Below are positions 1 through 64,000 of a stretch of DNA of 64,000 bases, piece after piece. The notes beneath the pieces were generated by a model, which worked only from the letters and a program-made list of their open reading frames with translations, was not told where the DNA came from and searched no databases. Within the stretch, counting starts at the first letter, position 1. Each line of letters starts with the position of its first letter. The position numbers were made by a program, and so were the translations under genes. Source of the DNA: Faecalibacterium sp. An122 (lineage in GTDB: Bacteria > Bacillota > Clostridia > Oscillospirales > Ruminococcaceae); the NCBI RefSeq assembly GCF_002160895.1, contig NZ_NFLL01000003.1, positions 124,001 to 188,000 on the forward strand, read 5' to 3'.

Positions 1-1
1 G

Positions 2-346
2 TCAGATATCCTTGGTGGCCACAATGTCCACGCCGGTGCCGCACACGTTGGCCAGAACGACCTGCCCGATGCGGACCGGGGCGGTCAGCTCCACCGCATC
101 CAGGGCAGCCACCACGGCAAAAACCATGTCTTTGGGCACCGGGCCGCTGGTCTTGACCGGGCAGCGGGGCCGGCTGCCGCCGGTGCATTTGACGGTGGAG
201 GTCACCATCCGGGTGGGATGGATCAGCTCGGCCCGGCCATAGGCTTCGCCCCGGGGGCAGCGGTTGCCGGTGACGGTGTAGCCGTTTTCATCGTCCACCT
301 TCAGGTGGCAGCCCTGAGGGCAGGTAATGCAGATCAGTTCCTTCAT
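2..346 (-). CDS. DUF1667 family cysteine-rich protein
   Basis: A 114-residue protein with six conserved-looking cysteines: C6, C9 and C13 in a CxxCxxxC block near the N-terminus, C30 in an N-R-C-P-R-G motif, then C54 and C62. This matches the DUF1667 family, which in Firmicutes follows two FAD oxidoreductases of glycerol-3-phosphate metabolism. The cysteines suggest a metal or Fe-S site; the molecular role is unknown. The start is one base after the stop of the upstream oxidoreductase, with GGGAGGT inside that gene's last codons as ribosome site, so it is the third gene of the operon. The stop codon lies at the very edge of the window. Confidence 0.85.
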   Translation of the reverse strand: MKELICITCPQGCHLKVDDENGYTVTGNRCPRGEAYGRAELIHPTRMVTSTVKCTGGSRPRCPVKTSGPVPKDMVFAVVAALDAVELTAPVRIGQVVLANVCGTGVDIVATKDI

Positions 347-347
347 A

Positions 348-1601
348 TCAGTTTACCTCCCGGATGGATACCGTCAGGGTGGGGCCGGCCTTGTCCAGCA
401 GGGCCCGCGGCAGGGTGATGTGTTCCATCTCGCCGGGGGCCAGATGCTCCCGCTTGAAGCGGGCGATGGGAACATCGCCGCTGGTGACCAGGATTTCCGA
501 GTCCTTGCAGATGCGGTTGACCCGGAAGAACAGCCCGCAGCTCTTGTCCACCCGCTGGGGCCGGATGTGCTGGGGAACGGTGTAGGTGACGCCGGGGCCG
601 TTCTGGATCTCGATGACCCGGCTTTCGTGTTTGGCGTCCTCCATCAAGTAGGCGGCCGCGGCCGCGCCGGCCCGCTGGCTCTCGGCGGTGACGTAGTCCA
701 CCAGATCGTGGACGTGGCAGACGTTGCCGCAGGCAAAGACACCCGGCATGGAGGTCTCCATGTTTTCATAGACCACCGCGCCCCGGGTGCGGGGATCAAG
801 GGCGATGCCGGCCTGCTGGGTCAGCTCGTTTTCGGGCAGCAGGCCCACCGATAACAGCAGGGTGTCGCAGTCAAAGATCATCTCGGTGCCGGGAATGGGC
901 TTGCGGTCGGGACCCACCTGGCTGACCACCACCTGTTCCACCCGGTCTTTGCCCCGGATGTCGGTGACGGTGTGGGAGAGGTACAGGGGGATGTCAAAGT
1001 CCTGCAGGCACTGGACAATGTTCCGGTTCAGGCCGCCCGAATAGGGCATCACCTCCACGCAGGCCAGCACCTTGGCTCCTTCCAGGGTCATCCGGCGGGC
1101 CATAATCAGGCCGATGTCGCCGCTGCCCAGAATCACCACCCGCTTGCCCGGCAGGTAGCCTTCCACGTTGACATAGCGCTGGGCCGCCCCGGCGGTGAAT
1201 ACGCCGGCGGGCCGGGTGCCCGGGATGGAGATGGCGCCCCGGGTCCGTTCCCGGCAGCCCATGGCCAGCACGATGGCCCGGGCCTGTTCCACCCGGTAGC
1301 CGGTGGTTTTGCCCACCATGTGGACCTCCCGCTGGGGGGTGATGTCCAGCACCATGGTGTCCAGACGCACCTCCACCCCGGTCTGGGACAGCAGGTCCAC
1401 AAACCGGGCGGCGTACTCGGGGCCGGTGAGCTCCTCTTTGAAATACTGCAGGCCGAAGCCGCTGTGAATGCACTGGTTCAGAATGCCGCCCAGCTCCTGG
1501 TCCCGCTCCACAATCAGGATGCTGCGCAGGCCCTTGTCCCAGGCGGAACAGGCGGCCGCCAGCCCGGCGGGGCCGCCGCCAATGACAATCAGATCATACA
1601 T
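348..1601 (-). CDS. NAD(P)/FAD-dependent oxidoreductase of the glycerol-3-phosphate operon
   Basis: A 417-residue pyridine-nucleotide-disulfide-type flavoprotein. The N-terminus reads MYDLIVIGGGPAG, an FAD-binding Rossmann fold, and a second dinucleotide motif (GSGDIG) lies mid-protein for NAD(P)H. Near the C-terminus a GVFACGN segment matches the second FAD contact of this family. I chose the ATG at 1601 because GGGAGG lies just upstream and the fold begins there; the open frame upstream has no motif. The start overlaps the stop of the preceding gene by 8 bases, indicating translational coupling. It probably passes electrons between NAD(H) and the GlpA-like dehydrogenase; the exact acceptor cannot be read from sequence. 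Confidence 0.85.
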   Translation of the reverse strand: MYDLIVIGGGPAGLAAACSAWDKGLRSILIVERDQELGGILNQCIHSGFGLQYFKEELTGPEYAARFVDLLSQTGVEVRLDTMVLDITPQREVHMVGKTTGYRVEQARAIVLAMGCRERTRGAISIPGTRPAGVFTAGAAQRYVNVEGYLPGKRVVILGSGDIGLIMARRMTLEGAKVLACVEVMPYSGGLNRNIVQCLQDFDIPLYLSHTVTDIRGKDRVEQVVVSQVGPDRKPIPGTEMIFDCDTLLLSVGLLPENELTQQAGIALDPRTRGAVVYENMETSMPGVFACGNVCHVHDLVDYVTAESQRAGAAAAAYLMEDAKHESRVIEIQNGPGVTYTVPQHIRPQRVDKSCGLFFRVNRICKDSEILVTSGDVPIARFKREHLAPGEMEHITLPRALLDKAGPTLTVSIREVN

Positions 1602-3027
1602 GAGCGCTGCCTCCCTTCGTCTCGCCCCAGAGCAGCCAGGTGCCCTTTTTGTCCTGCTGGATGTCTTCCGGATGCAGATGGAGTTCCCTGGCCAGGATTT
1701 CCACCACCCGGGGCCCGCAGAAGCCACCCTGACAGCGGCCCATGCCGGCGTTGACCCGCCGCTTGACGGCGTCCACCGAGCGGGGCGGGATGGGCCCGTG
1801 GAGGGCCTCCAGGATTTCGCCCTCGGTTACCGTCTCGCAGCGGCAGATCACCCGGCCAAAGGCGGGTTCTTTGGCCACCAGGTCCGCCCGCTGGGCGGGG
1901 GACAGTTCCTTGAAGCGGGTGCGGTGCCGCTCACAGACAAAGTCGGGCCGGGGTTCCAGTGCGAGGCCGGCGTCGTTCAGCAGCTGGACCAGATATTCTG
2001 CAATGGCCGGCGCCGCCGAGAGGCCCGGCGAACAGATGCCGGCAGCGTCCACAAAGCCGTCCTTTTCCTGCAAAATAAAGTCGTGGATTTCGGTATTGGC
2101 CCGGACCCCCGCAAAATTGCGGATGCACTGCCCAAAGGCAATGGACGGCACCGATTTCAGGGCGGTGGTCCGGACAAAGTCCAGCCCGGCGGCGGTGGTG
2201 GCGGTGTCGTCGCCCTCCACCGGGGCGGCGTTGGGGCCCACAATCAGGTTGCCGTGGACGGTGGGACTCACCAGAACCCCCTTGCCGTTCCGGTTGGGGC
2301 ACTGGAAGATGGTGTGGGAAACCCGGCTGCCCTCGGCCTTGTCCAGCAGATAATATTCGCCCCGGCTGGGCCGTATGGTGAATGCATGGGGCGCGGCCAT
2401 GTCGTGGACGGCGTCGGCGTGGACGCCGGCGGCATTCACCAGATAGCGGGCGGAGAAATCCCCCTGGCTGGTGTGGACCAGCCAGCCGCCGCCGGTTTTC
2501 TCGATGCCGGTGACCTCGGTTTCCAGATGAAGCCGGGCCCCGTTGCGGACGGCGGTTTCCGCCAGCGCCAGACAGTATTCCCAGGGGGAACAGATGGCGG
2601 CGGTGGGAGCGTAGAGGGCGGCCTGTACCTGGTCCGACAGCTGGGGATCCATGCTGCGGGCCTGGTCGCCGGTGAGGATTCCCAGGCCGGGCACGCCGTT
2701 GGCGTCGCCCCGGGCCTTGAGGGTGTCCAGGGTGGCGCACTCCTCCGGGGTGAAGGCCAGCACAAACGAGCCGCAGGCCCGATAGGGGACGTCCAGCTTT
2801 TGGCACAGCTCCCTGGCCAGAGCCACGCCCCGCACATTCAGCCGGGCCATCAGGGTGCCGGGCAGGGGATCGTAGCCGGCGTGGAGAATGGCGGAATTGG
2901 CCTTGGTGGTGCCGTTGGCCACGTCGTTTTCCTTCTCCAGAATGCCCACCCGGACCTGGTATTTGGAGAGCTCAAAGGCCGCGGCGGCGCCCACAATGCC
3001 GCAGCCGATGATGAGTACATCGTACAT
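1594..3027 (-). CDS. GlpA-like anaerobic glycerol-3-phosphate dehydrogenase (FAD oxidoreductase with BFD-like domain)
   Basis: A 477-residue protein. The DAO-type FAD domain occupies about residues 1-370 (MYDVLIIGCGIVG at the N-terminus). A C-terminal BFD-like [2Fe-2S] domain is marked by C-R-C followed about 35 residues later by C-Q-G-G-F-C. This layout is that of anaerobic G3P dehydrogenase subunit A, which oxidises glycerol-3-phosphate to dihydroxyacetone phosphate. The start is the ATG at 3027, eight bases after GAGG; an in-frame TTG two codons upstream fits the ribosome site less well. It is the first gene of the operon and lies behind a leader terminator (3070-3113) that is a likely GlpP target. 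A related hydroxyacid or amino acid oxidase is the main alternative. Confidence 0.85.
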   Translation of the reverse strand: MYDVLIIGCGIVGAAAAFELSKYQVRVGILEKENDVANGTTKANSAILHAGYDPLPGTLMARLNVRGVALARELCQKLDVPYRACGSFVLAFTPEECATLDTLKARGDANGVPGLGILTGDQARSMDPQLSDQVQAALYAPTAAICSPWEYCLALAETAVRNGARLHLETEVTGIEKTGGGWLVHTSQGDFSARYLVNAAGVHADAVHDMAAPHAFTIRPSRGEYYLLDKAEGSRVSHTIFQCPNRNGKGVLVSPTVHGNLIVGPNAAPVEGDDTATTAAGLDFVRTTALKSVPSIAFGQCIRNFAGVRANTEIHDFILQEKDGFVDAAGICSPGLSAAPAIAEYLVQLLNDAGLALEPRPDFVCERHRTRFKELSPAQRADLVAKEPAFGRVICRCETVTEGEILEALHGPIPPRSVDAVKRRVNAGMGRCQGGFCGPRVVEILARELHLHPEDIQQDKKGTWLLWGETKGGSAHV

Positions 3028-3069
3028 AAGCAAAACCTCGATTTCTGTCTTTGGCGGCTGGATAAAGAC

Positions 3070-3113
3070 AAAAAAGCGCAGGACACCCCATAGAAAATGG
3101 TTTGCCTTGCGCT
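3070..3113 (-). terminator. Leader terminator of the glpA-like operon (candidate GlpP antitermination site)
   Basis: On the minus strand an imperfect 15-base stem (3099-3113 with 3075-3089; 11 of 15 positions pair, outermost AGCGCA/TGCGCT) is followed by a six-base T run. It lies between the promoter (3166-3194) and the start codon (3027), about 45 bases before the gene. A terminator in the leader of a G3P dehydrogenase gene is the arrangement controlled by GlpP in Bacillus subtilis, and a glpP gene lies 3 kb away at 6204. Confidence 0.65.
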
Positions 3114-3165
3114 TCTCAATCTCTCACACAAATCTAGCATTTGGAATATTCACATTTGTATTTTT

Positions 3166-3194
3166 ACAATAGCACACAAAACGCAAAAATTCAA
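3166..3194 (-). promoter_or_regulatory. Sigma-A promoter of the glpA-like operon
   Basis: On the minus strand TTGAAT (3189-3194) and TATTGT (3166-3171) are separated by 17 bases. Transcription would start near 3160 and cross the leader terminator before reaching the first gene. Confidence 0.6.
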
Positions 3195-3375
3195 TGGCCC
3201 GGCCGGGTCAAAATGGAAAATTATACCTCTTGCACAAAAAGACCGGGCAGTCTTTGTACGGGCCGCCCCGGCAGGGGCGGGACGGCCGGTCCAGGGCGGG
3301 GAAAGGATGTGGTTTTTGAAGCTTTTACTTGTCTTTTCTGCGGTTTTGTGCAAAAATAATGAAAAGGGAGGCTAT

Positions 3376-3483
3376 ATGGATTGGGTCGTCACAGACCGGA
3401 ACCACCCGGGCGTCCGCTTGTGGACGCCGGCGGCGCCGGCCGGACGGGGCAGCCTGTACCCGACGAGGAGTGAACAGAGATGA
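3376..3483 (+). CDS. Candidate 35-residue leader ORF coupled to the sensor kinase
   Basis: An ATG at 3376 preceded by AAGGGAGG opens a 35-codon frame whose TGA stop (3481-3483) overlaps the kinase ATG (3480-3482) in the sequence ATGA. The peptide begins MDWVVTDRN and has no signal peptide or recognisable domain. The overlap and ribosome site suggest real translation, perhaps to couple or regulate kinase synthesis, but the Gly/Pro/Arg-rich second half could be incidental. I know of no family for it. Confidence 0.35.
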   Translation: MDWVVTDRNHPGVRLWTPAAPAGRGSLYPTRSEQR

Positions 3484-6035
3484 AACACCATAAGATTCCC
3501 CAAATTTCCAATCGCATCATCAGTTTTCTGGTGCTGTTCTTTGTGGCCCTGCTGCTGGTTCTGAGCATTGTGCTGGTGCGGATCAAACTGCTGCAGAACG
3601 CCCAGGATCTGGGCATGGCTCTGACCGAGAGCTACGCTCTGGAGGAAGAAGTCAACATCACCAACCTGCAGCGGATCGCCCAGCTGGCCAGCCAGTATGT
3701 GGAGGAGATCAACGCCGGGGGCGGCACCGGCCAGGAGATCCAGAGCTGGCTCCAGGGCTATTTTGTCAAGATGACCGATATTTTGGGGGAGAACATGGTG
3801 GACCCCTATGCCGTCATCAACGGGGAGAGCATCAGGGCCAACCCGTGGTCAGGAGATGAGGACTACGACTTTGGCTCCACCGAATGGTATACCAAGGCCA
3901 TCGAGGCCCGGGGCGAAGTGGTGTGCAGCGAGGTCTATACCGACGCCATCACCGGCAAGCTGGTGATGACCATTTCCAAGGCGCTGGAGACGCCGGGGGA
4001 TGTGATGGCGATGGATGTCTACATCGAAAATCCCACCCTGCACAATTCGGCGCTGGCCATGCCGGAGAAATATTCCTATTACCTCTGCACCGGGGACGGC
4101 GAGCTGATTTATGCCAAGACCCCCTGGCAGCGGGACCAGAGCCATGACCGGGAAAATGCCCGGTATCTGCTGGAAGGCATCCAAAACGGCTCGCTGGTGA
4201 AATATGACGCCACCTTTACCGACTATGTGGGGGACGAGCGGGGTACCTATTTCCATCAGATGAGCAACGGCTGGGTGGTCATTATGACCATCCCCTTCAA
4301 CCTGATTCTACTGGGCGAGGAGAACGTGTTCATCTACGTCATCGCCTTCATTGCGGCAGTGATGTTTGTCCTGCTGGGAGCGCTGACCATCCGGGATACC
4401 ATCCAGGATTACCGGATGAAAAAGGCGGATGACGCCATCCATATGCTGGGGGATTCCTTCTATGCCATCTTCCGGGTGAACTTTGAAAAAGAGAGCTATG
4501 AGGCCATCAAGCTCAAGGAGGACGAGGGCGCGACCCTGCCCCAGCGGGGCAGCTACAGCGAGCTGATGGAGTACATCCGCAAGTTTGTCAAGTTCAGCAC
4601 CTATCAGGAGTTTGAGCAGAGCTTTTCCCTGGCCGAAATCCAGCGCCGGGTGGACAAGGGCATCGCCGACTACGGCGGCGACTATCAGCGCCGGTTCGGG
4701 GATACCTACCGCTGGGTGAATATCCGCACCCTGTACGACAAGAACATTGCGAAGGATGAGGTCACCCTCTGCTTCCGGGATGTGGACGCCGAACGCCGCC
4801 AGCAGATGCAGCACATGATTCTGCTGCAGGACGCCCTGGAGGCGGCCCGCAAGAGCACCAAGGCCAAGTCCAACTTCTTCAACAGCATGTCCCACGATAT
4901 GCGCACCCCTTTGAACGCCATCATCGGCTACTGCGGCCTGGCCCAAAAGAGCCAGGAAAGCGGCGACACCGCCAAAGTGCAGGATTATATCCGCAAGATT
5001 GATTTTGCGGGCAATCAGCTGCTGACCCTCATCAACGACATTTTGGAGCTGTCCCGGATGGAGGCAGGCAAGGACAACCTGCAGCAGGCCGAGTTTGACC
5101 TGAAGGAACTGCTGGAAAACAACGCCGAGATCTTCCACGACCAAGCCCAGGCGGCGGGGAAAACCTTTACCTACAGCCTGGACCTGACCGACACACGGGT
5201 GGTGGGCGACAGCAAAAAGATCTCCCAGGTCATCAACAACCTGCTGTCCAACGCCATCAAGTACAGCAACCCCGGCGACAGCATCCGGCTGGAAGCGCGG
5301 CAGTTTGATTTCCAGCAGCACAGCAAATATCAGTTTGTGGTGCAGGATACCGGCATCGGCATGAGACCCAGCTTTTTGGAGCATCTGTTTGAGCCCTACA
5401 GCCGGGAGACGGCGTTTACGGTCCATCCCACCGTAGGCACCGGCCTGGGCATGCCCATCGTCAAGAGCCTGGTCCAGCAGATGAGCGGCGAAATCTCGGT
5501 GGAGAGCGCCCTGGGCCAGGGCAGCAAATTCACCGTCACCCTCCCGCTGGAGGCGGTCAAGACCCAGACCGGCGGCCCGGCGGCTGCGGTCCGGCCCCAG
5601 AGGGAGCAGCCCTTTGATTGGTCGGGCTGGAAAGTTCTGCTGGCGGAGGACAACGAGCTGAATATGGAGATTGCCACCGAGATCCTGACCATGTGCGGGG
5701 CCGAGGTCCTGTCCGCCTCCAATGGCGCAGAAGCGGTCCATCTCTTCTCGGCGGCGGCGCCCTATTCCATCGGCGTTATCCTGATGGATATGCAGATGCC
5801 GGAAATGGACGGCTGCGAGGCCGCCCGGATCATCCGGTCCATGAACCGGCCTGATGCCCAGTGGGTGCCCATCATTGCCGTGACGGCCAACGCCTTTGCG
5901 GAGGACATTGACCGCACCACCAAGGCCGGCATGAACGGCCACGTCTCCAAGCCCATCGACTTCCACCTGCTGGGCCAGGTGCTGCAGAAGGCGATCCAGG
6001 AGCGGGACGGCGATGCGCCGGCGTCCAAAGGGTGA
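3480..6035 (+). CDS. Hybrid sensor histidine kinase (dCache sensor, HisKA, HATPase, receiver)
   Basis: An 851-residue membrane protein. Segments in order: TM1 (about 12-34); an extracytoplasmic dCache/PDC-like sensor (about 40-270, including a WYTKA motif); TM2 (about 280-303); a PAS-like region; a dimerisation domain with the phospho-acceptor in S-H-D-M-R-T-P (H472); an ATPase domain with D-T-G-I-G-M; and a C-terminal receiver with the acceptor in L-M-D-M-Q-M-P (D770). No DNA-binding output is present, so a separate phosphotransfer or response regulator partner is expected outside this locus. GAGGAG lies nine bases before the ATG. The dCache domain suggests sensing of a small extracellular metabolite; the ligand is unknown. 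Confidence 0.9.
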   Translation: MKHHKIPQISNRIISFLVLFFVALLLVLSIVLVRIKLLQNAQDLGMALTESYALEEEVNITNLQRIAQLASQYVEEINAGGGTGQEIQSWLQGYFVKMTDILGENMVDPYAVINGESIRANPWSGDEDYDFGSTEWYTKAIEARGEVVCSEVYTDAITGKLVMTISKALETPGDVMAMDVYIENPTLHNSALAMPEKYSYYLCTGDGELIYAKTPWQRDQSHDRENARYLLEGIQNGSLVKYDATFTDYVGDERGTYFHQMSNGWVVIMTIPFNLILLGEENVFIYVIAFIAAVMFVLLGALTIRDTIQDYRMKKADDAIHMLGDSFYAIFRVNFEKESYEAIKLKEDEGATLPQRGSYSELMEYIRKFVKFSTYQEFEQSFSLAEIQRRVDKGIADYGGDYQRRFGDTYRWVNIRTLYDKNIAKDEVTLCFRDVDAERRQQMQHMILLQDALEAARKSTKAKSNFFNSMSHDMRTPLNAIIGYCGLAQKSQESGDTAKVQDYIRKIDFAGNQLLTLINDILELSRMEAGKDNLQQAEFDLKELLENNAEIFHDQAQAAGKTFTYSLDLTDTRVVGDSKKISQVINNLLSNAIKYSNPGDSIRLEARQFDFQQHSKYQFVVQDTGIGMRPSFLEHLFEPYSRETAFTVHPTVGTGLGMPIVKSLVQQMSGEISVESALGQGSKFTVTLPLEAVKTQTGGPAAAVRPQREQPFDWSGWKVLLAEDNELNMEIATEILTMCGAEVLSASNGAEAVHLFSAAAPYSIGVILMDMQMPEMDGCEAARIIRSMNRPDAQWVPIIAVTANAFAEDIDRTTKAGMNGHVSKPIDFHLLGQVLQKAIQERDGDAPASKG

Positions 6036-6132
6036 AACGCTGCGGGGAAAAACAGAACACAATCCGGGGCCCGGGGGCGGCGGCAAAACCCCTGAGGCCC
6101 CGACAGCCAGCGCTCTGGAGAGCGGAAGAAAG

Positions 6133-6173
6133 AGCCCGAGGTGAGCCGGGGAAAGGTTTGCGCCGGGCTTTTT
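6133..6173 (+). terminator. Weak terminator-like hairpin before glpP
   Basis: AGCCCG (6133-6138) can pair with CGGGCT (6164-6169), followed by five Ts. It lies between the kinase stop and the glpP start, and could end kinase transcription or attenuate glpP. The stem is short and the loop long. Confidence 0.35.
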
Positions 6174-6203
6174 CGTTTGGAGCAAGCAAGTGAGGTGGAT
6201 GAT

Positions 6204-6770
6204 TTGAAGACAGAGGAATTGCTGGGAATTCTGAGCAGCCAGCCCATCATCGCGTCGGTGAAGAACGACGAGGAACTGGAGCAGGCGCTCCAAAGCGACG
6301 TGGGGGTGATCTTCCTGCTGTATGGGACCATTCTCAGCGTGGGAGAGCTGACCCAGCGGGTGCATCAGAGCGGCAAGCAGGTGTTTGTGCACCTGGATAT
6401 GGTGGAGGGCCTGGCCCCCAAGGAGGTGGCGGCGGATTTCATCGCCCGGACCACCGCGGCGGATGGGGTGATCTCCACTAAGGCCCAGCTGACCCGGCGG
6501 GCCAGAGAGCTGGGCCTGGTGGCCATCCAGCGGTTTTTCCTGCTGGATTCCAAGGCCATGAGCAGCATGGAACAGTTCAGCCCGGGAGCGGCCGACGTGG
6601 TGGAGGTGCTGCCCGGACTGATGCCCAAGGCCATCCATCGGGTGGCCCAGAGTATCCGGCGGCCGGTGATTGCCGGCGGCCTGATTCAGGATAAGGAGGA
6701 CGTCATCACCGCTCTGTCAGCCGGAGCGGTGGCGGTATCCACCACCAATCCCCAGGTCTGGGCCATGTAA
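6204..6770 (+). CDS. glpP: Glycerol-3-phosphate responsive antiterminator GlpP
   Basis: A 188-residue TIM-barrel-like protein of the GlpP family, recognisable from F-V-H-L-D-M-V-E-G-L and the C-terminal I-A-G-G-L-I-x-x-K-E-D segment. In Bacillus, GlpP binds G3P and the glpD leader RNA and prevents termination. I chose the TTG at 6204 because GAGGTGG lies about 5 bases upstream and known GlpP proteins begin close to this point; a GTG at 6195 would overlap the ribosome site. The likely target here is the leader terminator at 3070-3113. A strong terminator follows at 6786. Confidence 0.9.
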   Translation: MKTEELLGILSSQPIIASVKNDEELEQALQSDVGVIFLLYGTILSVGELTQRVHQSGKQVFVHLDMVEGLAPKEVAADFIARTTAADGVISTKAQLTRRARELGLVAIQRFFLLDSKAMSSMEQFSPGAADVVEVLPGLMPKAIHRVAQSIRRPVIAGGLIQDKEDVITALSAGAVAVSTTNPQVWAM

Positions 6771-6785
6771 ATTCCCGCAAAAGAA

Positions 6786-6815
6786 GCCGCTGCCCGGTGG
6801 GGCGGCGGCTTTTTG
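6786..6815 (+). terminator. Rho-independent terminator after glpP
   Basis: An 11-base stem (AGCCGCTGCCC with GGGCGGCGGCT, one G-T pair, four-base loop) is followed by TTTTT. Confidence 0.85.
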
Positions 6816-6886
6816 GTGGGGTGATCCGGCGGGCAGGGGACCGGGTTTCGGTTCAAAAGAGAGGCGGAAATGCGACCTGATTTTGC

Positions 6887-6915
6887 TTGACGCAGTGAAA
6901 AAACCGTGCTACACT
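6887..6915 (+). promoter_or_regulatory. Sigma-A promoter of degV
   Basis: TTGACG (6887-6892), 17 bases, TACACT (6910-6915). It lies about 65 bases before the DegV start codon. Confidence 0.75.
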
Positions 6916-6980
6916 CACTCTCGGGAATGGACGAGCGAACAAAAATTGCTGCGAAACCTCGTGAAAGGAGTGTAAAACGT

Positions 6981-7850
6981 ATGCAGACCTATGTGATTTT
7001 CACCGATTCCACCGGCGACCTGACCCCGGCCCTGATTGAGCAGGCGGGGTTGCAGGTTCTGCCCATGACCTTCCATCTGGATGGGCAGGATTACCGGAAT
7101 TACCCCGACGGGCGGGAGATCAGCTCCCACGCCTTCTATGACAAACTGCGGGCAGGCAGCACCTGCACCACCAGCCAGGTTTCCCTGGCCGAATATGAAG
7201 AAGCCTTTACCCCGGTGCTGGAACAGGGGCTGGACATTTTGTATCTGTCCTTTTCCAGCGGCCTGTCCGGCACCTATCAGGCCAGCTGCGTGGCCTCGGG
7301 GATGCTGCAGGAGCGGTTCCCGGGCCGCCGGATCGTCAGCATAGACTCCCTCCAGGCCAGCATGGGCGAGGGCCTGTTTGTCTATCTGGTGGGCCGCCGC
7401 CGGCTGGAAGGCGCAAGCCTGGACGAGGCGGTGGACTATGCCCGGGCGCTGGCCCCCAGGGTCTGCGCCTGGTTCACGGTGGATGACCTGATGTTCCTCA
7501 AGCGGGGCGGCCGCCTGTCCGGCGCTGCCGCCGTGGCCGGCACCCTGCTGGGTATCAAGCCGGTGCTGCATGTGGACGACGAGGGCCACCTGATCGCCAT
7601 GGAAAAGGTCCGCGGCCGCCGCGCCAGCCTGGATGCTCTGGTCAAGCACTTCCAGGCCACTGCCGATGACATCGCCGGCGGCACCGTCTTTATCAGTCAC
7701 GGCGACTGCCCGGAGGACTGCCGGTACGTGATGGACAAGCTCCAGGCTCTGGGTGTCACCGACCTGCATCAGGGCGATATCGGCCCGGTCATCGGCGCCC
7801 ACAGCGGCCCCGGCACCGTTGCCCTGTTCTGGGTGGGCGGCCCCCGCTGA
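6981..7850 (+). CDS. DegV family fatty-acid-binding protein
   Basis: A 289-residue DegV protein. It has the N-terminal F-T-D-S-T-G-D-L motif, the S-S-G-L-S-G-T-Y-Q motif at the lipid head-group site, and the K-R-G-G-R-L-S-G block of the second domain. DegV proteins bind fatty acids and, in some Firmicutes, act as FakB to present them to the FakA kinase for acyl-phosphate synthesis; no fakA is visible here. The ATG at 6981 follows AAAGGAG; the 25 residues upstream in the open frame belong to the promoter and leader. It is a single-gene unit with its own promoter and terminator. Confidence 0.9.
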   Translation: MQTYVIFTDSTGDLTPALIEQAGLQVLPMTFHLDGQDYRNYPDGREISSHAFYDKLRAGSTCTTSQVSLAEYEEAFTPVLEQGLDILYLSFSSGLSGTYQASCVASGMLQERFPGRRIVSIDSLQASMGEGLFVYLVGRRRLEGASLDEAVDYARALAPRVCAWFTVDDLMFLKRGGRLSGAAAVAGTLLGIKPVLHVDDEGHLIAMEKVRGRRASLDALVKHFQATADDIAGGTVFISHGDCPEDCRYVMDKLQALGVTDLHQGDIGPVIGAHSGPGTVALFWVGGPR

Positions 7851-7878
7851 GGGAAAATCAATCAAAATCAATTGCCCT

Positions 7879-7919
7879 GGCGGGTTGTCTTTCTTAAGGA
7901 GAGGCATCCCGCCTTTTTT
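7879..7919 (+). terminator. Terminator after degV
   Basis: GGCGGG (7879-7884) pairs with CCCGCC (7908-7913), followed by six Ts. The loop is long (23 bases), so it is probably of moderate strength. Confidence 0.6.
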
Positions 7920-7937
7920 GCCGGAAAATGCGGGCAC

Positions 7938-7982
7938 AAAAAACCGGGCCGCCGCGCCCGTTGCCCTTGGCGCGGCGGCCCG
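7938..7982 (-). terminator. Strong terminator of the minus-strand secreted-protein gene
   Basis: A long GC stem (CGGGCCGCCGCGCC paired with its complement near 7969-7982) is followed on the minus strand by TTTTTT. A second perfect 8-base hairpin (7984-8003, AAACCGGA arms) lies between it and the gene. Confidence 0.85.
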
Positions 7983-8046
7983 TAAACCGGAAATATCCGG
8001 TTTAAACCGACTGTTTCCTGACAGGGAAGTGTGTTAAAGAAAAGGG

Positions 8047-8604
8047 TTAAGCCTGGGGAACCATGCGGATCAGAGCAGTGCCGCCGTCCATATAGACGTC
8101 GAAGTGAGCCCAGTCATCTCCGCTCCAGGCACTGCTGGTGGAGATATCCAGTTTGGTCTCGGAACCATCGGCGTTGACCAGATACAGGTCGTAGCCCTCG
8201 ATGCTGGAGCTGGGCATCATCACGTTGGCGGAGACATTGGTCAGGGCGGTGTATCCGGAGCTCAGGCAGGAGACGGTCATGATCCGCTCACCGTTGTCCA
8301 GAGTGCCCTGGTAGATCTTCAGGCCGCTGAAGTTGGCGGTGGCGTTGCTGACCTTGGACAGAGTGCTGACGCCGTTGACGTCGCCGCACTCGCCGCAGAT
8401 GGTGTAGGTCTGGGTGGCGCCATAGGGGCTGCTGAAGCGGACCACCATCTCGGCCCACTGGGTGCCCTCGCAGGAGTTGGTCTGGTGGGACAGGATGTTG
8501 GCGGTGTAGTGGCTGGTGCCGGCGGCAAAGCTGGAGACGGCGCCGCCCACCAGGATGCAGGCAGACAGGCTGAGCATAGCAAGGGTTTTCATCATGGTTT
8601 TCAT
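8047..8604 (-). CDS. Secreted protein of unknown function
   Basis: A 185-residue protein with a cleavable signal peptide (MKTMMKTLAMLSLSACILVGG, cleavage near SSFAAG). The mature part is rich in Ser, Thr, Asn and Tyr and has cysteines in a C-x-x-C pair (C-G-E-C). It looks like a beta-rich extracellular domain; I do not recognise a family. The ATG at 8604 is preferred over a GTG four codons upstream because AAAGGTGAG then sits at a normal distance. It follows the SLH-domain gene on the same strand after about 230 bases, so it may be a separate unit. It ends at a strong terminator. Confidence 0.75.
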   Translation of the reverse strand: MKTMMKTLAMLSLSACILVGGAVSSFAAGTSHYTANILSHQTNSCEGTQWAEMVVRFSSPYGATQTYTICGECGDVNGVSTLSKVSNATANFSGLKIYQGTLDNGERIMTVSCLSSGYTALTNVSANVMMPSSSIEGYDLYLVNADGSETKLDISTSSAWSGDDWAHFDVYMDGGTALIRMVPQA

Positions 8605-8832
8605 ACGTTTTCTCACCTTTCTCCCCGTAAGGGGTTCGTTTTCGTTGCGTGTGTGGATGTGTGGGACGGATTGTAAGGGCGGAACGCTTGTGCGGCCGCA
8701 TCACCACCTTTCCGGTATGCAGGTTTTTACGCCGCCTCGTTCCCGGATTGTTCACTCACAGGATACCACGTTGTGTTTGAGCCAGGCTTGATATAACCTG
8801 GACTTTTCCTTGAGTTTTGTGCGGAGGAGGTG

Positions 8833-10896
8833 TCAGTTCTTCTGGACTGCCACCAGAACGCGGATCTTGTTGCCGGCGGTGCAGCCAAAGTTGTCGTACC
8901 AGCCGATCAGATAGTAGTCCTCGGTGTTGATTTGGGACAGGGTGGTGGGGAAGTACTGACCTTTGTACCAGAGGTAGACCTGCATATCATCAGCGGTCTC
9001 ATAGCGGGTGTCGCCGCTCTTGACCGAGGCCGCGCCCAATTGATCCACCATCACCGGCATCAGCTGGACCATAGATTTGACGGTGCCGCTGGCGCTCTTG
9101 CCCACGGCGATGCCGCCGGCAATCACCGGATACTTCACCGAGGTCTGCAGGGTGGTGTTTTCGCCGTCGATGTAGCAGACGTAGTTGGCGCCCTTGCCCA
9201 GGTAGCCCAGAACGCTGCTGAGGACGCCGCTGGTGTTGTCCGAAGCCACATTCAGCAGGTAGCTGATGATGCTGCTGGGGCTGCTGGTGAGGCTCTCCCA
9301 CAGGGTGCTGACGATGCTGCCGTCGATGATGCTGTAGAGGATCTCGCTGGTGCTGGGCAGGACGTTGTCGGCCAGGCTGCTGAGACTGTCGGTGGTGGTT
9401 GTGGTGTCGGAGCTGTCGTCCACAATGTTCACCAGGTTGCGCACGTCGTCCAGGACGCCGTAGGTCCACAGGTCGCCGGTGACGTCGTCCAGAATCAGGC
9501 GGTCGATCTCGCCCTGTTCGTTGGTGGTGTAGTAGCGGACGTCGTCACCCTTCAGTGTGACCCCCGCTAGTCGGCTGGGACGAATCGTCCCAGCTACACC
9601 CTCCGCCGTCGTATCCAGAATTTCCACGTTGTCGGCCAGGGTCATGCCGCCCAGAGCCGTGGCTGTGTCGTTGAAGGTGCCGCTGGTGGATTTCTCGTCG
9701 ATGCTTTTGACGCTCTCGCCGTTTTCGTCCACCGTGATCTGGACCAGCCAGCCGGCGGGAAAGTTGAGGTCTTTATCCACGTTGACGGTGCGGGTGACGC
9801 CGTCGCTGCAGGCGACGGTGACGCTCTGGAGCACGTCGGCTCCGTTGTTCTCGACCAGGCTCCGGGAGGAGGTCTGGACCACGCCGTAGAAGACCTGGTC
9901 GGCCTGCTCGCCGGTCAGAACCCGGACCACTTCGTCGTCCATGCCCAGCAGCAGGGTGACCACCTGGCCCACGCCGCCGCCGTTGAGGGAGGAGAGGACC
10001 GAGGCAGCCGACGAGGTGCCGATGGTGTACTCGGTGCCGGCCACCGTCACGGTGGTGGGGGCGCTGGCCGAGGGGCCTACGGCGGTGATCCGGCCGGCGG
10101 CCTTCTTGGTGTAGATCCAGACGGTCTGGGTGTTCTCGTTGTAGTAGTAGACGTCGTACTGGTTCAGCTCGGCGGAGGCGGAGACCTCCTCATTGCGGTA
10201 GATGGCGGTGGTGGTGAAGGGCAGCTGGGTGCCCTCAGCAGCCACAAAGGGGCCCTTCAGATTGCCCATCAGGATGGACGAGACATCCGCCCGGCCGTCG
10301 GTGATGGTGATGCCCAGGGTGTCGGCGTAGAGCTGGCCGTCGGCGTTCTGGACGGTGAGGGCGTTGTAGAGCAGCTGGGCGCCCTGTTCCACCGTGAGGA
10401 TCTCGCCCTGGGTGCAGGGCAGGTCGTCCCGCAGGCCCAGCTCATTGGCTTTATTCAACTGGGCGGTGGGGAAGGTGCCGCTCAGGGTAGTCACATCATA
10501 GCCCAGCAGGTTGAGGACAGCGGCGCAGGCCTCCTCCAGGGTGACGGTGTTGTCGGGGCGGAAGCTGCTGTCAGTGTAGCCGCTCATCCATCCCTGCTGG
10601 ACTGCGATGCGGATATAGGGAGCCAGCGCGTCGCTGCCGTTCACGTCCGAGAACAGGGTGCCTGTCGTACCCTGGGACGTGACACTCTCCCGGTAGGGAG
10701 AGAAGGCTACCAGCAGCTGCGCCAGCTGACCGCGGGTTAAAGAGGTTTCGGGGTTGGCGGCCTGGTCGGAGGTCAGGCCGCCCAGGATCAGGGCGGTCTG
10801 AACCGCCGTGTTGTAGCCGCTGGCCGAGGCGGGGATCACCAGCATGGTACATGCGAGGCAGACCGCCAGCAGCAGCGAGCAAAGTCGTTTTCTCAT
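8833..10896 (-). CDS. SLH-domain cell-surface protein
   Basis: A 687-residue secreted protein: a signal peptide ending in A-S-A near residue 25, then about three S-layer homology repeats to about residue 200 (LTRGQLAQLL, LFSDV, GYTDSSFRPDNTVT, EEACAAVLNLLGYD). The remainder, about 480 residues, is Ser/Thr/Val-rich, likely beta-structured and without a known domain. SLH repeats anchor proteins to cell-wall polymers. The start follows GGGAGG and lies only 22 bases after the ABC permease stop, so it is the fourth gene of the efflux operon. An in-frame palindromic insertion sits at about 9555-9600. Confidence 0.85.
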   Translation of the reverse strand: MRKRLCSLLLAVCLACTMLVIPASASGYNTAVQTALILGGLTSDQAANPETSLTRGQLAQLLVAFSPYRESVTSQGTTGTLFSDVNGSDALAPYIRIAVQQGWMSGYTDSSFRPDNTVTLEEACAAVLNLLGYDVTTLSGTFPTAQLNKANELGLRDDLPCTQGEILTVEQGAQLLYNALTVQNADGQLYADTLGITITDGRADVSSILMGNLKGPFVAAEGTQLPFTTTAIYRNEEVSASAELNQYDVYYYNENTQTVWIYTKKAAGRITAVGPSASAPTTVTVAGTEYTIGTSSAASVLSSLNGGGVGQVVTLLLGMDDEVVRVLTGEQADQVFYGVVQTSSRSLVENNGADVLQSVTVACSDGVTRTVNVDKDLNFPAGWLVQITVDENGESVKSIDEKSTSGTFNDTATALGGMTLADNVEILDTTAEGVAGTIRPSRLAGVTLKGDDVRYYTTNEQGEIDRLILDDVTGDLWTYGVLDDVRNLVNIVDDSSDTTTTTDSLSSLADNVLPSTSEILYSIIDGSIVSTLWESLTSSPSSIISYLLNVASDNTSGVLSSVLGYLGKGANYVCYIDGENTTLQTSVKYPVIAGGIAVGKSASGTVKSMVQLMPVMVDQLGAASVKSGDTRYETADDMQVYLWYKGQYFPTTLSQINTEDYYLIGWYDNFGCTAGNKIRVLVAVQKN
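9574..9594. repeat. Palindrome inside the SLH gene (likely short in-frame insertion)
   Basis: GCTGGGACGA (9574-9583) and TCGTCCCAGC (9585-9594) form a perfect 10-base inverted repeat around one base. The surrounding 45 or so bases encode GVAGTIRPSRLAGVTL with codons such as CTA, CGA, ACA and GTA that the rest of the gene avoids. This fits a small palindromic element inserted without breaking the reading frame. Confidence 0.6.
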
Positions 10897-10918
10897 CTTC
10901 TGTATTTCCTCCCTGTTC

Positions 10919-12118
10919 TCAGTCATAGCGCAGAGCTTCGATGGGATTGAGCCGCGCTGCGCGCTTGGCGGGCAGATAGCCAAACAGGATGCCGATGCCC
11001 ACCGAAACGCCAAAGGCGATGACCACCGAGCTGGGCGATGGGCTGACGGTCAGTTCCATGTCGGTCAGGATCATGGGCAGCACCTGGTTGGCTGCCGCCG
11101 AGACCAGATACCCCAGGACAATGCCGATGAGGCAGCCCAGCGCCGAGGTGGTGGCTGCTTCGATGACGAACAGCGCTAGCACCGAGCGCTCCTTGGCGCC
11201 CAGGGCCTTGCGGATGCCGATTTCGCGGGTCCGCTCGGTGACCGAGACCATCATGATGTTCATGATGCCGATGCCGCCCACCAGCAGCGATATGGCTGCA
11301 ATGGCGGTCAGGATGGTGATGACCATGTTGATCATCGAGGTCATGGTGTCCAGCATTTCGCTCATGCTGGTGACAAAGAAGCCTTCGTCCGAGTTGAGCA
11401 GCTTGGTCAGGGCGGCTTCAAACACCGCCACGCCCTCTGCGGCCTGGTTCTCATCCACCAGGGTGACTATATAGGAGTTGGCCGAGGTGCTCTTGATGAT
11501 CCGCAGGGCGGTGGTATAGGGGATAAAGACGCAGTCGTCGTCGCTGCCCTCCTGGGAGGTGGGGTCTGAGACCTGGGCCTCCAGGACGCCCACGATGGTG
11601 AACTTTTCGGGGCCCACCTTGAGGGTCTGGCCGATGCCGTTTCCGCCGTAGGCCACCCGGTTGAGGTAGTCGCCGATGACGCAGACCTTTTTGTTGTCCA
11701 CCAGGTCCACATACTGGATGCCGCGCCCTTCGGCGATGGTGTAGTTGGAGATGCCCAGATAGGTCTCACTGACGCCGCTGACGCTGGTTTCACCGTAGGT
11801 GTCGGTGTCGATCTTGACCGAGCCGTCCAGGCTGACCACCGGGGAAATGTCCTCGAACAGGTCGGGATTTTCCTCCACAATGTTGTAAACGTCCTCGATG
11901 GACACCATGCGGGAGCCGTAGCCCATGATGTTGACGGTCAGGGTGTTGGTGCCCATGGAGGAGAAGCTGTCTTTCATGCTGGCGGTCATGCCATTGCCTA
12001 GACCCACAATGACGATCACGGCCAGAATGCCGATGATGATGCCCAGCATGGTCAGCAGGGTGCGGAACTTGTTGCTCCAGATGTTTTTCAGCGCCTGGCG
12101 GAAGGTCTCATAGATCAT
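10919..12118 (-). CDS. MacB-type ABC transporter permease (FtsX family)
   Basis: A 399-residue permease: TM1 near residues 18-45 (MLGIIIGILAVIVIVGLG), a large extracytoplasmic MacB-like domain, then three TMs at about 275-395 including the I-G-I-M-N-I-M-M-V-S-V-T-E-R-T-R-E-I-G coupling region. This is the classic MacB/FtsX permease of type VII ABC systems, which move substrates from the outer membrane face outward rather than across the inner membrane. The start ATG overlaps the ATPase stop by four bases. The cargo (peptide, antibiotic or lipoprotein) is not evident. Confidence 0.9.
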   Translation of the reverse strand: MIYETFRQALKNIWSNKFRTLLTMLGIIIGILAVIVIVGLGNGMTASMKDSFSSMGTNTLTVNIMGYGSRMVSIEDVYNIVEENPDLFEDISPVVSLDGSVKIDTDTYGETSVSGVSETYLGISNYTIAEGRGIQYVDLVDNKKVCVIGDYLNRVAYGGNGIGQTLKVGPEKFTIVGVLEAQVSDPTSQEGSDDDCVFIPYTTALRIIKSTSANSYIVTLVDENQAAEGVAVFEAALTKLLNSDEGFFVTSMSEMLDTMTSMINMVITILTAIAAISLLVGGIGIMNIMMVSVTERTREIGIRKALGAKERSVLALFVIEAATTSALGCLIGIVLGYLVSAAANQVLPMILTDMELTVSPSPSSVVIAFGVSVGIGILFGYLPAKRAARLNPIEALRYD

Positions 12119-12855
12119 GGGGTGCCCTCCTGTTCCAGCGCGTAATTGGGATGGACCACCGCGTCGGGGGAATGGGCGTCGCCGTCGTAGACGATGCGGC
12201 CGTCCTCCAGCCGGATGATCCGTTCAGCCTGCACCGCGATGGAGTTGTCGTGGGTGATCAGGACCACCGTGTTGCCCTGGCGGTGCAGTTCCTGCAGCAT
12301 CCCCAGCACTTCCCGGCCGGTGTGGCTGTCCAGCGCGCCGGTGGGCTCGTCGGCCAGAATCACCGCCGGATCGCCGGCCAGGGCCCGGGCGATGGAGGCG
12401 CGCTGCTGCTGGCCGCCGGACAGCTGGCTGGGCTTGTTGTGGAGCTTTTTGCCCAGCCCCACCTGTTCCAGGGCGGCTTTGGCCCGACGGTACCGCTCCG
12501 AGGTGGAAACGCCGGCGTAGATCAGGGGGACTTCCACGTTCTCCATCAGATCCAGCTTGGGCAGAAGGTTGTACTGCTGGAAGATAAAGCCCAGCATTTC
12601 GTTGCGGATTTCGGCCAGCTCGTTGGTGCCCATGCTGCCCACATCCCGGCCGTTCAGCTTGTAGGTGCCCTCGGTGGGGACGTCCAGACAGCCGATGATG
12701 TTCATGCAGGTGGATTTGCCCGAGCCGGACTGGCCCACGATGGCCACAAACTCTCCCTTGTTGATCTGCATCGAGATATGATCGGCGGCCTTCACCAGGG
12801 TATCGCCCATCTGGTAGTACTTGCAGACCGAATCAAACTCAATCAGTGCGCTCAT
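12115..12855 (-). CDS. MacB/LolD-type ABC transporter ATP-binding protein
   Basis: A 246-residue ATPase with Walker A G-Q-S-G-S-G-K-S-T, a Q-loop in F-I-F-Q-Q-Y-N-L-L, signature L-S-G-G-Q-Q-Q-R, Walker B V-I-L-A-D-E-P-T and the switch histidine in L-I-T-H-D. All catalytic residues are present. The Q-Q-Y-N-L-L segment is typical of the MacB/LolD/FtsE group. It overlaps the upstream adaptor gene and the downstream permease by four bases each, so the three subunits are translationally coupled. Confidence 0.92.
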   Translation of the reverse strand: MSALIEFDSVCKYYQMGDTLVKAADHISMQINKGEFVAIVGQSGSGKSTCMNIIGCLDVPTEGTYKLNGRDVGSMGTNELAEIRNEMLGFIFQQYNLLPKLDLMENVEVPLIYAGVSTSERYRRAKAALEQVGLGKKLHNKPSQLSGGQQQRASIARALAGDPAVILADEPTGALDSHTGREVLGMLQELHRQGNTVVLITHDNSIAVQAERIIRLEDGRIVYDGDAHSPDAVVHPNYALEQEGTP

Positions 12856-13763
12856 CGCATCCCACCTCCCGGTGCGCCGCCGCTGGGCATACCGCCTCCG
12901 CTGGGCATGCCGCCCATGCCGCCGGGCATCATCATGCCGTCGCTGCCGGTGGAGGAGATGGTGGCGGCGGTGGAGTCATAGGCCACCGTGTCGCCTTCCT
13001 GGAGGCCGCTGGTGATGGCGATGTAGTTGTCATCGCTGACGCCGGTCTCCACTTTGACGTAGACATAGCCGTCGGGGGCGGTCATGCCGTCCGCTGCGTT
13101 GGCTGCGCTGGGGGAGTCCTCGGTCACCAGGACGTAGCCGCCCCGGACCACTGCGGCATTGGGGATGGACAGGGCGGCGTCGGCGGCGGGGAAGCTGAGG
13201 GTCAGCAGCAGGGAGGAGTTATCCCGAATGGTGGCGATCTCCTGCCCGGCCGAGACGGCGTCTCCCGGGGCCACGTCGATGGAAATGACGGTGCCGCCGA
13301 TGTCGGTGCGGACGTATTGGGCGTTGACGGCGTCGTCGTAATCCCGCTGGGCCTGGTCCACCGAGAGCTCGGCTTTCTCCACGTTGTTGATGGCGTCGGA
13401 GCTGTCGACGGTGTAGAGGATGGTGCCCTTCTCCACCATGTCGCCCTCTTCAAAGTCGGATGTCAGCACGTCGCCCCGGACCAGGGACCGGACCTCGTAG
13501 GTTTCGGCGGCCTCGATGGTGCCGGACTCACTGAATACGTTGACAATGCTCCGAAGCTCCGGCTCCACCTCGATGTACTCCACACCGGCGGAGGCCGGCT
13601 GCGCCATCACCTTGGGGATGAGGATCGCAGCGCCTGCGGCGGCCACACAGACCACAGCGGCGGTGGGTTTCCAGTGGCGCCTGAAAAAGGACGTAAGGCC
13701 CTTTCCGCCCGGAGCAGCCGGGCGCGGCGCGGTGGAGTCCTCCGGTTGTTTTTTCCTGAACAT
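12852..13763 (-). CDS. MacA/HlyD-type membrane fusion protein with Met/Gly-rich tail
   Basis: A 303-residue periplasmic-adaptor-type protein: an N-terminal TM anchor (about 30-50), a biotinyl-lipoyl-like barrel (ETYEVRSLVRGDV and TDIGGTVISIDV halves) interrupted by a very short helical region (VEKAELSVDQAQRDYDDAV), and a beta-barrel domain. The C-terminal 30 residues are almost only Gly, Met, Pro and Ser (GGMPSGG repeats). The ATG at 13763 follows AGGAGGGG by 11 bases; residues upstream in the open frame lie across the promoter. It is the first gene of the operon MacA-ATPase-permease-SLH protein. Confidence 0.85.
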   Translation of the reverse strand: MFRKKQPEDSTAPRPAAPGGKGLTSFFRRHWKPTAAVVCVAAAGAAILIPKVMAQPASAGVEYIEVEPELRSIVNVFSESGTIEAAETYEVRSLVRGDVLTSDFEEGDMVEKGTILYTVDSSDAINNVEKAELSVDQAQRDYDDAVNAQYVRTDIGGTVISIDVAPGDAVSAGQEIATIRDNSSLLLTLSFPAADAALSIPNAAVVRGGYVLVTEDSPSAANAADGMTAPDGYVYVKVETGVSDDNYIAITSGLQEGDTVAYDSTAATISSTGSDGMMMPGGMGGMPSGGGMPSGGAPGGGMR

Positions 13764-13880
13764 GATATGTGATGCCCCTCCTTTTGGGTTTGCCAGCGGC
13801 GTGCCGGGCCCGGGACCGTGGGTCCTGTATCCGACGCCGGTCGGAATGGTCCGGCAGCCAGGCTCCTCTGGACAGTTTGA

Positions 13881-13934
13881 AGAATACAGGACGAATCTTA
13901 GGAATCGCCGTAAAAAAACCTTAAGACGCCTTAA
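13881..13934 (-). promoter_or_regulatory. Efflux operon promoter with TTAAG direct-repeat operator
   Basis: On the minus strand a TATTCT -10 element (13881-13886) has no good -35. Thirty-four bases upstream lie two TTAAG boxes at a 10-base period (13920-13924 and 13930-13934). A further CTAAG lies at 13897-13901. Two half-sites one helix turn apart are typical of OmpR-family regulators acting as activators. The same boxes at the same distance occur before the response regulator gene (16090-16143). Confidence 0.6.
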
Positions 13935-13965
13935 GGAGGGTGAAGTTTTTATGAACCCGGGACAC

Positions 13966-14012
13966 AAAAAGCGGCGCAGCAGGCGGGTTTATCCCATCTG
14001 CTGCGCCGCTTT
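13966..14012 (-). terminator. Terminator of the two-component operon
   Basis: A 15-base perfect stem (AAAGCGGCGCAGCAG, 13968-13982, with 13998-14012) is followed on the minus strand by TTTTT. It lies just after the histidine kinase stop. Confidence 0.88.
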
Positions 14013-14024
14013 AGGGCGCTGGAT

Positions 14025-15329
14025 TCAGGAATTGACAGGGAACAGGAGGGTGATGCAGAACCGGCGGCCGTCGCTTTCGGCGCGGCTGTCGGCGTGCATT
14101 TTCTCCATCATGGTCTGGATGCTGACAAGGCCCACCTTGGTGCTTTCCACCGAATCGGTGTCGGACAGGGTAACGTTGGCGAACGCCAGCCCGGCGTCGT
14201 CCTCCTCCCGCACAAAGGTGACCGACACCGGATGGGCCGGGTCGGCGTATTTAAGGATGTTGGAGGTAATGTTGTCCAGAATCCGCCGGATGTAGGGCTC
14301 GTAGACGGTCAGGGACAAATCCTCGCTGCCCAGGTTCAAAGTACAGATGAAGCCGTGCTGCTGCAGCTGGTCCACCATTTCGGCCAGAGGCCCCTCGAAA
14401 ATCTGGGACAGGCTGGCGGGCTGGTCCAGCATCACCGGGCTGTCCCGGGTGACCAGAGCATACTCGAACAGGTTGTCCGACAGGTGTTTGATCTGGCGGG
14501 CCTTGCGGTCGATTTTGGCCAGATAATCCTGCAGCTGCTGCTCGTCCTGGTATTTGTGACACCGGACGATTTCGGTGTAGAGCAGCAGGGTGGTCAGAGG
14601 GGTGCGCAGGTCGTGGGACATCTGGGTGATGAGGTTTTTGACCTTGGCGGAAGTTTCGGCCTCCTGCTGATGCTGGCGGCGGAGGGTCAGGCGCATGGAG
14701 TCCAGGCAGGAGGCCAGGGTGGTGAGCTCATCGCTGCCCTGGACCGTGATGCTGTGATCCAGATCCCCGCCCTCCATGGCCTGGATTTCGTCGCTCAAGA
14801 GACATATGTACCGCACAATCCGGCGGCAGCCCAGCAAGAAGACGGCTAGGAACAGCCCCAGACAGAAGATCAGGAGGACGGTGGTCCCCAGCAGCTCATA
14901 GGTGCGGATGGTGTTGCAGTAGAGCAGGGCCTCAAAGTCCCCGTCGGCAAAATGGATGGTGGCATAGGGCTGCCAGTCGTAGAAGGGGACCCGCTGGTCC
15001 TGTTCGCCCTTGATTTCCCGCCCCGGGGCAAAGGAGCTGTAGACCAGGACGTGGTCCCGGTACAGCTCCAGCAGGGTCAGGTTGTGCTTCTGGACCCAGT
15101 CGGTGATGGGACGAACGTCCTTGCTGGACAGGTTTTCCTCGGTGACAAAGGTCTGAAACTCCTCCAGCTGGCGAGCGGTCTCCCGCTGGATGAAATTGGT
15201 CTGGTCCACATAGGCGGTCAGAGCAAACCGGAAGGCCAGCCGGCTGGTGGCAAACAGCAGCAGAGAGCCCAGCCCGGCGAACACCAGCAGCCGGATGAAC
15301 TGGGCTGTAATTCCGTCCCGCTTATTCAT
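14025..15329 (-). CDS. Sensor histidine kinase
   Basis: A 434-residue kinase: TM1 near residues 13-33, an extracytoplasmic sensor of about 110 residues, TM2 near 140-160, a HAMP-like linker, a HisKA domain with the phospho-acceptor in M-S-H-D-L-R-T-P-L, and an ATPase domain with an N-box (I-L-D-N-I-T-S-N-I). The ATPase G1/G2 motifs are divergent: the usual D-x-G-x-G is not obvious near the D-T-D-S-V-E-S-T-K-V-G-L segment, as in some VanS-like kinases. The ATG at 15329 overlaps the response regulator stop by 8 bases. It probably controls its own operon and the neighbouring efflux operon. Confidence 0.87.
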   Translation of the reverse strand: MNKRDGITAQFIRLLVFAGLGSLLLFATSRLAFRFALTAYVDQTNFIQRETARQLEEFQTFVTEENLSSKDVRPITDWVQKHNLTLLELYRDHVLVYSSFAPGREIKGEQDQRVPFYDWQPYATIHFADGDFEALLYCNTIRTYELLGTTVLLIFCLGLFLAVFLLGCRRIVRYICLLSDEIQAMEGGDLDHSITVQGSDELTTLASCLDSMRLTLRRQHQQEAETSAKVKNLITQMSHDLRTPLTTLLLYTEIVRCHKYQDEQQLQDYLAKIDRKARQIKHLSDNLFEYALVTRDSPVMLDQPASLSQIFEGPLAEMVDQLQQHGFICTLNLGSEDLSLTVYEPYIRRILDNITSNILKYADPAHPVSVTFVREEDDAGLAFANVTLSDTDSVESTKVGLVSIQTMMEKMHADSRAESDGRRFCITLLFPVNS

Positions 15330-16050
15330 GGTCGTCCTCTCCGCCGTTGGTGAAATGATAGCCCTTGCCCCAGACGGTACAGATGCGGCGGGGAGACTGG
15401 GGGTCCTCCTCGATCTTGGTCCGCAGGTTGCGGATGTGGACCATGACGGTGCCGTTGGACACATAGTAATAGGGCTCGTTCCACACCAGCTCGTAGAGGG
15501 TCTGGACCGGGAAAATCCGCTGGGGGTTCTGCATCAGAAGCCGCAGGATTTTGTATTCGGTCTCGGTGAGGTTGACCTCCCGGCCGTCCACCCAGACCCG
15601 GTTGCAGTCCAGCTCCAGCTGGACCCCGTGGGCGCACAGCCGCTTGGCCGCAGGGGCCGCGCCGGGCTTGGCTTTGCCCTGATAGACGCAGTAGCGGCGC
15701 AGCAGCGCCTTGACCCGGGCGCTCAGCTCGGCGAAGGAAAAGGGTTTGGCCAGATAGTCGTCCCCGCCCGCCGTCAGGCCCAGCAGTTTGTCCGATTCCT
15801 GGGACTTGGCGGTCAGAAACAGGATGGGAACGGTGGAAATTTTCCGCAGCTCCTCACAGACCCGCAGCCCCGACATGCCCGGCATCATCACGTCCAGGAT
15901 CACCAGGTCCACTTCCGAGGAGAATAGTTTCAGGGCCTTGGGGCCGTTTTCGGCCTCCAGGATGCGGTAGCCCTCGCCGGCCAGCAAAATCCGCACGCCG
16001 TCCCGGATGTCGGCGTCGTCCTCGGCAATCAAAATGGTCTGTTCTGCCAT
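15322..16050 (-). CDS. OmpR/PhoB-family response regulator
   Basis: A 242-residue regulator. The receiver domain (about 1-120) has acidic residues in A-E-D-D-A-D and the acceptor Asp in L-V-I-L-D-V-M-M-P; the C-terminal winged helix (about 145-240) ends in the recognition-helix and wing sequence V-M-V-H-I-R-N-L-R-x-K-I-E. This is the OmpR/PhoB class, closest in look to VanR-type regulators. The ATG at 16050 is used because GAGAGG lies nine bases upstream. Its promoter carries TTAAG-type direct repeats also found before the efflux operon, so autoregulation and control of efflux are likely. Confidence 0.9.
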   Translation of the reverse strand: MAEQTILIAEDDADIRDGVRILLAGEGYRILEAENGPKALKLFSSEVDLVILDVMMPGMSGLRVCEELRKISTVPILFLTAKSQESDKLLGLTAGGDDYLAKPFSFAELSARVKALLRRYCVYQGKAKPGAAPAAKRLCAHGVQLELDCNRVWVDGREVNLTETEYKILRLLMQNPQRIFPVQTLYELVWNEPYYYVSNGTVMVHIRNLRTKIEEDPQSPRRICTVWGKGYHFTNGGEDDHE

Positions 16051-16089
16051 GGTATCGCTTCCTCTCTGGATCATCTCAGTCTCAATCTA

Positions 16090-16143
16090 AGTATAATGGA
16101 GAGATCTTGTGATTTCCATGAAATTTTTCTTAGGAAATCTTAA
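16090..16143 (-). promoter_or_regulatory. Two-component operon promoter with TTAAG/CTAAG operator
   Basis: On the minus strand TATACT (16090-16095) is the -10. CTAAG (16129-16133) and TTAAG (16139-16143) boxes lie at a 10-base period, 34 bases upstream of the -10, the same geometry as at 13881-13934. The -35 position is poor (TGGAAA), as expected for an activated promoter. Confidence 0.6.
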
Positions 16144-16162
16144 AATGCGGCCAGGACAGCGG

Positions 16163-16202
16163 AAAAACAAAACCAGGGCGTCCCCGGCGGGACGCCCTGG
16201 TT
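16163..16202 (-). terminator. Terminator of the mod/moa operon
   Basis: A 14-base perfect stem (AACCAGGGCGTCCC with GGGACGCCCTGGTT) is followed on the minus strand by TTTGTTTTT. It ends the operon after modC. Confidence 0.85.
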
Positions 16203-16251
16203 GTTGTATAACGACAGACCGCTTGGCCTGGATCTGCGCCCTGCGGATGCC

Positions 16252-17301
16252 TTATCCCCGCAGAGGCATGATGTCCTCCGGCGCGGCGGACAGACAGGCG
16301 GGGGCCAGGGGCTGGCCGTCGGTGAGGGTGGTCTTGGAGATCTTCCACCACAGACGGGTTTCGCCGTCGGGGGCGGTGCAGATGAGATTCCAGTCGAAGG
16401 GATTTTCGCTGGTGGAGGTGACCTTCACCGGCAGGGCGTTGCAGGCGTCCGGCGGGCAGGGGGTAAAGTTGTGGGCCCGCACGCCGACGGCGTTGCAGTC
16501 GGGGGGCACCGGCTGGGCCAGGCGCAGATCGACGCCCCAGCCGGTCAGGCGGACGGTGTGGCCGTCCACCGGGGTGCAGGGCAGAATGTTCTTGCAGCCG
16601 GTGAGCCGGGCGGCGGTGACACTCTGCGGGTCGGCAAAGACCTCCTTGGTGGGGCCGGCCCGCAGCACCTGGCCGTCGTCCATGACGATCATCTCCCGGC
16701 ACAGGCGGTAGGCCTCGTCCCGGTTGTGGGTGACCAGCAGGGTGGTGCCTGCAAAAGAGGACAGCAGGCTGCCCACTTCGCTCTCCACTTCTTCCCGCAG
16801 GTAGCTGTCCAGGGCGCTGAAAGGCTCGTCCAGCATCAGGATGCGGGGGCGGCCCACCAGGATGCGGGCCAGGGCGGTGCGCTGCTGCTGGCCGCCGGAC
16901 AGCTGGGACGGGCGGTGCCGGGCCACCTCTTCCAGGCGCATGGCCCGCAGCATATCCCGGCAGCGGGCCCGGCGGGCGGCGGGGTCTTTTTCGGCCTGCA
17001 GGCCGCAGAGGATGTTCTGTTCCACCGTCATGTTGGGGAACAGGGCATAGTTCTGGAACAGCAGCCCCACGCCCCGCTGCTGGGGCGGCAGGTCGATGCC
17101 TTTTTCGCTGTCAAACAGCACCCGGCCGTCCAGCACAATGCGGCCCCGGTCGGGCTTGACGATGCCGGCGATGCAGCGAAGGGTCATGCTTTTGCCGCAG
17201 CCCGAGGCCCCCAGAATCGCCGTGGCGGTGTTTCCGGCGGTGAATCGGGACCGGAGGGTAAAGCCGTCAAAGGCTTTTTCAATGTTGACTTCCAGGCTCA
17301 T
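16252..17301 (-). CDS. modC: ModC-type molybdate/tungstate ABC transporter ATP-binding protein
   Basis: A 349-residue ATPase with Walker A G-A-S-G-C-G-K-S, signature L-S-G-G-Q-Q-Q-R, Walker B I-L-M-L-D-E-P-F and switch H in L-V-T-H-N. The C-terminal 110 residues form a TOBE/MOP-like region rather than a full di-MOP domain. It energises oxyanion import with ModB and ModA. The start ATG (17301) overlaps the permease stop by four bases; the longer open frame upstream lies inside modB. It is the last gene of the cofactor/uptake operon. Molybdate and tungstate transporters of this class cannot be told apart by the ATPase. Confidence 0.88.
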   Translation of the reverse strand: MSLEVNIEKAFDGFTLRSRFTAGNTATAILGASGCGKSMTLRCIAGIVKPDRGRIVLDGRVLFDSEKGIDLPPQQRGVGLLFQNYALFPNMTVEQNILCGLQAEKDPAARRARCRDMLRAMRLEEVARHRPSQLSGGQQQRTALARILVGRPRILMLDEPFSALDSYLREEVESEVGSLLSSFAGTTLLVTHNRDEAYRLCREMIVMDDGQVLRAGPTKEVFADPQSVTAARLTGCKNILPCTPVDGHTVRLTGWGVDLRLAQPVPPDCNAVGVRAHNFTPCPPDACNALPVKVTSTSENPFDWNLICTAPDGETRLWWKISKTTLTDGQPLAPACLSAAPEDIMPLRG

Positions 17302-17969
17302 GCGCGGACACCTGCTTTCTGTTTGCGTTCCAGCAGGTTTACCGCCAGCAGCACCACCGCCGAGATGGCGATGTCCACCAGGACCCACTGCATGGCGCCT
17401 GCCTCATCGTTGGTGCGCCAGAGCTGGTATACCGTGGTGGCGATGGTGGCGGTTTTGCCGGGGGTGTAGCCGGCGATCATGCTGGTGGCGCCGTATTCTC
17501 CCAGAGCCCGGGCAAAGGCCAGCACGGTGCCGGCCAGAATTCCCTGGCGGCAATAGGGCATCCGCACCCGCCAGAAAATCCAGGTGTTGGACAGGCCCAG
17601 GGTCTGGGCCGACCAGGCCAGGGTCTCGTCAAAGCTCTCAAACGCGCCCCGGGCGGTGCGGTACATCAGGGGAAAGGCCACCACAATGGAGGCGAAGATG
17701 GCGCTGTACCAGTTCATCACCAGCTTGATGCCGAAGTGCTCCGCAAAAAAGATGCCCAGCGGCCGCTTGGCCCCCAGCAAAAGCAGCAGGAAATAGCCCA
17801 CCACGGTGGGCGGTAGTACCATGGGCAGGGTCAGCACCACATCCAGCACACCCTTGAGGGTGCGGGGGAGTTTGGCTATGTAATAGGCGGCAAAAATGCC
17901 CAGAAAGAACACCGCCGCGCAGCTGATGAGGGCAATGCGCAGGCTGTTCCAGAGAGGATACCAGTCCAT
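17298..17969 (-). CDS. modB: ModB-type molybdate/tungstate ABC transporter permease
   Basis: A 223-residue permease with five to six predicted TMs and the EAA-like loop E-T-L-A-W-S-A-Q-T-L-G-L-S-N-T-W-I-F-W-R-V-R-M-P split across the middle. A-L-G-E-Y-G-A-T is typical of ModB. It forms the membrane channel for the oxyanion delivered by ModA. It lies 84 bases after modA, with a hairpin (17992-18024) between them that probably reduces read-through so that the binding protein is made in excess. Confidence 0.9.
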   Translation of the reverse strand: MDWYPLWNSLRIALISCAAVFFLGIFAAYYIAKLPRTLKGVLDVVLTLPMVLPPTVVGYFLLLLLGAKRPLGIFFAEHFGIKLVMNWYSAIFASIVVAFPLMYRTARGAFESFDETLAWSAQTLGLSNTWIFWRVRMPYCRQGILAGTVLAFARALGEYGATSMIAGYTPGKTATIATTVYQLWRTNDEAGAMQWVLVDIAISAVVLLAVNLLERKQKAGVRA

Positions 17970-17991
17970 AGTTGATCCCTTTAAACAAAGC

Positions 17992-18024
17992 CGCCCTCTC
18001 CCCCGAACGGAGACAGAGAGGGCG
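17992..18024 (-). terminator. Intercistronic hairpin between modA and modB
   Basis: CGCCCTCTC (17992-18000) pairs with GAGAGGGCG (18016-18024). On the minus strand it is followed by GGCTTTGTTT, an imperfect T tract, so it is a likely attenuator or mRNA-stabilising hairpin. Confidence 0.55.
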
Positions 18025-18053
18025 AGATGACAGAATGTTCTGTGTCGTTGGGT

Positions 18054-18956
18054 TTACAGTGCGGTGAAGCCTACGCTCTCAAAGACGGCGCCGGCGTCTT
18101 CGGTCCGCAGGTAGTCCAGGAAGGCCTGGGCTGCATCGGCATGGGGAGCGGCCTTCATCACGGCGGCGGGATAGATGATCTGGCCGCACATCTCCTTGGT
18201 GGCCTCGTCCACCGGGGTGATGCCGGCGCTGTAGGCGTCGGTGCAGTACACCACGCCGGCGTCCACGCTGGCCTCGATGACCTGAGTGGTGACTTCCTTG
18301 ACGTTGGAGCCGTAGGTAATGACGCCGGCAGCGGCCAGAGCCTCCTCGTCCAGGCCATAGTAGGCCAGAATCTTCTGGGTGTACTGGCCCACGGGCACGT
18401 CGCTGTTGCCCATGCAGAACAGGATATCCTGGGCTTCCAGGTGCTCGGCCAGGGCGTCAAAGCTGTCGATGCCCTTGTCGCTGCCCTCCGGCACGCAGAG
18501 AACCACCTTGTTTTCCAGCAGGTCCACACGGCTGTCGCTGTCCACGCAGTCCAGGCCCTCGGTGTTCACCTCGGCGGAAGCGGCGCTGTCCAGCTGGTCC
18601 ATCTGCTTCTGGCCGGCGGAGATGAACAGGTCGCAGTCGGCGCCCTCCTGAATCTGGGTCTTGAGGGTGCCGGAGGAATCAAAGTTGAAGCTGAAGGTCA
18701 CGCCGGGGTTCTCCACCGAATAGGCCTCGCCGATGGCGGTGAGGGTCTCGGTGAGGGAGGCGGCGGCAAAGACGATCAGCTCCACCGGCTCGGCTGCGGC
18801 AGCCGAAGAAGCCGGTGCGGCCGAGGAGGCCGCAGAAGCGGCAGAAGAGGCGGTGCTGCTGGAAGAAGAACTTCCGCAGGCGGTCAGCACAGCGGAAGCG
18901 CCGGCCAGACCGGCGGCATACAGGAAACTGCGGCGGGAGATCCGATTGTTTTTCAT
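18054..18956 (-). CDS. modA: ModA-type molybdate/tungstate-binding lipoprotein
   Basis: A 300-residue substrate-binding protein. The N-terminus has a twin-arginine-like S-R-R-S-F-L-Y motif and a lipobox L-T-A-C, followed by a Ser/Ala linker of about 25 residues. The mature part begins with E-L-I-V-F-A-A-A-S-L-T-E, the hallmark of ModA oxyanion binders, and later has D-A-G-V-V-Y-C-T-D-A. It captures molybdate or tungstate outside the membrane for ModBC. Given the neighbouring tungsten-type aldehyde oxidoreductase, tungstate is a reasonable physiological substrate, but the sequence alone does not decide it. Confidence 0.9.
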   Translation of the reverse strand: MKNNRISRRSFLYAAGLAGASAVLTACGSSSSSSTASSAASAASSAAPASSAAAAEPVELIVFAAASLTETLTAIGEAYSVENPGVTFSFNFDSSGTLKTQIQEGADCDLFISAGQKQMDQLDSAASAEVNTEGLDCVDSDSRVDLLENKVVLCVPEGSDKGIDSFDALAEHLEAQDILFCMGNSDVPVGQYTQKILAYYGLDEEALAAAGVITYGSNVKEVTTQVIEASVDAGVVYCTDAYSAGITPVDEATKEMCGQIIYPAAVMKAAPHADAAQAFLDYLRTEDAGAVFESVGFTAL

Positions 18957-19037
18957 ACATTTTCTCCTTTAAAGGTGTGATGGGTTGCATTCCCTTTATG
19001 TTCGCGCTCTGGCCGGAAAAGCACAGGACGGGAAACC

Positions 19038-19970
19038 TTATTTGCGGGCGCACTCGCCGTCCAGGCCGGCGGCAATCCGCACGCCGTGCTCCAGACTGGG
19101 CAGGATGTACTCCAGGTTTTCCTTCACCGCCTTGGGGCTGCCAGGCAGGTTGACGATGAGGGTCTTGCCCCGCAGGACGCTGGCGCCGCGGCTCAGCATG
19201 CCGCGGGGGGTGATGGACAGGCTGTGGTACCGCATGGCCTCAGCAATGCCGGGGGCGTTGCGGTCGGCCACGGCGCAGGTGGCCTCGGGGGTGATATCCC
19301 GGGGAGAGAAGCCGGTGCCGCCGGTGGTCAGGATCAGGTTGACCTGGCGGCCGTCGGCCAGACGGATCAGCTGGGCCTTCAGGGGCTTCATCTCGTCGGG
19401 CAGGATCATGGTCTCCTCCACCACATAGCCGGCGGCGGTGAGCATCTCCACAATCAGGGGACCGCTCTTGTCCTCCCGCTCGCCGCGGCTGCCCTTGTCC
19501 GACAGGGTGATGACGGCGGCCCGCAGGGGGGGATTCTCCAGGGCGGGCAGCATGGTCACCTCGTCCCCCACATGAATCTCGCCGCCCTGCAGCACCCGGG
19601 CAAACACGCCCTCCCGGGGCATGATGCACTCGCCGGTCTTCTGCTTGATGACGCAGTCGTTGTGGCACTCCTTGCCGATCTGGGTCATTTCCAGCACCAC
19701 GTCGCCGATGGCGAACCGGCTGGTGACCGGCAGGCTGCGGAAATCAAAGCCCTCAATGACCAGGTTCTCGCCGAAAGCGCCGTAGTCCACCCAGATCTTC
19801 TGGCGGAAGGCCTCGATTTTCTCGGCGCTCAGCAGGCTGACCTGGCGGTGCCAGCTGCCGCCGTGGGCGTCCCCCACGATGCCCCATTCAGGGGTGAGGG
19901 TGGCGCTGGGCACTTCGGTCTTGACGGTGCCCCGCTGGGGGCTGGTGCAGATAGCCAGTAACTTTCCCAT
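19038..19970 (-). CDS. MOSC domain - MogA/MoaB fusion protein
   Basis: A 310-residue two-domain protein. Residues 1-140 are a MOSC domain (W-G-I-V-G-D-A-H-G-G, G-A-F-G-E-N-L, and a conserved Cys in I-G-K-E-C-H). Residues about 150-305 are a MogA/MoaB-type molybdopterin-binding domain (A-A-V-I-T-L-S-D-K-G, T-T-G-G-T-G, N-L-P-G-S-P-K-A). MogA-type domains adenylylate molybdopterin before metal insertion by MoeA; MOSC domains handle sulfur or bind the mature cofactor. The fusion joins both steps in one chain and sits six bases after moaA. Confidence 0.9.
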   Translation of the reverse strand: MGKLLAICTSPQRGTVKTEVPSATLTPEWGIVGDAHGGSWHRQVSLLSAEKIEAFRQKIWVDYGAFGENLVIEGFDFRSLPVTSRFAIGDVVLEMTQIGKECHNDCVIKQKTGECIMPREGVFARVLQGGEIHVGDEVTMLPALENPPLRAAVITLSDKGSRGEREDKSGPLIVEMLTAAGYVVEETMILPDEMKPLKAQLIRLADGRQVNLILTTGGTGFSPRDITPEATCAVADRNAPGIAEAMRYHSLSITPRGMLSRGASVLRGKTLIVNLPGSPKAVKENLEYILPSLEHGVRIAAGLDGECARK

Positions 19971-19976
19971 GATCCT

Positions 19977-20954
19977 TTATCCTCCAATTCGATACATCCC
20001 GCGGGTGGCGGGGATGGCTTTGCTGTCAAAGTGATGTTCCAGGGGTTTGTTCCAGATGGTGTTCCGGATGGCCTGCAGCAGGGCCGCGTCGTCGACACCG
20101 CTGCGCAGCAGGGCCCGCAGGTCGCATCCCGCCTCGCTGGCGAGGCAGGGCCGCAGAAAGCCCTGGCTGGTCAGCCGCACCCGGTTGCACTGGCCGCAGA
20201 ATTTGCCGTGGACGGCGGCAATCAGGCCGATGCTGCCCTTCCAGCCGGGGGCGGTGTAGTAGACGGCGGGGCCGTCTCCCAGCGCGTGGCTCTCGGCCTC
20301 GGGCAGGGGAGCCAGGCCGGGCCAGCGGCGCTCAAACCGGGCCAGAAGCTCGGGCCCCGAGATGCAGGGCATGGCTGCCCCAAAGCCGATGGGCATCATC
20401 TCGATGAACCGCACCTGCAGGGGCCGGTCGATGGCTAGGGCGGCCAGGTCTTCCAGCTCGCCCTCGTTGACCCCCACCTGGGGCACGCAGTTCAGCTTGA
20501 CCGGCAGGGGGCTTTCCAGGGCGGCCTGGAGGCCCTTCTGGACGGCGGCGAACTCGTCCCGGGCGGTGATGCGGGCAAACACCTGGGGGGACAGGGTGTC
20601 CAGGCTGATGTTCACGCTGTCCAGCCCGGCCTCCAAAAGGGCCGGCAGCTGCTGGGCCAGCAGGATGCCGTTGGTGGTCATGGTCACCTTGCGGATGCCG
20701 GGGATGGCCTTGAGGCCGGCCACCAGCTGGTCCACCCCTTTGCGGACCAGGGGCTCACCGCCGGTGACCCGGACGGTGTCCACCCCGCAGGCGGCAAACA
20801 GGGCCGCCAGGCGCAGGAACTCCTCATAGGTCAGGATGTCTTCCCGCTCCAGCTTCTCCACCCCGTCCGGCATGCAGTAGCGGCACCGCAGGTTGCACAG
20901 GTCGGTGACCGAGAGGCGCAGGTAGTGGATGTCCCGCTGTGTTGCATCAAACAT
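19977..20954 (-). CDS. moaA: GTP 3',8-cyclase MoaA
   Basis: A 325-residue radical SAM enzyme that starts molybdopterin synthesis by converting GTP to 3',8-cH2GTP. The N-terminal cluster motif is C-N-L-R-C-R-Y-C (CxxxCxxC); the second [4Fe-4S] cluster, which binds substrate, is C-G-Q-C-N-R plus a Cys 12 residues on. The T-G-G-E-P-L SAM motif is present. The protein ends in Y-R-I-G-G, keeping the C-terminal Gly-Gly needed for catalysis in known MoaA. It overlaps moaC by 8 bases. Confidence 0.95.
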
Positions 20955-21444
20955 AGCCGCCCTCCGCCCGGATGTACAGGCCGCTCTTGCCGCCGCTCTT
21001 TTTCTCCAGATGGATTTCGCCCAGCTCCATCCCCTTGTCCACGGCCTTGCACATGTCGTAGATGGTGAGCAGGGCGGTGGAAACGCCGGTGAGGGCTTCC
21101 ATCTCCACGCCGGTGACGCCGCTGGTCTTGACGGTGCACAGGGCCTCCACCGCCTGCCGCTCGGGCAGGAGGTTGAACTCGATGGACACCTTGGTCAGGG
21201 GCAGGGGATGACACAGGGGGATCAGTTCGCTGGTGCGCTTGGTGGCCATGATGCCCGCAATGCGGGCCACACCCAGCACGTCGCCTTTTTTCACCGTGCC
21301 GTTCTGGACGGCGGCGAAGGCCTCGGCGTTCATGGTAATGATGCCGTGGGCGGTGGCCTCCCGGGCGGTGACCGGCTTTTCGCTCACGTCCACCATCACG
21401 GCATTGCCGGCGGCATCAAAATGGGTCAGGTTGTTTTCGTTCAT
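20947..21444 (-). CDS. moaC: Cyclic pyranopterin monophosphate synthase MoaC
   Basis: A 165-residue protein with M-V-D-V-S-E-K at the N-terminus, the conserved I-P-L-C-H-P-L-P-L block, V-E-M-E-A-L-T-G and M-C-K-A-V-D-K-G, all hallmarks of MoaC. It turns the MoaA product into cPMP. The ATG at 21444 is chosen since MoaC proteins begin near here and AAAGAG lies upstream; twelve upstream residues in the open frame are ribosome site and leader. The next gene, moaA, overlaps its end. Confidence 0.93.
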
Positions 21445-21510
21445 GAATGAATACTCTTTCTCTATCTCAGAACGTTTCAACGTCCGTGGTCTCTTTTGTG
21501 GAAAACCGGC

Positions 21511-22530
21511 TCAGCAGTGGCCGAAGCCGCAGTTGGGCCAGGTGCAGTTGGCGCAGCCCAGGCACAGGCCGCCCTCGCCCAGACGGGCGATGTCCACGGC
21601 GGTGATGGGATCATCCGCCAGCAGACGGGGCAGCAGCAGATCGAAGATGGTCCGCTTGGCGTACATGACGCAGCCGGGCAGGCCGCACACCGGCACGCCG
21701 TCCAGATAGCTCACCAGGAACATGGCGCCCGGCAGCACCGGCGCGCCGTAGGTGATGATCTCGGCGCCGGTGTTCTTGATGGCCAGGGGGGTCCGGTCGT
21801 CGGGGTCCACGCTCATGCCGCCGGTGGTGAAGATCAGCTCACAGCCGGCCTCTTTGGCCTCCAGGATGGCGGCGGTGATGCCGGCGGGGTCGTCGTCGCA
21901 GACCTTGTGGAACAGCATCTCGCAGCCGTATTCGGCCAGCTTGCCCACCAGAATGGGGGTGAACTTGTCCTCGATGCGGCCCTTAAAGACCTCGCTGCCG
22001 GTGGTAATCACGCCGAACTTCTTGGCCTGGAAGGGCAGCACGTTGAGGATGGGCTCGTCACCGGCAGCCTGCTGCATGGCGTCCATCTTTTCCTGCTCGA
22101 TCACCAGGGGGATAATCCGGGTGCCGGCCAGCTTCTGGCCCTTTTTCACCGGCAGGTCCCCGTGGATGGTGGCAATCATCATCTGGGGGGTGCGGTTCAC
22201 CGCCAGCAGAGCCTCCCGGCGGATCTTCAGCAGGCCGTCACAGTCGGCAATCAGCTCGATCTTGCCCTCTTTGGGCTCGGTGCCGTGGATGTTCTTGCCG
22301 GCGGCCGCCTTGTACAGCAGGGCTGCGGCCTCGTCCTCGTGGAGGATGCCGGGGGTCTTCTCCCAGACATACAGGTTCTCCTTGCCGATGCTCAGCAGCA
22401 CCGGAATGTCCTCGGGCTGGACGATGTGGCCCTTGCGGAAGCGGGCTCCCTTGAACTCGCCGGGGATAATCTGGGTAATATCGTGGCAGAGCACCTGGCC
22501 TGCCGCGTCAACAGTGCGGATCAGTTTCAT
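21511..22530 (-). CDS. MoeA/MoaB-like molybdopterin-binding protein with C-terminal cysteine cluster
   Basis: A 339-residue protein. A MoaB/MoeA-type fold lies at about 170-310 (V-I-T-T-G-S-E-V-F, F-T-T-G-G-M-S-V-D-P-D-D, G-L-P-G-C-V). The N-terminal 165 residues are a SAF-like region beginning M-K-L-I-R-T-V-D-A-A-G. The last 17 residues hold five cysteines (C323, C326, C329, C334, C339; CxxCxxCxxxxCxxxxC), a likely metal or Fe-S site. Proteins of this type sit beside tungsto- and molybdo-enzyme genes in Clostridia. A role in metal insertion or cofactor transfer is inferred. Confidence 0.85.
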   Translation of the reverse strand: MKLIRTVDAAGQVLCHDITQIIPGEFKGARFRKGHIVQPEDIPVLLSIGKENLYVWEKTPGILHEDEAAALLYKAAAGKNIHGTEPKEGKIELIADCDGLLKIRREALLAVNRTPQMMIATIHGDLPVKKGQKLAGTRIIPLVIEQEKMDAMQQAAGDEPILNVLPFQAKKFGVITTGSEVFKGRIEDKFTPILVGKLAEYGCEMLFHKVCDDDPAGITAAILEAKEAGCELIFTTGGMSVDPDDRTPLAIKNTGAEIITYGAPVLPGAMFLVSYLDGVPVCGLPGCVMYAKRTIFDLLLPRLLADDPITAVDIARLGEGGLCLGCANCTWPNCGFGHC

Positions 22531-22545
22531 AATTTCACGTTCTCC

Positions 22546-23064
22546 TTACAGGGCCGGCATCTGGGCGCAGATCCAGTCGGCCAGGGCTTCTGTCTCCTCC
22601 AGGCCAAAGTCTGCGCCGGGAATGTCGCCCACAATCGCCAGCGGGTGGAACGAAACGGGGGTCTCGGACACCGCCTTGCGCACCACTTCGATCTTGGGCC
22701 AGCCGCTGGACTTGAAGCCCTCCAGCAGCACCAGGTCGTAGCCGTGGCGCTCAAACAGGGCCAGCAGATCCTGTTCGGTCAGGCGGAAAGTCTCGGTCAG
22801 CAGGTAGCGCTGGCTGGAATACACCGCCACGCCGTCGGCGCCGGCCTCCCGCAGGCGGAAACTGTCGGTGCCGGGGACGTCGGGGGTAAAGTCATGGCCG
22901 TCGTGCTTGATGACGCCCACCTTCAGGCCCCGGCGGCGCAGCAGGGGCAGAAGCTTTTCCAGCAGGGTGGTTTTGCCGCTGTTGTGGACGCCGCTGACCG
23001 CCAGCACGGCGGGCTGTTTCAAGGTCAGTTCGGCGGCAAGGGCCTGTTTTTCTTCACTGTACAA
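22546..23064 (-). CDS. mobB: Molybdopterin-guanine dinucleotide biosynthesis adaptor MobB
   Basis: A 172-residue P-loop protein with Walker A G-V-H-N-S-G-K-T-T, followed by V-G-V-I-K-H-D-G-H-D and Y-D-L-V-L-L-E-G-F-K, all typical of MobB. MobB binds GTP and assists nucleotide attachment to the cofactor; no MobA partner is in the window. I use the TTG at 23064, nine bases after GGAGG, because no ATG or GTG precedes the P-loop at a sensible distance. This overlaps moeA by 11 bases. Confidence 0.85.
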   Translation of the reverse strand: MYSEEKQALAAELTLKQPAVLAVSGVHNSGKTTLLEKLLPLLRRRGLKVGVIKHDGHDFTPDVPGTDSFRLREAGADGVAVYSSQRYLLTETFRLTEQDLLALFERHGYDLVLLEGFKSSGWPKIEVVRKAVSETPVSFHPLAIVGDIPGADFGLEETEALADWICAQMPAL

Positions 23065-24292
23065 AGGAAAGCACCTCCACCGTTTCGCCCGGCTCCACCG
23101 GGCCGCTGCCCGCAGGCAGCTCCACAAGACAGTTGCAGCCGATCATGGCGGACAGGCTGCCCGAGGAGTGTACTTCGGCGTTGCCCTCCCCGGGGATGGC
23201 CACCTCGCCGCCCAGGGCCCGGGCCCGCAGGAAGCGGGTGCCCTTGCTGGCCTTGGAAAAGCCGGTGGTCAGGGTGCGGCGGGTGCGGGGGAGGACGCAG
23301 TCCTCCTCCCGGCGGCCGGCGGCCCGCAGCAGGGCGGGCAGGGCGTACTGTTCCAGCGTTGCCGCCGCCGCAAAGGGGTTGCCCGACAGGCAGAACACCA
23401 GTTTTCCCTCCAACCGGGCTGCCAGCATGGGGCTGCCGGGTTTCTGGGCCACCCCGGCAAAGAGAATTTCAGCGTGCAGGGTTTCCAACACCTGGGGCAG
23501 ATAATCCTTCTGCCCCACCGAGACGCCGCCGCTGGTGATGACTGCATCGCAGCGGGTCAGCATCTCCTCCATCTGCCGGGCGATCTGGTCCGGGTCGTCC
23601 GAGCAGTGGCGGCGCTCCACGGCAAAGCCCATCTGGCCCAGGCGGGCGGCGTTCTGGATGCCGTTGGCGTCGTAAATTTTGCCGGGGGCCCAGGGCTCGC
23701 CCGGGTCCAGCAGCTCGCTGCCGGTGGCCAGCACGCCCACCCGGAAGGTCCGGTGGACCGGCACTTCGGCATAGCCCTGGCCCGCCAGCACGCCCAGATG
23801 GGCCGGGGTGAGGGCCGTTCCCTCCGGGGCAATCACAGCCCCGACGGCAATATCCTCCCCGCGGAATACCACGTTCTGGTTGGGCTTGAGGGCGGCGTAA
23901 ATCTGGACGGTCTCCTCGCCGCCGTCGGTCAGTTCCTGCATCAGAATGCAGTCGGCCCCTTCGGGCAGGGGGGCGCCGGTCATGATGCGGGCCGCGCAGC
24001 CGGCAGGCAGGGCCGCGGCGGGGGCGTCACCGGCGTAGAGCTTCATCACCACCGGCAGAGAAACCGGATTTTCCCGGCAGGCCCCGGCTGTGTCGGCGCT
24101 GTGCAGAGCGTAGCCGTCCAGGGGGCTGCGGTGGAAGGGAGGCTGGTCCATCCGGGCGCACAGGTCCCGGGCCGCGATCCGGCCGCAGGCTGCGTCCAGG
24201 GGAACAAGTTCCGCCTCGGGCCGGGGCAGAGCTGCCGCCGCGTCCAGGACGCAGCGCAGGGCCTTGGCGGGAGCGCAAAAAGGCTGTTTCAT
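23054..24292 (-). CDS. moeA: Molybdopterin molybdotransferase MoeA
   Basis: A 412-residue MoeA: domain II/I motifs (P-L-D-G-Y-A-L, I-M-T-G-A-P-L-P-E-G-A-D), the molybdopterin-binding domain (V-G-V-L-A-T-G-S-E-L, I-T-S-G-G-V-S-V-G, C-L-S-G-N-P-F-A), and a C-terminal domain IV. It inserts molybdate or tungstate into adenylylated molybdopterin. The ATG at 24292 follows GGAGG by nine bases. As first gene of the nine-gene cofactor/uptake operon it is preceded by a structured leader and terminator (24387-24549). Confidence 0.93.
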   Translation of the reverse strand: MKQPFCAPAKALRCVLDAAAALPRPEAELVPLDAACGRIAARDLCARMDQPPFHRSPLDGYALHSADTAGACRENPVSLPVVMKLYAGDAPAAALPAGCAARIMTGAPLPEGADCILMQELTDGGEETVQIYAALKPNQNVVFRGEDIAVGAVIAPEGTALTPAHLGVLAGQGYAEVPVHRTFRVGVLATGSELLDPGEPWAPGKIYDANGIQNAARLGQMGFAVERRHCSDDPDQIARQMEEMLTRCDAVITSGGVSVGQKDYLPQVLETLHAEILFAGVAQKPGSPMLAARLEGKLVFCLSGNPFAAAATLEQYALPALLRAAGRREEDCVLPRTRRTLTTGFSKASKGTRFLRARALGGEVAIPGEGNAEVHSSGSLSAMIGCNCLVELPAGSGPVEPGETVEVLSFVQ

Positions 24293-24386
24293 GAAAAAAT
24301 CCTCCAAAAGGCCCGGGCGGGGCCTGCTCTGCTATGGCTCAGAGGGCCCGGCCCGGGGATATTCTGTTCAAAGGCAGGTGAAAAAA

Positions 24387-24425
24387 GCGGAGACGTTTTG
24401 ATTTTGAAAACCAAAACGCCTCCGC
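24387..24425 (-). terminator. Terminator upstream of moeA (operon end or riboswitch expression platform)
   Basis: GCGGAGaCGTTTTG (24387-24400) pairs with CAAAACGcCTCCGC (24412-24425), 13 of 14 positions, and is followed on the minus strand by TTTTTT. It lies 95 bases before the moeA start, so it can either end the upstream operon or control moeA. Confidence 0.8.
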
Positions 24426-24432
24426 AGAATAT

Positions 24433-24549
24433 CCGCACAATGCCCGGCAAAACAGCAGTTTGCAGCCTGCCACGCCGGTGAAGCCCCCGCCGCTGGCGGC
24501 TGCCCTTGCAGTGGCAGCGATCCTGCGGTCAGCACAGGCTCTTGTGTGG
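24433..24549 (-). ncRNA. Candidate structured leader of moeA (possible Moco/Wco riboswitch)
   Basis: On the minus strand an outer stem (24542-24549 with 24433-24440, one mismatch) encloses a 7-base stem (24467-24473 with 24511-24517), a GCCG/CGGC hairpin inside it and a small CCTG/CAGG hairpin. A terminator follows directly. Position before moeA suggests a molybdenum- or tungsten-cofactor riboswitch, but I could not match the sequence to the known Moco RNA consensus and no promoter of its own is visible. Confidence 0.35.
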
Positions 24550-24742
24550 GATGGGAGGAGTTCTTTTTTTCAAATTGCAGCGTTTCTTCTGCGGGAAGGC
24601 GGCGGGGTTTCCCCCTCCACCCTTGAATGCCGGCCCGGGGTGCCGGACCCTTGGCATTGCGGCGCGGCGTCCTGCCCCCTCCGGGGTTTAGACGCCTTTG
24701 CTCAAAGAAGCTCTTGTACCCGTATTCAGTTGTGAAAAGAGA

Positions 24743-25666
24743 TTAGTCGCAGTAATCGTCCACGTCGCTGATGGCCTTGGCATAGCGGCGGGTGAGATAC
24801 TTGGTAGAGAAGAGGAACCGCTCGTTCTGGTTGTTGGTCAGCTCCTCGATGTCGGCGTATTCCGGACGGGCCTGCATGGCCTGCCAAGTCTGCTCGACCT
24901 CCTCCTGAGACAGGTTGTAGGGCGAGCGGCGGAAATACCGCATCGGGGTGGCGCTGGGATAGATGCGGGCGTTGAACCGCACCATCTCGGACACCATGGT
25001 GCACAGATCCTTGTCCTCAATGAGCTGGGCAATCATAGCGTAATTGTCGCTCATGTTGGCGTTGGAGTAGTAGTAGATGTCCTTGGCGCCCTTGCGGGAC
25101 ACAATGTCCTGGCACTGGGGATCCTCCGGCATCTGAGCCAGCAGCTCGTCGGCGTTTTCCACCTCGCTCACCAGCAGAGCATGGGGCGTGACCAGCGCGG
25201 AGGCGGAGCGGGAGCGGATATAGCCCGCCAGCTCCTGCGCGGGGGTCAGCTGGGGCAGCTCAGGGGCGGTGACGGTGGGCTGATCCGCAAAGGGGTCGTT
25301 GGTTGCCTCTGGGGCAGCTGCCAGGAAATCCAGCAGGTCCTGCCCGGCCGGATTCTCCGCGGCGGCTTCCGGGGTGGATGCGGCTGCAGCGTCGGATGCG
25401 GCGGCCTGCTTTGCAGCAAGGGCCGCGGTCTCCTTTTCCACGGCGGCGATCACGTCCTCGCCCGTCTTGGCGGCGCTGCCATCAAACACACTTCCGGTCT
25501 CCTTCAGGCGGCGGGCGGTCTCGCTGGCGGCGTCCATGTCAAAAACCTCCGATTTGGGCTTTTTCTTGGCTGCCATTTCGGCCTTCTGCAGGTCCAGAAT
25601 GATCTGCTCCGGGTCCGAGCCGTCCACCGTGGTGGTGTAACCGGGTTTACGTCTGCCAAACAGCAT
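24743..25666 (-). CDS. YdhW-like protein of the aldehyde oxidoreductase operon
   Basis: A 307-residue cytosolic-looking protein. The first 140 residues are low-complexity, rich in Ala, Glu and Asp. The C-terminal 165 residues look like the YdhW family: D-I-Y-Y-Y-S-N-A-N-M-S-D-N-Y-A, Y-P-S-A-T-P, and F-L-F-S-T-K-Y-L-T-R-R-Y. In Escherichia coli ydhW accompanies ydhV (aldehyde-oxidoreductase family) and ydhY (Fe-S protein), the same set found here. The function of YdhW is unknown. It has only one cysteine pair candidate and no metal motif. It begins 30 bases after the oxidoreductase. Confidence 0.6.
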   Translation of the reverse strand: MLFGRRKPGYTTTVDGSDPEQIILDLQKAEMAAKKKPKSEVFDMDAASETARRLKETGSVFDGSAAKTGEDVIAAVEKETAALAAKQAAASDAAAASTPEAAAENPAGQDLLDFLAAAPEATNDPFADQPTVTAPELPQLTPAQELAGYIRSRSASALVTPHALLVSEVENADELLAQMPEDPQCQDIVSRKGAKDIYYYSNANMSDNYAMIAQLIEDKDLCTMVSEMVRFNARIYPSATPMRYFRRSPYNLSQEEVEQTWQAMQARPEYADIEELTNNQNERFLFSTKYLTRRYAKAISDVDDYCD

Positions 25667-25696
25667 GATTGGTTCCTCTCGTTTCTGAAGTATGGA

Positions 25697-27865
25697 TTAT
25701 TCTGCGGTGGTCTCGGCAGCAGCGGTGCTCTGGCTGTAGATGCCGCGGGCCTCCAGATCGTCGGCCATGTCGGACAGGCCGAACTTCTCCAGGGTCTCAC
25801 GGGTGGGAACACCGGTGTTCAGATCCCAGCCGTAGTGGGTGTAGAACATGTCGATGGCCTTCTTCATGTCATCGCGGTCCAGCTTGGTGGTGCCTTCCTC
25901 AAAGGCCTGGAAGTCAGGCTCCTTGTCGAAGACCCAGTCGCAGATGGCGTCGTGCTCCTGGCGCAGGTTGGCGCTGCCGCAGTTCAGCTGGAAGCTGATG
26001 GCGGTCATGGCACGCAGCATCTGGGTGATCTTCTCGCCGGTCTCCTGCAGGCTGGCCTGGGTGTAGGTCTCGCCGGTGACGGCGGTCATGAAATCGGCCT
26101 GCAGATCCAGGTCGCCCTTGTAGTTGCGCTCCTTGGAGGGAGACTGGGTCATGGGCCACATCCAGTTGCACAGGGTGGCGGAGTCGTGGAAATTCTTGTC
26201 GTTGACGCAGTAGGCAGCCAGCTTGACCTTGTTCTCGTTGATCGGAGTGTAGGCCTTGGCGCGGTCGTAGCAGCCCTCGCCGAAGAAGTCTTCCATGACC
26301 TTCTTGGTCACCTCGAAGGGCGCGCCCGAACCGGTCTCGCAGACGATCTCGTGGACCATGCAGTCACGGTTGTAAACCAGGTTGTACAGCATGCCGACCT
26401 GCCATGCCTCAGCAGGGCCGTGGTGGTTGGGATAGCCGTTGTACATCAGGTTGGAGTTGGTGGTGCCGTCGTCGCGGTCCAGCCAGCTCTTGGGCAGGCC
26501 GAACTTCTCCATCATGGCCAGGGTGCCCTTGGCGATGACGGACAGGTCGCCCTCGCCGTAAGCCATGCGGCGGATCAGCTCAACCTCCCAGCGGGGATCG
26601 CCGGCCTTGCACCACTCCCAGGGCAGGGAATCGTACTCTTCGGCGCTGACGTACTTGAGAGCCTCCTCGCGGGGCAGGTTCAGGAACCACTGCAGGTCGC
26701 GGTTCAGGTTGCCGTAGTTGTCCCAGACGCCCATATCGTCCACAGCGTGAGCCCAGGCCAGGTTGATGACCAGCTTGGCGTCGCCCTCGTACTTGAAGTC
26801 GTGCAGGCCGTAGGGGTAGACGCGGTCACCGTACAGGACGGGCATGCAGGTGTTGGAGTTGTGGGTGGGCAGATCGTAATCGGCCAGGGGATCGATGTCG
26901 TACTCGGTGTAGCAGCGGATGGGGCAGGAGGAGCAGCCGCCGTTCTTGACGGTGTACTCAGCAGCCGGAGCGCCGAAGTCGAAGTAGCCCTTGAAGCAGC
27001 GCAGAGCGATCTTGTTGATGTCGTTGTAGGGCTGCTCGCCGGTGTCGATGGGGCCGCCGGGGGCCTTCTTCCACATACGGCCGGGAGCGCCGGACCAGCG
27101 GTTCTTGCCGGAGGTGGCGCTGTACTCAGCCCAGCTCTGGGGCTGTGCGGGGACGTTGTGGTTGTTGTTGCCGCCGATCAGGTTGCCCAGCATGTAGTTG
27201 GACAGCTCCAGAACCTTCTGGGGATCGGCAACCTTGACGCTGCCGGTGCCGCGGACGGCGATGCCCTTCAGCTTCTTGTTGCCCATGGCGGCGCCCAGGC
27301 CGGCGCCGGCGGAGTTGCCGAAGCTGGTGTTCATGGTGGAGTAGTCCACCAGGTGCTCACCGGCGGGGCCGATGGAAGCAGACTCGAACTCGCGGCCGGT
27401 CTGCTCGATCAGCCACTTGTTGGAAGCAAAGGTGCCCTTGCCCCAGATAGCGGATGCGTCCTCCAGAGAGACCTGGTCGTCCTCAATGCGCAGGTAGACG
27501 GGGGTGGAGGAGATACCGGTGATGACGATTCCGTCGTAGCCGGCATACTTCAGCATGGGGCCGATGTGGCCGCCGATGTGGCCGTCGATGATGGACTTGC
27601 CCTTGGACCAGGTGGAACGGAAGGTGACGTTCATGCGGCCGGAGCAGGGCACGCCGGAACCGGTCAGGGGGCCCACACCGAAGATGATGGGGGTCTTCTC
27701 ATCGTACGGATCCAGATCCATGGGAGCCTCATCGTACATGATGCGGTAGCCCATGCCCATGCCGCCGATATATTCATGGTATTTGGTGTCGTCCTCGGTG
27801 GTGATCTCACCGGTGGTCAGGTTGACGCGCAGGATTTTACCTGCCCAGCCATAAGTTTCAGCCAT
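25697..27865 (-). CDS. YdhV-type tungsten-containing aldehyde:ferredoxin oxidoreductase
   Basis: A 722-residue member of the aldehyde ferredoxin oxidoreductase family. The N-terminal pterin-binding domain has W-A-G-K-I-L-R-V-N-L-T-T-G and G-V-G-P-L-T-G-S-G-V-P-C-S-G-R. The [4Fe-4S] ligands are in G-G-C-S-S-C-P-I-R-C (CxxCxxxC), with a fourth Cys probably in A-T-L-C-N-W. A K-K-L-K-G-I-A-V-R-G-T-G motif marks the bis-pterin site. The family oxidises aldehydes with a tungsten bis-pyranopterin. There is no signal peptide, although its probable electron partner has a Tat signal. The start follows TAAGGAGG. Substrate unknown. Confidence 0.93.
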   Translation of the reverse strand: MAETYGWAGKILRVNLTTGEITTEDDTKYHEYIGGMGMGYRIMYDEAPMDLDPYDEKTPIIFGVGPLTGSGVPCSGRMNVTFRSTWSKGKSIIDGHIGGHIGPMLKYAGYDGIVITGISSTPVYLRIEDDQVSLEDASAIWGKGTFASNKWLIEQTGREFESASIGPAGEHLVDYSTMNTSFGNSAGAGLGAAMGNKKLKGIAVRGTGSVKVADPQKVLELSNYMLGNLIGGNNNHNVPAQPQSWAEYSATSGKNRWSGAPGRMWKKAPGGPIDTGEQPYNDINKIALRCFKGYFDFGAPAAEYTVKNGGCSSCPIRCYTEYDIDPLADYDLPTHNSNTCMPVLYGDRVYPYGLHDFKYEGDAKLVINLAWAHAVDDMGVWDNYGNLNRDLQWFLNLPREEALKYVSAEEYDSLPWEWCKAGDPRWEVELIRRMAYGEGDLSVIAKGTLAMMEKFGLPKSWLDRDDGTTNSNLMYNGYPNHHGPAEAWQVGMLYNLVYNRDCMVHEIVCETGSGAPFEVTKKVMEDFFGEGCYDRAKAYTPINENKVKLAAYCVNDKNFHDSATLCNWMWPMTQSPSKERNYKGDLDLQADFMTAVTGETYTQASLQETGEKITQMLRAMTAISFQLNCGSANLRQEHDAICDWVFDKEPDFQAFEEGTTKLDRDDMKKAIDMFYTHYGWDLNTGVPTRETLEKFGLSDMADDLEARGIYSQSTAAAETTAE

Positions 27866-27877
27866 TGTAGTTCCTCC

Positions 27878-28522
27878 TTACAGTTCCATGTAAGCAGCCT
27901 GTGCTGCGCTGGTGACGGCATCCCAGTCCACGATGGACAGAGCGCCGGACGGGCAGCCAGCCACGCAGGCACCGCAGGCGATGCACTTGGACGACTTGCC
28001 GGTCTCCGGGTTGACGGTGGGCATGTGCCAGGGGCAGGCCTCGACGCAGGCGCCGCAGCCGATGCACTTGTCGGTATCCACCACGCGGATACCCTGGGCA
28101 TTGGTGGTGATAGCCTTCTGCGGGCAGGCGTTGCCGCAGGCGGGATCTTCACACTGGCGGCAGGTGTCGGGGAAGTAGACCCAGCAGTTCTCGTCGCCCG
28201 ACAGCAGGCCGTTGCCGGCGCCGTCCAGGTTCAGGCGGCGCTGGATCTTGACGCGGCTGATGTAAGAGGAGCATACGCCGTCATTGGACAGGGTGCAGTT
28301 GATCTCGCAGCGCTGGCAGCCGGTGCACAGGTCTGCATTGACCACCAGCAGGCCCTGGGGCAGAGCCCAGGTGGCCACGGCGCCGCTGTCCACCTGCTCC
28401 TGAGAGCAGCCGAAGAGGGACAGCATGGATGCAGAGAGGGTGAGCCCTGCAAGGCTCTTGCCCGAGATCTTCATGAACTGGCGGCGGGTCATGTCAGCCG
28501 TCAGAAAATCAATTTTTGCCAT
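27878..28522 (-). CDS. Tat-type exported 4x[4Fe-4S] ferredoxin (YdhY-like)
   Basis: A 214-residue protein. The N-terminus carries T-R-R-Q-F-M-K, a hydrophobic stretch and F-G-C, a twin-arginine signal with a lipobox-like end. The rest holds four cluster motifs: C-T-G-C-Q-R-C-E-I-N-C, C-R-Q-C-E-D-P-A-C-G-N-A-C, C-I-G-C-G-A-C-V-E-A-C and C-I-A-C-G-A-C-V-A-G-C, as in DMSO-reductase-type electron-transfer subunits. It probably receives electrons from the aldehyde oxidoreductase 12 bases downstream and passes them to the FMN_bind protein. Tat export of a pre-loaded Fe-S subunit could carry the enzyme with it. Confidence 0.9.
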   Translation of the reverse strand: MAKIDFLTADMTRRQFMKISGKSLAGLTLSASMLSLFGCSQEQVDSGAVATWALPQGLLVVNADLCTGCQRCEINCTLSNDGVCSSYISRVKIQRRLNLDGAGNGLLSGDENCWVYFPDTCRQCEDPACGNACPQKAITTNAQGIRVVDTDKCIGCGACVEACPWHMPTVNPETGKSSKCIACGACVAGCPSGALSIVDWDAVTSAAQAAYMEL

Positions 28523-28544
28523 AGCTTCTATTCCTCCGTTGAGG

Positions 28545-29462
28545 TCACTCTGCGCAGAGCACCTCGGTCACATAGAAATACGAATTGTTGACGATGTCCG
28601 TTACCGCCGCAGAGGTAATGGTGGCGCCGGACAGGGCGTCCACCTCGGTGAGGTTGGCGCCCACCGCGCCGGACTCGGTCTGGGTCGTGGTCAGACCAGC
28701 CTGAGCCATGCGGTAAGCGGCCTGCTGCTCGGGGGTCTGATCGGCGAAGGGTACTGCCTGCTCCTGGCCGTCCATGGCGCTCTTGCTCAGGCCGGCGGTG
28801 TACAGGTTGCGCCGTGCCACAGCCTCGGGGCTGGAGTCCAGCGGCGGAGCCAGTTCATCGCTCAGGGGCTGGCCGTTCATGGCCGAGAGGGTCAGACCGG
28901 CTGCATACATCTTGCGGGTGGCCTCTGCTTCCGCGGAAGTATCCGACACATTCCACTGGGTGGGGTCGAAGTCCTCGGCGGCAGGAGCTTCCTCCGACGC
29001 TGCGCCGGCAGCGGCATAGACTGCACCGGTGGCCGGATCGGTCACGGTGTAGGTTTTGCCTGCCAGCGTGAAGGGAGCCACGCCCTCATACTGGGACGTA
29101 AACTCCGGGTTGACGCACTGGCCGCCCAGGGTGTCGGTCTCTCCCTGAGAGAGAATCTCCACCTTGGAAACATTGCCCTCCGCGTCCATGGTCACGGCAG
29201 CCTGCACATCGCTCTGGAAGCCTTTTTTGGTTCCCTCCACGCGGTAGCTGCCATCGTCGAGCTGGTACACTGCGCTGATGCCGTAGGCGGCTGCATCCGC
29301 CTCAGACACCGGCAGCAGAGTACCTGCAACCGTGGTGCGTGCGTTCTGCAAGGAGATCAGACCGACCGCCATTGCAATGGTCGCAACGCCCATGGCCGCA
29401 TAGCCCGGCAGTCGTTTGCGCCACAGCGGAGCCGGGGCAAACGGGTTGGTTGCCTGCTTCAT
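28545..29462 (-). CDS. Membrane-anchored FMN-binding protein with internal repeats
   Basis: A 305-residue protein: one TM (about 20-40), then an extracytoplasmic FMN_bind domain. Its C-terminal half has D-A-L-S-G-A-T (T281), the flavinylation motif to which ApbE attaches FMN, as in RnfG/NqrC. Between the two halves of the domain (about 150-270) lies an insertion with three repeats of R-x-x-Y-x-A-G-L-x-x-S-A-M-x-G-Q type (183-198, 218-233, and a degenerate one at 251-264). It is the first gene of the operon and likely the terminal flavin carrier outside the membrane. Confidence 0.82.
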   Translation of the reverse strand: MKQATNPFAPAPLWRKRLPGYAAMGVATIAMAVGLISLQNARTTVAGTLLPVSEADAAAYGISAVYQLDDGSYRVEGTKKGFQSDVQAAVTMDAEGNVSKVEILSQGETDTLGGQCVNPEFTSQYEGVAPFTLAGKTYTVTDPATGAVYAAAGAASEEAPAAEDFDPTQWNVSDTSAEAEATRKMYAAGLTLSAMNGQPLSDELAPPLDSSPEAVARRNLYTAGLSKSAMDGQEQAVPFADQTPEQQAAYRMAQAGLTTTQTESGAVGANLTEVDALSGATITSAAVTDIVNNSYFYVTEVLCAE

Positions 29463-29560
29463 GCTATCACCTACCTGTTTTTGTCTGCATAGGGGAAAGA
29501 TCCCTCCATGAAAATGACCGCTCGGCCTGCTGCAACAAGCGGAACGGTCTCCTCACTGGT

Positions 29561-29590
29561 ATTCTATCATGGGTCTGAAAAGTAAGTCAA
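29561..29590 (-). promoter_or_regulatory. Sigma-A promoter of the aldehyde oxidoreductase operon
   Basis: On the minus strand TTGACT (29585-29590), 18 bases, TAGAAT (29561-29566). The leader then holds an imperfect hairpin (about 29517-29550, GACCG/CGGTC ends) before the first start codon. Confidence 0.75.
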
Positions 29591-29636
29591 CGCAAACTGT
29601 TAAATTTTTCTCATTTTGTAGCCATCCTTTTACATT

Positions 29637-30386
29637 TTATGACACAGAGCGCGGGTGCTTCCTGGCGCACAGGAGCTGCAGGCCGTATTTCCCTGCCAAA
29701 TCCAGGGAGGAAAGGGTGGGCATGCTCTTGCTGACCAGGGCTCCGGCCCCGGCCCGGATGGCTTTTCGCACCATGTCTTCCGGCACCCGGCCGCTGGTGT
29801 ACAGGATGCACTCAGCCAGCGGCACACCGCCCAGCAGAGCACAGCCCACCGCCTTGTCCAGGGCGTTGTGGCGGCCGATGTCCTCGCACTGGTACAGAAT
29901 CTGCCCGCGGCGCATGATCAGACAGCTGTGAACCGACCGGGTGGCCTGGTACAGGGGCAGCCCGGCGCTCATGGCAGCGGTCAGGGTGTCCACCCATTCG
30001 GGTTCCAGGGCCAGGGAAGGAGAGGGGCGCAGGGAATGCAGTTCCGCAGGCCGGGCCAGAGGCAGGTTGTCGGTGCTGCTGGCCACCTCCTGGACGGCGG
30101 CCCGGGGGGCCGCCAGCGGGTGGATCAGCTCCACCTCGATTCGGGACCCGTCGGCGCAGACCGAAATCCGGTCCACCTCTCCGGCCGATGCGATCCAGCC
30201 CTCGGTCAGCAGACGGCCCAGCGCCATTTGGGGCAGCAGCGCCGGGGTGCACACTACCCGGAAGGCAGGCTGTCCGTTGACCAGGATGGAAGCCGCATGC
30301 TCACAGGCCAGCACCGCCGGGGTGCCGTCCGGCAGCCGGGCCGGGCCGCAGCCCGGCCGGGACCCAAAGGCATCATAAATCTGCAT
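29637..30386 (-). CDS. fdhD: FdhD family sulfurtransferase lacking the CxxC loop
   Basis: A 249-residue FdhD protein, identified by L-T-E-G-W-I near the N-terminus, C-E-D-I-G-R-H-N-A-L-D-K, Y-T-S-G-R-V-P-E-D-M-V-x-K and the final L-A-x-K-Y-G-L-x-L. FdhD transfers sulfur from IscS to the metal of formate dehydrogenase. The loop that normally carries C-G-x-C reads V-A-S-S-T-D-N (about 101-107), so the known catalytic cysteines are absent; C155 (S-V-H-S-C) is a possible substitute. No formate dehydrogenase is in the window, while a tungsto-enzyme operon follows. The start is the ATG at 30386, five bases after the upstream gene. Confidence 0.87.
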   Translation of the reverse strand: MQIYDAFGSRPGCGPARLPDGTPAVLACEHAASILVNGQPAFRVVCTPALLPQMALGRLLTEGWIASAGEVDRISVCADGSRIEVELIHPLAAPRAAVQEVASSTDNLPLARPAELHSLRPSPSLALEPEWVDTLTAAMSAGLPLYQATRSVHSCLIMRRGQILYQCEDIGRHNALDKAVGCALLGGVPLAECILYTSGRVPEDMVRKAIRAGAGALVSKSMPTLSSLDLAGKYGLQLLCARKHPRSVS

Positions 30387-30391
30387 AGGCC

Positions 30392-30619
30392 TTATTCTCC
30401 TATATAGGTAAAGCGGGGCTGCACCTTGCCGTCCCGGTCCACCTGCTCGCACCACATGGAGGCCGGACGCACCCACAGGCCGCCCTCCCCATACAGGGGA
30501 CGGTAGACCACCATTTCTTCTTCGGTCTCGCTGTGGCGGGCCATCCCGATCACTTGGTATTCGTTTCCCTTGAAATGGCGGTAACGCCCGGGCCGGACAT
30601 CGTACTGAAAAGGCTTCAT
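30392..30619 (-). CDS. DUF1653 family protein
   Basis: A 75-residue protein of the DUF1653 family, with R-H-F-K-G-N-E-Y-Q-V-I-G, M-V-V-Y-R-P-L-Y-G and the final V-x-P-R-F-x-Y-I. The fold is a small beta barrel of unknown function. The ATG at 30619 lies seven bases after AGGAG; another ATG six bases upstream is too close to it. fdhD follows after five bases, so the two are co-transcribed. Confidence 0.85.
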   Translation of the reverse strand: MKPFQYDVRPGRYRHFKGNEYQVIGMARHSETEEEMVVYRPLYGEGGLWVRPASMWCEQVDRDGKVQPRFTYIGE

Positions 30620-30684
30620 AGTCATTCTCCTGTTTTGTGTGATTCTCCTGGCTGTGCGCCGGTCAAAAGTCATATCCTTCGGGT

Positions 30685-30713
30685 ATTATACCATGTTTTC
30701 CAGCCGACCGCAA
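30685..30713 (-). promoter_or_regulatory. Sigma-A promoter of the DUF1653-fdhD unit
   Basis: On the minus strand TTGCGG (30708-30713), 17 bases, TATAAT (30685-30690). Confidence 0.7.
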
Positions 30714-30748
30714 AACAGGGGAGAGCCTGCTGCTCTGCAAAACAAAAA

Positions 30749-30773
30749 GCGGGCGCCCTGTCAGGACGCCCGC
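30749..30773 (-). terminator. Second terminator after tRNA-Leu
   Basis: GCGGGCG pairs with CGCCCGC around CCCTGTCAGGA, which itself folds; on the minus strand TTTTTGTTTT follows. Confidence 0.8.
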
Positions 30774-30792
30774 CGGCTGCCGGATAAAACAA

Positions 30793-30820
30793 AAGACGAT
30801 CTCATTTCTGAGATCGTCTT
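30793..30820 (-). terminator. Terminator directly after tRNA-Leu
   Basis: A 12-base perfect stem (AAGACGATCTCA with TGAGATCGTCTT) around four bases, followed on the minus strand by TTGTTTT. It begins at the last base of the CCA end. Confidence 0.85.
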
Positions 30821-30906
30821 GGTGCGGATAAGAGGACTTGAACCTCCACCGAGTTGCCCCGATTAGAACCTGAATCTAACGCGTCTGCCAATTCCGCCAT
30901 ATCCGC
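30820..30906 (-). tRNA. tRNA-Leu (anticodon CAG)
   Basis: A class II tRNA on the minus strand. The acceptor stem is GCGGATA with TATCCGC, then A and an encoded CCA. The anticodon stem TTAGA/TCTAA holds the loop TTCAGGT, giving anticodon CAG for the Leu codon CUG. The long variable arm (CGGGGCAACTCG) and the T-loop TTCAAGT support Leu. CUG is the dominant Leu codon in the surrounding genes. Confidence 0.95.
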
Positions 30907-30951
30907 ATATTTTGTTTTGTTTGTGTTGTCTGGTCGCCCGGAACGTTTGCT

Positions 30952-30980
30952 ATTATAGCGCAAAAGGCGGCGGTTGTCAA
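30952..30980 (-). promoter_or_regulatory. Consensus sigma-A promoter of tRNA-Leu
   Basis: On the minus strand TTGACA (30975-30980), 17 bases, TATAAT (30952-30957): a perfect consensus, as expected for a stable RNA gene. Confidence 0.9.
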
Positions 30981-31047
30981 CAGGCTTTTTCAAATTTTTC
31001 TGACAAATTTTCGGGCGGATTTTGCTGCATTCTGCGCGCTGCAAATA

Positions 31048-31056
31048 TGGTACAAT
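31048..31056 (+). promoter_or_regulatory. Extended -10 promoter before the DUF3592-like gene
   Basis: TG-G-TACAAT with no clear -35; about 37 bases before the start codon at 31093. Confidence 0.5.
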
Positions 31057-31092
31057 AAAATCCATCTTATCGCATCAAAGGAGAAGCATGGA

Positions 31093-31470
31093 ATGAATGT
31101 TGTGATTTTTGCAGCGGGCGCGCTGCTGATGCTGGTGATGGGCCTGCGGGCCACCAAAAGCCGCCGCGCGCTGGTAACCAGAGGGGAGAAGGTCCAGGCC
31201 CAGGTGGCCGGCACCATCCAGACCCGGGAGGGCATATCCCTGGCGCTGGAGTTTACCACGCCGGCGGGCAATACCCGCCGTCTGCCCTACCCCATGCCCC
31301 GCAAGGCCAAGGGCTTTTCCCAGGGCAGCCAGGTGACCCTCTACTATGACCCCGACCACCCCGAAAAGGTCTATGTGGAGGGGGACAAGGCGGTGCTGGG
31401 CGCCGAGGCGATTTATTATGTGCTGGCGGCGCTGCTGCTGTTGCTGGGCTTTGTGCTGATGGGAATGTAA
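31093..31470 (+). CDS. DUF3592-like membrane protein
   Basis: A 125-residue protein with a TM at each end (about 4-18 and 105-124) around a soluble beta domain containing Y-Y-D-P-D-H-P-E-K-V-Y-V, a signature of DUF3592 proteins. Function unknown. The ATG at 31093 follows AAAGGAG by about nine bases. The next gene begins 13 bases after its stop, so they form one transcription unit driven by the extended -10 promoter. Confidence 0.75.
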   Translation: MNVVIFAAGALLMLVMGLRATKSRRALVTRGEKVQAQVAGTIQTREGISLALEFTTPAGNTRRLPYPMPRKAKGFSQGSQVTLYYDPDHPEKVYVEGDKAVLGAEAIYYVLAALLLLLGFVLMGM

Positions 31471-31483
31471 GGGGGAGAACGCA

Positions 31484-32434
31484 ATGCTTTTGGAACATCT
31501 CTATCAGGGCGAGCCGGGGGCCTGGAAGATCACTTTCCGGGCCGATGCAGAGGAATTGGGCCGGGCCCTGGCGGCCCAGCAGGCCGCCCACCCCGAACAG
31601 TCCAAAGAGGACCAGCTGGCCGAGGCGGTCAACGCGGCGATTCTGGCGCCGGATGGCTTTTCGCCGGTCTGGGCTCAGGCAGTGGCCCAGGCGGATCTGG
31701 TGCCGGTGACCGACCCGGACTTCAGCCTGCTGGCGGTCAACGAGGAAGAGGGATTCCGGGCGGAGGCGGAGTTTTTCGCCCTGCCGCCCCTGACCCTGGG
31801 CCGGTATACCGGCTTTGTCCAGGCCATTGAGCCCCGGCCCATCCGCCGGCTGACCCTGGAGCTGGAAATCAACCAGCGCCACGGCGCCGAGGACCGGGCC
31901 GCCGACGAGGCCGGCAAAGCCGCCCTGCGCCAGCGGGTGACGGCGGAGATTTACGCCAGACGGTGCCAGCAGGCCCGGCTTTTGGCCGAGCGGAAACTGG
32001 TGTCCCAGCTGGGCGACCAGGTCACCGGCCCCCTGCCCAAACAGCTGGTGGCGGGGAATTACTTTGCCGAGCAGCGCCGCTTCAACCTGAGTCTGCAGGC
32101 CCAGCGGGTCAACTTTGACCAGTACCTGCAGGTCCGGGGCCAGACGGTGGAAGAATTCCGGGCCGAGCTCCACGCCGAGGCCGAGCGGAACCTCCGCAGC
32201 CGTCTGGGCCTGCTGATGGTGGCGGACAAGGAGGGCTTCTGGCCCACCCAGGAGGAGGTCCAGGCACAGCTGGAAGCCTGGGACCCTCGCCGGGACGGGG
32301 AAAAGACCTTCCCCGCCAACGACGCCCGAAAGGTCCGTCAGAAACTGGCCGCCCAGCGGGCCGCCGCCTACATTGTGGCCCACTCCACCCTGCTGGACCC
32401 TCCGGCAGAACCCACGGTGGTGGACACCCTGTAA
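31484..32434 (+). CDS. Trigger-factor-like protein without a PPIase domain
   Basis: A 316-residue soluble protein. The C-terminal half resembles the trigger factor chaperone arm: R-F-N-L-S-L-Q-A-Q-R-V-N-F-D-Q-Y-L-Q-V-R-G-Q-T split across about 205-230, then A-E-A-E-R-N-L-R-S-R-L-G-L and P-T-Q-E-E-V. The N-terminal part (F-S-P-V-W-A-Q-A-V-A, Y-T-G-F) looks like a degenerate ribosome-binding and linker region. No FKBP-type domain is present and the protein is about 110 residues shorter than trigger factor. It may be a specialised chaperone; function is inferred from similarity only. Confidence 0.65.
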   Translation: MLLEHLYQGEPGAWKITFRADAEELGRALAAQQAAHPEQSKEDQLAEAVNAAILAPDGFSPVWAQAVAQADLVPVTDPDFSLLAVNEEEGFRAEAEFFALPPLTLGRYTGFVQAIEPRPIRRLTLELEINQRHGAEDRAADEAGKAALRQRVTAEIYARRCQQARLLAERKLVSQLGDQVTGPLPKQLVAGNYFAEQRRFNLSLQAQRVNFDQYLQVRGQTVEEFRAELHAEAERNLRSRLGLLMVADKEGFWPTQEEVQAQLEAWDPRRDGEKTFPANDARKVRQKLAAQRAAAYIVAHSTLLDPPAEPTVVDTL

Positions 32435-32445
32435 AAAATGACCAG

Positions 32446-32486
32446 AAAAAACGCCCCTGCTTCCCGAAAGGGAGGCAGGGGTGTTT
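32446..32486. terminator. Bidirectional terminator
   Basis: CGCCCCTGCTTCCC (32452-32465), GAAA loop, GGGAGGCAGGGGTG (32470-32483), with TTTT on the plus side and AAAAA on the other, serving the convergent genes ending at 32434 and 32526. Confidence 0.88.
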
Positions 32487-32525
32487 TGGCAGGAAGGCCC
32501 ATGGAATGGGCCGGGGAATGGCAAT

Positions 32526-33068
32526 TTACCAGCGGGAACCCATGTCGGTGAAGGCCATCAGGATGCAGTCAATCCCGAAGGCAATGAGCAGGAACGCCAC
32601 CAGATACCCCACCGTAAACAGGGCCAGGAAGGGCTGGAACAGCATCATAAAGCCCAGAATCAGCCCCAGGATGTTCACGATCAGGGAGAAATAGTAGTAG
32701 AAGGAGCCGCCCAGCAGCCGGATGATGCCCACATGGGTCAAGCGGCTGATGCAGTGGGTGATGAACCACAGGGGGAACAGGAGGGAGACAATGCCCTCCG
32801 CGATGCCGGGGTAGGCCAGCAGGGCGATGCCGGTCATGATGCTCAGAATGCCGGACACCAGCGAGATGACCGGCCCAAAGCCGGTGAACCGCTCCTCCTT
32901 GATGTAAATGACAATGTCATAGATGCCGGTGACCACGGCGGCGATGCCGTAGAGGACCGCAATGCCGGTGAACATGCTGCGGGGCCGTATAAAGGTGAAG
33001 GCGCCCAGCAGAATCAGACAGATTCCCATCAGGAACTGGCTCCAGCCAAAACCGGAACGACCTCTCAT
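32526..33068 (-). CDS. DUF308 family membrane protein
   Basis: A 180-residue protein with about six TMs in hairpin pairs and G-x-x-x-I-x-x-G spacing as in the DUF308/HdeD-like family. Segments such as L-I-L-L-G-A-F and V-S-G-I-L-S-I-M-T-G-I are typical. Function unknown; HdeD is linked to acid stress in enterobacteria. Its ATG overlaps the ftsH stop by four bases, so it is the second gene of the ftsH operon. Confidence 0.8.
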   Translation of the reverse strand: MRGRSGFGWSQFLMGICLILLGAFTFIRPRSMFTGIAVLYGIAAVVTGIYDIVIYIKEERFTGFGPVISLVSGILSIMTGIALLAYPGIAEGIVSLLFPLWFITHCISRLTHVGIIRLLGGSFYYYFSLIVNILGLILGFMMLFQPFLALFTVGYLVAFLLIAFGIDCILMAFTDMGSRW

Positions 33069-34891
33069 TGCTGTGCGCCCCCTTCCGCCAGAAGCTGCAT
33101 GAATTCTTCGCCGGTGATGGTCTCTTTTTCGTACAGGTGCCGGGCCAGACGGTCCAGGGCCTCCCGGTTGTCCGCCAGAATCTTGCGGGCTTTGGCGTGC
33201 TGCTGCTTGACCAGGGCCACCACCTTCTGGTCGATGGCCTGCTGGGTCTCGGCGGAACAGGCCAGAGAGGTGTCTCCGCCCAGATACTGGTTGTTCACCG
33301 TCTCAAAGGCCACCATATCGAATTCGTCGTTCATGCCGTAGCGGGTGATCATGGCCCGGGCCAGCTTGGTGGCCTGCTCGATGTCGTTGGAAGCGCCGGT
33401 GGTGATCTGGCCAAAGACCTCTTCCTCGGCGGCCCGGCCGCCGGTGAGGGTGGCGATCTTGTCCTCCAGCTCCTCCTTGGTCAGCAGGTTCTTGTCGTTC
33501 TGCTCCACCTGCATGGTGTAGCCCAGCGCACCCGAGGTGCGGGGGATGATGGTGATTTTCTGCACCGGCGCCGAGTGGGACTGTTTGGCCGCCACCAGGG
33601 CGTGGCCGATCTCATGGTAGGCCACCACCTTTTTCTCCTGGTCCGAGAGGATGGCGTTTTTCTTCTGGTAGCCTGCGATGACCACCTCGATGCTCTCCTC
33701 CAGGTCGGCCTGGCATACGGTGGTCCGGCCGGCCCGCACCGCCCGCAGGGCGGCTTCGTTGATGATGTTGGCCAGCTCGGCGCCCGAGGTGCCGGCGGCC
33801 ATCCGGGCGATGGTGTGGAAGTCCACATCCGGCTCGGTCTTGATCTTGCGGGCGTGGACTTTCAGGATGGCTTCACGGCCGGCCAGGTCGGGCAGCTCCA
33901 CCGGTACCCGGCGGTCAAACCGGCCGGGCCGGGTCAGGGCGGGGTCCAGGGATTCGGGCCGGTTGGTGGCCGCCAGAATGATGACGCCGTTGTTCCCCTC
34001 AAAGCCGTCCATCTCGGTCAACAGCTGGTTGAGGGTCTGCTCCCGCTCGTCGTTGGAGCTCAGCTGGCCGTCGCGCTTTTTGCCGATGGCGTCGATCTCA
34101 TCAATGAACACAATGCAGGGGGCTTTTTCCTTGGCCTGCTTGAACAGGTCGCGCACCTTGGATGCGCCCATGCCCACAAACATCTCCACAAACTCCGAGC
34201 CGGAGATGGAGAAGAAGGGGACTCCGGCCTCGCCGGCAACGGCCTTGGCCAGCATGGTCTTGCCGGTGCCCGGAGGGCCCACCAGCAGGACGCCCTTGGG
34301 CATCGAAGCGCCCACGTCGGTGTATTTCTTGGGGTTGTGGAGATAGTCCACGATCTCGGCCAGGTTTTCCTTGGCCTCATCCTCGCCGGCCACATCCGCG
34401 AACCGGATGCCGTCCGAGGACTGGACATAGACCCGGGCGTTGCTCTTGCCCATGCCGAAGGACATGGCGTTTTTGCCGCCCATCTGCTCCATCATCTTTT
34501 TGCTCATGTACTGCCCCAGGCCGATGAAAATCACCAGCGGCAGCACAAAGGAGAGCAGGAAGCTCAGGATGGGGGAACCCTCGTCCCCCACATCGCTGGC
34601 AAAGGTTGCGCCGGACTCGTGAAGCCGTTCGGTGAGGCCCGGGTCGTACATGACGCCGGTCTGATAGATCTTGGAGTCGTCTTTGTTGGTAAAGGTGATC
34701 TCGTTGTCGGTGATCTCTACCCGGCCAATGTCCTGCTCCTCGATCATGTCCATGAAGGTGCCGTAATCGACGGTCTCGATCTGCGGCGCCATCAGGAAGG
34801 TCGGCACAATCATATTGAACAGAAACAGGATGGCAAGCACCAGCACATAGTAGTAGATCAGAGGCTTTTTGGGACTTTTGACTTCTTTCAT
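33065..34891 (-). CDS. ftsH: ATP-dependent zinc metalloprotease FtsH
   Basis: A 608-residue membrane AAA+ protease. Two TMs (about 12-32 and 108-128) flank an extracytoplasmic domain. The AAA module has Walker A G-P-P-G-T-G-K-T, Walker B I-V-F-I-D-E-I-D, the SRH with T-N-R-P[15 protein letters not shown], and pore loop F-V-G-M-G. The protease domain has H-E-I-G-H and the third zinc ligand region S-N-D-I-E. It degrades misfolded and regulatory membrane proteins. An 18-base palindrome lies just upstream. Length is usual for the family; the ATG follows GAGGAGG. Confidence 0.95.
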
Positions 34892-34916
34892 ACTGCAGTC
34901 TCCTCCTCTGGGTGGA

Positions 34917-34934
34917 TTGTACGTTACCGTACAA
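34917..34934. promoter_or_regulatory. Palindromic operator candidate upstream of ftsH
   Basis: TTGTACG-TTAC-CGTACAA, a perfect 7-base inverted repeat with a four-base spacer, 26 bases before the ftsH start codon. It is an unassigned repressor-type site. Confidence 0.5.
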
Positions 34935-35000
34935 TTTTCTTGACATGCTAAGTGTAGCCCTGTTATGCGGCACAGGCATGGATAAAGTGTTAAAAAAGTG

Positions 35001-35040
35001 AAAACAAAAGCGCCCCCGCGCCCGGAGGGCGCAGGAGCGC
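35001..35040 (-). terminator. Terminator of the ABC exporter operon
   Basis: A GC-rich hairpin (35010-35040; GCGCC..., GGCGC...) followed on the minus strand by CTTTTGTTTT. Confidence 0.7.
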
Positions 35041-35053
35041 GAAAAAACAGGGA

Positions 35054-36847
35054 TCAGGAGGCGCTGTCGGCCTGGTCCACCCCTTCAAACTGGCTGTTGT
35101 ACAACTTGGCATAAAAGCCGTCCTGAGCCAGCAGGGTGTCGTGGGTGCCCTGCTCGATGATCTTGCCGTCCCGCATCACCAGGATGACGTCGGCCTCCCG
35201 GATGGTGGACAGCCGGTGAGCCACAATAAAGCTGGTGCGGCCCTGCATCATTTTGGCGAAGGCCTTCTGGATGCGGACCTCGGTGCGGGTGTCGATGGAG
35301 CTGGTGGCCTCGTCCAGAATCAGCATGGGGGGCAGGCAGAGCATGACGCGGGCAATGCACAGCAGCTGTTTCTGGCCCTGGCTGATGTTGCCGCCGTTCT
35401 CGGCCAGAACGGTGTCGTAGCCCTCAGGCAGACGGCAGATGAAGCTGTGGGCGTGGGCGGCCTTGGCGGCGGCGATGATTTCCTCGTCGGTGGCGTCGGG
35501 CTTGCCGTAGGCGATGTTCTCCCGGACGGTGCCGGCCCGCAGCCAGGTGTCCTGCAGGACCATGCCGTAGCTGCCCCGCAGAGAGGCCCGGGTGGCCTGG
35601 CGGATGTCGGTGCCGGCCACCGAGATGCTGCCGCCGTCCACGTCATAGAACCGCATCAGCAGGTTGATGAGGGTGGTTTTGCCGCAGCCGGTGGGGCCCA
35701 CAATGGCGATCCGCTGGCCGGGCTGGACGTCCAGGGTGAAATGCTCGATCAGGGGCCGGTCGGGCAGATAGCGGAAGGAGACGTCCTGCAGCTGGACGTG
35801 GCCGTCGGGGGTCAGAGTGACGGCGTCTGCCGCCTCGGGGATCTGGTCCTGGGCGTCCAGCAGGGCAAACACCCGGGCCGCACAAGCCAGGGCGTTCTGC
35901 AGCTCGGTGACCACGCCCGAAATCTCGTTGAAGGGCTTGGCGTACTGGTTGGCGTAGCTGAGGAAGACGCTCAGCTGGCCGATGGTGATGCCTCCCGCCA
36001 CGGCGTAGAAGGCGCCCACCAGACCTACGCCGGCATAGACGATGTTGTTGACAAAGCGGGTGGCGGGGTTGGTCAGGCTGGAGAAGAAGGTGGCTTTCAG
36101 GCTGACATCCTGCAGCCGCTGGTTTACCTCGTCAAAGGCGGCCATGCTCTCGGCCTCGTGGCCAAAGGCCTGGACCACCTTCTGGCCCTCGATCATCTCG
36201 TTGACCAGGGCGGTCTGCTCGCCCCGGACGGCGCTCTGCTGGTGGAAATAGCCGTAAGAGTGCCGGGCGATGAAGCCCGCCACCACCAGACTCAGGGGGG
36301 TAATCAGCACCACCACCAGGGAAATCAGCACATTCTCCCGGAACATGAACAGCAGGGTGCCCAGAATGGTCAGCACGCCGGTGAACAGCTGGGTGAAGCC
36401 CATCAGCAGGCCGTCGGCAAAGGTGTCCACGTCGGCCACCATCCGGCTGACGATGTCGCCGGAGAGGTGGCTGTCCAGATAGGACAGGGGCAGGGACTGG
36501 ATTTTGTGAATGGCGTCGTTGCGCAGGTCCCGGGTCACCGAGAAGGTGATCTTGTTGTTGCAGACGCTCAGCAGCCACTGGGCCAGGGCGGCCAGCACCA
36601 TCACCACCAGAATTTGCAGGATGATGCCCCACACCCCCGAGCGGTCCACCTGGCCGGGACCAATCATCAGGTCGATGGCGTCGCCGCACAGCAGAGGAAT
36701 ATACAGCTGGGCCGCCACGCTGACGGCGGCCACCAGCAGGCTGCCCGCCACAAAGATGCGGTAGGGGCGGATATAGGCCAGCACCCGGCGCATGGCCTCC
36801 TGGCTCTCGGCCGAGGACAGAGGACTCTTTTTCTTGGGATTACTCAT
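35054..36847 (-). CDS. ABC exporter half-transporter, catalytically complete subunit
   Basis: A 597-residue half-transporter: six TMs (about 30-320) and an ATPase with Walker A G-P-T-G-C-G-K-T, Walker B M-L-I-L-D-E-A-T-S-S-I-D with the catalytic Glu, and switch H in I-V-A-H-R. The signature is an unusual N-I-S-Q-G-Q. It pairs with the gene upstream, whose Walker B Glu is replaced, as in heterodimeric multidrug exporters (BmrCD, TM287/288). The ATG overlaps that gene by four bases. Substrate unknown; drugs or lipids are typical. Confidence 0.9.
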   Translation of the reverse strand: MSNPKKKSPLSSAESQEAMRRVLAYIRPYRIFVAGSLLVAAVSVAAQLYIPLLCGDAIDLMIGPGQVDRSGVWGIILQILVVMVLAALAQWLLSVCNNKITFSVTRDLRNDAIHKIQSLPLSYLDSHLSGDIVSRMVADVDTFADGLLMGFTQLFTGVLTILGTLLFMFRENVLISLVVVLITPLSLVVAGFIARHSYGYFHQQSAVRGEQTALVNEMIEGQKVVQAFGHEAESMAAFDEVNQRLQDVSLKATFFSSLTNPATRFVNNIVYAGVGLVGAFYAVAGGITIGQLSVFLSYANQYAKPFNEISGVVTELQNALACAARVFALLDAQDQIPEAADAVTLTPDGHVQLQDVSFRYLPDRPLIEHFTLDVQPGQRIAIVGPTGCGKTTLINLLMRFYDVDGGSISVAGTDIRQATRASLRGSYGMVLQDTWLRAGTVRENIAYGKPDATDEEIIAAAKAAHAHSFICRLPEGYDTVLAENGGNISQGQKQLLCIARVMLCLPPMLILDEATSSIDTRTEVRIQKAFAKMMQGRTSFIVAHRLSTIREADVILVMRDGKIIEQGTHDTLLAQDGFYAKLYNSQFEGVDQADSAS

Positions 36848-38598
36848 GCCGGGGCACCCCCTTTCAGCAGTTCGGACGGCTTCTTGAACTGGCTCTCATA
36901 GATTTCCTGATAGACGGGGCAGCGCTCCAGCAGTTCGCTGTGGGTGCCGCAGCCCACCATGTGGCCGTCGTCCAGCACCAGAATCCGGTCGGCGTGCTGG
37001 AGGCTGGCGGCCCGCTGGCTGACGATAAAGACGGTCATGCTGCCGGGCAGGGCGGCGATGGCCTTCCGGAGGGCGGCGTCGGTGGCAAAGTCCAGAGCGC
37101 TGGCGCTGTCGTCCAGAATCAGGATGTCGGGTTTGGACACCAGAGCCCGGGCGATGGTCAGGCGCTGGCGCTGGCCGCCCGAGAAGTTCCGGCCGCCCTG
37201 TTCCACCGGCTCGTCCAGACCCAGAGGCTTGGACCGGACGAATTCAGCGGCCTGGGCGGTTTCCAGAGCCGCCCACAGGTCGGCGTCGGTGGCGCTGCGG
37301 TTGCCCCAAAGCAGGTTGGAACGGATGGTGCCGGTGAACAGCTGGGCTTTCTGCATGACGACGCCCACCCGGCTGCGGAGCATCTCCCGGGGCCAGGCCG
37401 AGGCCGGCCGGCCGAACAGTTCCACTGCGCCGTCGGTGGCGTCGTAAAAGCGGGGAATCAGGTTCACCAGACTGGACTTGCCGGCGCCGGTGCCGCCGAT
37501 GACGCCGATGGTTTCCCCCCGGCGGGCGGTAAAGGTGATGCCGGTGAGGCTGGGTGCGCCGGCTCCGGCGTAGGTCAGGCCCACATGGTCAAAGCGGACG
37601 GCGTCCCCGTCGCGGGCGGGAGCCTTGCCGGTGATGACCTGGGGGAAGGCCATGCCGGGCTTGGTGTTCAGGATGGCCTGGACACGGCCCGCGCTGGCCA
37701 CCGCCTTGCTGATCTGAACAATCAGGTTGGCCAGCTTGACCAGCTCCACCAGGATCTGGTTCATATAGTTCACCAGGGCGATCAGGTCGCCCGAGGCCAT
37801 CCGGCCCACGTTGATCTCGATGGCGCCGGTGTAGAGCAGGGCCACAATGGCCAGGTTGATGAGCACATAGGTCAGGGGATTGGTCAGGGCGGACAGATGG
37901 CCCACCTTGAGCTGGAGAGTGGTCAGGCCGCCGTTGGTCTCCTCAAAGCGCTGGGTCTCGCTGGCCTCCTTGCCAAAGGCGCGGATCACCCGGACGCCGG
38001 TGAGGTTTTCCCGGGTGAGGCCCAAGACCTTGTCCAGCTTGCCCTGTACCTTTTTGTACAGGGGATGGGTGACGGCCATGATGCTGAACACCACCACCGA
38101 CAGCGCCGGAATGGTCACCACAAAGATCAAGGCCGCCTGGATGTTGACGGTGAAGGCGCAGACCATGGCGCCGATCACCACGAAGGGACTGCGCAAAAAC
38201 AGGCGCAGGAACATATTCAGGCCGCTCTGCACCAGGTTGATGTCGCTGGTCATCCGGGTGATGAGGGTGCTGGTGCCGATGGTGTCCATCTCGGAGAAGC
38301 CCAGAGACTGGATGTGGGCAAACAGGGCGTGCCGCAGGGCGGTGGCATAGCCCACCGCCGCCTTGGCGGAGAAATACTGGGCGGTGACGCTGCAGGCCAG
38401 GCCCACCAGAGCCAGCAACAGCAGCAGCCCGCACCGTGTCAGAATGTAGCGGGAATCGCCTGCGGCGATGCCCACGTTGACGATGTCGGCCATCACCAGA
38501 GGAACCAGCAGGTCAAAGCAGGCCTCCAGCATCTTGAACAGGGGGGCGATGAAGCTCTCCTTTTTGTAGCCGTTCAGATAGACAAGCATCTGTTTCAA
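36844..38598 (-). CDS. ABC exporter half-transporter, degenerate-site subunit
   Basis: A 584-residue half-transporter with six TMs and an ATPase: Walker A G-G-T-G-A-G-K-S-S, signature F-S-G-G-Q-R-Q-R, and Walker B I-L-I-L-D-D-S-A-S-A-L-D, where Asp replaces the catalytic Glu; the switch residue is Gln in I-V-S-Q-R instead of His. These changes are usual for the non-catalytic site of heterodimeric exporters. I prefer the TTG at 38598, ten bases after AAAGGAG, over the upstream GTG at 38631. A TATAAT -10 lies at 38656-38661. Confidence 0.88.
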   Translation of the reverse strand: MKQMLVYLNGYKKESFIAPLFKMLEACFDLLVPLVMADIVNVGIAAGDSRYILTRCGLLLLLALVGLACSVTAQYFSAKAAVGYATALRHALFAHIQSLGFSEMDTIGTSTLITRMTSDINLVQSGLNMFLRLFLRSPFVVIGAMVCAFTVNIQAALIFVVTIPALSVVVFSIMAVTHPLYKKVQGKLDKVLGLTRENLTGVRVIRAFGKEASETQRFEETNGGLTTLQLKVGHLSALTNPLTYVLINLAIVALLYTGAIEINVGRMASGDLIALVNYMNQILVELVKLANLIVQISKAVASAGRVQAILNTKPGMAFPQVITGKAPARDGDAVRFDHVGLTYAGAGAPSLTGITFTARRGETIGVIGGTGAGKSSLVNLIPRFYDATDGAVELFGRPASAWPREMLRSRVGVVMQKAQLFTGTIRSNLLWGNRSATDADLWAALETAQAAEFVRSKPLGLDEPVEQGGRNFSGGQRQRLTIARALVSKPDILILDDSASALDFATDAALRKAIAALPGSMTVFIVSQRAASLQHADRILVLDDGHMVGCGTHSELLERCPVYQEIYESQFKKPSELLKGGAPA

Positions 38599-38655
38599 AT
38601 GAATAACGCTCCTTTCCCGGCGCTTTGTCACTGTAATGTGATTGGTTTTGATTTC

Positions 38656-38661
38656 ATTATA
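38656..38661 (-). promoter_or_regulatory. -10 element of the ABC exporter operon
   Basis: TATAAT on the minus strand, about 58 bases before the start codon; the hexamer 17 bases upstream (TGGTAA) is a poor -35. Confidence 0.45.
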
Positions 38662-38745
38662 CCGCTCGGCGGGCGAAATTACCAGATATAAGTCCTGATT
38701 TTCGGCAAAAGAGCCAAGACCGCGTTTCAGCTCCCCGGGAACTGG

Positions 38746-38774
38746 TTGTCGAAAGGGAAAAATCCTGCTATACT
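38746..38774 (+). promoter_or_regulatory. Sigma-A promoter of the SseB/Sel1 gene
   Basis: TTGTCG (38746-38751), 17 bases, TATACT (38769-38774). The leader to the start at 38934 is about 155 bases and GC-rich. Confidence 0.65.
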
Positions 38775-38933
38775 AAAGCAAATACAGAAAAAAAGCCTTA
38801 AACGCCGTCCTTCAGGGGCAGAAAAACTGCTCGGGACGGCCCCGGGAAACGCCGGAAGGACGCGGCTCCGCCGCGGGCGTTCCCGGAGGGCGTGCCGTCT
38901 GCGGCGCGCCGATGGAGAGGCAGGAGGTCACCC

Positions 38934-40091
38934 ATGGCAAGCGGGAAGAAACAGATCCGGTACCGGCCGGTCAAAAACCGGAGAAAAGAGCCTGCGCCGC
39001 TGCGGTACAGCCCGGTGTTTACCGGGTGCCCGGCGGTGGAACTGGCCATCCAGCGGCTGTATCAGGCGGGGGACGCCGAGCGGGAAAACCGCTTCTGGGC
39101 CCTCATCAAGGGGCTGAACTATGCCCTGCAGATGCAGACCCAGGTGCTGGTGCCGGTTCAGCTGTCCCCCGGCGGGCAGCGGAGCCAGTTCAGCTGGGCG
39201 GGCAGTCCCATCCCGGCCCAGCGGGCGGAAGGACTGCCCTTCTGGGTGCTCACCACCCCCAAGGGTCAGAAGATGCTGCCGGTGTTCACCAAGCCGGAGG
39301 AGGCGGACGGCAACCCCGCCACGTTGGGCCTGCCGGTGGTGCAGCTGCCCTTCCAGCAGGTGCTGGAGGACGCTCTGGGCCGGGAGGACTGGACCGGCCT
39401 GGTGGTGAATCCCTGGGGCAGGTCGGCCGCGCTGGACAAGAGCATCATGCGGGGCCTGGTGTATGCCCGGGGCGGTGAGGATACCCCCGGCGAGGCCGAA
39501 ACCCGCCGCGGGCAGGAACTGGCCGGCCAGGGCAAATGGGAGGAGGCGGAGCCCCTCTTCGCCACGGCGGCGGCCCTGGATTATCCCGAGGGCATCCGGC
39601 GTCTGGCCGAATGCTATGACCGGGGCCTGGGCATCGCCAAAGACCGCCGCAAGGCCCTGAGCCTGTGGAAAAAGGCCGCCGCCCGGGGGGATGTGCTGGC
39701 CCAGGTGGCTCTGGGGGACCGGTACGGCGCAGGCACCGCCCGGACCCCGGGGGACCCTGGCAAGGCCCTGATGGCCTACCGCAAGGCCCGGTCCATGGCC
39801 GAGATGGATATGGATATCACCAGCTGGCCGGTGGTGTGCCTGCGGCTGGCCCAGACCGAGGCCAGCAGCACCGACACCGACCGGATGGTCCGGCTTCTGG
39901 CCGAGGCCATCCACGGACTGAATCTGCTGTCCCGGGAGGAGAAGGACGAGGCGGTGGAGCGGGAACTGCGCACCGCCGTCCGGGAGATGCAGGCCTATAT
40001 CCGCAAGACCTACGCCGGCACCGCGGGGCTTCCCGAGCGGATGAAGGAGCTGGAAGCCCAGGTGAACATAGAATCTTTACATTTAAGCTGA
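38934..40091 (+). CDS. SseB-domain protein with Sel1-like repeats
   Basis: A 385-residue soluble protein. The first part (about 30-195) resembles the SseB N-terminal domain: A-L-Q-M-Q-T-Q-V-L-V-P-V-Q, L-P-F-W-V-L-T-T-P-K-G-Q, P-V-F-T and G-L-V-V-N-P-W-G. The second part (about 200-300) holds Sel1/TPR-like repeats (E-C-Y-D-R-G-L-G-I-A-K-D-R-R-K-A-L, L-G-D-R-Y-G-A-G-T). The last 80 residues are helical. Sel1 repeats usually mediate protein contacts. The ATG at 38934 follows AGGAGG by six bases. dnaK follows after 104 bases, so a chaperone link is possible but unproven. Confidence 0.75.
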   Translation: MASGKKQIRYRPVKNRRKEPAPLRYSPVFTGCPAVELAIQRLYQAGDAERENRFWALIKGLNYALQMQTQVLVPVQLSPGGQRSQFSWAGSPIPAQRAEGLPFWVLTTPKGQKMLPVFTKPEEADGNPATLGLPVVQLPFQQVLEDALGREDWTGLVVNPWGRSAALDKSIMRGLVYARGGEDTPGEAETRRGQELAGQGKWEEAEPLFATAAALDYPEGIRRLAECYDRGLGIAKDRRKALSLWKKAAARGDVLAQVALGDRYGAGTARTPGDPGKALMAYRKARSMAEMDMDITSWPVVCLRLAQTEASSTDTDRMVRLLAEAIHGLNLLSREEKDEAVERELRTAVREMQAYIRKTYAGTAGLPERMKELEAQVNIESLHLS

Positions 40092-40112
40092 AAAACAGCC
40101 ATATTCACACGC

Positions 40113-40162
40113 TACAATAAAGGGGAAACAAAGACTGAAATCGGGACGCGCGTTTTGTCCCG
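40113..40162 (+). promoter_or_regulatory. Leader and -10 of dnaK
   Basis: TACAAT (40113-40118) is a likely -10 with a poor -35. The leader has a hairpin with CGGGAC (40142-40147) and GTCCCG (40157-40162). No CIRCE operator is present between 40092 and 40195. Confidence 0.4.
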
Positions 40163-40195
40163 GCATAGGCATAGAAGGAAAAGAGGGTTTCACAT

Positions 40196-42016
40196 ATGGG
40201 CAAAGTGATCGGGATCGACCTGGGCACCACCAATTCCTGTGTGGCGGTGGTAGAGGGCGGCAAGCCGGTGGTCATCACCAACGCCGAGGGCGAGCGCACC
40301 ACCCCGTCGGTGGTGGCATTTACCAAGGACGGAGAGCGTCTGGTGGGCGGCGCGGCCAAGCGCCAGCTGGCCACCAACGCAGGCCGGACGGTGTCCAGCA
40401 TCAAGCGCCGGATGGGCAGCGACTACCGGGTGCATATCGACGGCAAGGATCTGACTCCCCAGGAGATCAGCGCCATGATTCTGTCCAAGCTGCGCCGGGA
40501 CGCCGAGAGCTATCTGGGCGAGAAGGTCACCGAGGCGGTCATCACGGTGCCGGCCTACTTTGACGACAGCCAGCGCAAGGCCACCCAGGATGCCGGCCGC
40601 ATTGCGGGCCTCAACGTCCTGCGGATCATCAACGAGCCCACCGCTGCCGCAGTGGCCTATGGTCTGGACAACGAGGCCCCTCAGAAGATTCTGGTCTATG
40701 ACCTGGGTGGCGGCACCTTCGACGTGTCCATCATTGAGATCGAGGACGGCACCTTTACGGTGCTGGCCACCGGCGGCGATACCCGGCTGGGCGGCGACGA
40801 CTTTGACGCCCGGATCGTGGACTGGCTGGTGCAGGAGTTCAAAAAGACCGACCGCATCGACCTGACCCGGGACCCCGCCGCCATGGGCCGTCTGAAAGAG
40901 GAGGCCGAAAAGGCCAAGAAGGAGCTGTCCAGCGCCCCCTCGGCCCAGATCAATCTGCCCTTTATCGCGGTGGGCAAGGATGGCCCCCATCACATCGACG
41001 CCACCCTGACCCGTCCGCAGTTTGAGATGATGACCAGCGACCTGCTGGCCCGCACCATCGAGCCGGTGAACAACGCCCTGCGGGATGCAGGACTGTCGGC
41101 CTCCGATCTGGGCCGGGTCCTGCTGGTGGGCGGCAGCACCCGGATGCCGGCGGTGACCCGCCAGGTGAAGGAGCTGCTGGGGATGGAGCCCAGCCACACC
41201 CTCAACCCCGACGAGTGCGTGGCCATGGGCGCCGCCATCCAGGGCGGCCTGCTGCAGGGCGGCGGCAAGCTGGCCGGCGCCACCGGCGCGGCAGCGCAGG
41301 GCCTGGTCCTGATGGACGTCACCCCCCTGACCCTGTCCATTGAGACCCTGGGCGGCATCGCCACCCCCCTCATCACCCGCAACAGCATGATCCCCACCCG
41401 CAAGAGCCAGATTTTCACCACCGCCCGTCCCATGCAGACCTCGGTGGAAATCAACGTCCTGCAGGGAGAGCGCCGCTTTGCCAAAGACAACAAGTCTCTG
41501 GGCAAGTTCAAGCTGGGCGGCATTCGGGCCGGGTTCTCCTCCAAGCCCCAGATCGAGGTGACCTTTGACATCGACGTCAACGGCGTGGTGAAGGTCTCGG
41601 CCAAGGATCTGGGCACCGGCCGGGAACAGAACATCACCATCACCGGTTCCACCAACCTGTCCGAGAGCGAAATCCAGCGGGCCATGGCGGACGCCGCCGC
41701 CTATGAGGCGGAGGACAGCCGCCGGAAGGGCCGTCTGGAGCTCCACAACCAGGCCGAGATTCTGGCCTATAAGGTGGACGAGGCCCTCTCCAAGTGCAAA
41801 AAGGAGATCGACAAAGAGGAAAAGAACCGGATCAAGGCGGATCTGGCCGCCCTGCGCAAGAGCATCCGCAAGGACCACCCTGAGAAGATGAACGACGCCG
41901 AGGAGGCCGCCCTCCGCCAGGCCAAGGAAACCCTGGAGGCCAGCGCCAGCCATCTGATGATCCTCTACACCCAGGAGACCGGCACCGACGCCGGCTCGGA
42001 AAACAGCAACCTGTAA
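40196..42016 (+). CDS. dnaK: Molecular chaperone DnaK (Hsp70)
   Basis: A 606-residue Hsp70. The N-terminal ATPase has [34 protein letters not shown] and [10 protein letters not shown]. The substrate-binding domain begins near [11 protein letters not shown] and ends in a helical lid. It is 15-30 residues shorter than most DnaK, with a short C-terminal tail. No hrcA, grpE or dnaJ lies near it and no CIRCE element precedes it. It may be the only copy or a paralogue; the window does not decide. Terminator at 42031. Confidence 0.95.
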
Positions 42017-42030
42017 TTTTTCACCCTTCC

Positions 42031-42067
42031 CCGGCAGCCTGTGGAAAACATGGGCTGCCGGTTTTTT
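42031..42067 (+). terminator. Terminator of dnaK
   Basis: CCGGCAGCC (42031-42039) pairs with GGCTGCCGG (42053-42061), followed by TTTTTT. Confidence 0.88.
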
Positions 42068-42106
42068 GCTGGATGGGTTCGAGTATCTTCGTCAGAAATA
42101 ACCCAA

Positions 42107-42153
42107 CAAAAAAACCGGCAGGCAGTGCACGGGGCACCGTCTGCCGGGTTTTT
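42107..42153. terminator. Bidirectional terminator of the amino acid ABC operon
   Basis: CCGGCAG (42115-42121) pairs with CTGCCGG (42141-42147), with eight As on one side and Ts on the other. It serves the minus-strand ATPase gene ending at 42161. Confidence 0.75.
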
Positions 42154-42160
42154 GTTGCTA

Positions 42161-42931
42161 TCAGAGCATTTTGGACAGGAATGCTTTCAGCCGGGGGTTC
42201 TTGGGGTTGGAGAACAGCTCCTCAGGGGGCTCGTCCTCCTGGATGGTTCCCTCATCAATGAAGATCACCCGGTTGGACACCTCGCGGGCAAAGCCCATCT
42301 CGTGGGTGACCACCAGCATGGTGATGCCGGTGTGGGCCAGCTCCTTCATCAGGGCCAGAACCTCGCCCACCATCTCGGGGTCCAGGGCCGAGGTGGGCTC
42401 GTCGAACAGGATCACGTCGGGGTCCATGGCCAGGGCCCGGGCGATGGCGATGCGCTGCTGCTGGCCGCCGGACAGGCTGGCGGGGTAGACGTCGGCTTTG
42501 TCCGACAGGCCTACGCGGGCCAGCAGTTCCTCCGCCTTCTGGGCGGCTTCCTCCTTGGACTTCAGCTTCAGGAGGGTGGGGGCCATGCAGAGGTTTTCCT
42601 TCACCGTCATGTGGGGGAACAGGTTGAAGTGCTGGAACACCATCCCCATCTTCTGGCGCAGCTTGTCGATGTGGTCCTCGTTGACCTCGATGCCCTCAAA
42701 CTTGATGACGCCGCCGGTGGGCTTTTCCAGCCGGTTCAGGCACCGCAGAAAAGTGGATTTGCCGCAGCCCGAGGGGCCGATCAGGCAGACCACGTCGCCG
42801 CGGTAGATGTCAATGTCAATCCCTTTCAGGACGTCCAGGGTGGGGGTCAGGCCCTTGTAACCCCGCTTTTTCTCGCCGCCGTAGGTCTTTTTCAGCCCGC
42901 GGACTTCGATGATTTTTTCTTTAGCGGTCAC
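42161..42931 (-). CDS. Polar amino acid ABC transporter ATP-binding protein
   Basis: A 256-residue ATPase of the GlnQ/HisP type: Walker [11 protein letters not shown]-loop [10 protein letters not shown], signature L-S-G-G-Q-Q-Q-R, Walker [14 protein letters not shown] and V-V-T-H-E-M. The start is a GTG at 42931, ten bases after GGGAGG, and overlaps the permease by 11 bases. An insertion ([12 protein letters not shown]) between the first strands is unusual but short. It powers uptake of the amino acid bound by the lipoprotein encoded at 43814. Confidence 0.9.
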
Positions 42932-43631
42932 TGCGTGCCAGCCTCCCTTCCATATAATTCAGCAGTTTCTCCAGGCAGAGCACCAGCACCAGATAGATCA
43001 CAGCCACCGAGATATAGGGGAAGAAGGCGCTGTAGGTGCGGCTGCGGACGATGTCGCCGGCCTTGGTCAGATCCTGCAGGGCGATGTAGCCGCTGATGGA
43101 GGTCTCCTTCAGCAGGACGATGACCTCGTTGCCCAGGGCGGGCAGCACGTTCTTGACCGCCTGGGGCAGGATGATTTTCCAGGTGGCCTGGGTGTAGTTC
43201 AGGCCCAGGCTGCGGGCGGCCTCCATCTGTCCCGGAGGGATGCTCATGATGCCGCTGCGGAAAATCTCGGCCACATAGGCGCCGCTGTTGATGCCGAAGG
43301 CCAGGATGGCCACCGGCATCTTGTCGATCTTCACCGAGCCGAAGATGACAAAGTACATGATCAGCAGCTGGATCATGGTGGGGGTGCCGCGGATGACGGT
43401 CAGATAGACCTTGGCCAGGGCGTTCAGGATCCGCAGACGACCGGTCTGGTCATAGGTGGTGCGGATGTAGGCCAGAATGAAACCCAGCACAACGCCCAGA
43501 GCCGCCGCCGCAAAGGCGACAATCAGGGTGGTTTTCAAACCGTTCAGAAACAGCAGATAGCGCTGCTCTGTGATAAAGGTGGCGGTAAACTCGCTGACAA
43601 GCTCCGCCCACAGGTTTTGGAACATGGACAT
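42921..43631 (-). CDS. Polar amino acid ABC transporter permease
   Basis: A 236-residue permease of the HisM/GlnP class with five TMs and the E-A-A-R-S-L-G-L loop. It has [10 protein letters not shown] and [11 protein letters not shown], which are characteristic. The ATG at 43631 follows AAGGAGG; the 34 residues upstream in the open frame overlap the intergenic region. It would act as a homodimer since only one permease gene is present. Confidence 0.9.
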
Positions 43632-43813
43632 GGAATCCTCCTTGCAGGGCAGACGGGGTGGAACAAATATGCACAGATTTTGAATTTTTATGCATATATA
43701 CATAAAGAGAAGGGACAGATCCAGGATTCGCACCCGGGCTCTGTCCTCCGCATCTCTTATAAAACCACAAAAATTGCAGTTTGTAAAGAGTTTTTCTCTT
43801 TTTTAGAGATCGC

Positions 43814-44695
43814 TTACTTCAGCACGATGATGGCCTGTGCAGCGGTGCAGTAGGTATCGGTGAAGTCGATCTGCTCCTGGCGCTCCTCGGTGATGGTCAT
43901 GCCGGCCATGCCGAAGTCAGCCTTGCCGCTGTTGACGGCAGCGATGATGGAGTCGAACTCCATGTCCTCGATCTGCAGCTCGTAGCCCAGCTTGTCGCAC
44001 AGAGCCTTGCCGAACTCAGCGTCGATGCCCACGATCTCGCCGTTCTCGATGTACTCATAGGGCTCGAAGGCGGCGTTGGTAGCCATGACCAGGGTGCCGT
44101 TGGGGTACTCGGTGCCTTCGGGAGTGGTGTAGCCCTCGGCGCCCTCCACCTTGGCGATGTACTTGTCCAGGATGGCGTCCAGAGTGCCGTCCTCCTTCAG
44201 CTCAGCGATGGCGGTGTTGAAAGCCTCGGTCAGGTCGGGGTTCTCCTTGCTGACGGCGATGGCGTAGCTCTCCTCAGCGAAAGCGGTGTCCAGGGTGGTC
44301 AGCTGATCGGGGTTGGCCTCGACGAAGTTCTTGGCCACCTGGTCGTCGATGCAGACGGCGTCGATCTTGTTGGTCAGCAGAGCCTGCACAGCGTCAGCGC
44401 CCTTGTTGTACTGCTCGACGCTGGCGATGCCCAGCTTGTCCTCGCCCTCGCCCACTTCTTCGCTCATCAGCAGGTCGCCGGTGGTGCCCAGCTGGACGCC
44501 CACGACCTTGCCGGCCAGGTCGTCCAGGGTCTGGATGGCCTGGGTGGAGGAAGCAGCAGAGTCAGCGGCGGAAGCAGCGCTGCTGGCGGTGCTGGAAGCG
44601 GCGGTGGAAGAGCTGGAGCTGGAGCAGGCGGTCAGAGCCATAGCGGCGGAAATACCGGCAGCCACCAGGAAGCTGCGGCGAGAAATCTTCTTCAT
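43814..44695 (-). CDS. Polar amino acid-binding lipoprotein with twin-arginine-like signal
   Basis: A 293-residue SBP_bac_3 family protein. The N-terminus has S-R-R-S-F-L-V then a lipobox L-T-A-C and a Ser/Ala linker. The mature part carries G-I-A-S-V-E-Q-Y-N-K-G, A-F-E-P-Y-E-Y and V-G-I-D-A-E-F-G-K-A, typical of polar amino acid binders. The order of segments looks permuted: L-A-G-K-V-V-G-V-Q-L-G-T-T-G comes first and A-T-N-A-A-F-E-P-Y late, the reverse of the usual SBP_bac_3 order. The second ATG (44695) fits the GAGGAG spacing better than the first. The ligand is unknown. Confidence 0.87.
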   Translation of the reverse strand: MKKISRRSFLVAAGISAAMALTACSSSSSSTAASSTASSAASAADSAASSTQAIQTLDDLAGKVVGVQLGTTGDLLMSEEVGEGEDKLGIASVEQYNKGADAVQALLTNKIDAVCIDDQVAKNFVEANPDQLTTLDTAFAEESYAIAVSKENPDLTEAFNTAIAELKEDGTLDAILDKYIAKVEGAEGYTTPEGTEYPNGTLVMATNAAFEPYEYIENGEIVGIDAEFGKALCDKLGYELQIEDMEFDSIIAAVNSGKADFGMAGMTITEERQEQIDFTDTYCTAAQAIIVLK

Positions 44696-44737
44696 ATTCA
44701 TACACTCCTCTTATCTTGCAAAAAACAAATTCATGCA

Positions 44738-44819
44738 GGGGCGGGCGACCCGCCCATAGGCCGCAAACACACGATGCGGCGTTTAGTCGGGAATCCTCCC
44801 GACGACAACCAGTAGTATA
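44738..44819 (-). promoter_or_regulatory. Hairpin-rich leader of the amino acid ABC operon
   Basis: Between the promoter and the start codon the minus-strand leader can form three hairpins: around GTCGGGA/TCCCGAC, GCCGCA/TGCGGC, and a perfect GGGCGGG-TCG-CCCGCCC (44738-44754). The last is followed about ten bases on by a T-rich stretch, so it may attenuate transcription or stabilise the mRNA. Confidence 0.4.
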
Positions 44820-44842
44820 GTTTGTACAAATTGAAAAGTCAA
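44814..44842 (-). promoter_or_regulatory. Sigma-A promoter of the amino acid ABC operon with palindromic spacer
   Basis: On the minus strand TTGACT (44837-44842), 17 bases, TATACT (44814-44819). The spacer holds the perfect palindrome TTTGTACAAA (44821-44830), a possible repressor site. Confidence 0.75.
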
Positions 44843-44950
44843 GCCTTGTGCAGAAAACACGAGTGATTTGAAACCAATTTGAGATAACTTATACGCAAAT
44901 CGATCTGAATCGTCGTATATATGCAAATTACTTTGGGCCCCTTCCAGCAA

Positions 44951-44978
44951 AAAAGCCCCCGCCTGAAAAGGCGGAGGC
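44951..44978 (-). terminator. Terminator after the nitroreductase gene
   Basis: GCCCCCGCC (44955-44963) and GGCGGAGGC (44970-44978) form a hairpin, followed on the minus strand by TTTTTT. Confidence 0.85.
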
Positions 44979-44992
44979 CAAAACCAGGGGAC

Positions 44993-45568
44993 TTACAGAT
45001 AGCGGGCGATTTCCTCGGCGCTGCGCTTGGGGACGCAGTAGTCCCGGTTGTCGTCCAGGTAATATTTGACGCCGGTGGCCACCGTCAGGGGAACGACCCG
45101 GGCGTCGTGGGTGGGATAGCCCAGGGCCACCATGGTGTGGAGCTTTTCAGTCTCAGACAGGCCCAGCAGCTGGGTCAGGCGGGGACGGTCGATGGCGCCC
45201 ATGATGCAGCTGCCCACACCCTTGGCCCAGGCGGCCAGGGTCAGGTTGGCCAGAGCAATGCCGGTGTCGGTGTCCAGGTCCCCGGGAATGGTGGTGTCCT
45301 GCACCACCGCCACAAACAGGGTGGGCAGCTCCTCCGGCTTGGGGGTGCCCTGCTCGGGAGGCAGATAGGCGGCCCACTTCACCAGGGGCTGGATGCGGGC
45401 CACGTCCTCGGGCTTGGCGGCGATGACCAGCCGGACAGCCTGCCGGTTGGCCCCGCAGGAGGACAGGCGCACTGCCTCAATCATGTCGGCGATGACGTCG
45501 GCCGGCACCGGCTTTTGGGCAAAACGGCGGTAGGTGCGGCGGGTGGCGAGAAGTTCCATGATGTCCAT
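44993..45568 (-). CDS. Nitroreductase family FMN-dependent protein
   Basis: A 191-residue nitroreductase with the N-terminal R-R-T-Y-R-R-F-A FMN phosphate contact, S-S-C-G-A-N-R-Q for isoalloxazine binding, and G-V-G-S-C-I-M-G-A-I. Such proteins reduce nitro compounds, quinones or flavins with NAD(P)H. The ATG at 45568 follows AAGGAG. It lies 30 bases after the peptidase gene on the same strand and ends at a clear terminator. Confidence 0.88.
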   Translation of the reverse strand: MDIMELLATRRTYRRFAQKPVPADVIADMIEAVRLSSCGANRQAVRLVIAAKPEDVARIQPLVKWAAYLPPEQGTPKPEELPTLFVAVVQDTTIPGDLDTDTGIALANLTLAAWAKGVGSCIMGAIDRPRLTQLLGLSETEKLHTMVALGYPTHDARVVPLTVATGVKYYLDDNRDYCVPKRSAEEIARYL

Positions 45569-45598
45569 TTCAGCGTTCTCCTTTCCGGATGATGGGGG

Positions 45599-46642
45599 TT
45601 AGTCGGGCCGGCCCTGCAGCAGGTCGGCCAGACTGCGGACGGTGAGGCCGTTCCGGCCGGTGACGGTTTCGGCGTGGAGCAGAGAGGACAGGACGCTCTC
45701 CTCCACGCACTCGGCAGCGGCGCGGAACAGGAGATCCATTTTGTTTTCTGCCGCTGCCCGCAGAGGCACCAGGTCGCTCTGGGGGTAGTGGGAGATGCGG
45801 TTGCCGGTGGAGAAGGCGATGACGATTTCGCCGCTGCCGTTGCCGCAGTAGGAGCCGGTGCGGCTCAGGCCCACAATGGCACGGCGGGCGATCCGGCCCA
45901 GCTGCCGCTCGGACAGGGGAACATCGGTGGCCAGCACCGTGATGATGGAGCCCTTGTCCTCGTGGGGCGGCACCTGGGCGGCCTGTTCCAGACGCTGGGC
46001 CACCGGCACCCCTGCCACAATCAGGTCGTCGAACTTGGCGTGGTTGGACAGAACCAGCGCGCCCATGTGGTAGGTCTGGCCGTCCAGTTCCACCGCCCGG
46101 GAGGAGGAGCCGATGCCGCCTTTCAGGCCGTGGCACCGCATTCCGCGGCCGGCGCCCACGGCGCCCTCGGCAAAGTCGGCGCGGCAGTCGGCCAGGGCCG
46201 CAAGGGCGTCCGCCTCGGTGACGTGGAGGCCCCGGATGTCGTTCAGGCCGCTGTCGTTGCACTCGCACACCACCGGGTTGACGCTGCCGGTGGTCTCGCA
46301 GATGTCGGGGCAGCGGTCCAGCATGTACTTCACCAGGGCGGTGGCGGCGGTGCCCACGCTCAGGGTGTTGGTGAACAGGATAGGGGTTTCCAGGGTGCCC
46401 AGCTCATCAATCTGCACCAGGCCGATGGTCTTGCCAAAGCCGTTGATGACATGGGACGCCGCCAGGACTTTTTCGTGAAAGGTGTCCCCGGGATGGGGCA
46501 GCAGGGCGGTGACGCCGGTCTGGACGCCGCCCCGGGACAGGGTGCAGTGGCCCACCGTCACCCCGGGCACGTCGCTGATTTTGTTGAGGGGGCCGTGGGG
46601 CAGGCTGCCCACCCGGAACCCCCAGCGGGATTCGATACCCAT
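45599..46642 (-). CDS. P1 family (DmpA/BapA-type) self-processing aminopeptidase
   Basis: A 347-residue DmpA-like N-terminal nucleophile peptidase. Markers are N-K-I-S-D-V-P-G-V-T-V-G-H at the N-terminus, the central G-S-V-N-P-V-V-C-E-C-N-D-S-G-L-N-D, G-x-K-G-G-I-G-S-S-S-R, and the self-cleavage region G-N-G-S-G-E where the Ser becomes the nucleophile. Members release N-terminal L- or beta-amino acids. It lies 48 bases after metA, but a terminator sits between them, so it is probably expressed at a lower level or from its own start. AGGAGG precedes the ATG. Confidence 0.87.
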   Translation of the reverse strand: MGIESRWGFRVGSLPHGPLNKISDVPGVTVGHCTLSRGGVQTGVTALLPHPGDTFHEKVLAASHVINGFGKTIGLVQIDELGTLETPILFTNTLSVGTAATALVKYMLDRCPDICETTGSVNPVVCECNDSGLNDIRGLHVTEADALAALADCRADFAEGAVGAGRGMRCHGLKGGIGSSSRAVELDGQTYHMGALVLSNHAKFDDLIVAGVPVAQRLEQAAQVPPHEDKGSIITVLATDVPLSERQLGRIARRAIVGLSRTGSYCGNGSGEIVIAFSTGNRISHYPQSDLVPLRAAAENKMDLLFRAAAECVEESVLSSLLHAETVTGRNGLTVRSLADLLQGRPD

Positions 46643-46656
46643 AGAGAAAACCTCCT

Positions 46657-46683
46657 GAAAAAACAGGGCCCTGTCGGGCCCTG
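46657..46683 (-). terminator. Terminator after metA
   Basis: CAGGGCCC-TGTC-GGGCCCTG, 8-base perfect stem, followed on the minus strand by TTTTTT. It marks the end of the methionine operon proper. Confidence 0.85.
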
Positions 46684-46690
46684 TGAAAGA

Positions 46691-47614
46691 TCAGACGCTG
46701 TCCAACTTGTCCAGGTCGTAGGGTGTGTTCTGATAGACGTAGTAGTTCAGCCAGTTGGAATAGAGCAGGTGCGCATGGGCCCGCCAGCGGAAGATGGGGG
46801 GCTGGCTGGGGTCGTCGTTGGGATAGTAGTTCTTGGGGGGCGCAATGGGCAGCCCCTTGGCTACATCCCGGCGGTACTCGGCGTCCAGGGTCAGCTGGTC
46901 GTACTCGGGGTGGCCGGTGACGAAAATCTGACGGCCGTTCTCGGTACTCAGCAGGAAGGGCCCTGCCTCGTCGCTGGAGGCCAGCACCCGGAGGGCCGGG
47001 CAGCTCTTTACGTCCTCCACGCAGATGCCGGTGTGACGGCTGTGGGGGGCGTAGAACACCTCGTCAAAGCCCCGCACCAGCGGGTTTGCGGGCCGGGTGA
47101 CCCGGTGGGGGAAGATGCCGAACATCTTGGCGGGCAGCAGCTCCTTGCGAACGCCGTAGTGGTAGTACAGACCGGCCTGGGCACCCCAGCAGACGTGGAG
47201 GGTGGAGTAGACGTTGGTCTTGGAGTACTCCATGATCTCGCACAGCTCGGGCCAGTAGTCCACCTCCTCAAAGGGAATGGTCTCCACCGGCGCGCCGGTG
47301 ATGATCATGCCGTCAAAGCGGCAGTTCCGCACCTCATCGAAGGTCTTGTAAAAGGCCTCCAGATGGGCGGCCGACACATGGGTGGCGGCGTGGCTGGCGG
47401 TCTGCAGCAGGGTCATGTGGACCTGCAGAGGGCTGTTGGCCAGCAGCCGGGCGATCTGGGTCTCGGTGGCAATCTTGGTGGGCATCAGGTTGAGGATCGC
47501 AATTTCCAGAGGCCGGATGTGCTGGGAGAGGGCCCGTTCCCGGTGCATGACAAAGATATTCTCAGCGTACAGGGCATCGTAGGCTGGCAGAGTCTTGGGG
47601 ATAATCAGCGGCAT
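46691..47614 (-). CDS. metA: Homoserine O-acetyltransferase (MetA family)
   Basis: A 307-residue MetA-family acyltransferase: [13 protein letters not shown] near the start, catalytic Cys in L-H-V-C-W-G-A-Q-A, the H-P-E-Y catalytic His, and R-W-R-A-H-A-H-L-L. The acyl-donor region reads G-A-P-V-E-T, with Glu where succinyl-CoA enzymes have Gly, so acetyl-CoA is the predicted donor. It makes O-acetyl-L-homoserine, the substrate of the sulfhydrylase encoded just upstream. SD AAGGAGG; 39 bases after metY. Last gene before a terminator. Confidence 0.93.
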
Positions 47615-47653
47615 GGGGGCGGGCCTCCTTCAAACAATTTCATGGGATGGGGT

Positions 47654-48928
47654 TCAGACCTGATCCAGGGCCTGGGCGATGTCGGCGATCAGGTCCTCGC
47701 TGGACTCCAGACCGCAGCTCATGCGCACCAGCTCGGCGGGAACGCCGGCGGCCTTCAGCTGTTCGTCGTTCATCTGACGGTGGGTGCTGGAGGCGGGGTT
47801 CAGGCAGCAGGTGCGGGCATCGGCCACGTGGGTCTCGATGGCGGCCAGCTTCAGGGACTTCATGAAGGTGCTGGCTGCCTCACGGCCGCCGGCCAGACCG
47901 AAGGACACCACGCCGCAGCTGCCGTTGGGCAGGTACTTCTGGGCCAGAGCGTGGTAGGGGCTGGACTCCAGACCGCAGTAATCCACATAGGCCACCTTGG
48001 GGTGCTTCTCCAGGAACTGGGCCACCGCCAGCGCGTTGGCGCAGTGGCGGGCCATCCGGACATGGAGGCTCTCCAGGCCCAGGTTCAGGATGAAGGCGGA
48101 CTGGGGAGACTGGCAGCAGCCAAAGTCACGCATCAGCTGTGCGGTGGCCTTGGTGATGAAGGCGCCTTCCTTGCCGAAGCGCTCGGCATAGGTGATGCCG
48201 TGGTAGCTGTCGTCGGGGGTGCACAGGCCGGGGAACTTGTCGGCGTGGGCCATCCAGTCAAACTTGCCGCTGTCCACGATGGCGCCGCCGATGCAGGCGC
48301 CGTGGCCGTCCATATACTTGGTGGTGGAGTGGGTGACGATGTCGGCGCCCCACTCGATGGGCCGGCAGTTGACGGGGGTGGGGAAGGTGTTGTCCACAAT
48401 CAGGGGCACGCCGTGGGCGTGGGCGGCCTTGGCGAACTTCTCAATGTCCAGAACCGTCAGGGCGGGGTTGGCGATGGTCTCGCCGAACACAGCCTTGGTG
48501 TTGGGCCGGAATGCGGCATTCAGCTCTTCCTCGGTGCAGGTGGGCTCCACGAAGGTGACTTCCACGCCCATCTTGGCCATGGTGACCGAGATCAGGTTGA
48601 AGGTGCCGCCATAGATGGTGGAGGAGGAGACGATGTGGTCGCCGCACTGGCAGATGTTGAACAGGGCGAAGAAGTTGGCCGCCTGGCCGCTGGAAGTCAG
48701 CATGGCAGCGGTGCCCCCCTCCAGAGCCGCAATCTTGCGGGCGACGGCGTCGCAGGTGGGGTTCTGCAGGCGGGAATAGAAGTAGCCGTCGGCCTCCAGG
48801 TCGAACAGCTTGCCCATGTCCTCGCTGGTAGAGTATTTAAAGGTGGTGGACTGGATGATGGGAATCTGGCGGGGTTCGCCGTTGCCGGGGGTGTAGCCTC
48901 CCTGGACGCAGATGGTATCGCGATTCAT
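47654..48928 (-). CDS. metY: O-acetylhomoserine sulfhydrylase
   Basis: A 424-residue PLP enzyme of the Cys/Met metabolism family. The Schiff-base Lys is in H-S-T-T-K-Y-M-D-G-H-G. Other markers are Y-S-R-L-Q-N-P-T, S-S-G-Q-A-A, P-L-I-V-D-N-T-F and N-P-A-S-S-T-H-R-Q. It converts O-acetylhomoserine and sulfide to homocysteine, bypassing cystathionine. With metA downstream and methionine importer genes upstream it completes a compact methionine supply operon. Length and motif set fit MetY rather than cystathionine synthases. Confidence 0.93.
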   Translation of the reverse strand: MNRDTICVQGGYTPGNGEPRQIPIIQSTTFKYSTSEDMGKLFDLEADGYFYSRLQNPTCDAVARKIAALEGGTAAMLTSSGQAANFFALFNICQCGDHIVSSSTIYGGTFNLISVTMAKMGVEVTFVEPTCTEEELNAAFRPNTKAVFGETIANPALTVLDIEKFAKAAHAHGVPLIVDNTFPTPVNCRPIEWGADIVTHSTTKYMDGHGACIGGAIVDSGKFDWMAHADKFPGLCTPDDSYHGITYAERFGKEGAFITKATAQLMRDFGCCQSPQSAFILNLGLESLHVRMARHCANALAVAQFLEKHPKVAYVDYCGLESSPYHALAQKYLPNGSCGVVSFGLAGGREAASTFMKSLKLAAIETHVADARTCCLNPASSTHRQMNDEQLKAAGVPAELVRMSCGLESSEDLIADIAQALDQV

Positions 48929-48962
48929 GGCAGAAAACTCCTTTCATACATGACAGGATGGT

Positions 48963-49615
48963 TTATTTGCGCAGGCGTTTGTCGCTGTGGTTGGACAGGG
49001 CGGTGCCCACGGTCTGGAACAGCTGAACCAGAACGATCAGCAGGACCACGGCTATCAGCATGATGTTGGCCTGATAGCGGTAGTAGCCGTAGGAAATGGC
49101 GATCTTGCCCAGGCCGCCGCCGCCGATGGCGCCGGACATGGCCGAATAGCCCAGAATGGTGGTGAGGGCGGTGGTCATGCTGGAAATCAGGCTGGGCAGG
49201 CTCTCAGGGATCATGACCTTGGTGATGATCTGGAAGGGGGTGGCGCCCATGCTCTGGGCGGCCTCAATGACGCCGGCGTCCAGCTCCCGCAGACTGGTCT
49301 CCACCAGACGGGCCACAAAGGGGAAGGAGGCCACCACCAGGGGCACGATGGTGGCGTTGGTGCCCACCGTGGTGCCGATGATGAAGCGGGACAGGGGGAA
49401 CACGCAGATCATCAGGATCAGGAAGGGGATGCTGCGCAGGATGTTGATGACCACGTTGAGAGCGTGCATCAGCCAGCCGGGCAGGGGGAGCACCCCGTCC
49501 TTGTCGCCAGCCACCAGCAGGACGCCCAGGGGCAGACCCAGCACCAGGGCGAAGGCGGTGGACAGCACCGTAATATAAAAGGTCTCCCAGACCGCAAATG
49601 CAAAATCTTGTACCG

Positions 49616-49619
<4 letters not shown>
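48963..49619 (-). CDS. metI: Methionine ABC transporter permease MetI
   Basis: A 218-residue permease with five TMs and the conserved loop G-V-I-E-A-A-Q-S-M-G-A-T-P-F, and L-G-Y-S-A-M-S-G-A-I-G-G-G-G-L-G as in MetI. The start is a GTG at 49619, about 10 bases after GGAGGT, overlapping the metN stop as GTGA. It forms the homodimeric channel of the MetNIQ importer. Confidence 0.93.
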
Positions 49620-50629
<1,010 letters not shown>

Positions 50630-50652
50630 AGCGGATGCTCCTTTTGCGCGTG

Positions 50653-51522
50653 TCAGGCCTGGATGGCGTCGAGGCTGGTCTGCTTGCCGCCGTAGATGCC
50701 CATGGGCTCCACGTGGATGCCGGCCACGGTCACCAGGTGGGTGCCGTTCTGCTCATTGAAGTCGTCCAGGTAGGGCTGATGCTGGAAGTAGTTGGTGTCG
50801 ACGGTGCCATCCTCCACGATGTTGTTGGGGATGATGTAGTCGTCGTACTCCTGGATGTCCAGGGTGATGCCCTTGGCCTCCAGAATGGGGACGCAGACCT
50901 CCAGCACCTCGCAGTGAGGAGCGGGGGTGGCGGCGCAGCTGACGGTCTGGCCGTTCAGTGCGTCGTAGTCCACGGTGGGGTCATAGCCGTCGGTGGGGTT
51001 CTCCACCACCGACACCACGGCGCCGCCGTACTGCTCCAGCATGAAGTCCTTGACCTGCTGGCTCTCCAGGGCAGCGGCCAGAGCCTTGATGAGGGGGTTC
51101 TCCTCGTTGCCTTCCTTGCAGACCAGCACGTTGACGTAGTCGGAAGTGCCGTCCTCCATGGCCAGAGCCTGGGTCATGGGGTCCAGACCGGCAGCGATGG
51201 CGTAGTTGGAGTTGATGACCGCGTAGTCCTCATCCTGCAGGACGTTGGGAACCTGGGCGGCCTCCACCTCGTCGATGACGATGTTGTGGGGGTTCTCGGC
51301 GATGTCGTTCTTGGTGGCGGTGATGCCGGCACCCTCCTTCAGGGTGAAGAAGCCGTTCTTCTCCAGCAGCTGCAGGGCGCGGGCCTCATTGGTGGTGTCG
51401 TTGGGCACAGCCACATGGAGCTGGGCCGAGCTGCCGTTGCCGGAGGAGCAGGCGGCCAGGGCGGCGGCTGCGGCGGCAGCACCGGTGACTTTCAGGAAAT
51501 TGCGGCGCGAAATCTTCAGCAT
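50653..51522 (-). CDS. metQ: Methionine-binding lipoprotein MetQ with twin-arginine-like signal
   Basis: A 289-residue NlpA-type protein. N-terminus M-L-K-I-S-R-R-N-F-L-K, then an Ala-rich hydrophobic stretch and lipobox L-A-A-C. The mature part has V-A-V-P-N-D-T-T-N-E-A-R-A-L, typical of MetQ, and L-F-Q-like late motifs. It binds methionine for MetNI. The ATG at 51522 follows AGAGAGG. First gene after the Met T-box, so its expression follows uncharged tRNA-Met. Confidence 0.93.
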   Translation of the reverse strand: MLKISRRNFLKVTGAAAAAAALAACSSGNGSSAQLHVAVPNDTTNEARALQLLEKNGFFTLKEGAGITATKNDIAENPHNIVIDEVEAAQVPNVLQDEDYAVINSNYAIAAGLDPMTQALAMEDGTSDYVNVLVCKEGNEENPLIKALAAALESQQVKDFMLEQYGGAVVSVVENPTDGYDPTVDYDALNGQTVSCAATPAPHCEVLEVCVPILEAKGITLDIQEYDDYIIPNNIVEDGTVDTNYFQHQPYLDDFNEQNGTHLVTVAGIHVEPMGIYGGKQTSLDAIQA

Positions 51523-51582
51523 AATCAAAACCTCTCTTACTATCCCACATAAAATGCTTCTTGCGTTCGTGTTTTGCGACGG

Positions 51583-51893
51583 AAAAATAAAAACTCCCGT
51601 CCGTACAGGCCTCCATGCCTGCAAGGACGAGAGCAGAATGCTTCCGTGGTACCACCTTGTTTTACCGGTCCCTTGCGGGGCGCGGCCTCGATGCTGCGGC
51701 AGAAATCTTTCTGCGTACAGCCGGACGCTGTAACGGGCGCACCCGTCGCAGGCTTGGTGCTCTTGCTCCTCGCCCGCGCAGCTCCGAGACCATTTTCAGC
51801 TCCCTGTTCCCCGCCTGCTTCCACCGTCCAGGCTCTCTGGAAGGGGTCAATGCGAGAGCTTACTCTTCTCTTCACAGCCAATTTTGTGATATT
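51583..51893 (-). promoter_or_regulatory. T-box leader with methionine (AUG) specifier
   Basis: On the minus strand the T-box sequence AAGGTGGTACCACG lies at about 51645-51659 and is followed by an intrinsic terminator (51583-51632, stem CTCTCGTCC/GGACGGGAG then TTTTTATTTTT). Stem I shows AGAGAGCC and GGTGGAA-like signals. The specifier loop reads T-G-A-A-A-ATG-G, with the codon ATG at 51791-51793. Uncharged tRNA-Met would stabilise the antiterminator and switch on metQ-metN-metI-metY-metA. Confidence 0.9.
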
Positions 51894-51899
51894 GTTTTT

Positions 51900-51928
51900 A
51901 TTGTATCCACCGCAGGACAATTTGTCAA
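51900..51928 (-). promoter_or_regulatory. Sigma-A promoter of the methionine operon
   Basis: On the minus strand TTGACA (51923-51928), 17 bases, TACAAT (51900-51905), directly upstream of the T-box. Confidence 0.88.
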
Positions 51929-51952
51929 CAGGCAAAGTGAATCTTTTTTTGC

Positions 51953-51981
51953 TTGTGCAGTGCGGGCCTTCGTGGTAAAGT
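51953..51981 (+). promoter_or_regulatory. Promoter of the threonine/serine exporter genes
   Basis: TTGTGC (51953-51958), 17 bases, TAAAGT (51976-51981). It is weaker than its divergent neighbour. Confidence 0.5.
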
Positions 51982-52025
51982 ATTAGGGTGAACAAGGGGC
52001 CCCGCCCCCATAACAGGAGGAGCGT

Positions 52026-52814
52026 ATGGCGGAGAACATCCAGCTTTACCCCGACGGCGAGGAACGCCGCCGTATTATGGATTTCATCATGGCAGCAGGG
52101 CAGACCCTGCTGGAAAACGGAGCCGAGGTGTTCCGGGCGGAGCAGACCATGCAGATCATGGCCCGCAGCCTGCACCTGCGGGAATTTCACGTATATGTGC
52201 TGACCAACGGCATTTTTGCCAGCGCCGGCACCGCTGAAATCAGCGAAGTGCGGAACGTGCCGGTGCGCACGATCCATCTGGGCCGTGTGGCGGCGGTGAA
52301 CGAGCTGTCGCGGGAAATCGCGGCGGGCCAGGTGAACCTGGAACAGGCCGAGCTGCAGCTGGTGGCCGCCCGGCGGATTCCCTTTCCCGGGGGACTGGCC
52401 CAGGTGCTGAGCGGGGCCATCGGGTCGGCGGCCTTCGCCATGATGTTTGGGGGCGGCATTTGGGAGGCGGTGGCCGCCGCGGCCGCCGGAGGCACCGTCA
52501 ACCTGTATCTGTGGCTGTGCCGGCGTCTGCCTGCCCTGATTCAGAAAATCACCGGCGCGGCCCTCATCACCCTGGTGTGCATCCTGGTGTGCGGGGCCCT
52601 GGGGGCCAGCGTCAACCACGCCGTCATCGGCGCGCTGATGATCCTGACCCCCGGCGTGGCCTTTACCATGTCCATCCGGGATTTTGTGAAAGGGGACTAT
52701 CTGTCCGGCACCATCCGGCTGATTGATGCGATCCTGGTGGCCGCCTGCCTGGCCTGCGGCACCGGTCTTGTGCTGCGGGCCCATACCCTTCTGACGGGGG
52801 TGACGGTGGCATGA
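52026..52814 (+). CDS. Threonine/serine exporter family protein, large half (ThrE N-terminal type)
   Basis: A 262-residue membrane protein of the ThrE family (DUF1212): a cytosolic N-terminal region of about 120 residues with L-L-E-N-G-A-E-V-F-R-A-E and Y-V-L-T-N-G-I-F-A, then five TMs including I-L-T-P-G-V-A-F-T-M-S-I-R-D. In Corynebacterium ThrE is one chain; here the second half is encoded by the next gene, overlapping by four bases. Role inferred: proton-driven export of threonine or serine. Confidence 0.87.
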   Translation: MAENIQLYPDGEERRRIMDFIMAAGQTLLENGAEVFRAEQTMQIMARSLHLREFHVYVLTNGIFASAGTAEISEVRNVPVRTIHLGRVAAVNELSREIAAGQVNLEQAELQLVAARRIPFPGGLAQVLSGAIGSAAFAMMFGGGIWEAVAAAAAGGTVNLYLWLCRRLPALIQKITGAALITLVCILVCGALGASVNHAVIGALMILTPGVAFTMSIRDFVKGDYLSGTIRLIDAILVAACLACGTGLVLRAHTLLTGVTVA

Positions 52815-53299
52815 CGAGCGCACAAATCTTTGAGCTGCTGCGGCAGTTTATCTTTGGCGGGGTGGGCACCCTCTGCTTCGGAGTGCTGTTCGGCATTCCC
52901 CGCAAGTGCTACCTGGCCTGCGCCACCACCGGCGCCGTGGGCTGGCTCGCTTATGAGCTGGCGGTGATGCTGGGGGTGGGCGCTGTCACCGCCAACCTGC
53001 TGGCCGCAATCCCGCTGACGTTGCTGGCCCGCATTTTTGCGGTAACCCTCAAGGCCCCAGTGACGGTCTTTCTCCTGAGCGGCATTTTCCCCCTGGTGCC
53101 CGGCGCCGGCATCTACTATACCGCCTATTATTTTATCCAGAATGATAACGTCCAGATGGCTGCCAGCGCCGCCGATACCGTCAAAATCGCGGCGGCCCTG
53201 GCTATCAGTATCTCGCTGGTGCTGGGCCTGCCTTTCCCCAAATCCAAACAGTATAAGCAAGCCACCCAGCCCTCCGCTGAAGATAAAAAGCAAAAATAA
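52811..53299 (+). CDS. Threonine/serine exporter family protein, small half (ThrE_2 type)
   Basis: A 162-residue membrane protein with five TMs and F-G-I-P-R-K-C-Y and S-G-I-F-P-L-V-P-G-A-G-I-Y, typical of the ThrE C-terminal half (DUF3815). It completes the exporter with the upstream gene. The start ATG overlaps the preceding stop as ATGA. A terminator follows at 53334. Confidence 0.87.
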   Translation: MTSAQIFELLRQFIFGGVGTLCFGVLFGIPRKCYLACATTGAVGWLAYELAVMLGVGAVTANLLAAIPLTLLARIFAVTLKAPVTVFLLSGIFPLVPGAGIYYTAYYFIQNDNVQMAASAADTVKIAAALAISISLVLGLPFPKSKQYKQATQPSAEDKKQK

Positions 53300-53333
53300 T
53301 TTTATAAAAATATTTTTACCATTCCGTGCCAAA

Positions 53334-53358
53334 CGCCTGTGAAAACAGGCGCTTTTTT
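53334..53358 (+). terminator. Terminator of the exporter genes
   Basis: CGCCTGT-GAAA-ACAGGCG then C and TTTTTT. Confidence 0.88.
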
Positions 53359-53596
53359 GTTTTTATCGGCTTTGCGGGCTCTGGACAGAGAGCGGCTTTT
53401 CATTCCGAAAGCGCATATCCATTCGGAAGAGGTCGGGAAAAGAAACGTGAAACATCAGGTAAAACCGGAAAGACATCCCCGGCCAATCCAGAGAAATTTC
53501 CTCCACCCCTCCCACCCTCAAAATGCCTTGTATCCAAGACGGACCTTTCCCAACTATATAAAATAAAGCAAAAATGGAAAAATTTGAAATCGGGTC

Positions 53597-53625
53597 TTGA
53601 CACCGGGGGGGGTATGGTATTATAG
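53597..53625 (+). promoter_or_regulatory. Strong promoter of the codon-biased lipoprotein gene
   Basis: TTGACA (53597-53602) with a TGG-TATTAT extended -10 at 15 bases, or TTATAG (53620-53625) at 17. The 230 bases before it (53359-53590) hold no gene that I can support. Confidence 0.65.
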
Positions 53626-53704
53626 GCACACAAAGGAAAGGACCTTCCTTTGAACCTGTTTTGGGTCTCTATCTTTTTACACCATTAAGGAGGAAAAATT
53701 CATT

Positions 53705-54361
53705 ATGAAACTCAAGAAGATTGTTTCTCTGGCACTGGCCGGCATCCTGGCCGTCAGCATGCTGACCGCTTGTGGCGACAAGGGCAGCTCTTCTAGCGAG
53801 GGCGAGACCGAAGTGGTTGCCACTGGTTACTCTGCTATGCTGGCTAAAGAGCTGAAGGATACTGCTGCCAAGAGCTATGTTACCTTCCAGGATAATGCTG
53901 AGGATGAGGCTGCTCTGAAGAAGATGCTGGGTGGCTATCCCAACAAAGAGCTTATTGCTGGCGGTCAGGGTGCTGGTCTGGGGTATTTTATTCAGAAGAG
54001 CACTTTGAGTGCTGTCAAAGACCTTGAGGATTACGCCAAGCTCGATGGTTATGTCGATAGCCTTACTTTTGACGCTAAAAAGGAAATGCTTGGCACCTGG
54101 AAGATTGGCCAGCTTTATATCGCAGACGGCACCGTCGATATGAACAGTGTTATCAAAAATGTTGCTTCTAAGATCGGTGACAGTAATCTGAAGACCCAGC
54201 TGGTTGAAAAGGGCACCGACGCAAACCAGGTTATCAGCGCTAAGTACAGCTACGTTGTCTCTGCTAGCGTTGTGAACGTGAAGGGCACCGAGGACCTGCA
54301 GAAGAATCAGTCCACCACTTACGTTCTGGTTACCATCACCCGCACTGGCGTGGCTGATTGA
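53705..54361 (+). CDS. Lipoprotein of unknown function with highly-expressed-type codon use
   Basis: A 218-residue lipoprotein: signal peptide M-K-L-K-K-I-V-S-L-A-L-A-G, lipobox L-T-A-C, short Ser/Gly linker, then a soluble domain of about 185 residues with no motif I recognise (G-A-G-L-G-Y-F-I-Q-K, M-L-G-T-W-K-I-G-Q-L). Codon use departs from all neighbours: GCT, GTT, GGT and ATT/ATC are frequent and G+C at third positions is lower. With AGGAGG and a near-consensus promoter, this suggests very high expression, or acquisition from elsewhere. The next transcribed element is a probable structured RNA. Confidence 0.85.
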   Translation: MKLKKIVSLALAGILAVSMLTACGDKGSSSSEGETEVVATGYSAMLAKELKDTAAKSYVTFQDNAEDEAALKKMLGGYPNKELIAGGQGAGLGYFIQKSTLSAVKDLEDYAKLDGYVDSLTFDAKKEMLGTWKIGQLYIADGTVDMNSVIKNVASKIGDSNLKTQLVEKGTDANQVISAKYSYVVSASVVNVKGTEDLQKNQSTTYVLVTITRTGVAD

Positions 54362-54410
54362 TTTTTCGTTTACTTATGACAGCCCCGGCAGCACCATGGC
54401 CGGGAGCTGA

Positions 54411-54607
54411 TATAAGGGGCCTTTGAACAAGAGACCGTTCAAAGGTTCGGGTAAATAACCCATCCGATGTGGCGACAAAGGGGAATAATTAACCACTATT
54501 CCTTCTGTTGTTGATCGCACCAAAACAAAAGAACTTTTGCGTCACGAAAGATAGGGTCCCTCTGCGAGGGCTGGCTCTTACGAGCTGGCCCTCGCATTGT
54601 TTGTTTT
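54411..54607 (+). ncRNA. Candidate structured non-coding RNA
   Basis: No coding frame with a ribosome site is present, but the segment folds throughout. Hairpins: CCTTTGAAC/GTTCAAAGG (54420-54445); GGGT/ACCC with an outer TCGG/CCGA (54447-54467); GTGGCGA/TCGCAC enclosing GGAATA/TATTCC (about 54469-54520); CAAAAG/CTTTTG (54526-54539); and an intrinsic terminator TGCGAGGGC/GCCCTCGCA (54563-54596) then TTGTTTGTTTT. A TATAAG at 54411 may be a -10, or it may be processed from the lipoprotein mRNA. I cannot assign a family; raiA-type RNA is one idea to test. Confidence 0.55.
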
Positions 54608-54770
54608 AAGGGAAATGCTTGGAATCGAGAATGTACCCTATGTCCAGAGCCCCGCCGGGGCGGCGGCGCAGCCGCGGGGGAAGAGAAAATCCCCGTTTCC
54701 CTTTGCGGGAACGAGGATTTGTGATCTTATAGGAGCTTTTCAGTGCGTTAGAAAATGGAGTTGTGCCGGA
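54608..54770. other. Non-coding stretch with a minus-strand terminator hairpin
   Basis: Between the structured RNA and repeat copy A, the only clear signal is a hairpin AAATCC...GGATTT (about 54685-54718) which on the minus strand is followed by TCTC rather than a clean T run. A similar hairpin occurs near 62353-62395 ahead of repeat copy B, there with TTTTTT on the minus strand. Confidence 0.4.
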
Positions 54771-55013
54771 CCTTGTATCGTACTCGGCCGCAGGCCGGGA
54801 GCCTCATAAAGAGGCTGGAACTTTGCCGCCGGCTGGGCCTTGTGAGGATTACAGCAGTCGGCGGTACCAGATGAAGCCCTCTTGCGCTTAACCAATTTTC
54901 TCTGCGGGCATGAATGCCCTTGTGAAAATTGGAGCGCTGCGCCAGCGGCGGCTCCCTGTTTCATCCACTGGATGCGGTCGCCGCCGCTGCCAAGCTTTTT
55001 CTCGAAAAAGCGG
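54771..55013 (-). repeat. Structured 3'-end repeat, copy A (after the flavin reductase gene)
   Basis: A non-coding element of about 240 bases directly after the minus-strand gene ending at 55028. It shares a 58-base core (54934-54991) with copy B (62704-62761), 53 of 58 identical. Core pairs: 54944-54951 with 54981-54988, and CATCC (54962-54966) with GGATG (54970-54974). A flanking hairpin CCAATTTTC/GAAAATTGG (54892-54932) occupies the place of a different-sequence hairpin in copy B. GTACC and CCTCTTGCGCTTA are also shared. See copy B. Confidence 0.75.
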
Positions 55014-55027
55014 GAAAAAGCGGGAGG

Positions 55028-55612
55028 TTAACGGCGTTTTTTGGAGGTGGATTTTTTGCGGACCGAGTAGCCGAAGGTTCCCAGACGGCGGCCCAGGGCG
55101 TGGTATTCGCCGTGGCTGTAGGCAATGAGCCGGGCTTTGTCCAGATGGAGCTTGCCCTCGCTGTCCAGAAGATCCTCGTCCACACAACAGCCGACCACTT
55201 CGGCCAGGAACATGTCGTGGCTGCCCAGGGGAATGACCTGGGTGACCCGGCACTCCAGATTGACCGGGCTCTCCTCCAGAATGGGACAGTCAGGCAGGGC
55301 GGAGCCCGGCGCGGCATGAAGCCCCATGGCCTGGAACTTGTCCACGTCCCGGCCGCTCTTGACTCCGCACCAGTCCACCGCCCGGACCAGGGCCTCGGTG
55401 GGGAGATTGATGGCAAACTTTCCGCTCTCTTTGATCAGATTGTAGCTGTAGCGCTCGGGCCGGATGCTGATGGACACCATGGAAGGCTTGGTGCAGATGG
55501 TGCCGGCCCAGCCGATGGTGATGAGGTTGGGCTTTTCCAGACTGCCGCAGGAGACAAGGACCGGCGGCACCGGGCTCAAAAGGGTGGAACCTCTCCAGTT
55601 CTGTTTGCTCAT
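55028..55612 (-). CDS. Flavin reductase family (FMN-binding split barrel) protein
   Basis: A 194-residue protein of the flavin reductase/DIM6-NTAB group: N-L-I-T-I-G-W-A-G-T-I-C-T-K-P at the FMN site, S-I-R-P-E-R-Y-S-Y-N-L-I, and S-H-D-M-F-L-A-E-V. These bind FMN in a split barrel and often serve as flavodoxin-like or reductase components; the last 20 residues are strongly basic. The ATG overlaps the stop of the glycosyltransferase gene by four bases. Third gene of the crp-glycosyltransferase unit. Confidence 0.88.
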   Translation of the reverse strand: MSKQNWRGSTLLSPVPPVLVSCGSLEKPNLITIGWAGTICTKPSMVSISIRPERYSYNLIKESGKFAINLPTEALVRAVDWCGVKSGRDVDKFQAMGLHAAPGSALPDCPILEESPVNLECRVTQVIPLGSHDMFLAEVVGCCVDEDLLDSEGKLHLDKARLIAYSHGEYHALGRRLGTFGYSVRKKSTSKKRR

Positions 55613-56586
55613 CCGTGATACTTCCTTTCGTAGGGCTCCCAGGTCCGCTCGCTGATGATGTAGCGGGGCCGGGCTTTGGTTTCCATATAAATCTTGCCGA
55701 TGTATTCCCCGATGACGCCCAGACAGATCAGCTGAATGCCGCCCATCAGACAGACAATGCAGACGGTGCTGGCCCAGCCTGCCACGGTGCTGCCCATCAG
55801 CCCCATCACCACGGCCCAGATCACCCCGATGAAGCTGACAATGCTGAACAGCATTCCCGCGCCGGTGATCAGCCGGATGGGCTTGTTGGACAGGCTGGTG
55901 ATGCCGTCAAAGGCAAGACTCAGCATTTTGGACAGGGGATAGTGGCTTTCGCCCGCCAGACGCTCGTGGCGCTCGTAGGCCACGGTGGTGCTGGGAAAGC
56001 CCACCAGAGGCACCATGCCCCGCAGGAAAATATTCACCTCGTGGTAGTCGGCAAAGCTCTCCAGCACCCGGGCGCTGATGAGCCGATAGTCGGCATGGTT
56101 AAAGACAATGTCCGCCCCCAGCAGGTTCATCAGGTGATAGAACCCCTCAGCGGTGAACCGCTTGAAAAAGGTGTCGGTGTCCCGGCGGCTCCGCACGCCG
56201 TACACCACCTCGGCCCCGTCCAGGTACTGTTGCACCATCTCGTCCATGGCGTTGATGTCGTCCTGGCCGTCGCAGTCGATGGAAATGGTGATGTCGCACT
56301 TGTCCCGGGCCTCCATCAGGCCCGCCAGGACCGCGTTCTGATGGCCCCGGTTGCGGCTCTGGCTGATGCCGATGAAATGCTCGTCCTGCCGGGCAAACTG
56401 GCAGATCAGCTCCCAGGTGCGGTCCCGGGACCCGTCGTTCACAAAACAGACCCGGCTGCGGTCGCTGATGAGGCCCGCCCCGGCCAGGTCCAGCACCTTC
56501 TGCAAAAACTGGGGCGCCGTGATGGGCAGCACTTCTTCTTCGTTGTAGCAGGGGATGATGATCCAGAGAATCGGTTTTCCGCTCAT
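55609..56586 (-). CDS. Family 2 glycosyltransferase with two C-terminal membrane segments
   Basis: A 325-residue GT2 enzyme of the dolichol-phosphate-mannose-synthase/GtrB type: I-I-I-P-C-Y-N-E-E-E near the start, F-V-N-D-G-S-R-D, the D-C-D-G-Q-D metal motif, and Q-x-x-x-R motifs later. Two TMs lie at about 232-290. Such enzymes move a sugar to undecaprenyl phosphate for envelope decoration. The ATG at 56586 follows AAAGGAG; the longer open frame upstream overlaps the regulator gene. It follows that gene by 22 bases. Confidence 0.9.
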   Translation of the reverse strand: MSGKPILWIIIPCYNEEEVLPITAPQFLQKVLDLAGAGLISDRSRVCFVNDGSRDRTWELICQFARQDEHFIGISQSRNRGHQNAVLAGLMEARDKCDITISIDCDGQDDINAMDEMVQQYLDGAEVVYGVRSRRDTDTFFKRFTAEGFYHLMNLLGADIVFNHADYRLISARVLESFADYHEVNIFLRGMVPLVGFPSTTVAYERHERLAGESHYPLSKMLSLAFDGITSLSNKPIRLITGAGMLFSIVSFIGVIWAVVMGLMGSTVAGWASTVCIVCLMGGIQLICLGVIGEYIGKIYMETKARPRYIISERTWEPYERKYHG

Positions 56587-56608
56587 GATGAGAAGCTCCT
56601 TTGGCGTT

Positions 56609-57289
56609 TTATTGGGACAGCCTGCGCAGGGCGTCGGGGTCCCGCAATTTAAAGCTGCTGCGGTAGGTGTCCAGCAGACCCTCCCGCTGCATCCGGCCCA
56701 GCTCCCGGCTGAGGGCGCTGCGGTCACAGTTGAGATAATCGGCCAGCTGGGCCCGGGTAAAGGGAATGCGGAAGGTCAGCTGCCCGGCCCGGTCGGCCTC
56801 GCTGAGCAGATAGGCGGACACCTTGGCCCGCAGACTGCGCAGAAGCAGCAGATCCACCCGCCGCGCCAGCAGAAAATATTTGTCGCTGATGGTGCGCACC
56901 AGATTTTGAAGCACCTGCTGCCCGGCGGCGGTGCCGTCGGGGCAGAGAAGCCGCTCGTAGGGGATCAGCAGGACTTCGCAGGGGGTGACGGCGGTGACGG
57001 TCACCGGGCTGTACAGGCTGGAGCCCCCCAGCACGTCTCCGAAGATGCCTCCGGGCCCCATCCGGGTGATGGGCAGGGGGCTGCCGTCGGGAGCCCGGCG
57101 GACCGCCTCGATCCGGCCCGACAGGATGACCCCCACGCTGTGGCTGGGAGCTCCTGCCTGAACCAGTGCCGCGCCCCGGTTGTAGCTGCGGCGGGCGGCG
57201 CCGATCCGGGCCAGAAGGCCGGTCAGATCCTCCTCGCTCAGACCGCTGAACAGGGCGGTGGATTGTAAGAGTGTAACGTCGTTTTGCAT
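56609..57289 (-). CDS. Crp/Fnr family transcriptional regulator
   Basis: A 226-residue regulator. The N-terminal cyclic-nucleotide-type domain has V-G-V-I-L-S-G-R-I-E-A-V and G-G-I-F-G-D-V. The C-terminal winged helix has T-R-A-Q-L-A-D-Y-L-N-C-D-R-S-A-L-S-R-E-L. It lacks Fnr-type N-terminal cysteines, so oxygen sensing by an Fe-S cluster is unlikely. The ATG at 57289 is the natural start; a much longer open frame runs through the divergent region and neighbouring gene and is an artefact. A TTGC-ATAT-GCAA palindrome in the divergent promoter (57420) is its likely operator. Confidence 0.9.
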   Translation of the reverse strand: MQNDVTLLQSTALFSGLSEEDLTGLLARIGAARRSYNRGAALVQAGAPSHSVGVILSGRIEAVRRAPDGSPLPITRMGPGGIFGDVLGGSSLYSPVTVTAVTPCEVLLIPYERLLCPDGTAAGQQVLQNLVRTISDKYFLLARRVDLLLLRSLRAKVSAYLLSEADRAGQLTFRIPFTRAQLADYLNCDRSALSRELGRMQREGLLDTYRSSFKLRDPDALRRLSQ

Positions 57290-57419
57290 GAATTGTTTCC
57301 GATGGCGCGGCTGGCCCGGGCGGGCTAGAGCGCCGGCAATGATGGTGTGTTCCAGGGGCCTGCGGATCGGAGAGGGTGCGGGGCAGCCGGGCCCCGCCGC
57401 CGGGACCGGCAGGCGTTCT

Positions 57420-57477
57420 GTTGCATATGCAACGGTATTTTCCTTTTCATTATAGTAGAATGATGCCTGCAAAGCAA
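57420..57477. promoter_or_regulatory. Divergent promoters with a Crp/Fnr-type palindrome
   Basis: GTTGCATATGCAAC (57420-57433) is a perfect 14-base palindrome of TTGC-N4-GCAA type. Rightward: TATAGT (57451-57456) with its -35 position inside the palindrome. Leftward (regulator): TTGCTT (57472-57477), 17 bases, TATAAT (57449-57454), with the palindrome just after the start site. Binding would affect both genes. Confidence 0.65.
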
Positions 57478-57535
57478 ATGGTTTTGTGCAATTTTTGGAA
57501 ATTGTAAAAATTGGAAAGTGAGAAGGAACGAAACA

Positions 57536-58609
57536 ATGAAGAAATGGATTTCTCTGCTGCTCTCGGCAGCCATGCTTTTGTCCCTGGCAGCCTGCGGGAG
57601 CTCGGCCTCCGGCAGCACGGCGGCTTCCAGCGAAGCAGCCTCCAGCCAGGCGGCCTCCAGTGAGGCCGCATCTTCGGCCGCATCCTCGGAAGAGGCCGCC
57701 GAACCCCTGTCCACCACCGACCCTGTTCGGATTGCCGGCCTGAAGGGCCCCACCACCATGGGCCTGGTCAACCTGCTGCCCATGCAGGAGGAGGGCACCG
57801 CATCCCTCAGCTATGACCTGCAGCTCTATGGCGCTGCCGACGAGATTGTCCCCCTGCTGACCAAGGGCGAGCTGGACATGGCCGCGATTCCGGCCAACCT
57901 GGCCGCCACCCTCTACCAGAAAACCCAGGGCGGCATCCAGGTGATGGCCGTCAACACCCTGGGCGTCCTGTATGTGGTGGAGAAGGGTGACACCGTCCAG
58001 TCGGTGGCCGACCTGAAGGGCCGCACCATCCTGTCCACCGGCAAGGGCACCACCCCCGAGTACGTCCTGCGCTACATTCTGGAGCAGAACGGCATTGATC
58101 CCGACCAGGATGTGACCATTGAGTTCTACAGCGAGGCCACCGAGGTCACCGCCCAGATGGCGGTGGCAGAGGACGCCATCGCGGTGCTGCCCCAGCCCTA
58201 TGTGACCTCCGCCTCCATGCAGGATGACACCCTGCGGGTGGCTCTGGATCTGACCGAGGAGTGGGACAAGATCTGCGACACCCAGCTGATCACCGGCGTG
58301 ACGGTGGTCCGCACCGAGTACGCCCAGGAGCACCCCGACGTGGTGGCCGCTTTCCTGGAGGACTACACCGCCAGCGTGGACGCCGCCAACAATGACCTGG
58401 ACGGCACCGCTGCCCTCTGCGAGGAGCAGGGCGTGGTGGCCAAGGCAGCCATCGCCAAGGCAGCTCTGCCCAACTGCAACATCGTCTGCACCACCGGCGA
58501 GGATATGAAGGCCGACGTGGCAGGTTATCTGCAGGTTCTGTATGATGCCGACCCCGCCGCTGTGGGCGGCTCGATGCCGGACGACGGCTTCTACTGGCTG
58601 GGCGAATGA
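57536..58609 (+). CDS. ABC transporter substrate-binding lipoprotein (NitT/TauT/SsuA type)
   Basis: A 357-residue lipoprotein: signal peptide, lipobox L-A-A-C, a Ser/Ala/Glu linker of about 35 residues, then an NMT1/SsuA-like fold (V-R-I-A-G-L-K-G-P-T-T-M-G, D-L-K-G-R-T-I-L-S-T-G-K-G-T-T-P-E-Y). The family binds sulfonates, nitrate, bicarbonate or thiamine precursors; which applies here is open. The ATG at 57536 follows AGAAGGA. A hairpin after the gene (58648) probably lowers expression of the permease and ATPase. Confidence 0.87.
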   Translation: MKKWISLLLSAAMLLSLAACGSSASGSTAASSEAASSQAASSEAASSAASSEEAAEPLSTTDPVRIAGLKGPTTMGLVNLLPMQEEGTASLSYDLQLYGAADEIVPLLTKGELDMAAIPANLAATLYQKTQGGIQVMAVNTLGVLYVVEKGDTVQSVADLKGRTILSTGKGTTPEYVLRYILEQNGIDPDQDVTIEFYSEATEVTAQMAVAEDAIAVLPQPYVTSASMQDDTLRVALDLTEEWDKICDTQLITGVTVVRTEYAQEHPDVVAAFLEDYTASVDAANNDLDGTAALCEEQGVVAKAAIAKAALPNCNIVCTTGEDMKADVAGYLQVLYDADPAAVGGSMPDDGFYWLGE

Positions 58610-58647
58610 GAAGGCCCCGGCCCGCTCAAAAATCACCCGAAAACGGA

Positions 58648-58677
58648 AAAGGGGCGCCCCTTGCGGGGCGTCCCTTT
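58648..58677 (+). terminator. Attenuating hairpin between binding protein and permease genes
   Basis: AAAGGGGCGCCCC and GGGGCGTCCCTTT pair around TTGC and are followed by a short T run. It resembles the hairpin between modA and modB. Confidence 0.75.
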
Positions 58678-58719
58678 TTGGTTTATACTTTTCTGGAACA
58701 AAGCAAAAGGAGGTGTGCT

Positions 58720-59487
58720 GTGAAATCCAAGAAAAAGTCCTGGCCCGCCCGTCTGGCGGCGGTGGCGTTCTGGCTGGCCCTGTGGCAATGGGCCGCCGTG
58801 GCCGTGGGTCAGGAGGTGTTTCTGGTGTCCCCCATCCGGGCGGCCGGGACCCTGCTGCAGCTGCTGCCCACCGGGGATTTCTGGGCCCGGGTGGCCTTTT
58901 CCAGCGGGCGGATTCTGCTGGGGTTTGGCCTGGGCGCGCTGTGCAGCGTGGCTCTGGCGGTGGGGGCACGGCTGTCCCGGACGGTGGAGCTGCTGCTGGA
59001 CCCGGTGATGCAGCTGGTGAAGGCCACGCCGGTGGCCAGCTTTGTGATTCTGGCCCTGGTATGGGTCCGCGGGAAGGATTTGAGCATCCTCATCAGCTTC
59101 CTGATGGCGGTGCCGGTGCTGTACAGCGCCGTCCGCACCGGCATCCAGAGCACCGATGTCCAGCTGCTGGAAATGGCCAGGGTGTTCCGCCTGCCGGCGG
59201 GACGGCGTCTGCGGGCCATCTGGCTGCCGGCAGTGCTGCCGGCCTTCCGGGAGGGGTGCCGCACCGCCCTGGGTCTGTGCTGGAAGAGCGGCGTGGCCGC
59301 CGAGGTCATCGGCCTGCCCGACGGAAGCATCGGCGACGCCCTCTACCGGGCCAAAATCACCCTCTCAACCGGGGACCTGTTTGCCTGGACCTTTGTCATC
59401 ATCTGCCTGTCCGCCCTGTTTGAGAGGGCCTTTCTGGCCCTGCTGGGGCTGGCGGTGCGGCGAGTCTGCGGGGAGGGAGAGCCATGA
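58720..59487 (+). CDS. ABC transporter permease (SsuC/TauC type)
   Basis: A 255-residue permease with six TMs and the E-M-A-R-V-F-R-L-P-A loop typical of nitrate/sulfonate permeases. The start is a GTG at 58720, seven bases after AAAGGAGG; the open frame upstream crosses the attenuator. The ATPase gene overlaps its end by four bases. Confidence 0.88.
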   Translation: MKSKKKSWPARLAAVAFWLALWQWAAVAVGQEVFLVSPIRAAGTLLQLLPTGDFWARVAFSSGRILLGFGLGALCSVALAVGARLSRTVELLLDPVMQLVKATPVASFVILALVWVRGKDLSILISFLMAVPVLYSAVRTGIQSTDVQLLEMARVFRLPAGRRLRAIWLPAVLPAFREGCRTALGLCWKSGVAAEVIGLPDGSIGDALYRAKITLSTGDLFAWTFVIICLSALFERAFLALLGLAVRRVCGEGEP

Positions 59488-60086
59488 CGCTGCAAGTGGA
59501 ACATCTGACCAAGCGCTTTGGGGAACACCTGCTGTTTGAGGATTTAACCTTCTCGGCGGCGGCCCCGGCGGTGCTGTGGGCTCCCAGCGGCTGGGGCAAG
59601 ACCACCCTGCTGCGGATTCTGCTGGGCCTGGACAAACCCGACAGCGGTTCGGTCGCCGGAGTGGGCCGGGCGGCGGCGGTCTTTCAGGAGGACCGGCTTT
59701 GTCCCCAGCTGTCGGCGGTGGACAATGTGCTGCTGGTCCTGCCCGACGGCAAAGCCTGCCGCTCCGCGGTGGAGGAAGACTTTGCCCTGCTGGGCATGAC
59801 CGGCGAGGCCCTGACCCTGCCGGCGGCCCGGCTGTCGGGCGGACAGAAGCGGCGGGCCGCCCTGCTGCGGGCGGTGTGGGCCAAAGCCGACACCCGCCTG
59901 CTGGACGAGCCCTTCACCGGTCTGGACCCTGTGTCCATGGAAAAAGCGGCGGCTCTGCTGAACCGCCGCTGTGCCGGAGGGCCTGTGCTGCTGGCCACCC
60001 ATGACCGGGCCGCCATTGAGGCCCTGGGCTGGCCGGTGCTCCGGCTGGATGAACTGAAAGGGGGGACCGGCCGTCCCCTGCCTTAA
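59484..60086 (+). CDS. ABC transporter ATP-binding protein (short SsuB/TauB type)
   Basis: A 200-residue ATPase, short for the family (usually 240-260) but complete: Walker A A-P-S-G-W-G-K-T-T, Q-loop F-Q-E, signature L-S-G-G-Q-K-R-R, Walker B T-R-L-L-D-E-P-F and the switch in A-T-H-D. It lacks the C-terminal extension. Its stop codon shares the palindrome TTAA (60083-60086) with the stop of the convergent hemW. Confidence 0.88.
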   Translation: MTLQVEHLTKRFGEHLLFEDLTFSAAAPAVLWAPSGWGKTTLLRILLGLDKPDSGSVAGVGRAAAVFQEDRLCPQLSAVDNVLLVLPDGKACRSAVEEDFALLGMTGEALTLPAARLSGGQKRRAALLRAVWAKADTRLLDEPFTGLDPVSMEKAAALLNRRCAGGPVLLATHDRAAIEALGWPVLRLDELKGGTGRPLP

Positions 60087-61156
60087 ATCAGTTCCTCCAA
60101 AATGCTGTTCTGTACGATCATCCCCAGAGGGGTGAGGGCGATGTGGTCCGAGGTCAGGGTCAGGTAACCGGCCCGGGCGCAGTGCTCCAGAAAGGCCTGC
60201 TGGTGGGCGGTAAATTCCGCCCCGCCCCGGCGGCGGTATTCGGCCAGATCCAGCCCGTCGGCCAGCCGCAGCTGGAGGATCAGGTAGTCCTCAGCCCCGC
60301 AGACCCCGTCGGGCACCGGGTCGGACCCGGCGATGAAAGCGGCGGTGTCGGGGGGATAATAAAACCGCTGGTTTCCCATGCAGCTGTGGGCGGCAGGGCC
60401 CAGACCCAGATAGTCCCCGCAGTCCCAGTAGATGCGGTTGTGCTGTCCTTCAAAGCCGGGCCGGGCAAAGCTGGAAATCTCATACTGCCGGTAGCCGGCC
60501 CGGGCCAGCTGTTCCACCGCGTAGAGGTAAAAGTCGGCGGCCTGGTCGGGGGCGGGCAGACCCTCGGGGGGACGGCGGCCAAAGGCCGACCCCGGCTCGA
60601 TCTTGAGCAGGTAGGCGGAGATGTGCTGTGCGCCGCCTTCCTGGATCAGGGCCAGCGTCTGGTCGAACTCAGCCCGGGTGTAGTGGGGCAGGGCCAGCAT
60701 GATATCGCCGCTGATGTTGGCAAAACCGGCCTGCCGGGCGGCGGCAAAGGCGGCCCGGGCCTGGGCGGCATTGTGGGGCCGGCCCAGGGTCCGCAGCTGG
60801 GTGTCGCTGGCCGACTGAACCCCCAGCGACAGCCGGTTGACGCCGGCCTCCCGGAAGCCCCGGAGCTGTTCTTCATCCACGGTTTCGGGGTTGGCTTCCA
60901 GGGTGATTTCGGCCCCCGGCCGGGGCGCTGCCGCCTGAATCAGGCGCCGGGCCTGAGCCGGGGTGAGGAGGCTGGGGGTACCGCCTCCAAAGTAGACGGT
61001 ATCCGGCGCACCGGGCAGAGGATGCCGGCGCAATTCCCGCAGCAGGGCGTCCATGTAGGCGTCGGGGACGCCCCGCTGGCCCCCGGCGGCGTAGAAATCA
61101 CAGTACCGGCAGCGGGAAAAACAATAGGGAATATGGTAGTACAATCCGAAAGACAA
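60083..61156 (-). CDS. hemW: Radical SAM heme chaperone HemW
   Basis: A 357-residue HemW: the cluster motif C-F-S-R-C-R-Y-C-D-F (CxxxCxxC plus the Asp-Phe typical of HemW), F-G-G-G-T-P-S-L, S-L-G-V-Q-S, and H-N-x-x-Y-W with L-G-L-G-P-A-A-H-S. It is related to coproporphyrinogen dehydrogenase but lacks that enzyme's N-terminal tail; HemW inserts heme into target proteins. The start is probably the TTG at 61156; no ATG or GTG lies near it and an in-frame stop lies two codons before. Convergent with the ABC genes. Confidence 0.9.
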   Translation of the reverse strand: MSFGLYYHIPYCFSRCRYCDFYAAGGQRGVPDAYMDALLRELRRHPLPGAPDTVYFGGGTPSLLTPAQARRLIQAAAPRPGAEITLEANPETVDEEQLRGFREAGVNRLSLGVQSASDTQLRTLGRPHNAAQARAAFAAARQAGFANISGDIMLALPHYTRAEFDQTLALIQEGGAQHISAYLLKIEPGSAFGRRPPEGLPAPDQAADFYLYAVEQLARAGYRQYEISSFARPGFEGQHNRIYWDCGDYLGLGPAAHSCMGNQRFYYPPDTAAFIAGSDPVPDGVCGAEDYLILQLRLADGLDLAEYRRRGGAEFTAHQQAFLEHCARAGYLTLTSDHIALTPLGMIVQNSILEELI

Positions 61157-61172
61157 AATCAGTCACAGCCTT

Positions 61173-61201
61173 TTCATGAAACGTTCATTTCTCTATAGTA
61201 T
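61173..61201 (+). promoter_or_regulatory. Promoter of the Bax-inhibitor-1 gene
   Basis: TTCATG (61173-61178), 17 bases, TAGTAT (61196-61201), 67 bases before the start codon. The region also serves hemW on the other strand. Confidence 0.45.
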
Positions 61202-61267
61202 ACTGTAACCATCAGAGCGGGGCAAGAGCCCATGACACCCCCGCCCGTGGAAAAAGGAGTGTCTTAT

Positions 61268-61978
61268 ATGAATTATTACAACAACGATTACGACCGCGGC
61301 TACACCGAAGCTACGATGTCCGCTGCCGATTATATGGCCCGGACCTACCGCTGGATGGCCTGCGGCCTGGTGGTAACCTTTGCGGTGGCGTTCCTGACGG
61401 TCACGACGCCTCTGTTTTATCTGGTGAACTCGCTGTATCTGGTGCTGACCATTGCCGAGCTGGCTCTGGTGTTTACCCTGAGCGCACGGCTGCAGCGGAT
61501 GTCGGTGGGCGCCGCCCGGGGCGTGTTCCTGGCTTATTCGGCCCTCAACGGCATGGTCTTGAGCTATTATTTCCTGCTGTTCTCGGTGAACACCCTGGTG
61601 ATGGCCTTCCTGAGTACCGCCATTTATTTTGGGCTCATGGCGTTCTATGGCCACACCACCAACAAGGATCTGACCAGCTGGGGGCCCAAGCTGATGATGG
61701 GTCTGATGGCCATGATGGTTACCGGTCTGGTGGGCACCCTGTTCGGATTCGGCATTGGCGCATCCCTGCTGTACAGCGGCATCGGCCTGGTGGTCTTTAT
61801 GCTGCTGACCGCCTACGACACCCAGAAGCTGCATCAGATGTATGCCTACTATGCAGCCGACAGCGAACTGGCTGAGAAGGCCAGCGTCTACGGCGCTCTG
61901 ACCCTGTATCTGGACTTCATCAACATCTTCCTGTTTGTCCTGCGTCTGCTGGGCATGGGCAACCGCAGCCGCGACTAA
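61268..61978 (+). CDS. Bax inhibitor-1/YccA family membrane protein
   Basis: A 236-residue protein with seven TMs and the C-terminal T-A-Y-D-T-Q-K-L and L-Y-L-D-F-I-N-I-F motifs of the BI-1/YccA family (YetJ-like). Bacterial members act as pH-sensitive calcium leaks or modulate FtsH. The ATG at 61268 follows AAAAGGAG. Single gene; its stop is followed immediately by an 11-base hairpin (61979-62003). Confidence 0.92.
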   Translation: MNYYNNDYDRGYTEATMSAADYMARTYRWMACGLVVTFAVAFLTVTTPLFYLVNSLYLVLTIAELALVFTLSARLQRMSVGAARGVFLAYSALNGMVLSYYFLLFSVNTLVMAFLSTAIYFGLMAFYGHTTNKDLTSWGPKLMMGLMAMMVTGLVGTLFGFGIGASLLYSGIGLVVFMLLTAYDTQKLHQMYAYYAADSELAEKASVYGALTLYLDFINIFLFVLRLLGMGNRSRD

Positions 61979-62118
61979 CTTACTTTTTCGGAGAAAAAGT
62001 AAGCAAAAAGCTTTTCACTGTGTACCATTCAGTTTCCGGGTCTCCAGCAGTTCCGCGGGGCCTGCACGCTCCGGCTCGCTCGTTACGTTTGCGCCTGCGG
62101 CGCGGTACGATGCAGACG
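61979..62118 (+). repeat. Possible diverged 3'-end repeat, copy C
   Basis: Starts with the hairpin CTTACTTTTTC-GGA-GAAAAAGTAAG (61979-62003), close to the hairpin that begins copy B on the other strand. It ends with GGTACGATGCAGAC, the reverse complement of the start of copy B. The middle is diverged and shorter. It lies directly after a gene in the same relative orientation as copies A and B. Confidence 0.4.
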
Positions 62119-62177
62119 AAACCGGTTGACGGGCTCCACTGCGCAGGCGCTTGGATGCCAACTGAATGAAACACAGT
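62017..62177. repeat. Long-range inverted repeat downstream of the BI-1 gene
   Basis: ACTGTGTACCATTCAGTT (62017-62034) pairs with 62160-62177 at 16 of 18 positions; inside, GCGCCTGCG (62091-62099) pairs with CGCAGGCGC (62142-62150). It could be a folded RNA or a small non-autonomous element with terminal inverted repeats. Confidence 0.5.
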
Positions 62178-62203
62178 ACAGCGGTATCTCTCATAACAAA
62201 AAT

Positions 62204-62253
62204 ACTCCCTCATCCGCAAAGCCTGCCTGGGCTGAACGGATGAGGGAGTTTTT
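62204..62253. terminator. Terminator hairpin, probably bidirectional
   Basis: ACTCCCTCATCCG (62204-62216) pairs with CGGATGAGGGAGT (62237-62249), with TTTTT after it on the plus strand and an A-rich run before it. Confidence 0.75.
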
Positions 62254-62537
62254 CTTTTGCCAAAAAGAGGCGGAAAAGATGGCCGGGACGGCGAAAAGAA
62301 CACGCATTACAAGTGACTGAATGACTTTCAAATTCAAAAACAGGCAGCAAAAAATCCCCGCCCCGGAAAGGAGCGGAGATTCTGATTTTTATGGAACTTT
62401 TCTTGGGTGCTGAAATGGTCGCCCTCAACATATTGCCTAAGATCAGGCCGCAGATAGCTGTTCCAAAGGTGCCCAGAGCGCCTAACAAACCGGTGCACTG
62501 GAACTGTACAGGACAGTCAAAATCAGGTCATGCTGGA
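62254..62537. other. Non-coding stretch before repeat copy B
   Basis: No supported gene. A minus-strand terminator-like hairpin (AATCTCCGCTCC.../GGGGCGGGGATT, about 62353-62385, then TTTTTT) is the only clear signal. A minus-strand open frame (62210-62488) has a hydrophobic start but no ribosome site. Confidence 0.45.
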
Positions 62538-62790
62538 GTCTGCATCGTACCCGGGCACAGCCCGGACGTAACATGAGCGCGGCACAGTTTGCAACCCTCT
62601 GTCACTTTATAAAGAGTGGCTAGAGTGGATGGTACCCAGTGAGTCCTCTTGCGCTTAGCCGTTTTTTGCGGCGCGCCACGGCGGGGCGCTTGCAAAAAAC
62701 GGAGCGCGGCGCCAACGGCGGCTCCCTGTTTCGTCCACTGGACGCGGTCGCCGCCGTTGCCTTTGCCTACTTTTCTTCCAGAAAAGTAGG
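62538..62790 (-). repeat. Structured 3'-end repeat, copy B (after uxaC)
   Basis: Directly after the minus-strand uxaC gene. The 58-base core (62704-62761) differs from copy A at five positions. Four of these form two compensatory pairs: G-C to A-T in the outer stem (62714-62721 with 62751-62758) and A-T to G-C in the inner hairpin CGTCC/GGACG (62732-62744). The flanking hairpin CCGTTTTTTGC/GCAAAAAACGG (62659-62702) keeps its fold with different sequence. CCGGGC/GCCCGG near 62551 matches a hairpin in copy A. The last hairpin (about 62766-62790, TACTTTTC/GAAAAGTA) abuts the stop codon. Confidence 0.75.
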
Positions 62791-64000
62791 TTACAGGCAG
62801 AAGTAGCGCTTGGCGTTGTCGAAGCAGATGCCGCGGACGATCTTCTCCAGAGACTTCTCGTCGTTGGGATACTCGCCGTCCTCAACCCACTGGCCGATCA
62901 GGTTGCACATGATGCGGCGGAAGTAGTCGTGACGGGTGTAGCTCAGGAAGCTGCGGCTGTCGGTCAGCATGCCGACGAAGTTGCCCAGCAGGCCCAGGTT
63001 GGCCAGGGACTTCATCTGGTTCTCCATGCCCACCTTCTGGTCGCAGAACCACCAGGCGGAACCGGCCTGAATCTTGCCGGGGATCTCGTCGTCCTGGAAG
63101 CAGCCCAGAATGGTGCCGATCTGCTCGTTGTCCACCGGGTTCAGGCTGTAGATGATGGTCTTGGGGCACTCGGCGGTGTCGGTCAGAGCGCTCAGCAGAG
63201 CAGCAATGTTGCCGCCGCAGGTGTTCTGGTTGATCATGTCAAAGCCGGTGTCGGGTCCCAGCAGGGCGTTCATCTTGCGGTTGACGCCGCGCAGGCAGGA
63301 GTAGTGCAGCTGCATCACCACGTTGTGCTTGTGGTAGAGCTTGCCCATGTGGATCAGCAGGGCGGTCTGGTACTTCTCGGCCTCCTCCACGGTGACGGCT
63401 TCGCCGGCCATGGCTTTCTTGTAGATGGCGTCCACTTCCTCGATGGAAGCCTCACGGTAAGGCACGTAGTCCAGGCCGTGGTCCGCTGCGCGGCAGCCCA
63501 TCTTGACGAAGAACTCCAGCCGCTCGGTCAGAGCGTCCATGACGCAGTGGATGCAGGCCAGCTTCTCCTTGCCGACGCTGGCAGCCAGCTTGCCCATGTA
63601 CTCCACAAAGCCGGGCTTGTTGATGTTGACGGCCTTGTCGGGACGGAAGGAGGGAGCCACGGTGAACTTGATGGTGGGATCGTTCTTGATCTTCTCGTGC
63701 CACTCCAGGCTGTCGATGGGATCGTCGGTGGTGCCGATGAAGGCTACGTTGGACTGCTCGATCAGGCCGCGGACGGTCAGCTTGGGATCGTTCTGCAGCT
63801 TCTCGTTGCACAGGTTCCAGACTTCCTCGGCGGTGTCGCCGTTCAGGACGCCCTCATAGCCGAAGTATTTCCGCAGCTCCAGGTTGGTCCAGTGATACAT
63901 GGGGTTGCCGATGGCCATGGGCAGGGCCTCGGCGAACTTCTGGAAGCGCTCACGGTCCGACTTGGAACCGGTAATGTACTCCTCGGGCACGCCGTTGGAA
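62791..64000 (-). CDS. uxaC: Glucuronate isomerase UxaC (5' end outside the window)
   Basis: The visible 403 residues cover most of a uronate isomerase. The frame stays open to the window edge, reading S-N-G-V-P-E-E-Y-I-T-G, where complete UxaC proteins have about 70 more residues including the H-C-H-L metal motif. Other markers are G-N-P-M-Y-H-W-T-N-L-E-L-R, D-D-P, A-P-S-F-R-P-D-K, and T-D-S-R-S-F-L-S-Y-T-R-H-D-Y-F-R-R. It isomerises glucuronate to fructuronate or galacturonate to tagaturonate, a first step of pectin or host-glycan uronate use. A GTG at 63988-63990 is internal, not the start. Confidence 0.93.
   Translation of the reverse strand, partial: SNGVPEEYITGSKSDRERFQKFAEALPMAIGNPMYHWTNLELRKYFGYEGVLNGDTAEEVWNLCNEKLQNDPKLTVRGLIEQSNVAFIGTTDDPIDSLEWHEKIKNDPTIKFTVAPSFRPDKAVNINKPGFVEYMGKLAASVGKEKLACIHCVMDALTERLEFFVKMGCRAADHGLDYVPYREASIEEVDAIYKKAMAGEAVTVEEAEKYQTALLIHMGKLYHKHNVVMQLHYSCLRGVNRKMNALLGPDTGFDMINQNTCGGNIAALLSALTDTAECPKTIIYSLNPVDNEQIGTILGCFQDDEIPGKIQAGSAWWFCDQKVGMENQMKSLANLGLLGNFVGMLTDSRSFLSYTRHDYFRRIMCNLIGQWVEDGEYPNDEKSLEKIVRGICFDNAKRYFCL

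Follow-up and report, generated by a model that had tools for sequence, protein, structure and literature searches.

The window analysed here, a stretch of 64,000 nucleotides from Faecalibacterium sp. An122, contains an operon which by its sequence is the Faecalibacterium version of the E. coli ydhYVW genes and belongs to Class V (clade 41) of the WOR family. The chances are evenly poised that its enzyme, exported together with YdhY, would work at the outer face of the membrane as a terminal reductase fed by Rnf through an FMN-binding protein. Reading of open reading frames and domains gives a four-gene unit, all on the minus strand, composed of the FMN-binding gene, ydhY, ydhV and ydhW (Table 1). 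The first three had been reported in a first-pass annotation of the same DNA and were found where it placed them, with intergenic gaps of 22 and 12 bp; ydhW and the borders of the operon were missing from it.

Table 1. Features of the operon and of the genes around it, in window coordinates.
Feature	Position	Strand	Evidence
FdhD-type sulfurtransferase, adjacent upstream gene	29637..30476	-	Pfam PF02634 3.2e-46
Promoter-like site in the fdhD-FMN gene interval, TTGACT-18-TAGAAT with extended -10	29561..29590	-	consensus match only
FMN-binding membrane protein, 305 aa	28545..29462	-	Pfam PF04205 1.6e-13, two stretches
Single membrane anchor of FMN protein, aa ~18-38, RKR on inner side	29349..29411	-	hydropathy
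SGAT flavinylation motif, S278-G-A-T281 (Thr281 codon 28620-28622)	28620..28631	-	
YdhY / WorS, four-[4Fe-4S] protein, Tat lipoprotein signal, 214 aa	27878..28522	-	NCBIfam PRK09898 241.8 bits, cut-off 213
Twin arginine R13-R14 of YdhY, TRRQFMK	28481..28486	-	
Lipobox Cys39 of YdhY, SLFGC	28406..28408	-	
YdhV / WorL, AOR-family Mo/W-bis-MPT enzyme, 722 aa, without signal	25697..27865	-	PRK09849; Pfam AFOR_N, AFOR_C
Cys340 of YdhV, extra metal ligand position	26846..26848	-	alignment to E. coli YdhV Cys336
YdhW, conserved third core gene	24743..25666	-	NCBIfam PRK09947 123 bits, cut-off 203
Terminator-like hairpin, 18-bp stem, 3-nt loop, T run, end of four-gene unit	24387..24425	-	
MoeA	23054..24307	-	profile matches
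MobB	22546..23127	-	profile matches
Second MoeA-like molybdopterin-binding protein	21511..22530	-	PF00994 2.4e-26
MoaC	20947..21480	-	
MoaA	19977..20954	-	
MOSC + MogA/MoaB-type fusion	19038..19970	-	
ModA, own ISRRSFL signal + lipobox	18054..18956	-	TIGR01256 above cut-off
ModB	17298..17969	-	TIGR02141 above cut-off
ModC-position ABC ATPase	16252..17388	-	no equivalog cut-off reached

YdhV is 45% identical to its E. coli namesake, matches both Pfam domains of the family (AFOR_N 2.3e-63, AFOR_C 6.5e-33) and scores 864.8 bits over 708 residues against PRK09849, just under the cut-off of 868. In all 13 aligned YdhV sequences the conserved domain begins 3-10 residues from the N-terminus and none has a signal, so the earlier description of an oxidoreductase without signal was upheld. 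Its partner YdhY, described earlier as a ferredoxin bearing a lipoprotein signal of the twin-arginine type and four Fe-S clusters, fits that description: a hydrophobic h-region lies between the twin arginine and the lipobox cysteine, and four CxxC(x2-4)Cx3C motifs start from C66, C121, C153 and C180. The twin arginine is present in all of about 32 YdhY homologues from loci of Bacillota, Fusobacteriota and Spirochaetota; the sole exception is E. coli, with RL (TRLEFL).

The first-pass annotation had proposed that the folded enzyme leaves the cell as a Tat hitchhiker, which depends on the presence of Tat genes; the genome encodes two tatA genes and a single-copy tatC. Outside Faecalibacterium, tatA/tatC lie at most 4 kb from ydhV in 21 of 26 loci (Bacillota, Fusobacteriota, Spirochaetota), and in genome G114 of the same family the gene order is ydhY-ydhV-ydhW-tatA-tatC; within Faecalibacterium tatAC are unlinked to the operon. 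Among 119 genomes of the family TatC is found in three and YdhY in two, both TatC-positive (hypergeometric p ~4e-4, kinship ignored). Matches to TAT_signal_seq (E<=1e-3) number 16 and 9 in two Faecalibacterium genomes and zero in the other 117, and being confined to the TatC-bearing genus they rule out that twin arginines on lipoproteins are meaningless in the host family. Since tatA/tatC adjoin ydhV and Tat signals track TatC, the hitchhiker proposal is strongly supported and Tat export is, on these sequence grounds, very likely. Among Faecalibacterium genomes TatC is carried by 30/31 and YdhY by 13/31; Tat therefore has other clients in this genus. F. longum and F. hattorii (loci L015 and L021) are examples of species with the operon.

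The third protein had been claimed to be membrane-anchored with an extracytoplasmic flavinylation motif at T281, and the single transmembrane segment, the RKR, the FMN_bind domain and the SGAT motif all bear this out. The FMN_bind domain is in two halves, separated by a helical insertion. A low-confidence model (mean pLDDT 59), used for topology alone, has a helix at 21-40, and because RKR precedes the membrane segment the positive-inside rule places the C-terminal domain outside. The annotation had also suggested a look for apbE, which is present and encodes an extracytosolic lipoprotein; with an [S/T]GA[S/T] motif outside and ApbE encoded, flavinylation of the FMN protein is predicted. SGAT or TGAT is found in 12 of 13 homologues. 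Against the RnfG model TIGR01947 the protein scores 36.6 bits (cut-off 102, not reached), and it likewise stays under the nqrC cut-off. Within the YdhV tree its gene is characteristic of a single supported branch (13/17 rows), and it lies in the cluster in 7/7 Faecalibacterium loci, immediately before ydhY, and in five loci of other genera. From this context the FMN protein is likely to be the partner of YdhVY.

Cys340 of YdhV aligns with E. coli Cys336, a metal ligand found also in benzoyl-CoA reductase BamB (PMC12096430), and the second-shell residues typical of aldehyde oxidases are replaced (alignment; PMC12096430). AOR sensu stricto has Glu313 (P. furiosus numbering) and a metal without protein ligand, and YdhV has neither. 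In alignment with canonical AOR, Asp331 stands at the Glu313 position; an acidic residue (Asp/Glu331) is kept throughout the FMN branch and Gly is found in the other branch, in E. coli and Cetobacterium, so the FMN branch could differ in chemistry. Given the extra Cys ligand and the changed second shell, the earlier name aldehyde oxidoreductase describes a family and is probably wrong as an activity; YdhV is probably not an aldehyde oxidase. According to PMC13328260, WOR41 of C. somerae oxidised none of 46 aldehydes; as this enzyme was partly purified and assayed without its S subunit, the negative result is weak evidence.

The same features make Mo as likely as W as the metal of YdhV, so that tungsto-enzyme, also from the first-pass annotation, is again a family label. 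ModABC are encoded in the cluster together with genes for the molybdenum cofactor, and a genome search with Cetobacterium TupA as query, made without positive control, gave no match. YdhV is not the sole molybdoenzyme of the genome, which is ruled out by an enzyme of the xanthine dehydrogenase family on contig C7; no PF00384 enzymes were found in the genome.

YdhW is modelled as a tandem winged-helix fold, from an alignment in which the E. coli row was left out. With hhalign the internal repeat is detected at 97% (E 1.9e-11), against 0.3% for the reversed control. Foldseek gave no significant match in the PDB (best E 6e-3), so function is not inferable from the fold. A TorD/DmsD-type chaperone was considered and is not favoured, the model being a tandem winged helix and not the all-helical TorD, with no Pfam match among the listed families. 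YdhW probably helps in assembly or quality control.

The genome encodes a complete RnfCDGEAB. Rnf lies next to the operon at one locus only, L037 in a relative, where a single cluster reads RnfCDGEAB-mobB-FMN-ydhYVW-moeA-[C_GCAxxG_C_C/FMN_bind]-tatA-tatC. In the path that we propose, YdhV would take up Mo (or W) in the cytosol and then bind YdhY, the folded pair would leave via Tat, and YdhY would be lipidated afterwards. ApbE would flavinylate the FMN protein at T281, making it a redox relay at the membrane. Electrons would pass from ferredoxin/NADH to Rnf with its extracytosolic RnfG/RnfD flavins, and on to the FMN protein, YdhY and YdhV, the outside terminal reductase of a respiratory branch needing neither quinone nor cytochrome. 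We give this direction of electron flow slightly less than an even chance; Rnf is widespread and has a role of its own, which weakens the case for it as the source. The annotation's alternative, electrons moving outward to an unknown acceptor, may hold, but YdhV as the terminal enzyme outside suits the evidence better. The full picture for a gut butyrate producer, a quinone- and cytochrome-free chain from Rnf through an extracytosolic flavoprotein to a Tat-exported, Cys-ligated Mo/W reductase of benzoyl-CoA reductase type with a gut compound as acceptor, is put forward tentatively and is itself doubtful.

Three other readings have to be weighed. The rather unlikely case of an exported oxidase would have YdhVY oxidise an outside substrate, aldehyde or other, and pass electrons through the FMN protein to secreted flavin reductases or back into Rnf. 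Five large FMN_bind-domain proteins of about 640-690 aa are encoded in the genome, four of them with FAD_binding_2 as in fumarate-reductase-like enzymes, and these, like the acidic residue kept at the Glu313 site of aldehyde oxidases, would suit it; however, the Cys ligand and BamB-like surroundings oppose aldehyde chemistry (PMC12096430), and no conserved linkage between the operon and secreted flavin reductases was seen. Flavin-mediated electron shuttling is known in F. prausnitzii, and a tie between it and the operon, present in only 13/31 species, is speculation.

Less probable still, the FMN protein may be a neighbour and not a redox partner, YdhY being wired directly to Rnf or to a second FMN_bind Tat lipoprotein (C_GCAxxG_C_C/FMN_bind), which belongs to the L037 cluster and has its orthologue on contig C12 of this genome. 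The FMN gene is indeed not beside ydhY in L010 (the nearest relative outside the genus), L019 and G114, but its clustering in every Faecalibacterium locus, directly ahead of ydhY, and in the five of other genera speaks for partnership. We consider it very unlikely that YdhY alone is exported or anchored, its signal a relic or mere membrane anchor, and that YdhV stays cytosolic like classical AORs. The missing signal of YdhV, the twin arginine lost in E. coli YdhY and the cytosolic location predicted in some Coriobacteria (PMC4257093) would agree with this; against it stand the RR kept in every non-E. coli homologue read, the linkage of tatAC to the operon, the Tat signals that track TatC and the folded export which a four-cluster protein requires.

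Compared with the AORs of P. furiosus and A. aromaticum, YdhV has a homologous N-terminal pterin domain (5.5e-41 to 1AOR) and aligned Fe-S cysteines, but its second-shell Glu is replaced, and it has the extra Cys ligand and a predicted exported partner. BamB works within a soluble complex of several subunits. This Class II benzoyl-CoA reductase is of the AOR family and shares with YdhV the additional Cys ligand and the loss of the AOR second shell (PMC12096430); in contrast, YdhV has 722 residues against 653 and is paired with an Fe-S subunit predicted to be Tat-exported, and no bamC-I partner genes were found among the genes read at 16-31 kb of the window. The FMN protein resembles RnfG and NqrC in its membrane anchor and extracytosolic FMN_bind domain with SGAT; unlike them it is far under the cut-offs, its FMN_bind is split by a helical-repeat insertion and its gene is not part of an rnf operon here.

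The E. coli ydhYVWXUT operon, whose YdhV carries bis-Mo-MPT, shares homologous Y, V and W genes in the same order, but in place of the FMN protein it encodes YdhX (Fe-S, RR signal), the cytochrome-like YdhU and YdhT, its YdhY is without twin arginine, and its YdhV has Gly at the Glu313 position, which is Asp here. That operon is under FNR control, as are other anaerobic molybdoenzymes (PMC10845959), and was listed earlier as a predicted Ydh reductase (PMC4257093). The arrangement is real but less exceptional than the first-pass annotation implied, since Putumbaka et al. 2026 (PMC13328260) already describe it among the WORs as Class V. According to that paper, this class comprises more than one tenth of WORs, occurs in E. 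coli and abundant gut anaerobes, has no known substrate, and is defined by a WorL that lacks a signal, a WorS that carries a Tat signal and at least one further gene. All these defining features are matched here without difference, by a YdhV-subfamily WorL, a Tat-signal WorS and the further genes ydhW and FMN gene. In the text consulted, the authors describe neither a route for the flavin subunit nor a connection to Rnf, and C. somerae is the one species for which they mention tat linkage. New here are the tatA/tatC linkage, the context of ApbE, TatC and Rnf with the L037 cluster, the reading of Cys ligand and second shell, and the YdhW fold. With tatAC, Rnf, a flavin relay and a Cys-ligated site, 'membrane-associated, function unknown' becomes a testable electron path; the neighbourhoods suggest screening for a substrate reduced outside, with the whole complex, instead of aldehydes with only the L subunit. 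Should the path prove correct, Faecalibacterium would have an energy-conserving outlet besides butyrate formation.

The unit is composed of four genes, encoding an FMN protein, YdhY (Fe-S protein, WorS), YdhV (AOR-family enzyme, WorL) and YdhW, separated by gaps of 22, 12 and 30 bp. The first-pass annotation had the first three correct in each detail and missed YdhW and the borders of the unit. Upstream lies fdhD, and downstream are found moeA, mobB, a second moeA-like gene, moaC, moaA, a MOSC-MogA fusion and modABC. YdhY matches NCBIfam PRK09898 (E. coli YdhY) above its cut-off, YdhV scores 864.8 bits with PRK09849 (cut-off 868), and YdhW comes near PRK09947 (123 bits, cut-off 203). The genome belongs to Faecalibacterium: a MAG of that genus carries a YdhV 95% identical to that of the unit.

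Features of the four-gene unit and its borders (window coordinates)
Feature	Position	Strand	Place
FMN protein gene	28545-29462	minus	first gene of unit
YdhY	27878-28522	minus	second gene of unit
YdhV	25697-27865	minus	third gene of unit
YdhW	24743-25666	minus	fourth gene of unit
promoter-like site	29590-29561	minus	just 5' of unit
terminator-like hairpin, strong	24425-24387	minus	just 3' of unit

YdhY carries a twin-arginine lipoprotein signal (TRRQFMK, R13-R14; lipobox ending in Cys39) and four Fe-S cluster motifs, the N-terminus of YdhV has no signal and no room for one, and the FMN protein has the flavinylation motif S278-G-A-T281 and a single membrane anchor, flanked on its inner side by positive charges. 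The tatA, tatC and apbE genes, which the first-pass annotation had proposed to look for, are present in the genome (two tatA, one tatC, and a single ApbE, an exported lipoprotein). Among 26 ydhV loci fetched outside Faecalibacterium, tatC lies at most 4 kb from ydhV in 21, spread over Fusobacteriota, Spirochaetota and several families of Bacillota; the remaining five include one with a tatA and three whose flanks are truncated. A family member, G114, has the order ydhY-ydhV-ydhW-tatA-tatC. TatC was found in 3 of 119 sampled genomes of the host's family and YdhY in two, both TatC-positive. The natural reading of these sequences is Tat export of the YdhVY pair, YdhV probably riding on YdhY since it has no signal.

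Tat-signal matches (E<=1e-3) number 16 and 9 in the two Faecalibacterium genomes of this sample and are absent from the other 117 of the 119, so that such signals are no general habit of lipoproteins in the family. Within the genus TatC is present in 30 of 31 genomes and YdhY in only 13, and Tat therefore serves further proteins; its use appears unusually broad in this single genus. Tat-type signals (SRRxFLK) occur on many of its lipoproteins and solute-binding proteins, ModA and a MetQ-like protein among them (window 18054-18956 and 51451-51513; loci L041-L050), while nearly all the rest of the sampled family lacks both TatC and such signals. E. coli K-12 YdhY (L005:8855-9478) reads TRLEFL, missing the twin arginine kept by all other homologues read, and its YdhX (L005:5349-6014) reads TRRKFV. 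In an Anaerocolumna MAG (L018:5670-6070) ydhY is split between two frames, the gene being perhaps broken or perhaps misassembled.

Of what was first proposed, Tat export and wiring to the outside are well supported, and the chemistry is probably wrong. In alignment with a canonical AOR the Fe-S cysteines are kept in YdhV, but Glu313 (P. furiosus AOR numbering) is replaced, its position being Asp or Glu in the branch with the FMN gene and Gly in the other, which includes E. coli and Cetobacterium. Cys340 aligns with E. coli YdhV Cys336, an additional metal ligand that only the benzoyl-CoA reductase subunit BamB shares according to a 2025 review (PMC12096430), by which YdhV also misses the second-shell residues of aldehyde oxidases and apparently prefers a Mo-bis-MPT cofactor. 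CsWOR41, the C. somerae enzyme of the Gly branch, had no activity on 46 aldehydes, yet mostly bound W (PMC13328260). Neither "aldehyde oxidoreductase" nor "tungsto-enzyme", the names first given, can therefore be assumed as function. The Mod transporter genes in the cluster, and no TupA match in a weak search of the genome, would make Mo at least as likely as W. Adjoining the clade 41 enzyme of a Cetobacterium MAG is a canonical AOR with an EYE motif (L035:3302-5104, minus).

In the tree of YdhV the FMN gene marks a single branch with good support (13 of 17 rows). Its product is related to RnfG and NqrC but belongs to neither; a helical insertion, which is longest in Faecalibacterium, interrupts the FMN_bind domain, and the predicted structure is not reliable enough to add to this description. 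The insertion (window 28690-29010, aa about 150-257) holds YxAGLxxSAMxGQ-type repeats, of which Faecalibacterium has at least two and other genera have fewer. In strain APC923/51-1 (L009:6404-7318) the flavinylation motif is SSAT, not SGAT.

Composition, signals, motifs and gene linkage were observed directly. The cofactor would be inserted into YdhV in the cytosol, YdhV and YdhY exported as a folded pair and anchored by the lipid of YdhY, the FMN protein flavinylated at T281, and electrons passed from Rnf through the FMN protein, YdhY and YdhV to an acceptor outside the cell. The contig that carries the unit also has a complete rnfCDGEAB operon, at a distance of about 100 kb, and one MAG locus (L037) clusters rnfCDGEAB, mobB, the FMN gene, ydhYVW, moeA, a second Tat lipoprotein, tatA and tatC. 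On this single locus and the known extracytosolic flavins of Rnf (PMC11334425), Rnf is the best candidate donor. The second lipoprotein (L037:12386-13369) joins a C_GCAxxG_C_C redox domain to FMN_bind; in the window's genome such a protein stands alone (L051, contig C12; also L065). The main rival is an exported oxidase with electrons flowing in reverse, for which several secreted, fumarate-reductase-like FMN_bind proteins could be acceptors. The genome encodes five FMN_bind proteins of about 640-690 aa (L052, L053, L054, L055, L057), most with lipoprotein-like signals, FAD_binding_2 being shown in four; they are predicted to be secreted flavin reductases, several of them fumarate-reductase-like.

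YdhW is predicted to contain a duplicated winged-helix unit: residues 140-300, its conserved core, are modelled as two such units (pLDDT 95-98), single units match winged-helix proteins (Z about 7, rmsd about 2 A), and profile comparison finds the halves homologous (97%, E 1.9e-11; reversed control 0.3%). This tandem differs from the fold of known TorD-type Tat proofreading chaperones. The constant place of ydhW beside ydhV prompts the guess that its product helps in assembly or in quality control.

The kind of system is already known, since the unit matches Class V of Putumbaka et al. (PMC13328260), a class only recently described, who reported activity for no Class V enzyme. This analysis adds the linkage to tat and Rnf, an active-site residue that differs between the branches, and the fold of YdhW. 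The core is common to E. coli ydhYVW, but here the flavoprotein replaces E. coli YdhXUT.

Follow-up and report, generated by a model that had tools for sequence, protein, structure and literature searches.

Why should two unrelated genes in one Faecalibacterium genome be followed by much the same folded sequence? In the window (the whole 64-kb stretch of DNA analysed here), the stop codons of a flavin reductase gene (55028..55612, minus strand; PF01613, E=6.8e-32) and of uxaC (62791..63990, minus strand; PF02614, E=4.5e-155) each precede a copy of a repeat, designated copies A and B respectively, an arrangement already noted in a first-pass annotation of this DNA. The copies share cores of 61 bases (54931-54991 and 62701-62761) with five differences, four of which, as that annotation had recognised, form two compensated pairs: the outer stem has G/C replaced by A/T, and the CATCC/CGTCC inner hairpin has A/T replaced by G/C. 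The 58-base core described there is real, but the actual unit, termed E, is longer, at about 115 nt, and comprises two hairpins. In copy A (54879..54992, minus strand; 132.3 bits, E=6.4e-24 with model R1) the RNAalifold structure consists of stem a with an inner hairpin, followed by stem b, and the folded strand is the minus strand, in the same sense as the gene upstream. The E unit of copy B lies at 62646..62762 on the minus strand (133.1 bits, E=4.4e-24 with R1, a model of which both copies are themselves part). The annotation was also right about the neighbouring hairpin, whose sequence differs between the copies although its place and fold do not. The folds of A (z=-3.8) and B (z=-4.4, whole segment) were not equalled by any of 200 dinucleotide shuffles.

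Further modules accompany E. Between the stop codon and E lies a hairpin termed gamma, of the GCTTTTTCGAGAAAAAGC type in copy A (54993..55013, minus strand; from the sequence and a hairpin finder) and with the sequence CCTACTTTTCTGGAAGAAAAGTAGG in copy B (62766..62790, minus strand), where it directly abuts the uxaC stop codon. Gamma-like hairpins occur in further E copies and also after uxaC without E in other species. On the side of E away from the gene, copy A carries M1 (54771..54875, minus strand), a dispersed repeat bounded by GTAC motifs and recognised from blastn matches of copy A 1-105 to other genome regions. Copy B carries M2 (62538..62640, minus strand; blastn matches to copy B 1-104), a dispersed repeat that is unlike M1 but has the same position relative to E. 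These upstream parts, taken in the annotation for one repeat, are two distinct modules. On the transcript strand, copy B is followed downstream by a terminator-like hairpin with a T run (62355..62369, minus strand), which carries little weight alone since one was found and 0.9 expected from shuffles; a similar GC hairpin with a T run follows copy A (54688..54720, minus strand), seen by eye and with an imperfect stem that the scanner did not report.

Conservation of the fold

The internal loops of the two-hairpin unit are conserved and its stems co-vary freely. In an alignment of 29 copies made with MAFFT on sequence only (A1), both-sided changes are found in 18 of 35 pairs, with a score of 0.338 compared with 0.131 for shuffled alignments and at most 0.079 for slid versions of the structure. 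In an order-wide alignment of 69 sequences (A3) both-sided changes extend to 31 of the 35 pairs (650 cells), and the score of 0.584 (shuffled, 0.150; slid, at most 0.096) was reached by none of 500 shuffles. Covariation far above the shuffled background, persisting in the larger alignment, bears out the original proposal of selection on structure. Arms might also stay complementary without any function, through template-switch mutation or arm-to-arm conversion, the repeats being junk copied by recombination. The predominance of Watson-Crick pairs in the arms and the scarcity of wobble intermediates would suit this explanation, but bases of the internal loops rank among the well conserved sites and many families retain the architecture, and we consider it highly improbable.

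Alternatively, E may be a functional element at the RNA level, a structured non-coding RNA or 3'-UTR module that is incidentally mobile and whose fold does its work within the transcript, for instance by binding a protein or protecting the 3' end. Wobble pairs outnumber A-C mismatches on the modelled strand (55 versus 15 in A3, and 33 versus 12 in A2, an alignment of 59 sequences with <90% identity), as selection on one strand predicts. Against this, of the 33 wobbles counted in A2, 11 come from a single pair column, and wobbles are rare, accounting for 1.7-2.5% of standard pairs in E compared with 5.9% in tRNA stems at the same loci, where wobbles and A-C mismatches number 40 and 2 (40 of 47 tRNAs were compared, the other seven having been dropped because they did not form at least 14 of 17 pairs). 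Because the strand bias is far smaller than in these tRNAs, we do not call E an RNA.

Copy number and distribution

A covariance model found 67 matches at E<=1 in this Faecalibacterium genome; 61 of these reach E<=1.3e-5 and align over the full model, several being short or interrupted. With copy B alone as query there were 75 genome matches at E<=10, some being parts of a single copy. Among the genomes sampled, E is present in 29 of 31 from the genus, 87 of 295 from the order and 44 of 391 from the class, the five richest carrying 85 (G023), 78 (G021), 63 (G000), 57 (G010) and 51 (G004) matches. E is thus a structured and widely dispersed unit, and the prospect that only two copies exist, which the first-pass annotation had allowed for, does not hold; nor does anything in these data hint at a decayed coding gene, another outcome it had named. 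Several contig ends in this Faecalibacterium assembly carry copies, and E may thus hinder assembly. Among 2.9 million viral contigs an exact E pattern, strict enough to miss most variants, matched only four stretches in three contigs, and the form searched for is therefore not a common virus feature.

In Rfam 15 the whole window yielded, at gathering thresholds, only tRNA and Moco matches located elsewhere and nothing over E, and nothing over E appeared when 54300-62900 was searched at E<=5. Ten loci from other genera, searched at E<=3, likewise gave nothing over E, apart from L210, where a weak RNAI match overlaps it by 5 nt; Gut-1 matches at that locus lie beside E, not on it. No title among those listed by literature searches describes such an element, and supplementary motif tables may still contain an earlier mention. 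Passages of two studies of candidate structured RNAs from gut metagenomes (PMC8040213, PMC2864571) describe no tRNA-associated mobile motif; their motif tables may list one, and an E-like motif could be among the thousands of gut RNA motifs predicted.

Gene 3' ends in Faecalibacterium

In the window E forms part of a mosaic of modules behind stop codons, and M1, M2, E and gamma occur in differing combinations both in this genome and at uxaC. Such a mosaic of separate structured intergenic modules in many copies resembles the BOX elements of pneumococcus and other mosaic intergenic repeats. BOX elements are not known from more than one lineage; unlike them, the E family is class-wide and has tRNA targets. 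Among the uxaC 3' ends of 26 species, E was found in two and not seen in 24, and in the species nearest by UxaC identity uxaC is followed by gamma and M1 without E. Some E units are interrupted by a second unit of E type; host sequence lies on either side of it, and a duplication is not obvious.

The 61 copies of this genome lie between convergent genes (22), co-directional tandem genes (17), tandem genes to which they are antisense (11) or divergent genes (2), one neighbour being unknown in nine cases; these are raw counts for genes called by a simple codon model. Nine of the 61 follow the predicted end of a co-directional gene at a distance of 24-41 nt, as would suit an element acting in the transcript. 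The limited excess of co-directional over antisense copies in tandem pairs and the 24 species with none seen behind uxaC argue against such a role, and they lend little support to the mRNA-stability module suggested in the annotation. Its other suggestion, a mobile 3'-UTR element, comes near the truth for Faecalibacterium, where tRNA sequence flanks just one of 58 copies in this genome, but elsewhere in the order E lies mostly in or beside tRNA genes, often between direct repeats. Related units occupy such positions in many gut bacteria. The 3'-UTR position is a habit of the genus Faecalibacterium.

tRNA genes and direct repeats in other genera

Outside Faecalibacterium, tRNA sequence is found in the flanks of 75 of 116 distinct copies, compared with 16 of 300 random window positions, and the remaining 41 copies have none; the copies include those of related genomes, so these counts are not independent. 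In other genera a complete tRNA often lies alongside E. In 28 of the 116 copies E is directly adjoined by the 5' part of a tRNA, which stops in the D-arm region (position 18-26, 19 copies), in the anticodon loop (position 37, 8) or at position 63 (1), and an inverted tRNA piece is present in the left flank of 22. The abutting 5' parts may permit transcription from the tRNA promoter, a point in favour of an RNA-level function; with the pairing and gene-order evidence given above, we nevertheless judge that function unlikely.

Direct repeats with a score of at least 20 surround E in 56 of 109 cases, compared with none of 300 random positions and seven of 277 swapped flanks. They range from 20 to 129 nt, the longest being mostly tandem arrays or long duplications. 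Other targets are the 3' end of guaA in three genera (GMP_synt_C, E<=4e-34) and the 5' end of parB, with a repeat of ~44 bp (ParB domains). The pattern expected of an integrative element, insertion at tRNA genes or conserved gene ends where a direct repeat makes the gene whole again, is thus seen in copies outside Faecalibacterium. Streptococcal ICEs with tyrosine integrases are reported in PMC4701971 to use the 3' ends of tRNA genes and guaA as well as the 5' ends of some genes; their direct repeats measure 12-54 bp. The guaA loci also raised the idea that the outer 5' arm of stem a, which holds the guaA stop codon in three insertions, acts as a guide; this was rejected, as the same stem a recurs at different sites (L218, L221 and L319) and its arms are therefore not always derived from the target.

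Genes for Phage_integrase lie near E at two genome loci (L317 and L343), and such genes lie to either side of E in a virus-classified contig (L366). When the open frames of 102 loci were clustered, the two largest clusters were apparently frames over E and tRNA; the 14 largest also include integrase (three loci), guaA (three), single-genus frames and one glycosidase-like cluster.

Tandem arrays of E occur, for example, at L207, L217, L306, L312 and L335. Such arrays, together with the direct repeats, variable stems, conserved unpaired bases, few wobbles and a single-strand bias, would also be compatible with a folded single-stranded recombinase substrate resembling attC, in which the folded strand is recombined into double-stranded targets to give small cassettes in tandem. 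In attC, structure and unpaired bases are likewise conserved while stems vary, and small cassettes lie in arrays. The R' and R'' boxes of the attC consensus were not present by eye at the ends of the E consensus, and no cassette genes were seen. An attC-like substrate appears decidedly unlikely.

The hairpins, insertion after GG or GGC, and nested insertion without obvious target duplication could be explained if a Y1 transposase (IS200/IS605, RAYT) mobilised E as a MITE or REP-like element. REP and BIME elements are likewise dispersed paired hairpins, mostly near gene 3' ends, and a REP-like site had been among the initial suggestions. E differs from those associated with RAYT in its longer unit and conserved internal loops. 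Y1_Tnp matches were found in 11 of the 31 genus genomes and are absent from four of the five richest in E, which are 80-92% complete, so that a gene may have been missed; in the fifth, this genome, the sole match is a fragment interrupted by a stop, and no E match lies beside that fragment. To our knowledge, long direct repeats are not expected from Y1 transposase. The ends of the E consensus (GGGC ... CAAGAGG) are not, by eye, mutual inverted repeats, and the flanking repeats of 20-129 nt are not the short fixed target duplication of a MITE. We therefore rate mobilisation by a Y1 transposase as very improbable.

A candidate integrative element without genes

On balance we favour, with modest confidence, the view that a tiny, non-autonomous integrative element has E as its structured core, occurs across the Clostridia and has multiplied at gene 3' ends in Faecalibacterium. 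Units whose length is put very roughly at 130-220 bp would enter loops or ends of tRNA genes, or the ends of guaA, parB and similar genes, by site-specific recombination. A recombinase whose gene lies elsewhere, with a tyrosine integrase the likeliest candidate, would drive this, and the duplicated piece of the target would restore the interrupted gene. The folded strand, as RNA or single-stranded DNA, would be the feature that the machinery recognises. In Faecalibacterium the unit may have been amplified along with other hairpin modules, the survivors gathering behind stop codons because insertion there is least harmful. The same mechanism is assumed inside this genus, since tRNA flanks are so rare there and target repeats are shown elsewhere only.

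E shares with ICEs, IMEs and prophages that use tyrosine integrases the targeting of tRNA genes, the guaA 3' end and a 5' gene end, as well as direct repeats, restoration of the interrupted gene and tandem occupancy. It differs from them in that the small unit is gene-less and centred on a conserved two-hairpin structure, with direct repeats of >100 nt at some loci; E with its short neighbours is too small to hold an integrase gene. Several observations fit the integrative reading less well. Phage_integrase lies near few loci and is expected at tRNA loci anyway, the longest direct repeats are atypical of integrases, the inverted tRNA piece is unexplained by simple integration, more than a third of the copies have no tRNA, and the conserved internal loops would require some factor that reads them.

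A more specific version, which we regard as tentative and rather doubtful, is that E represents an undescribed class-wide gene-less integrative element whose folded two-hairpin strand is recognised while the target is set by adjoining short pieces derived from it. These would be direct 5' or 3' tRNA parts, and the inverted tRNA piece could serve as a guide. By this means one core would have acquired a series of targets: several tRNA genes (Ser, Met, Pro, Trp, Asn, Ala and Lys), guaA, parB and, in Faecalibacterium, gene 3' ends.

Implications

The observation made at this locus is confirmed, and is larger than was stated; its interpretation is partly supported. E occurs in about three in ten of the genomes sampled from the order and has no Rfam 15 match, which makes it a new target for discovery. 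A search based on E could lead to a recombinase whose folded substrate is unusual, or to an RNA that is widespread but uncharacterised, and the presence or absence of E could mark strain variation. If the favoured reading is true, integration into tRNA genes can give rise to tiny gene-less elements, which may later spread to mRNA 3' ends.

Fold and covariation of the repeat

The repeat, here termed E, spans about 115 nt and forms two hairpins. Copy A (54879-54992) lies behind a flavin reductase gene (55028-55612) and copy B (62646-62762) behind uxaC (62791-63990), all on the minus strand. From the stop codon, the order in both is an A/T-rich hairpin (gamma), E, a repeat module that differs between them (M1 for A, M2 for B) and finally a hairpin that, on weak evidence, appears terminator-like. 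The first-pass annotation had described a repeat with compensatory changes behind two unrelated genes, and this observation is confirmed; the five differences and two compensated pairs between the two cores proved exact on re-checking.

Aligned with MAFFT, without fitting to a model, 29 E units give a fold in which stem a encloses an inner hairpin and is followed by stem b with a basal stem. Pairing is present in 98% of cells, both sides vary in 18 of the 35 pairs and covariation scores 0.338, compared with 0.131 for shuffles, which here and below ignore the relatedness of copies, and at most 0.079 for slid versions. The order-wide alignment (83 matches, 78 distinct), model-fitted and biased toward its own model, has 93% of cells paired, both sides varying in 31 of 35 pairs, and a score of 0.584 against 0.150 shuffled. 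Even so, three to five pair types occur at many stem positions, and the unfitted alignment agrees. Conservation is high in the unpaired segments and in short pairs flanking them, the rough consensus being GGGC - stem a - CGA(G/C)CGC - inner hairpin - GATnnAG(C/G)GAG - stem a' - GGCGC(A/C)GCGGTC - stem b - GGGCACCGCAAGAG; several stem a variants contain, by eye, tandem G-A mismatches. At tRNA loci, small hairpins with variable stems and often a GAA-type loop flank E on one side or both (L206, L208, L209, L214, L217, L296, L299, L300 and others), so that the complete unit may comprise four or more hairpins.

On the modelled strand wobble pairs exceed A-C mismatches (33 versus 12 in 59 sequences; 55 versus 15 in 69), which points to folding of one strand. 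Wobbles nevertheless make up only 1.7-2.5% of E pairs, compared with 5.9% in tRNA stems from the same loci, where they outnumber A-C mismatches by 40 to 2 (40 tRNAs, 7 of 47 being left out). A folded single strand of DNA would fit E equally well as RNA.

Copies in the genome and evidence of movement

A genome-wide search for further copies returned 75 matches to copy B (E≤10), some being fragments of a single copy, and 67 to a covariance model of E (E≤1). Comparison with regions of the same genome by blastn revealed that M1, M2, E and gamma are combined differently from place to place, and several E copies lie at contig ends of this draft assembly. Among 61 copies whose neighbours were called with a simple codon-model gene caller, 22 lie between convergent genes, 17 are tandem co-directional, 11 tandem antisense and 2 divergent, with one neighbour unknown for 9; on these raw counts, few are thus found in divergent promoter regions. 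The 17 co-directional and 11 antisense cases indicate that E does not need the sense orientation. Nine copies with the gamma hairpin lie 24-41 nt beyond the end of a co-directional predicted gene.

The genome also carries other dispersed modules (e.g. C40:3500-5300 and C25:20450-21350), including GC-rich terminators whose neighbourhood is repeated, and a CCCTGGTCGTTAGGGAGGGTAGGGAGTCC stretch adjoins several E units. A Y1 transposase gene fragment with an internal stop is present at G000:C10:3564-3761 (L051), and the stretch retrieved around it contains no E match. In the window, a match to the Moco/tungsten riboswitch (RF01055; 24559-24709, minus strand) scores 37.2 bits, barely above the gathering score of 36.

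The 3' ends of uxaC were compared in 26 species, using at most 420 nt of sequence and a shorter stretch where a contig ended (G022 and G010). Two of the species carry E there, namely this genome and G023. In G022, whose UxaC is the most similar (97% identity), gamma leads into M1 and E is absent; a gamma-type hairpin alone follows the gene in G010, G024 and G006, and the remaining species have, by eye, a plain terminator. Three regions of the genome (C40, C8 and C2) hold an E unit interrupted by a second E-type unit; the host flanks in C40 and C8 are TTGGC and GC(C/T)GCGC, with no obvious duplication around these two insertions. E moves. The earlier interpretation is partly supported: the structure is under constraint and the element is mobile, but it is not a 3'-UTR module as such.

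Association with tRNA genes and gene ends

Outside Faecalibacterium, blastn (E≤0.02) detects tRNA-derived sequence in the flanks of 75 of the 116 distinct copies, or at 63 of 97 loci. The corresponding counts are 1 of 58 for copies in this genome and 16 of 300 for positions drawn at random from the window. A complete tRNA lies within 400 nt at 45 of 69 order-wide loci. In one layout (28 copies) a tRNA 5' fragment directly adjoins E and ends at position 18-26 (19 copies), 37 (8) or 63 (1); in 16 of these copies, and in 21 of the 116 overall, the tRNA begins afresh immediately beyond E. In a second (27/116), a tRNA and terminator precede E, which is followed by a tRNA 3' part. An inverted tRNA piece stands directly ahead of E in 22 of the 116.

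With a score cut-off of 20, direct repeats between the flanks occur in 56 of 109 cases, against 0/300 for random window pairs and 7/277 for swapped flanks, where the hits stem from tRNAs common to many flanks; with a cut-off of 16 the counts are 63/109, 5/300 and 21/277. Several loci hold tandem arrays, and where direct repeats there exceed 80 nt they probably reflect the period of the array and not a duplicated target.

The 41 copies without tRNA in their flanks imply other targets. E occupies the guaA stop codon in three genera (GMP_synt_C E-value 4e-34 or better), and in one genus about 44 bp of the parB start region lies on both sides of E, a complete parB following; the insertion logic at both genes is the same as at tRNA genes. 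A different dispersed repeat, of CCTCCCTTGTCAAAGGGAGG type, encloses several of the copies in G089 (L202-L204, L226-L229). At L210, an E unit and the 3' part of a tRNA-Asn are immediately followed by two matches to Gut-1 RNA (RF01706; 999-1174; 59.9 and 44.6 bits against a gathering score of 50); this is a genome assembly, and PMC2864571 reported Gut-1 from environmental sequences only.

Proposed mode of integration and distribution

According to PMC4701971, streptococcal ICEs insert at the 3' ends of tRNA genes and guaA and, in a few cases, at the 5' ends of genes, with direct repeats of 12-54 bp; target types and direct repeats of these tyrosine-integrase elements are those seen at E loci. 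By this analogy, site-specific integration by such enzymes is the most likely explanation, and E would be the core that is recognised when an integrative unit lacking genes is mobilised in trans, a route that the Faecalibacterium copies may have shared. Phage_integrase genes lie near E at two genome loci (L317 and L343) and flank it on both sides in a 38 kb virus-classified contig (L366), which has a further E with the same tRNA 3'-end-like sequence behind it. Among the Y1 and Phage_integrase genes examined, none could be tied to E as its partner. Against integration, the inverted tRNA pieces are unexplained, and an exact-pattern scan of viral contigs found only four E stretches.

Of the 31 genomes in the genus, 29 contain matches to the E model, the count ranging from 0 to 85 across the set at E≤1e-4, and in the family the model finds matches in 16 of 148; a wider model matches 87 of 295 genomes (46 of 148 genera) in the order and 44 of 391 (29 of 223 genera) in the class. 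Copies from related genomes are not independent of one another, and the E-values are rough, the calibrations being short; the context shared by most order-wide loci provides an independent check on them. Among the matches listed for the exact pattern, 45 of 80 records are Faecalibacterium, the others being scattered singles from unrelated taxa or Clostridia. We found no published account of a class-wide, tRNA-type-targeting motif like E; an entry in supplementary tables is possible. E is a small structured mobile repeat, whose new aspects would be its class-wide reach and its targeting of tRNA-type sites.
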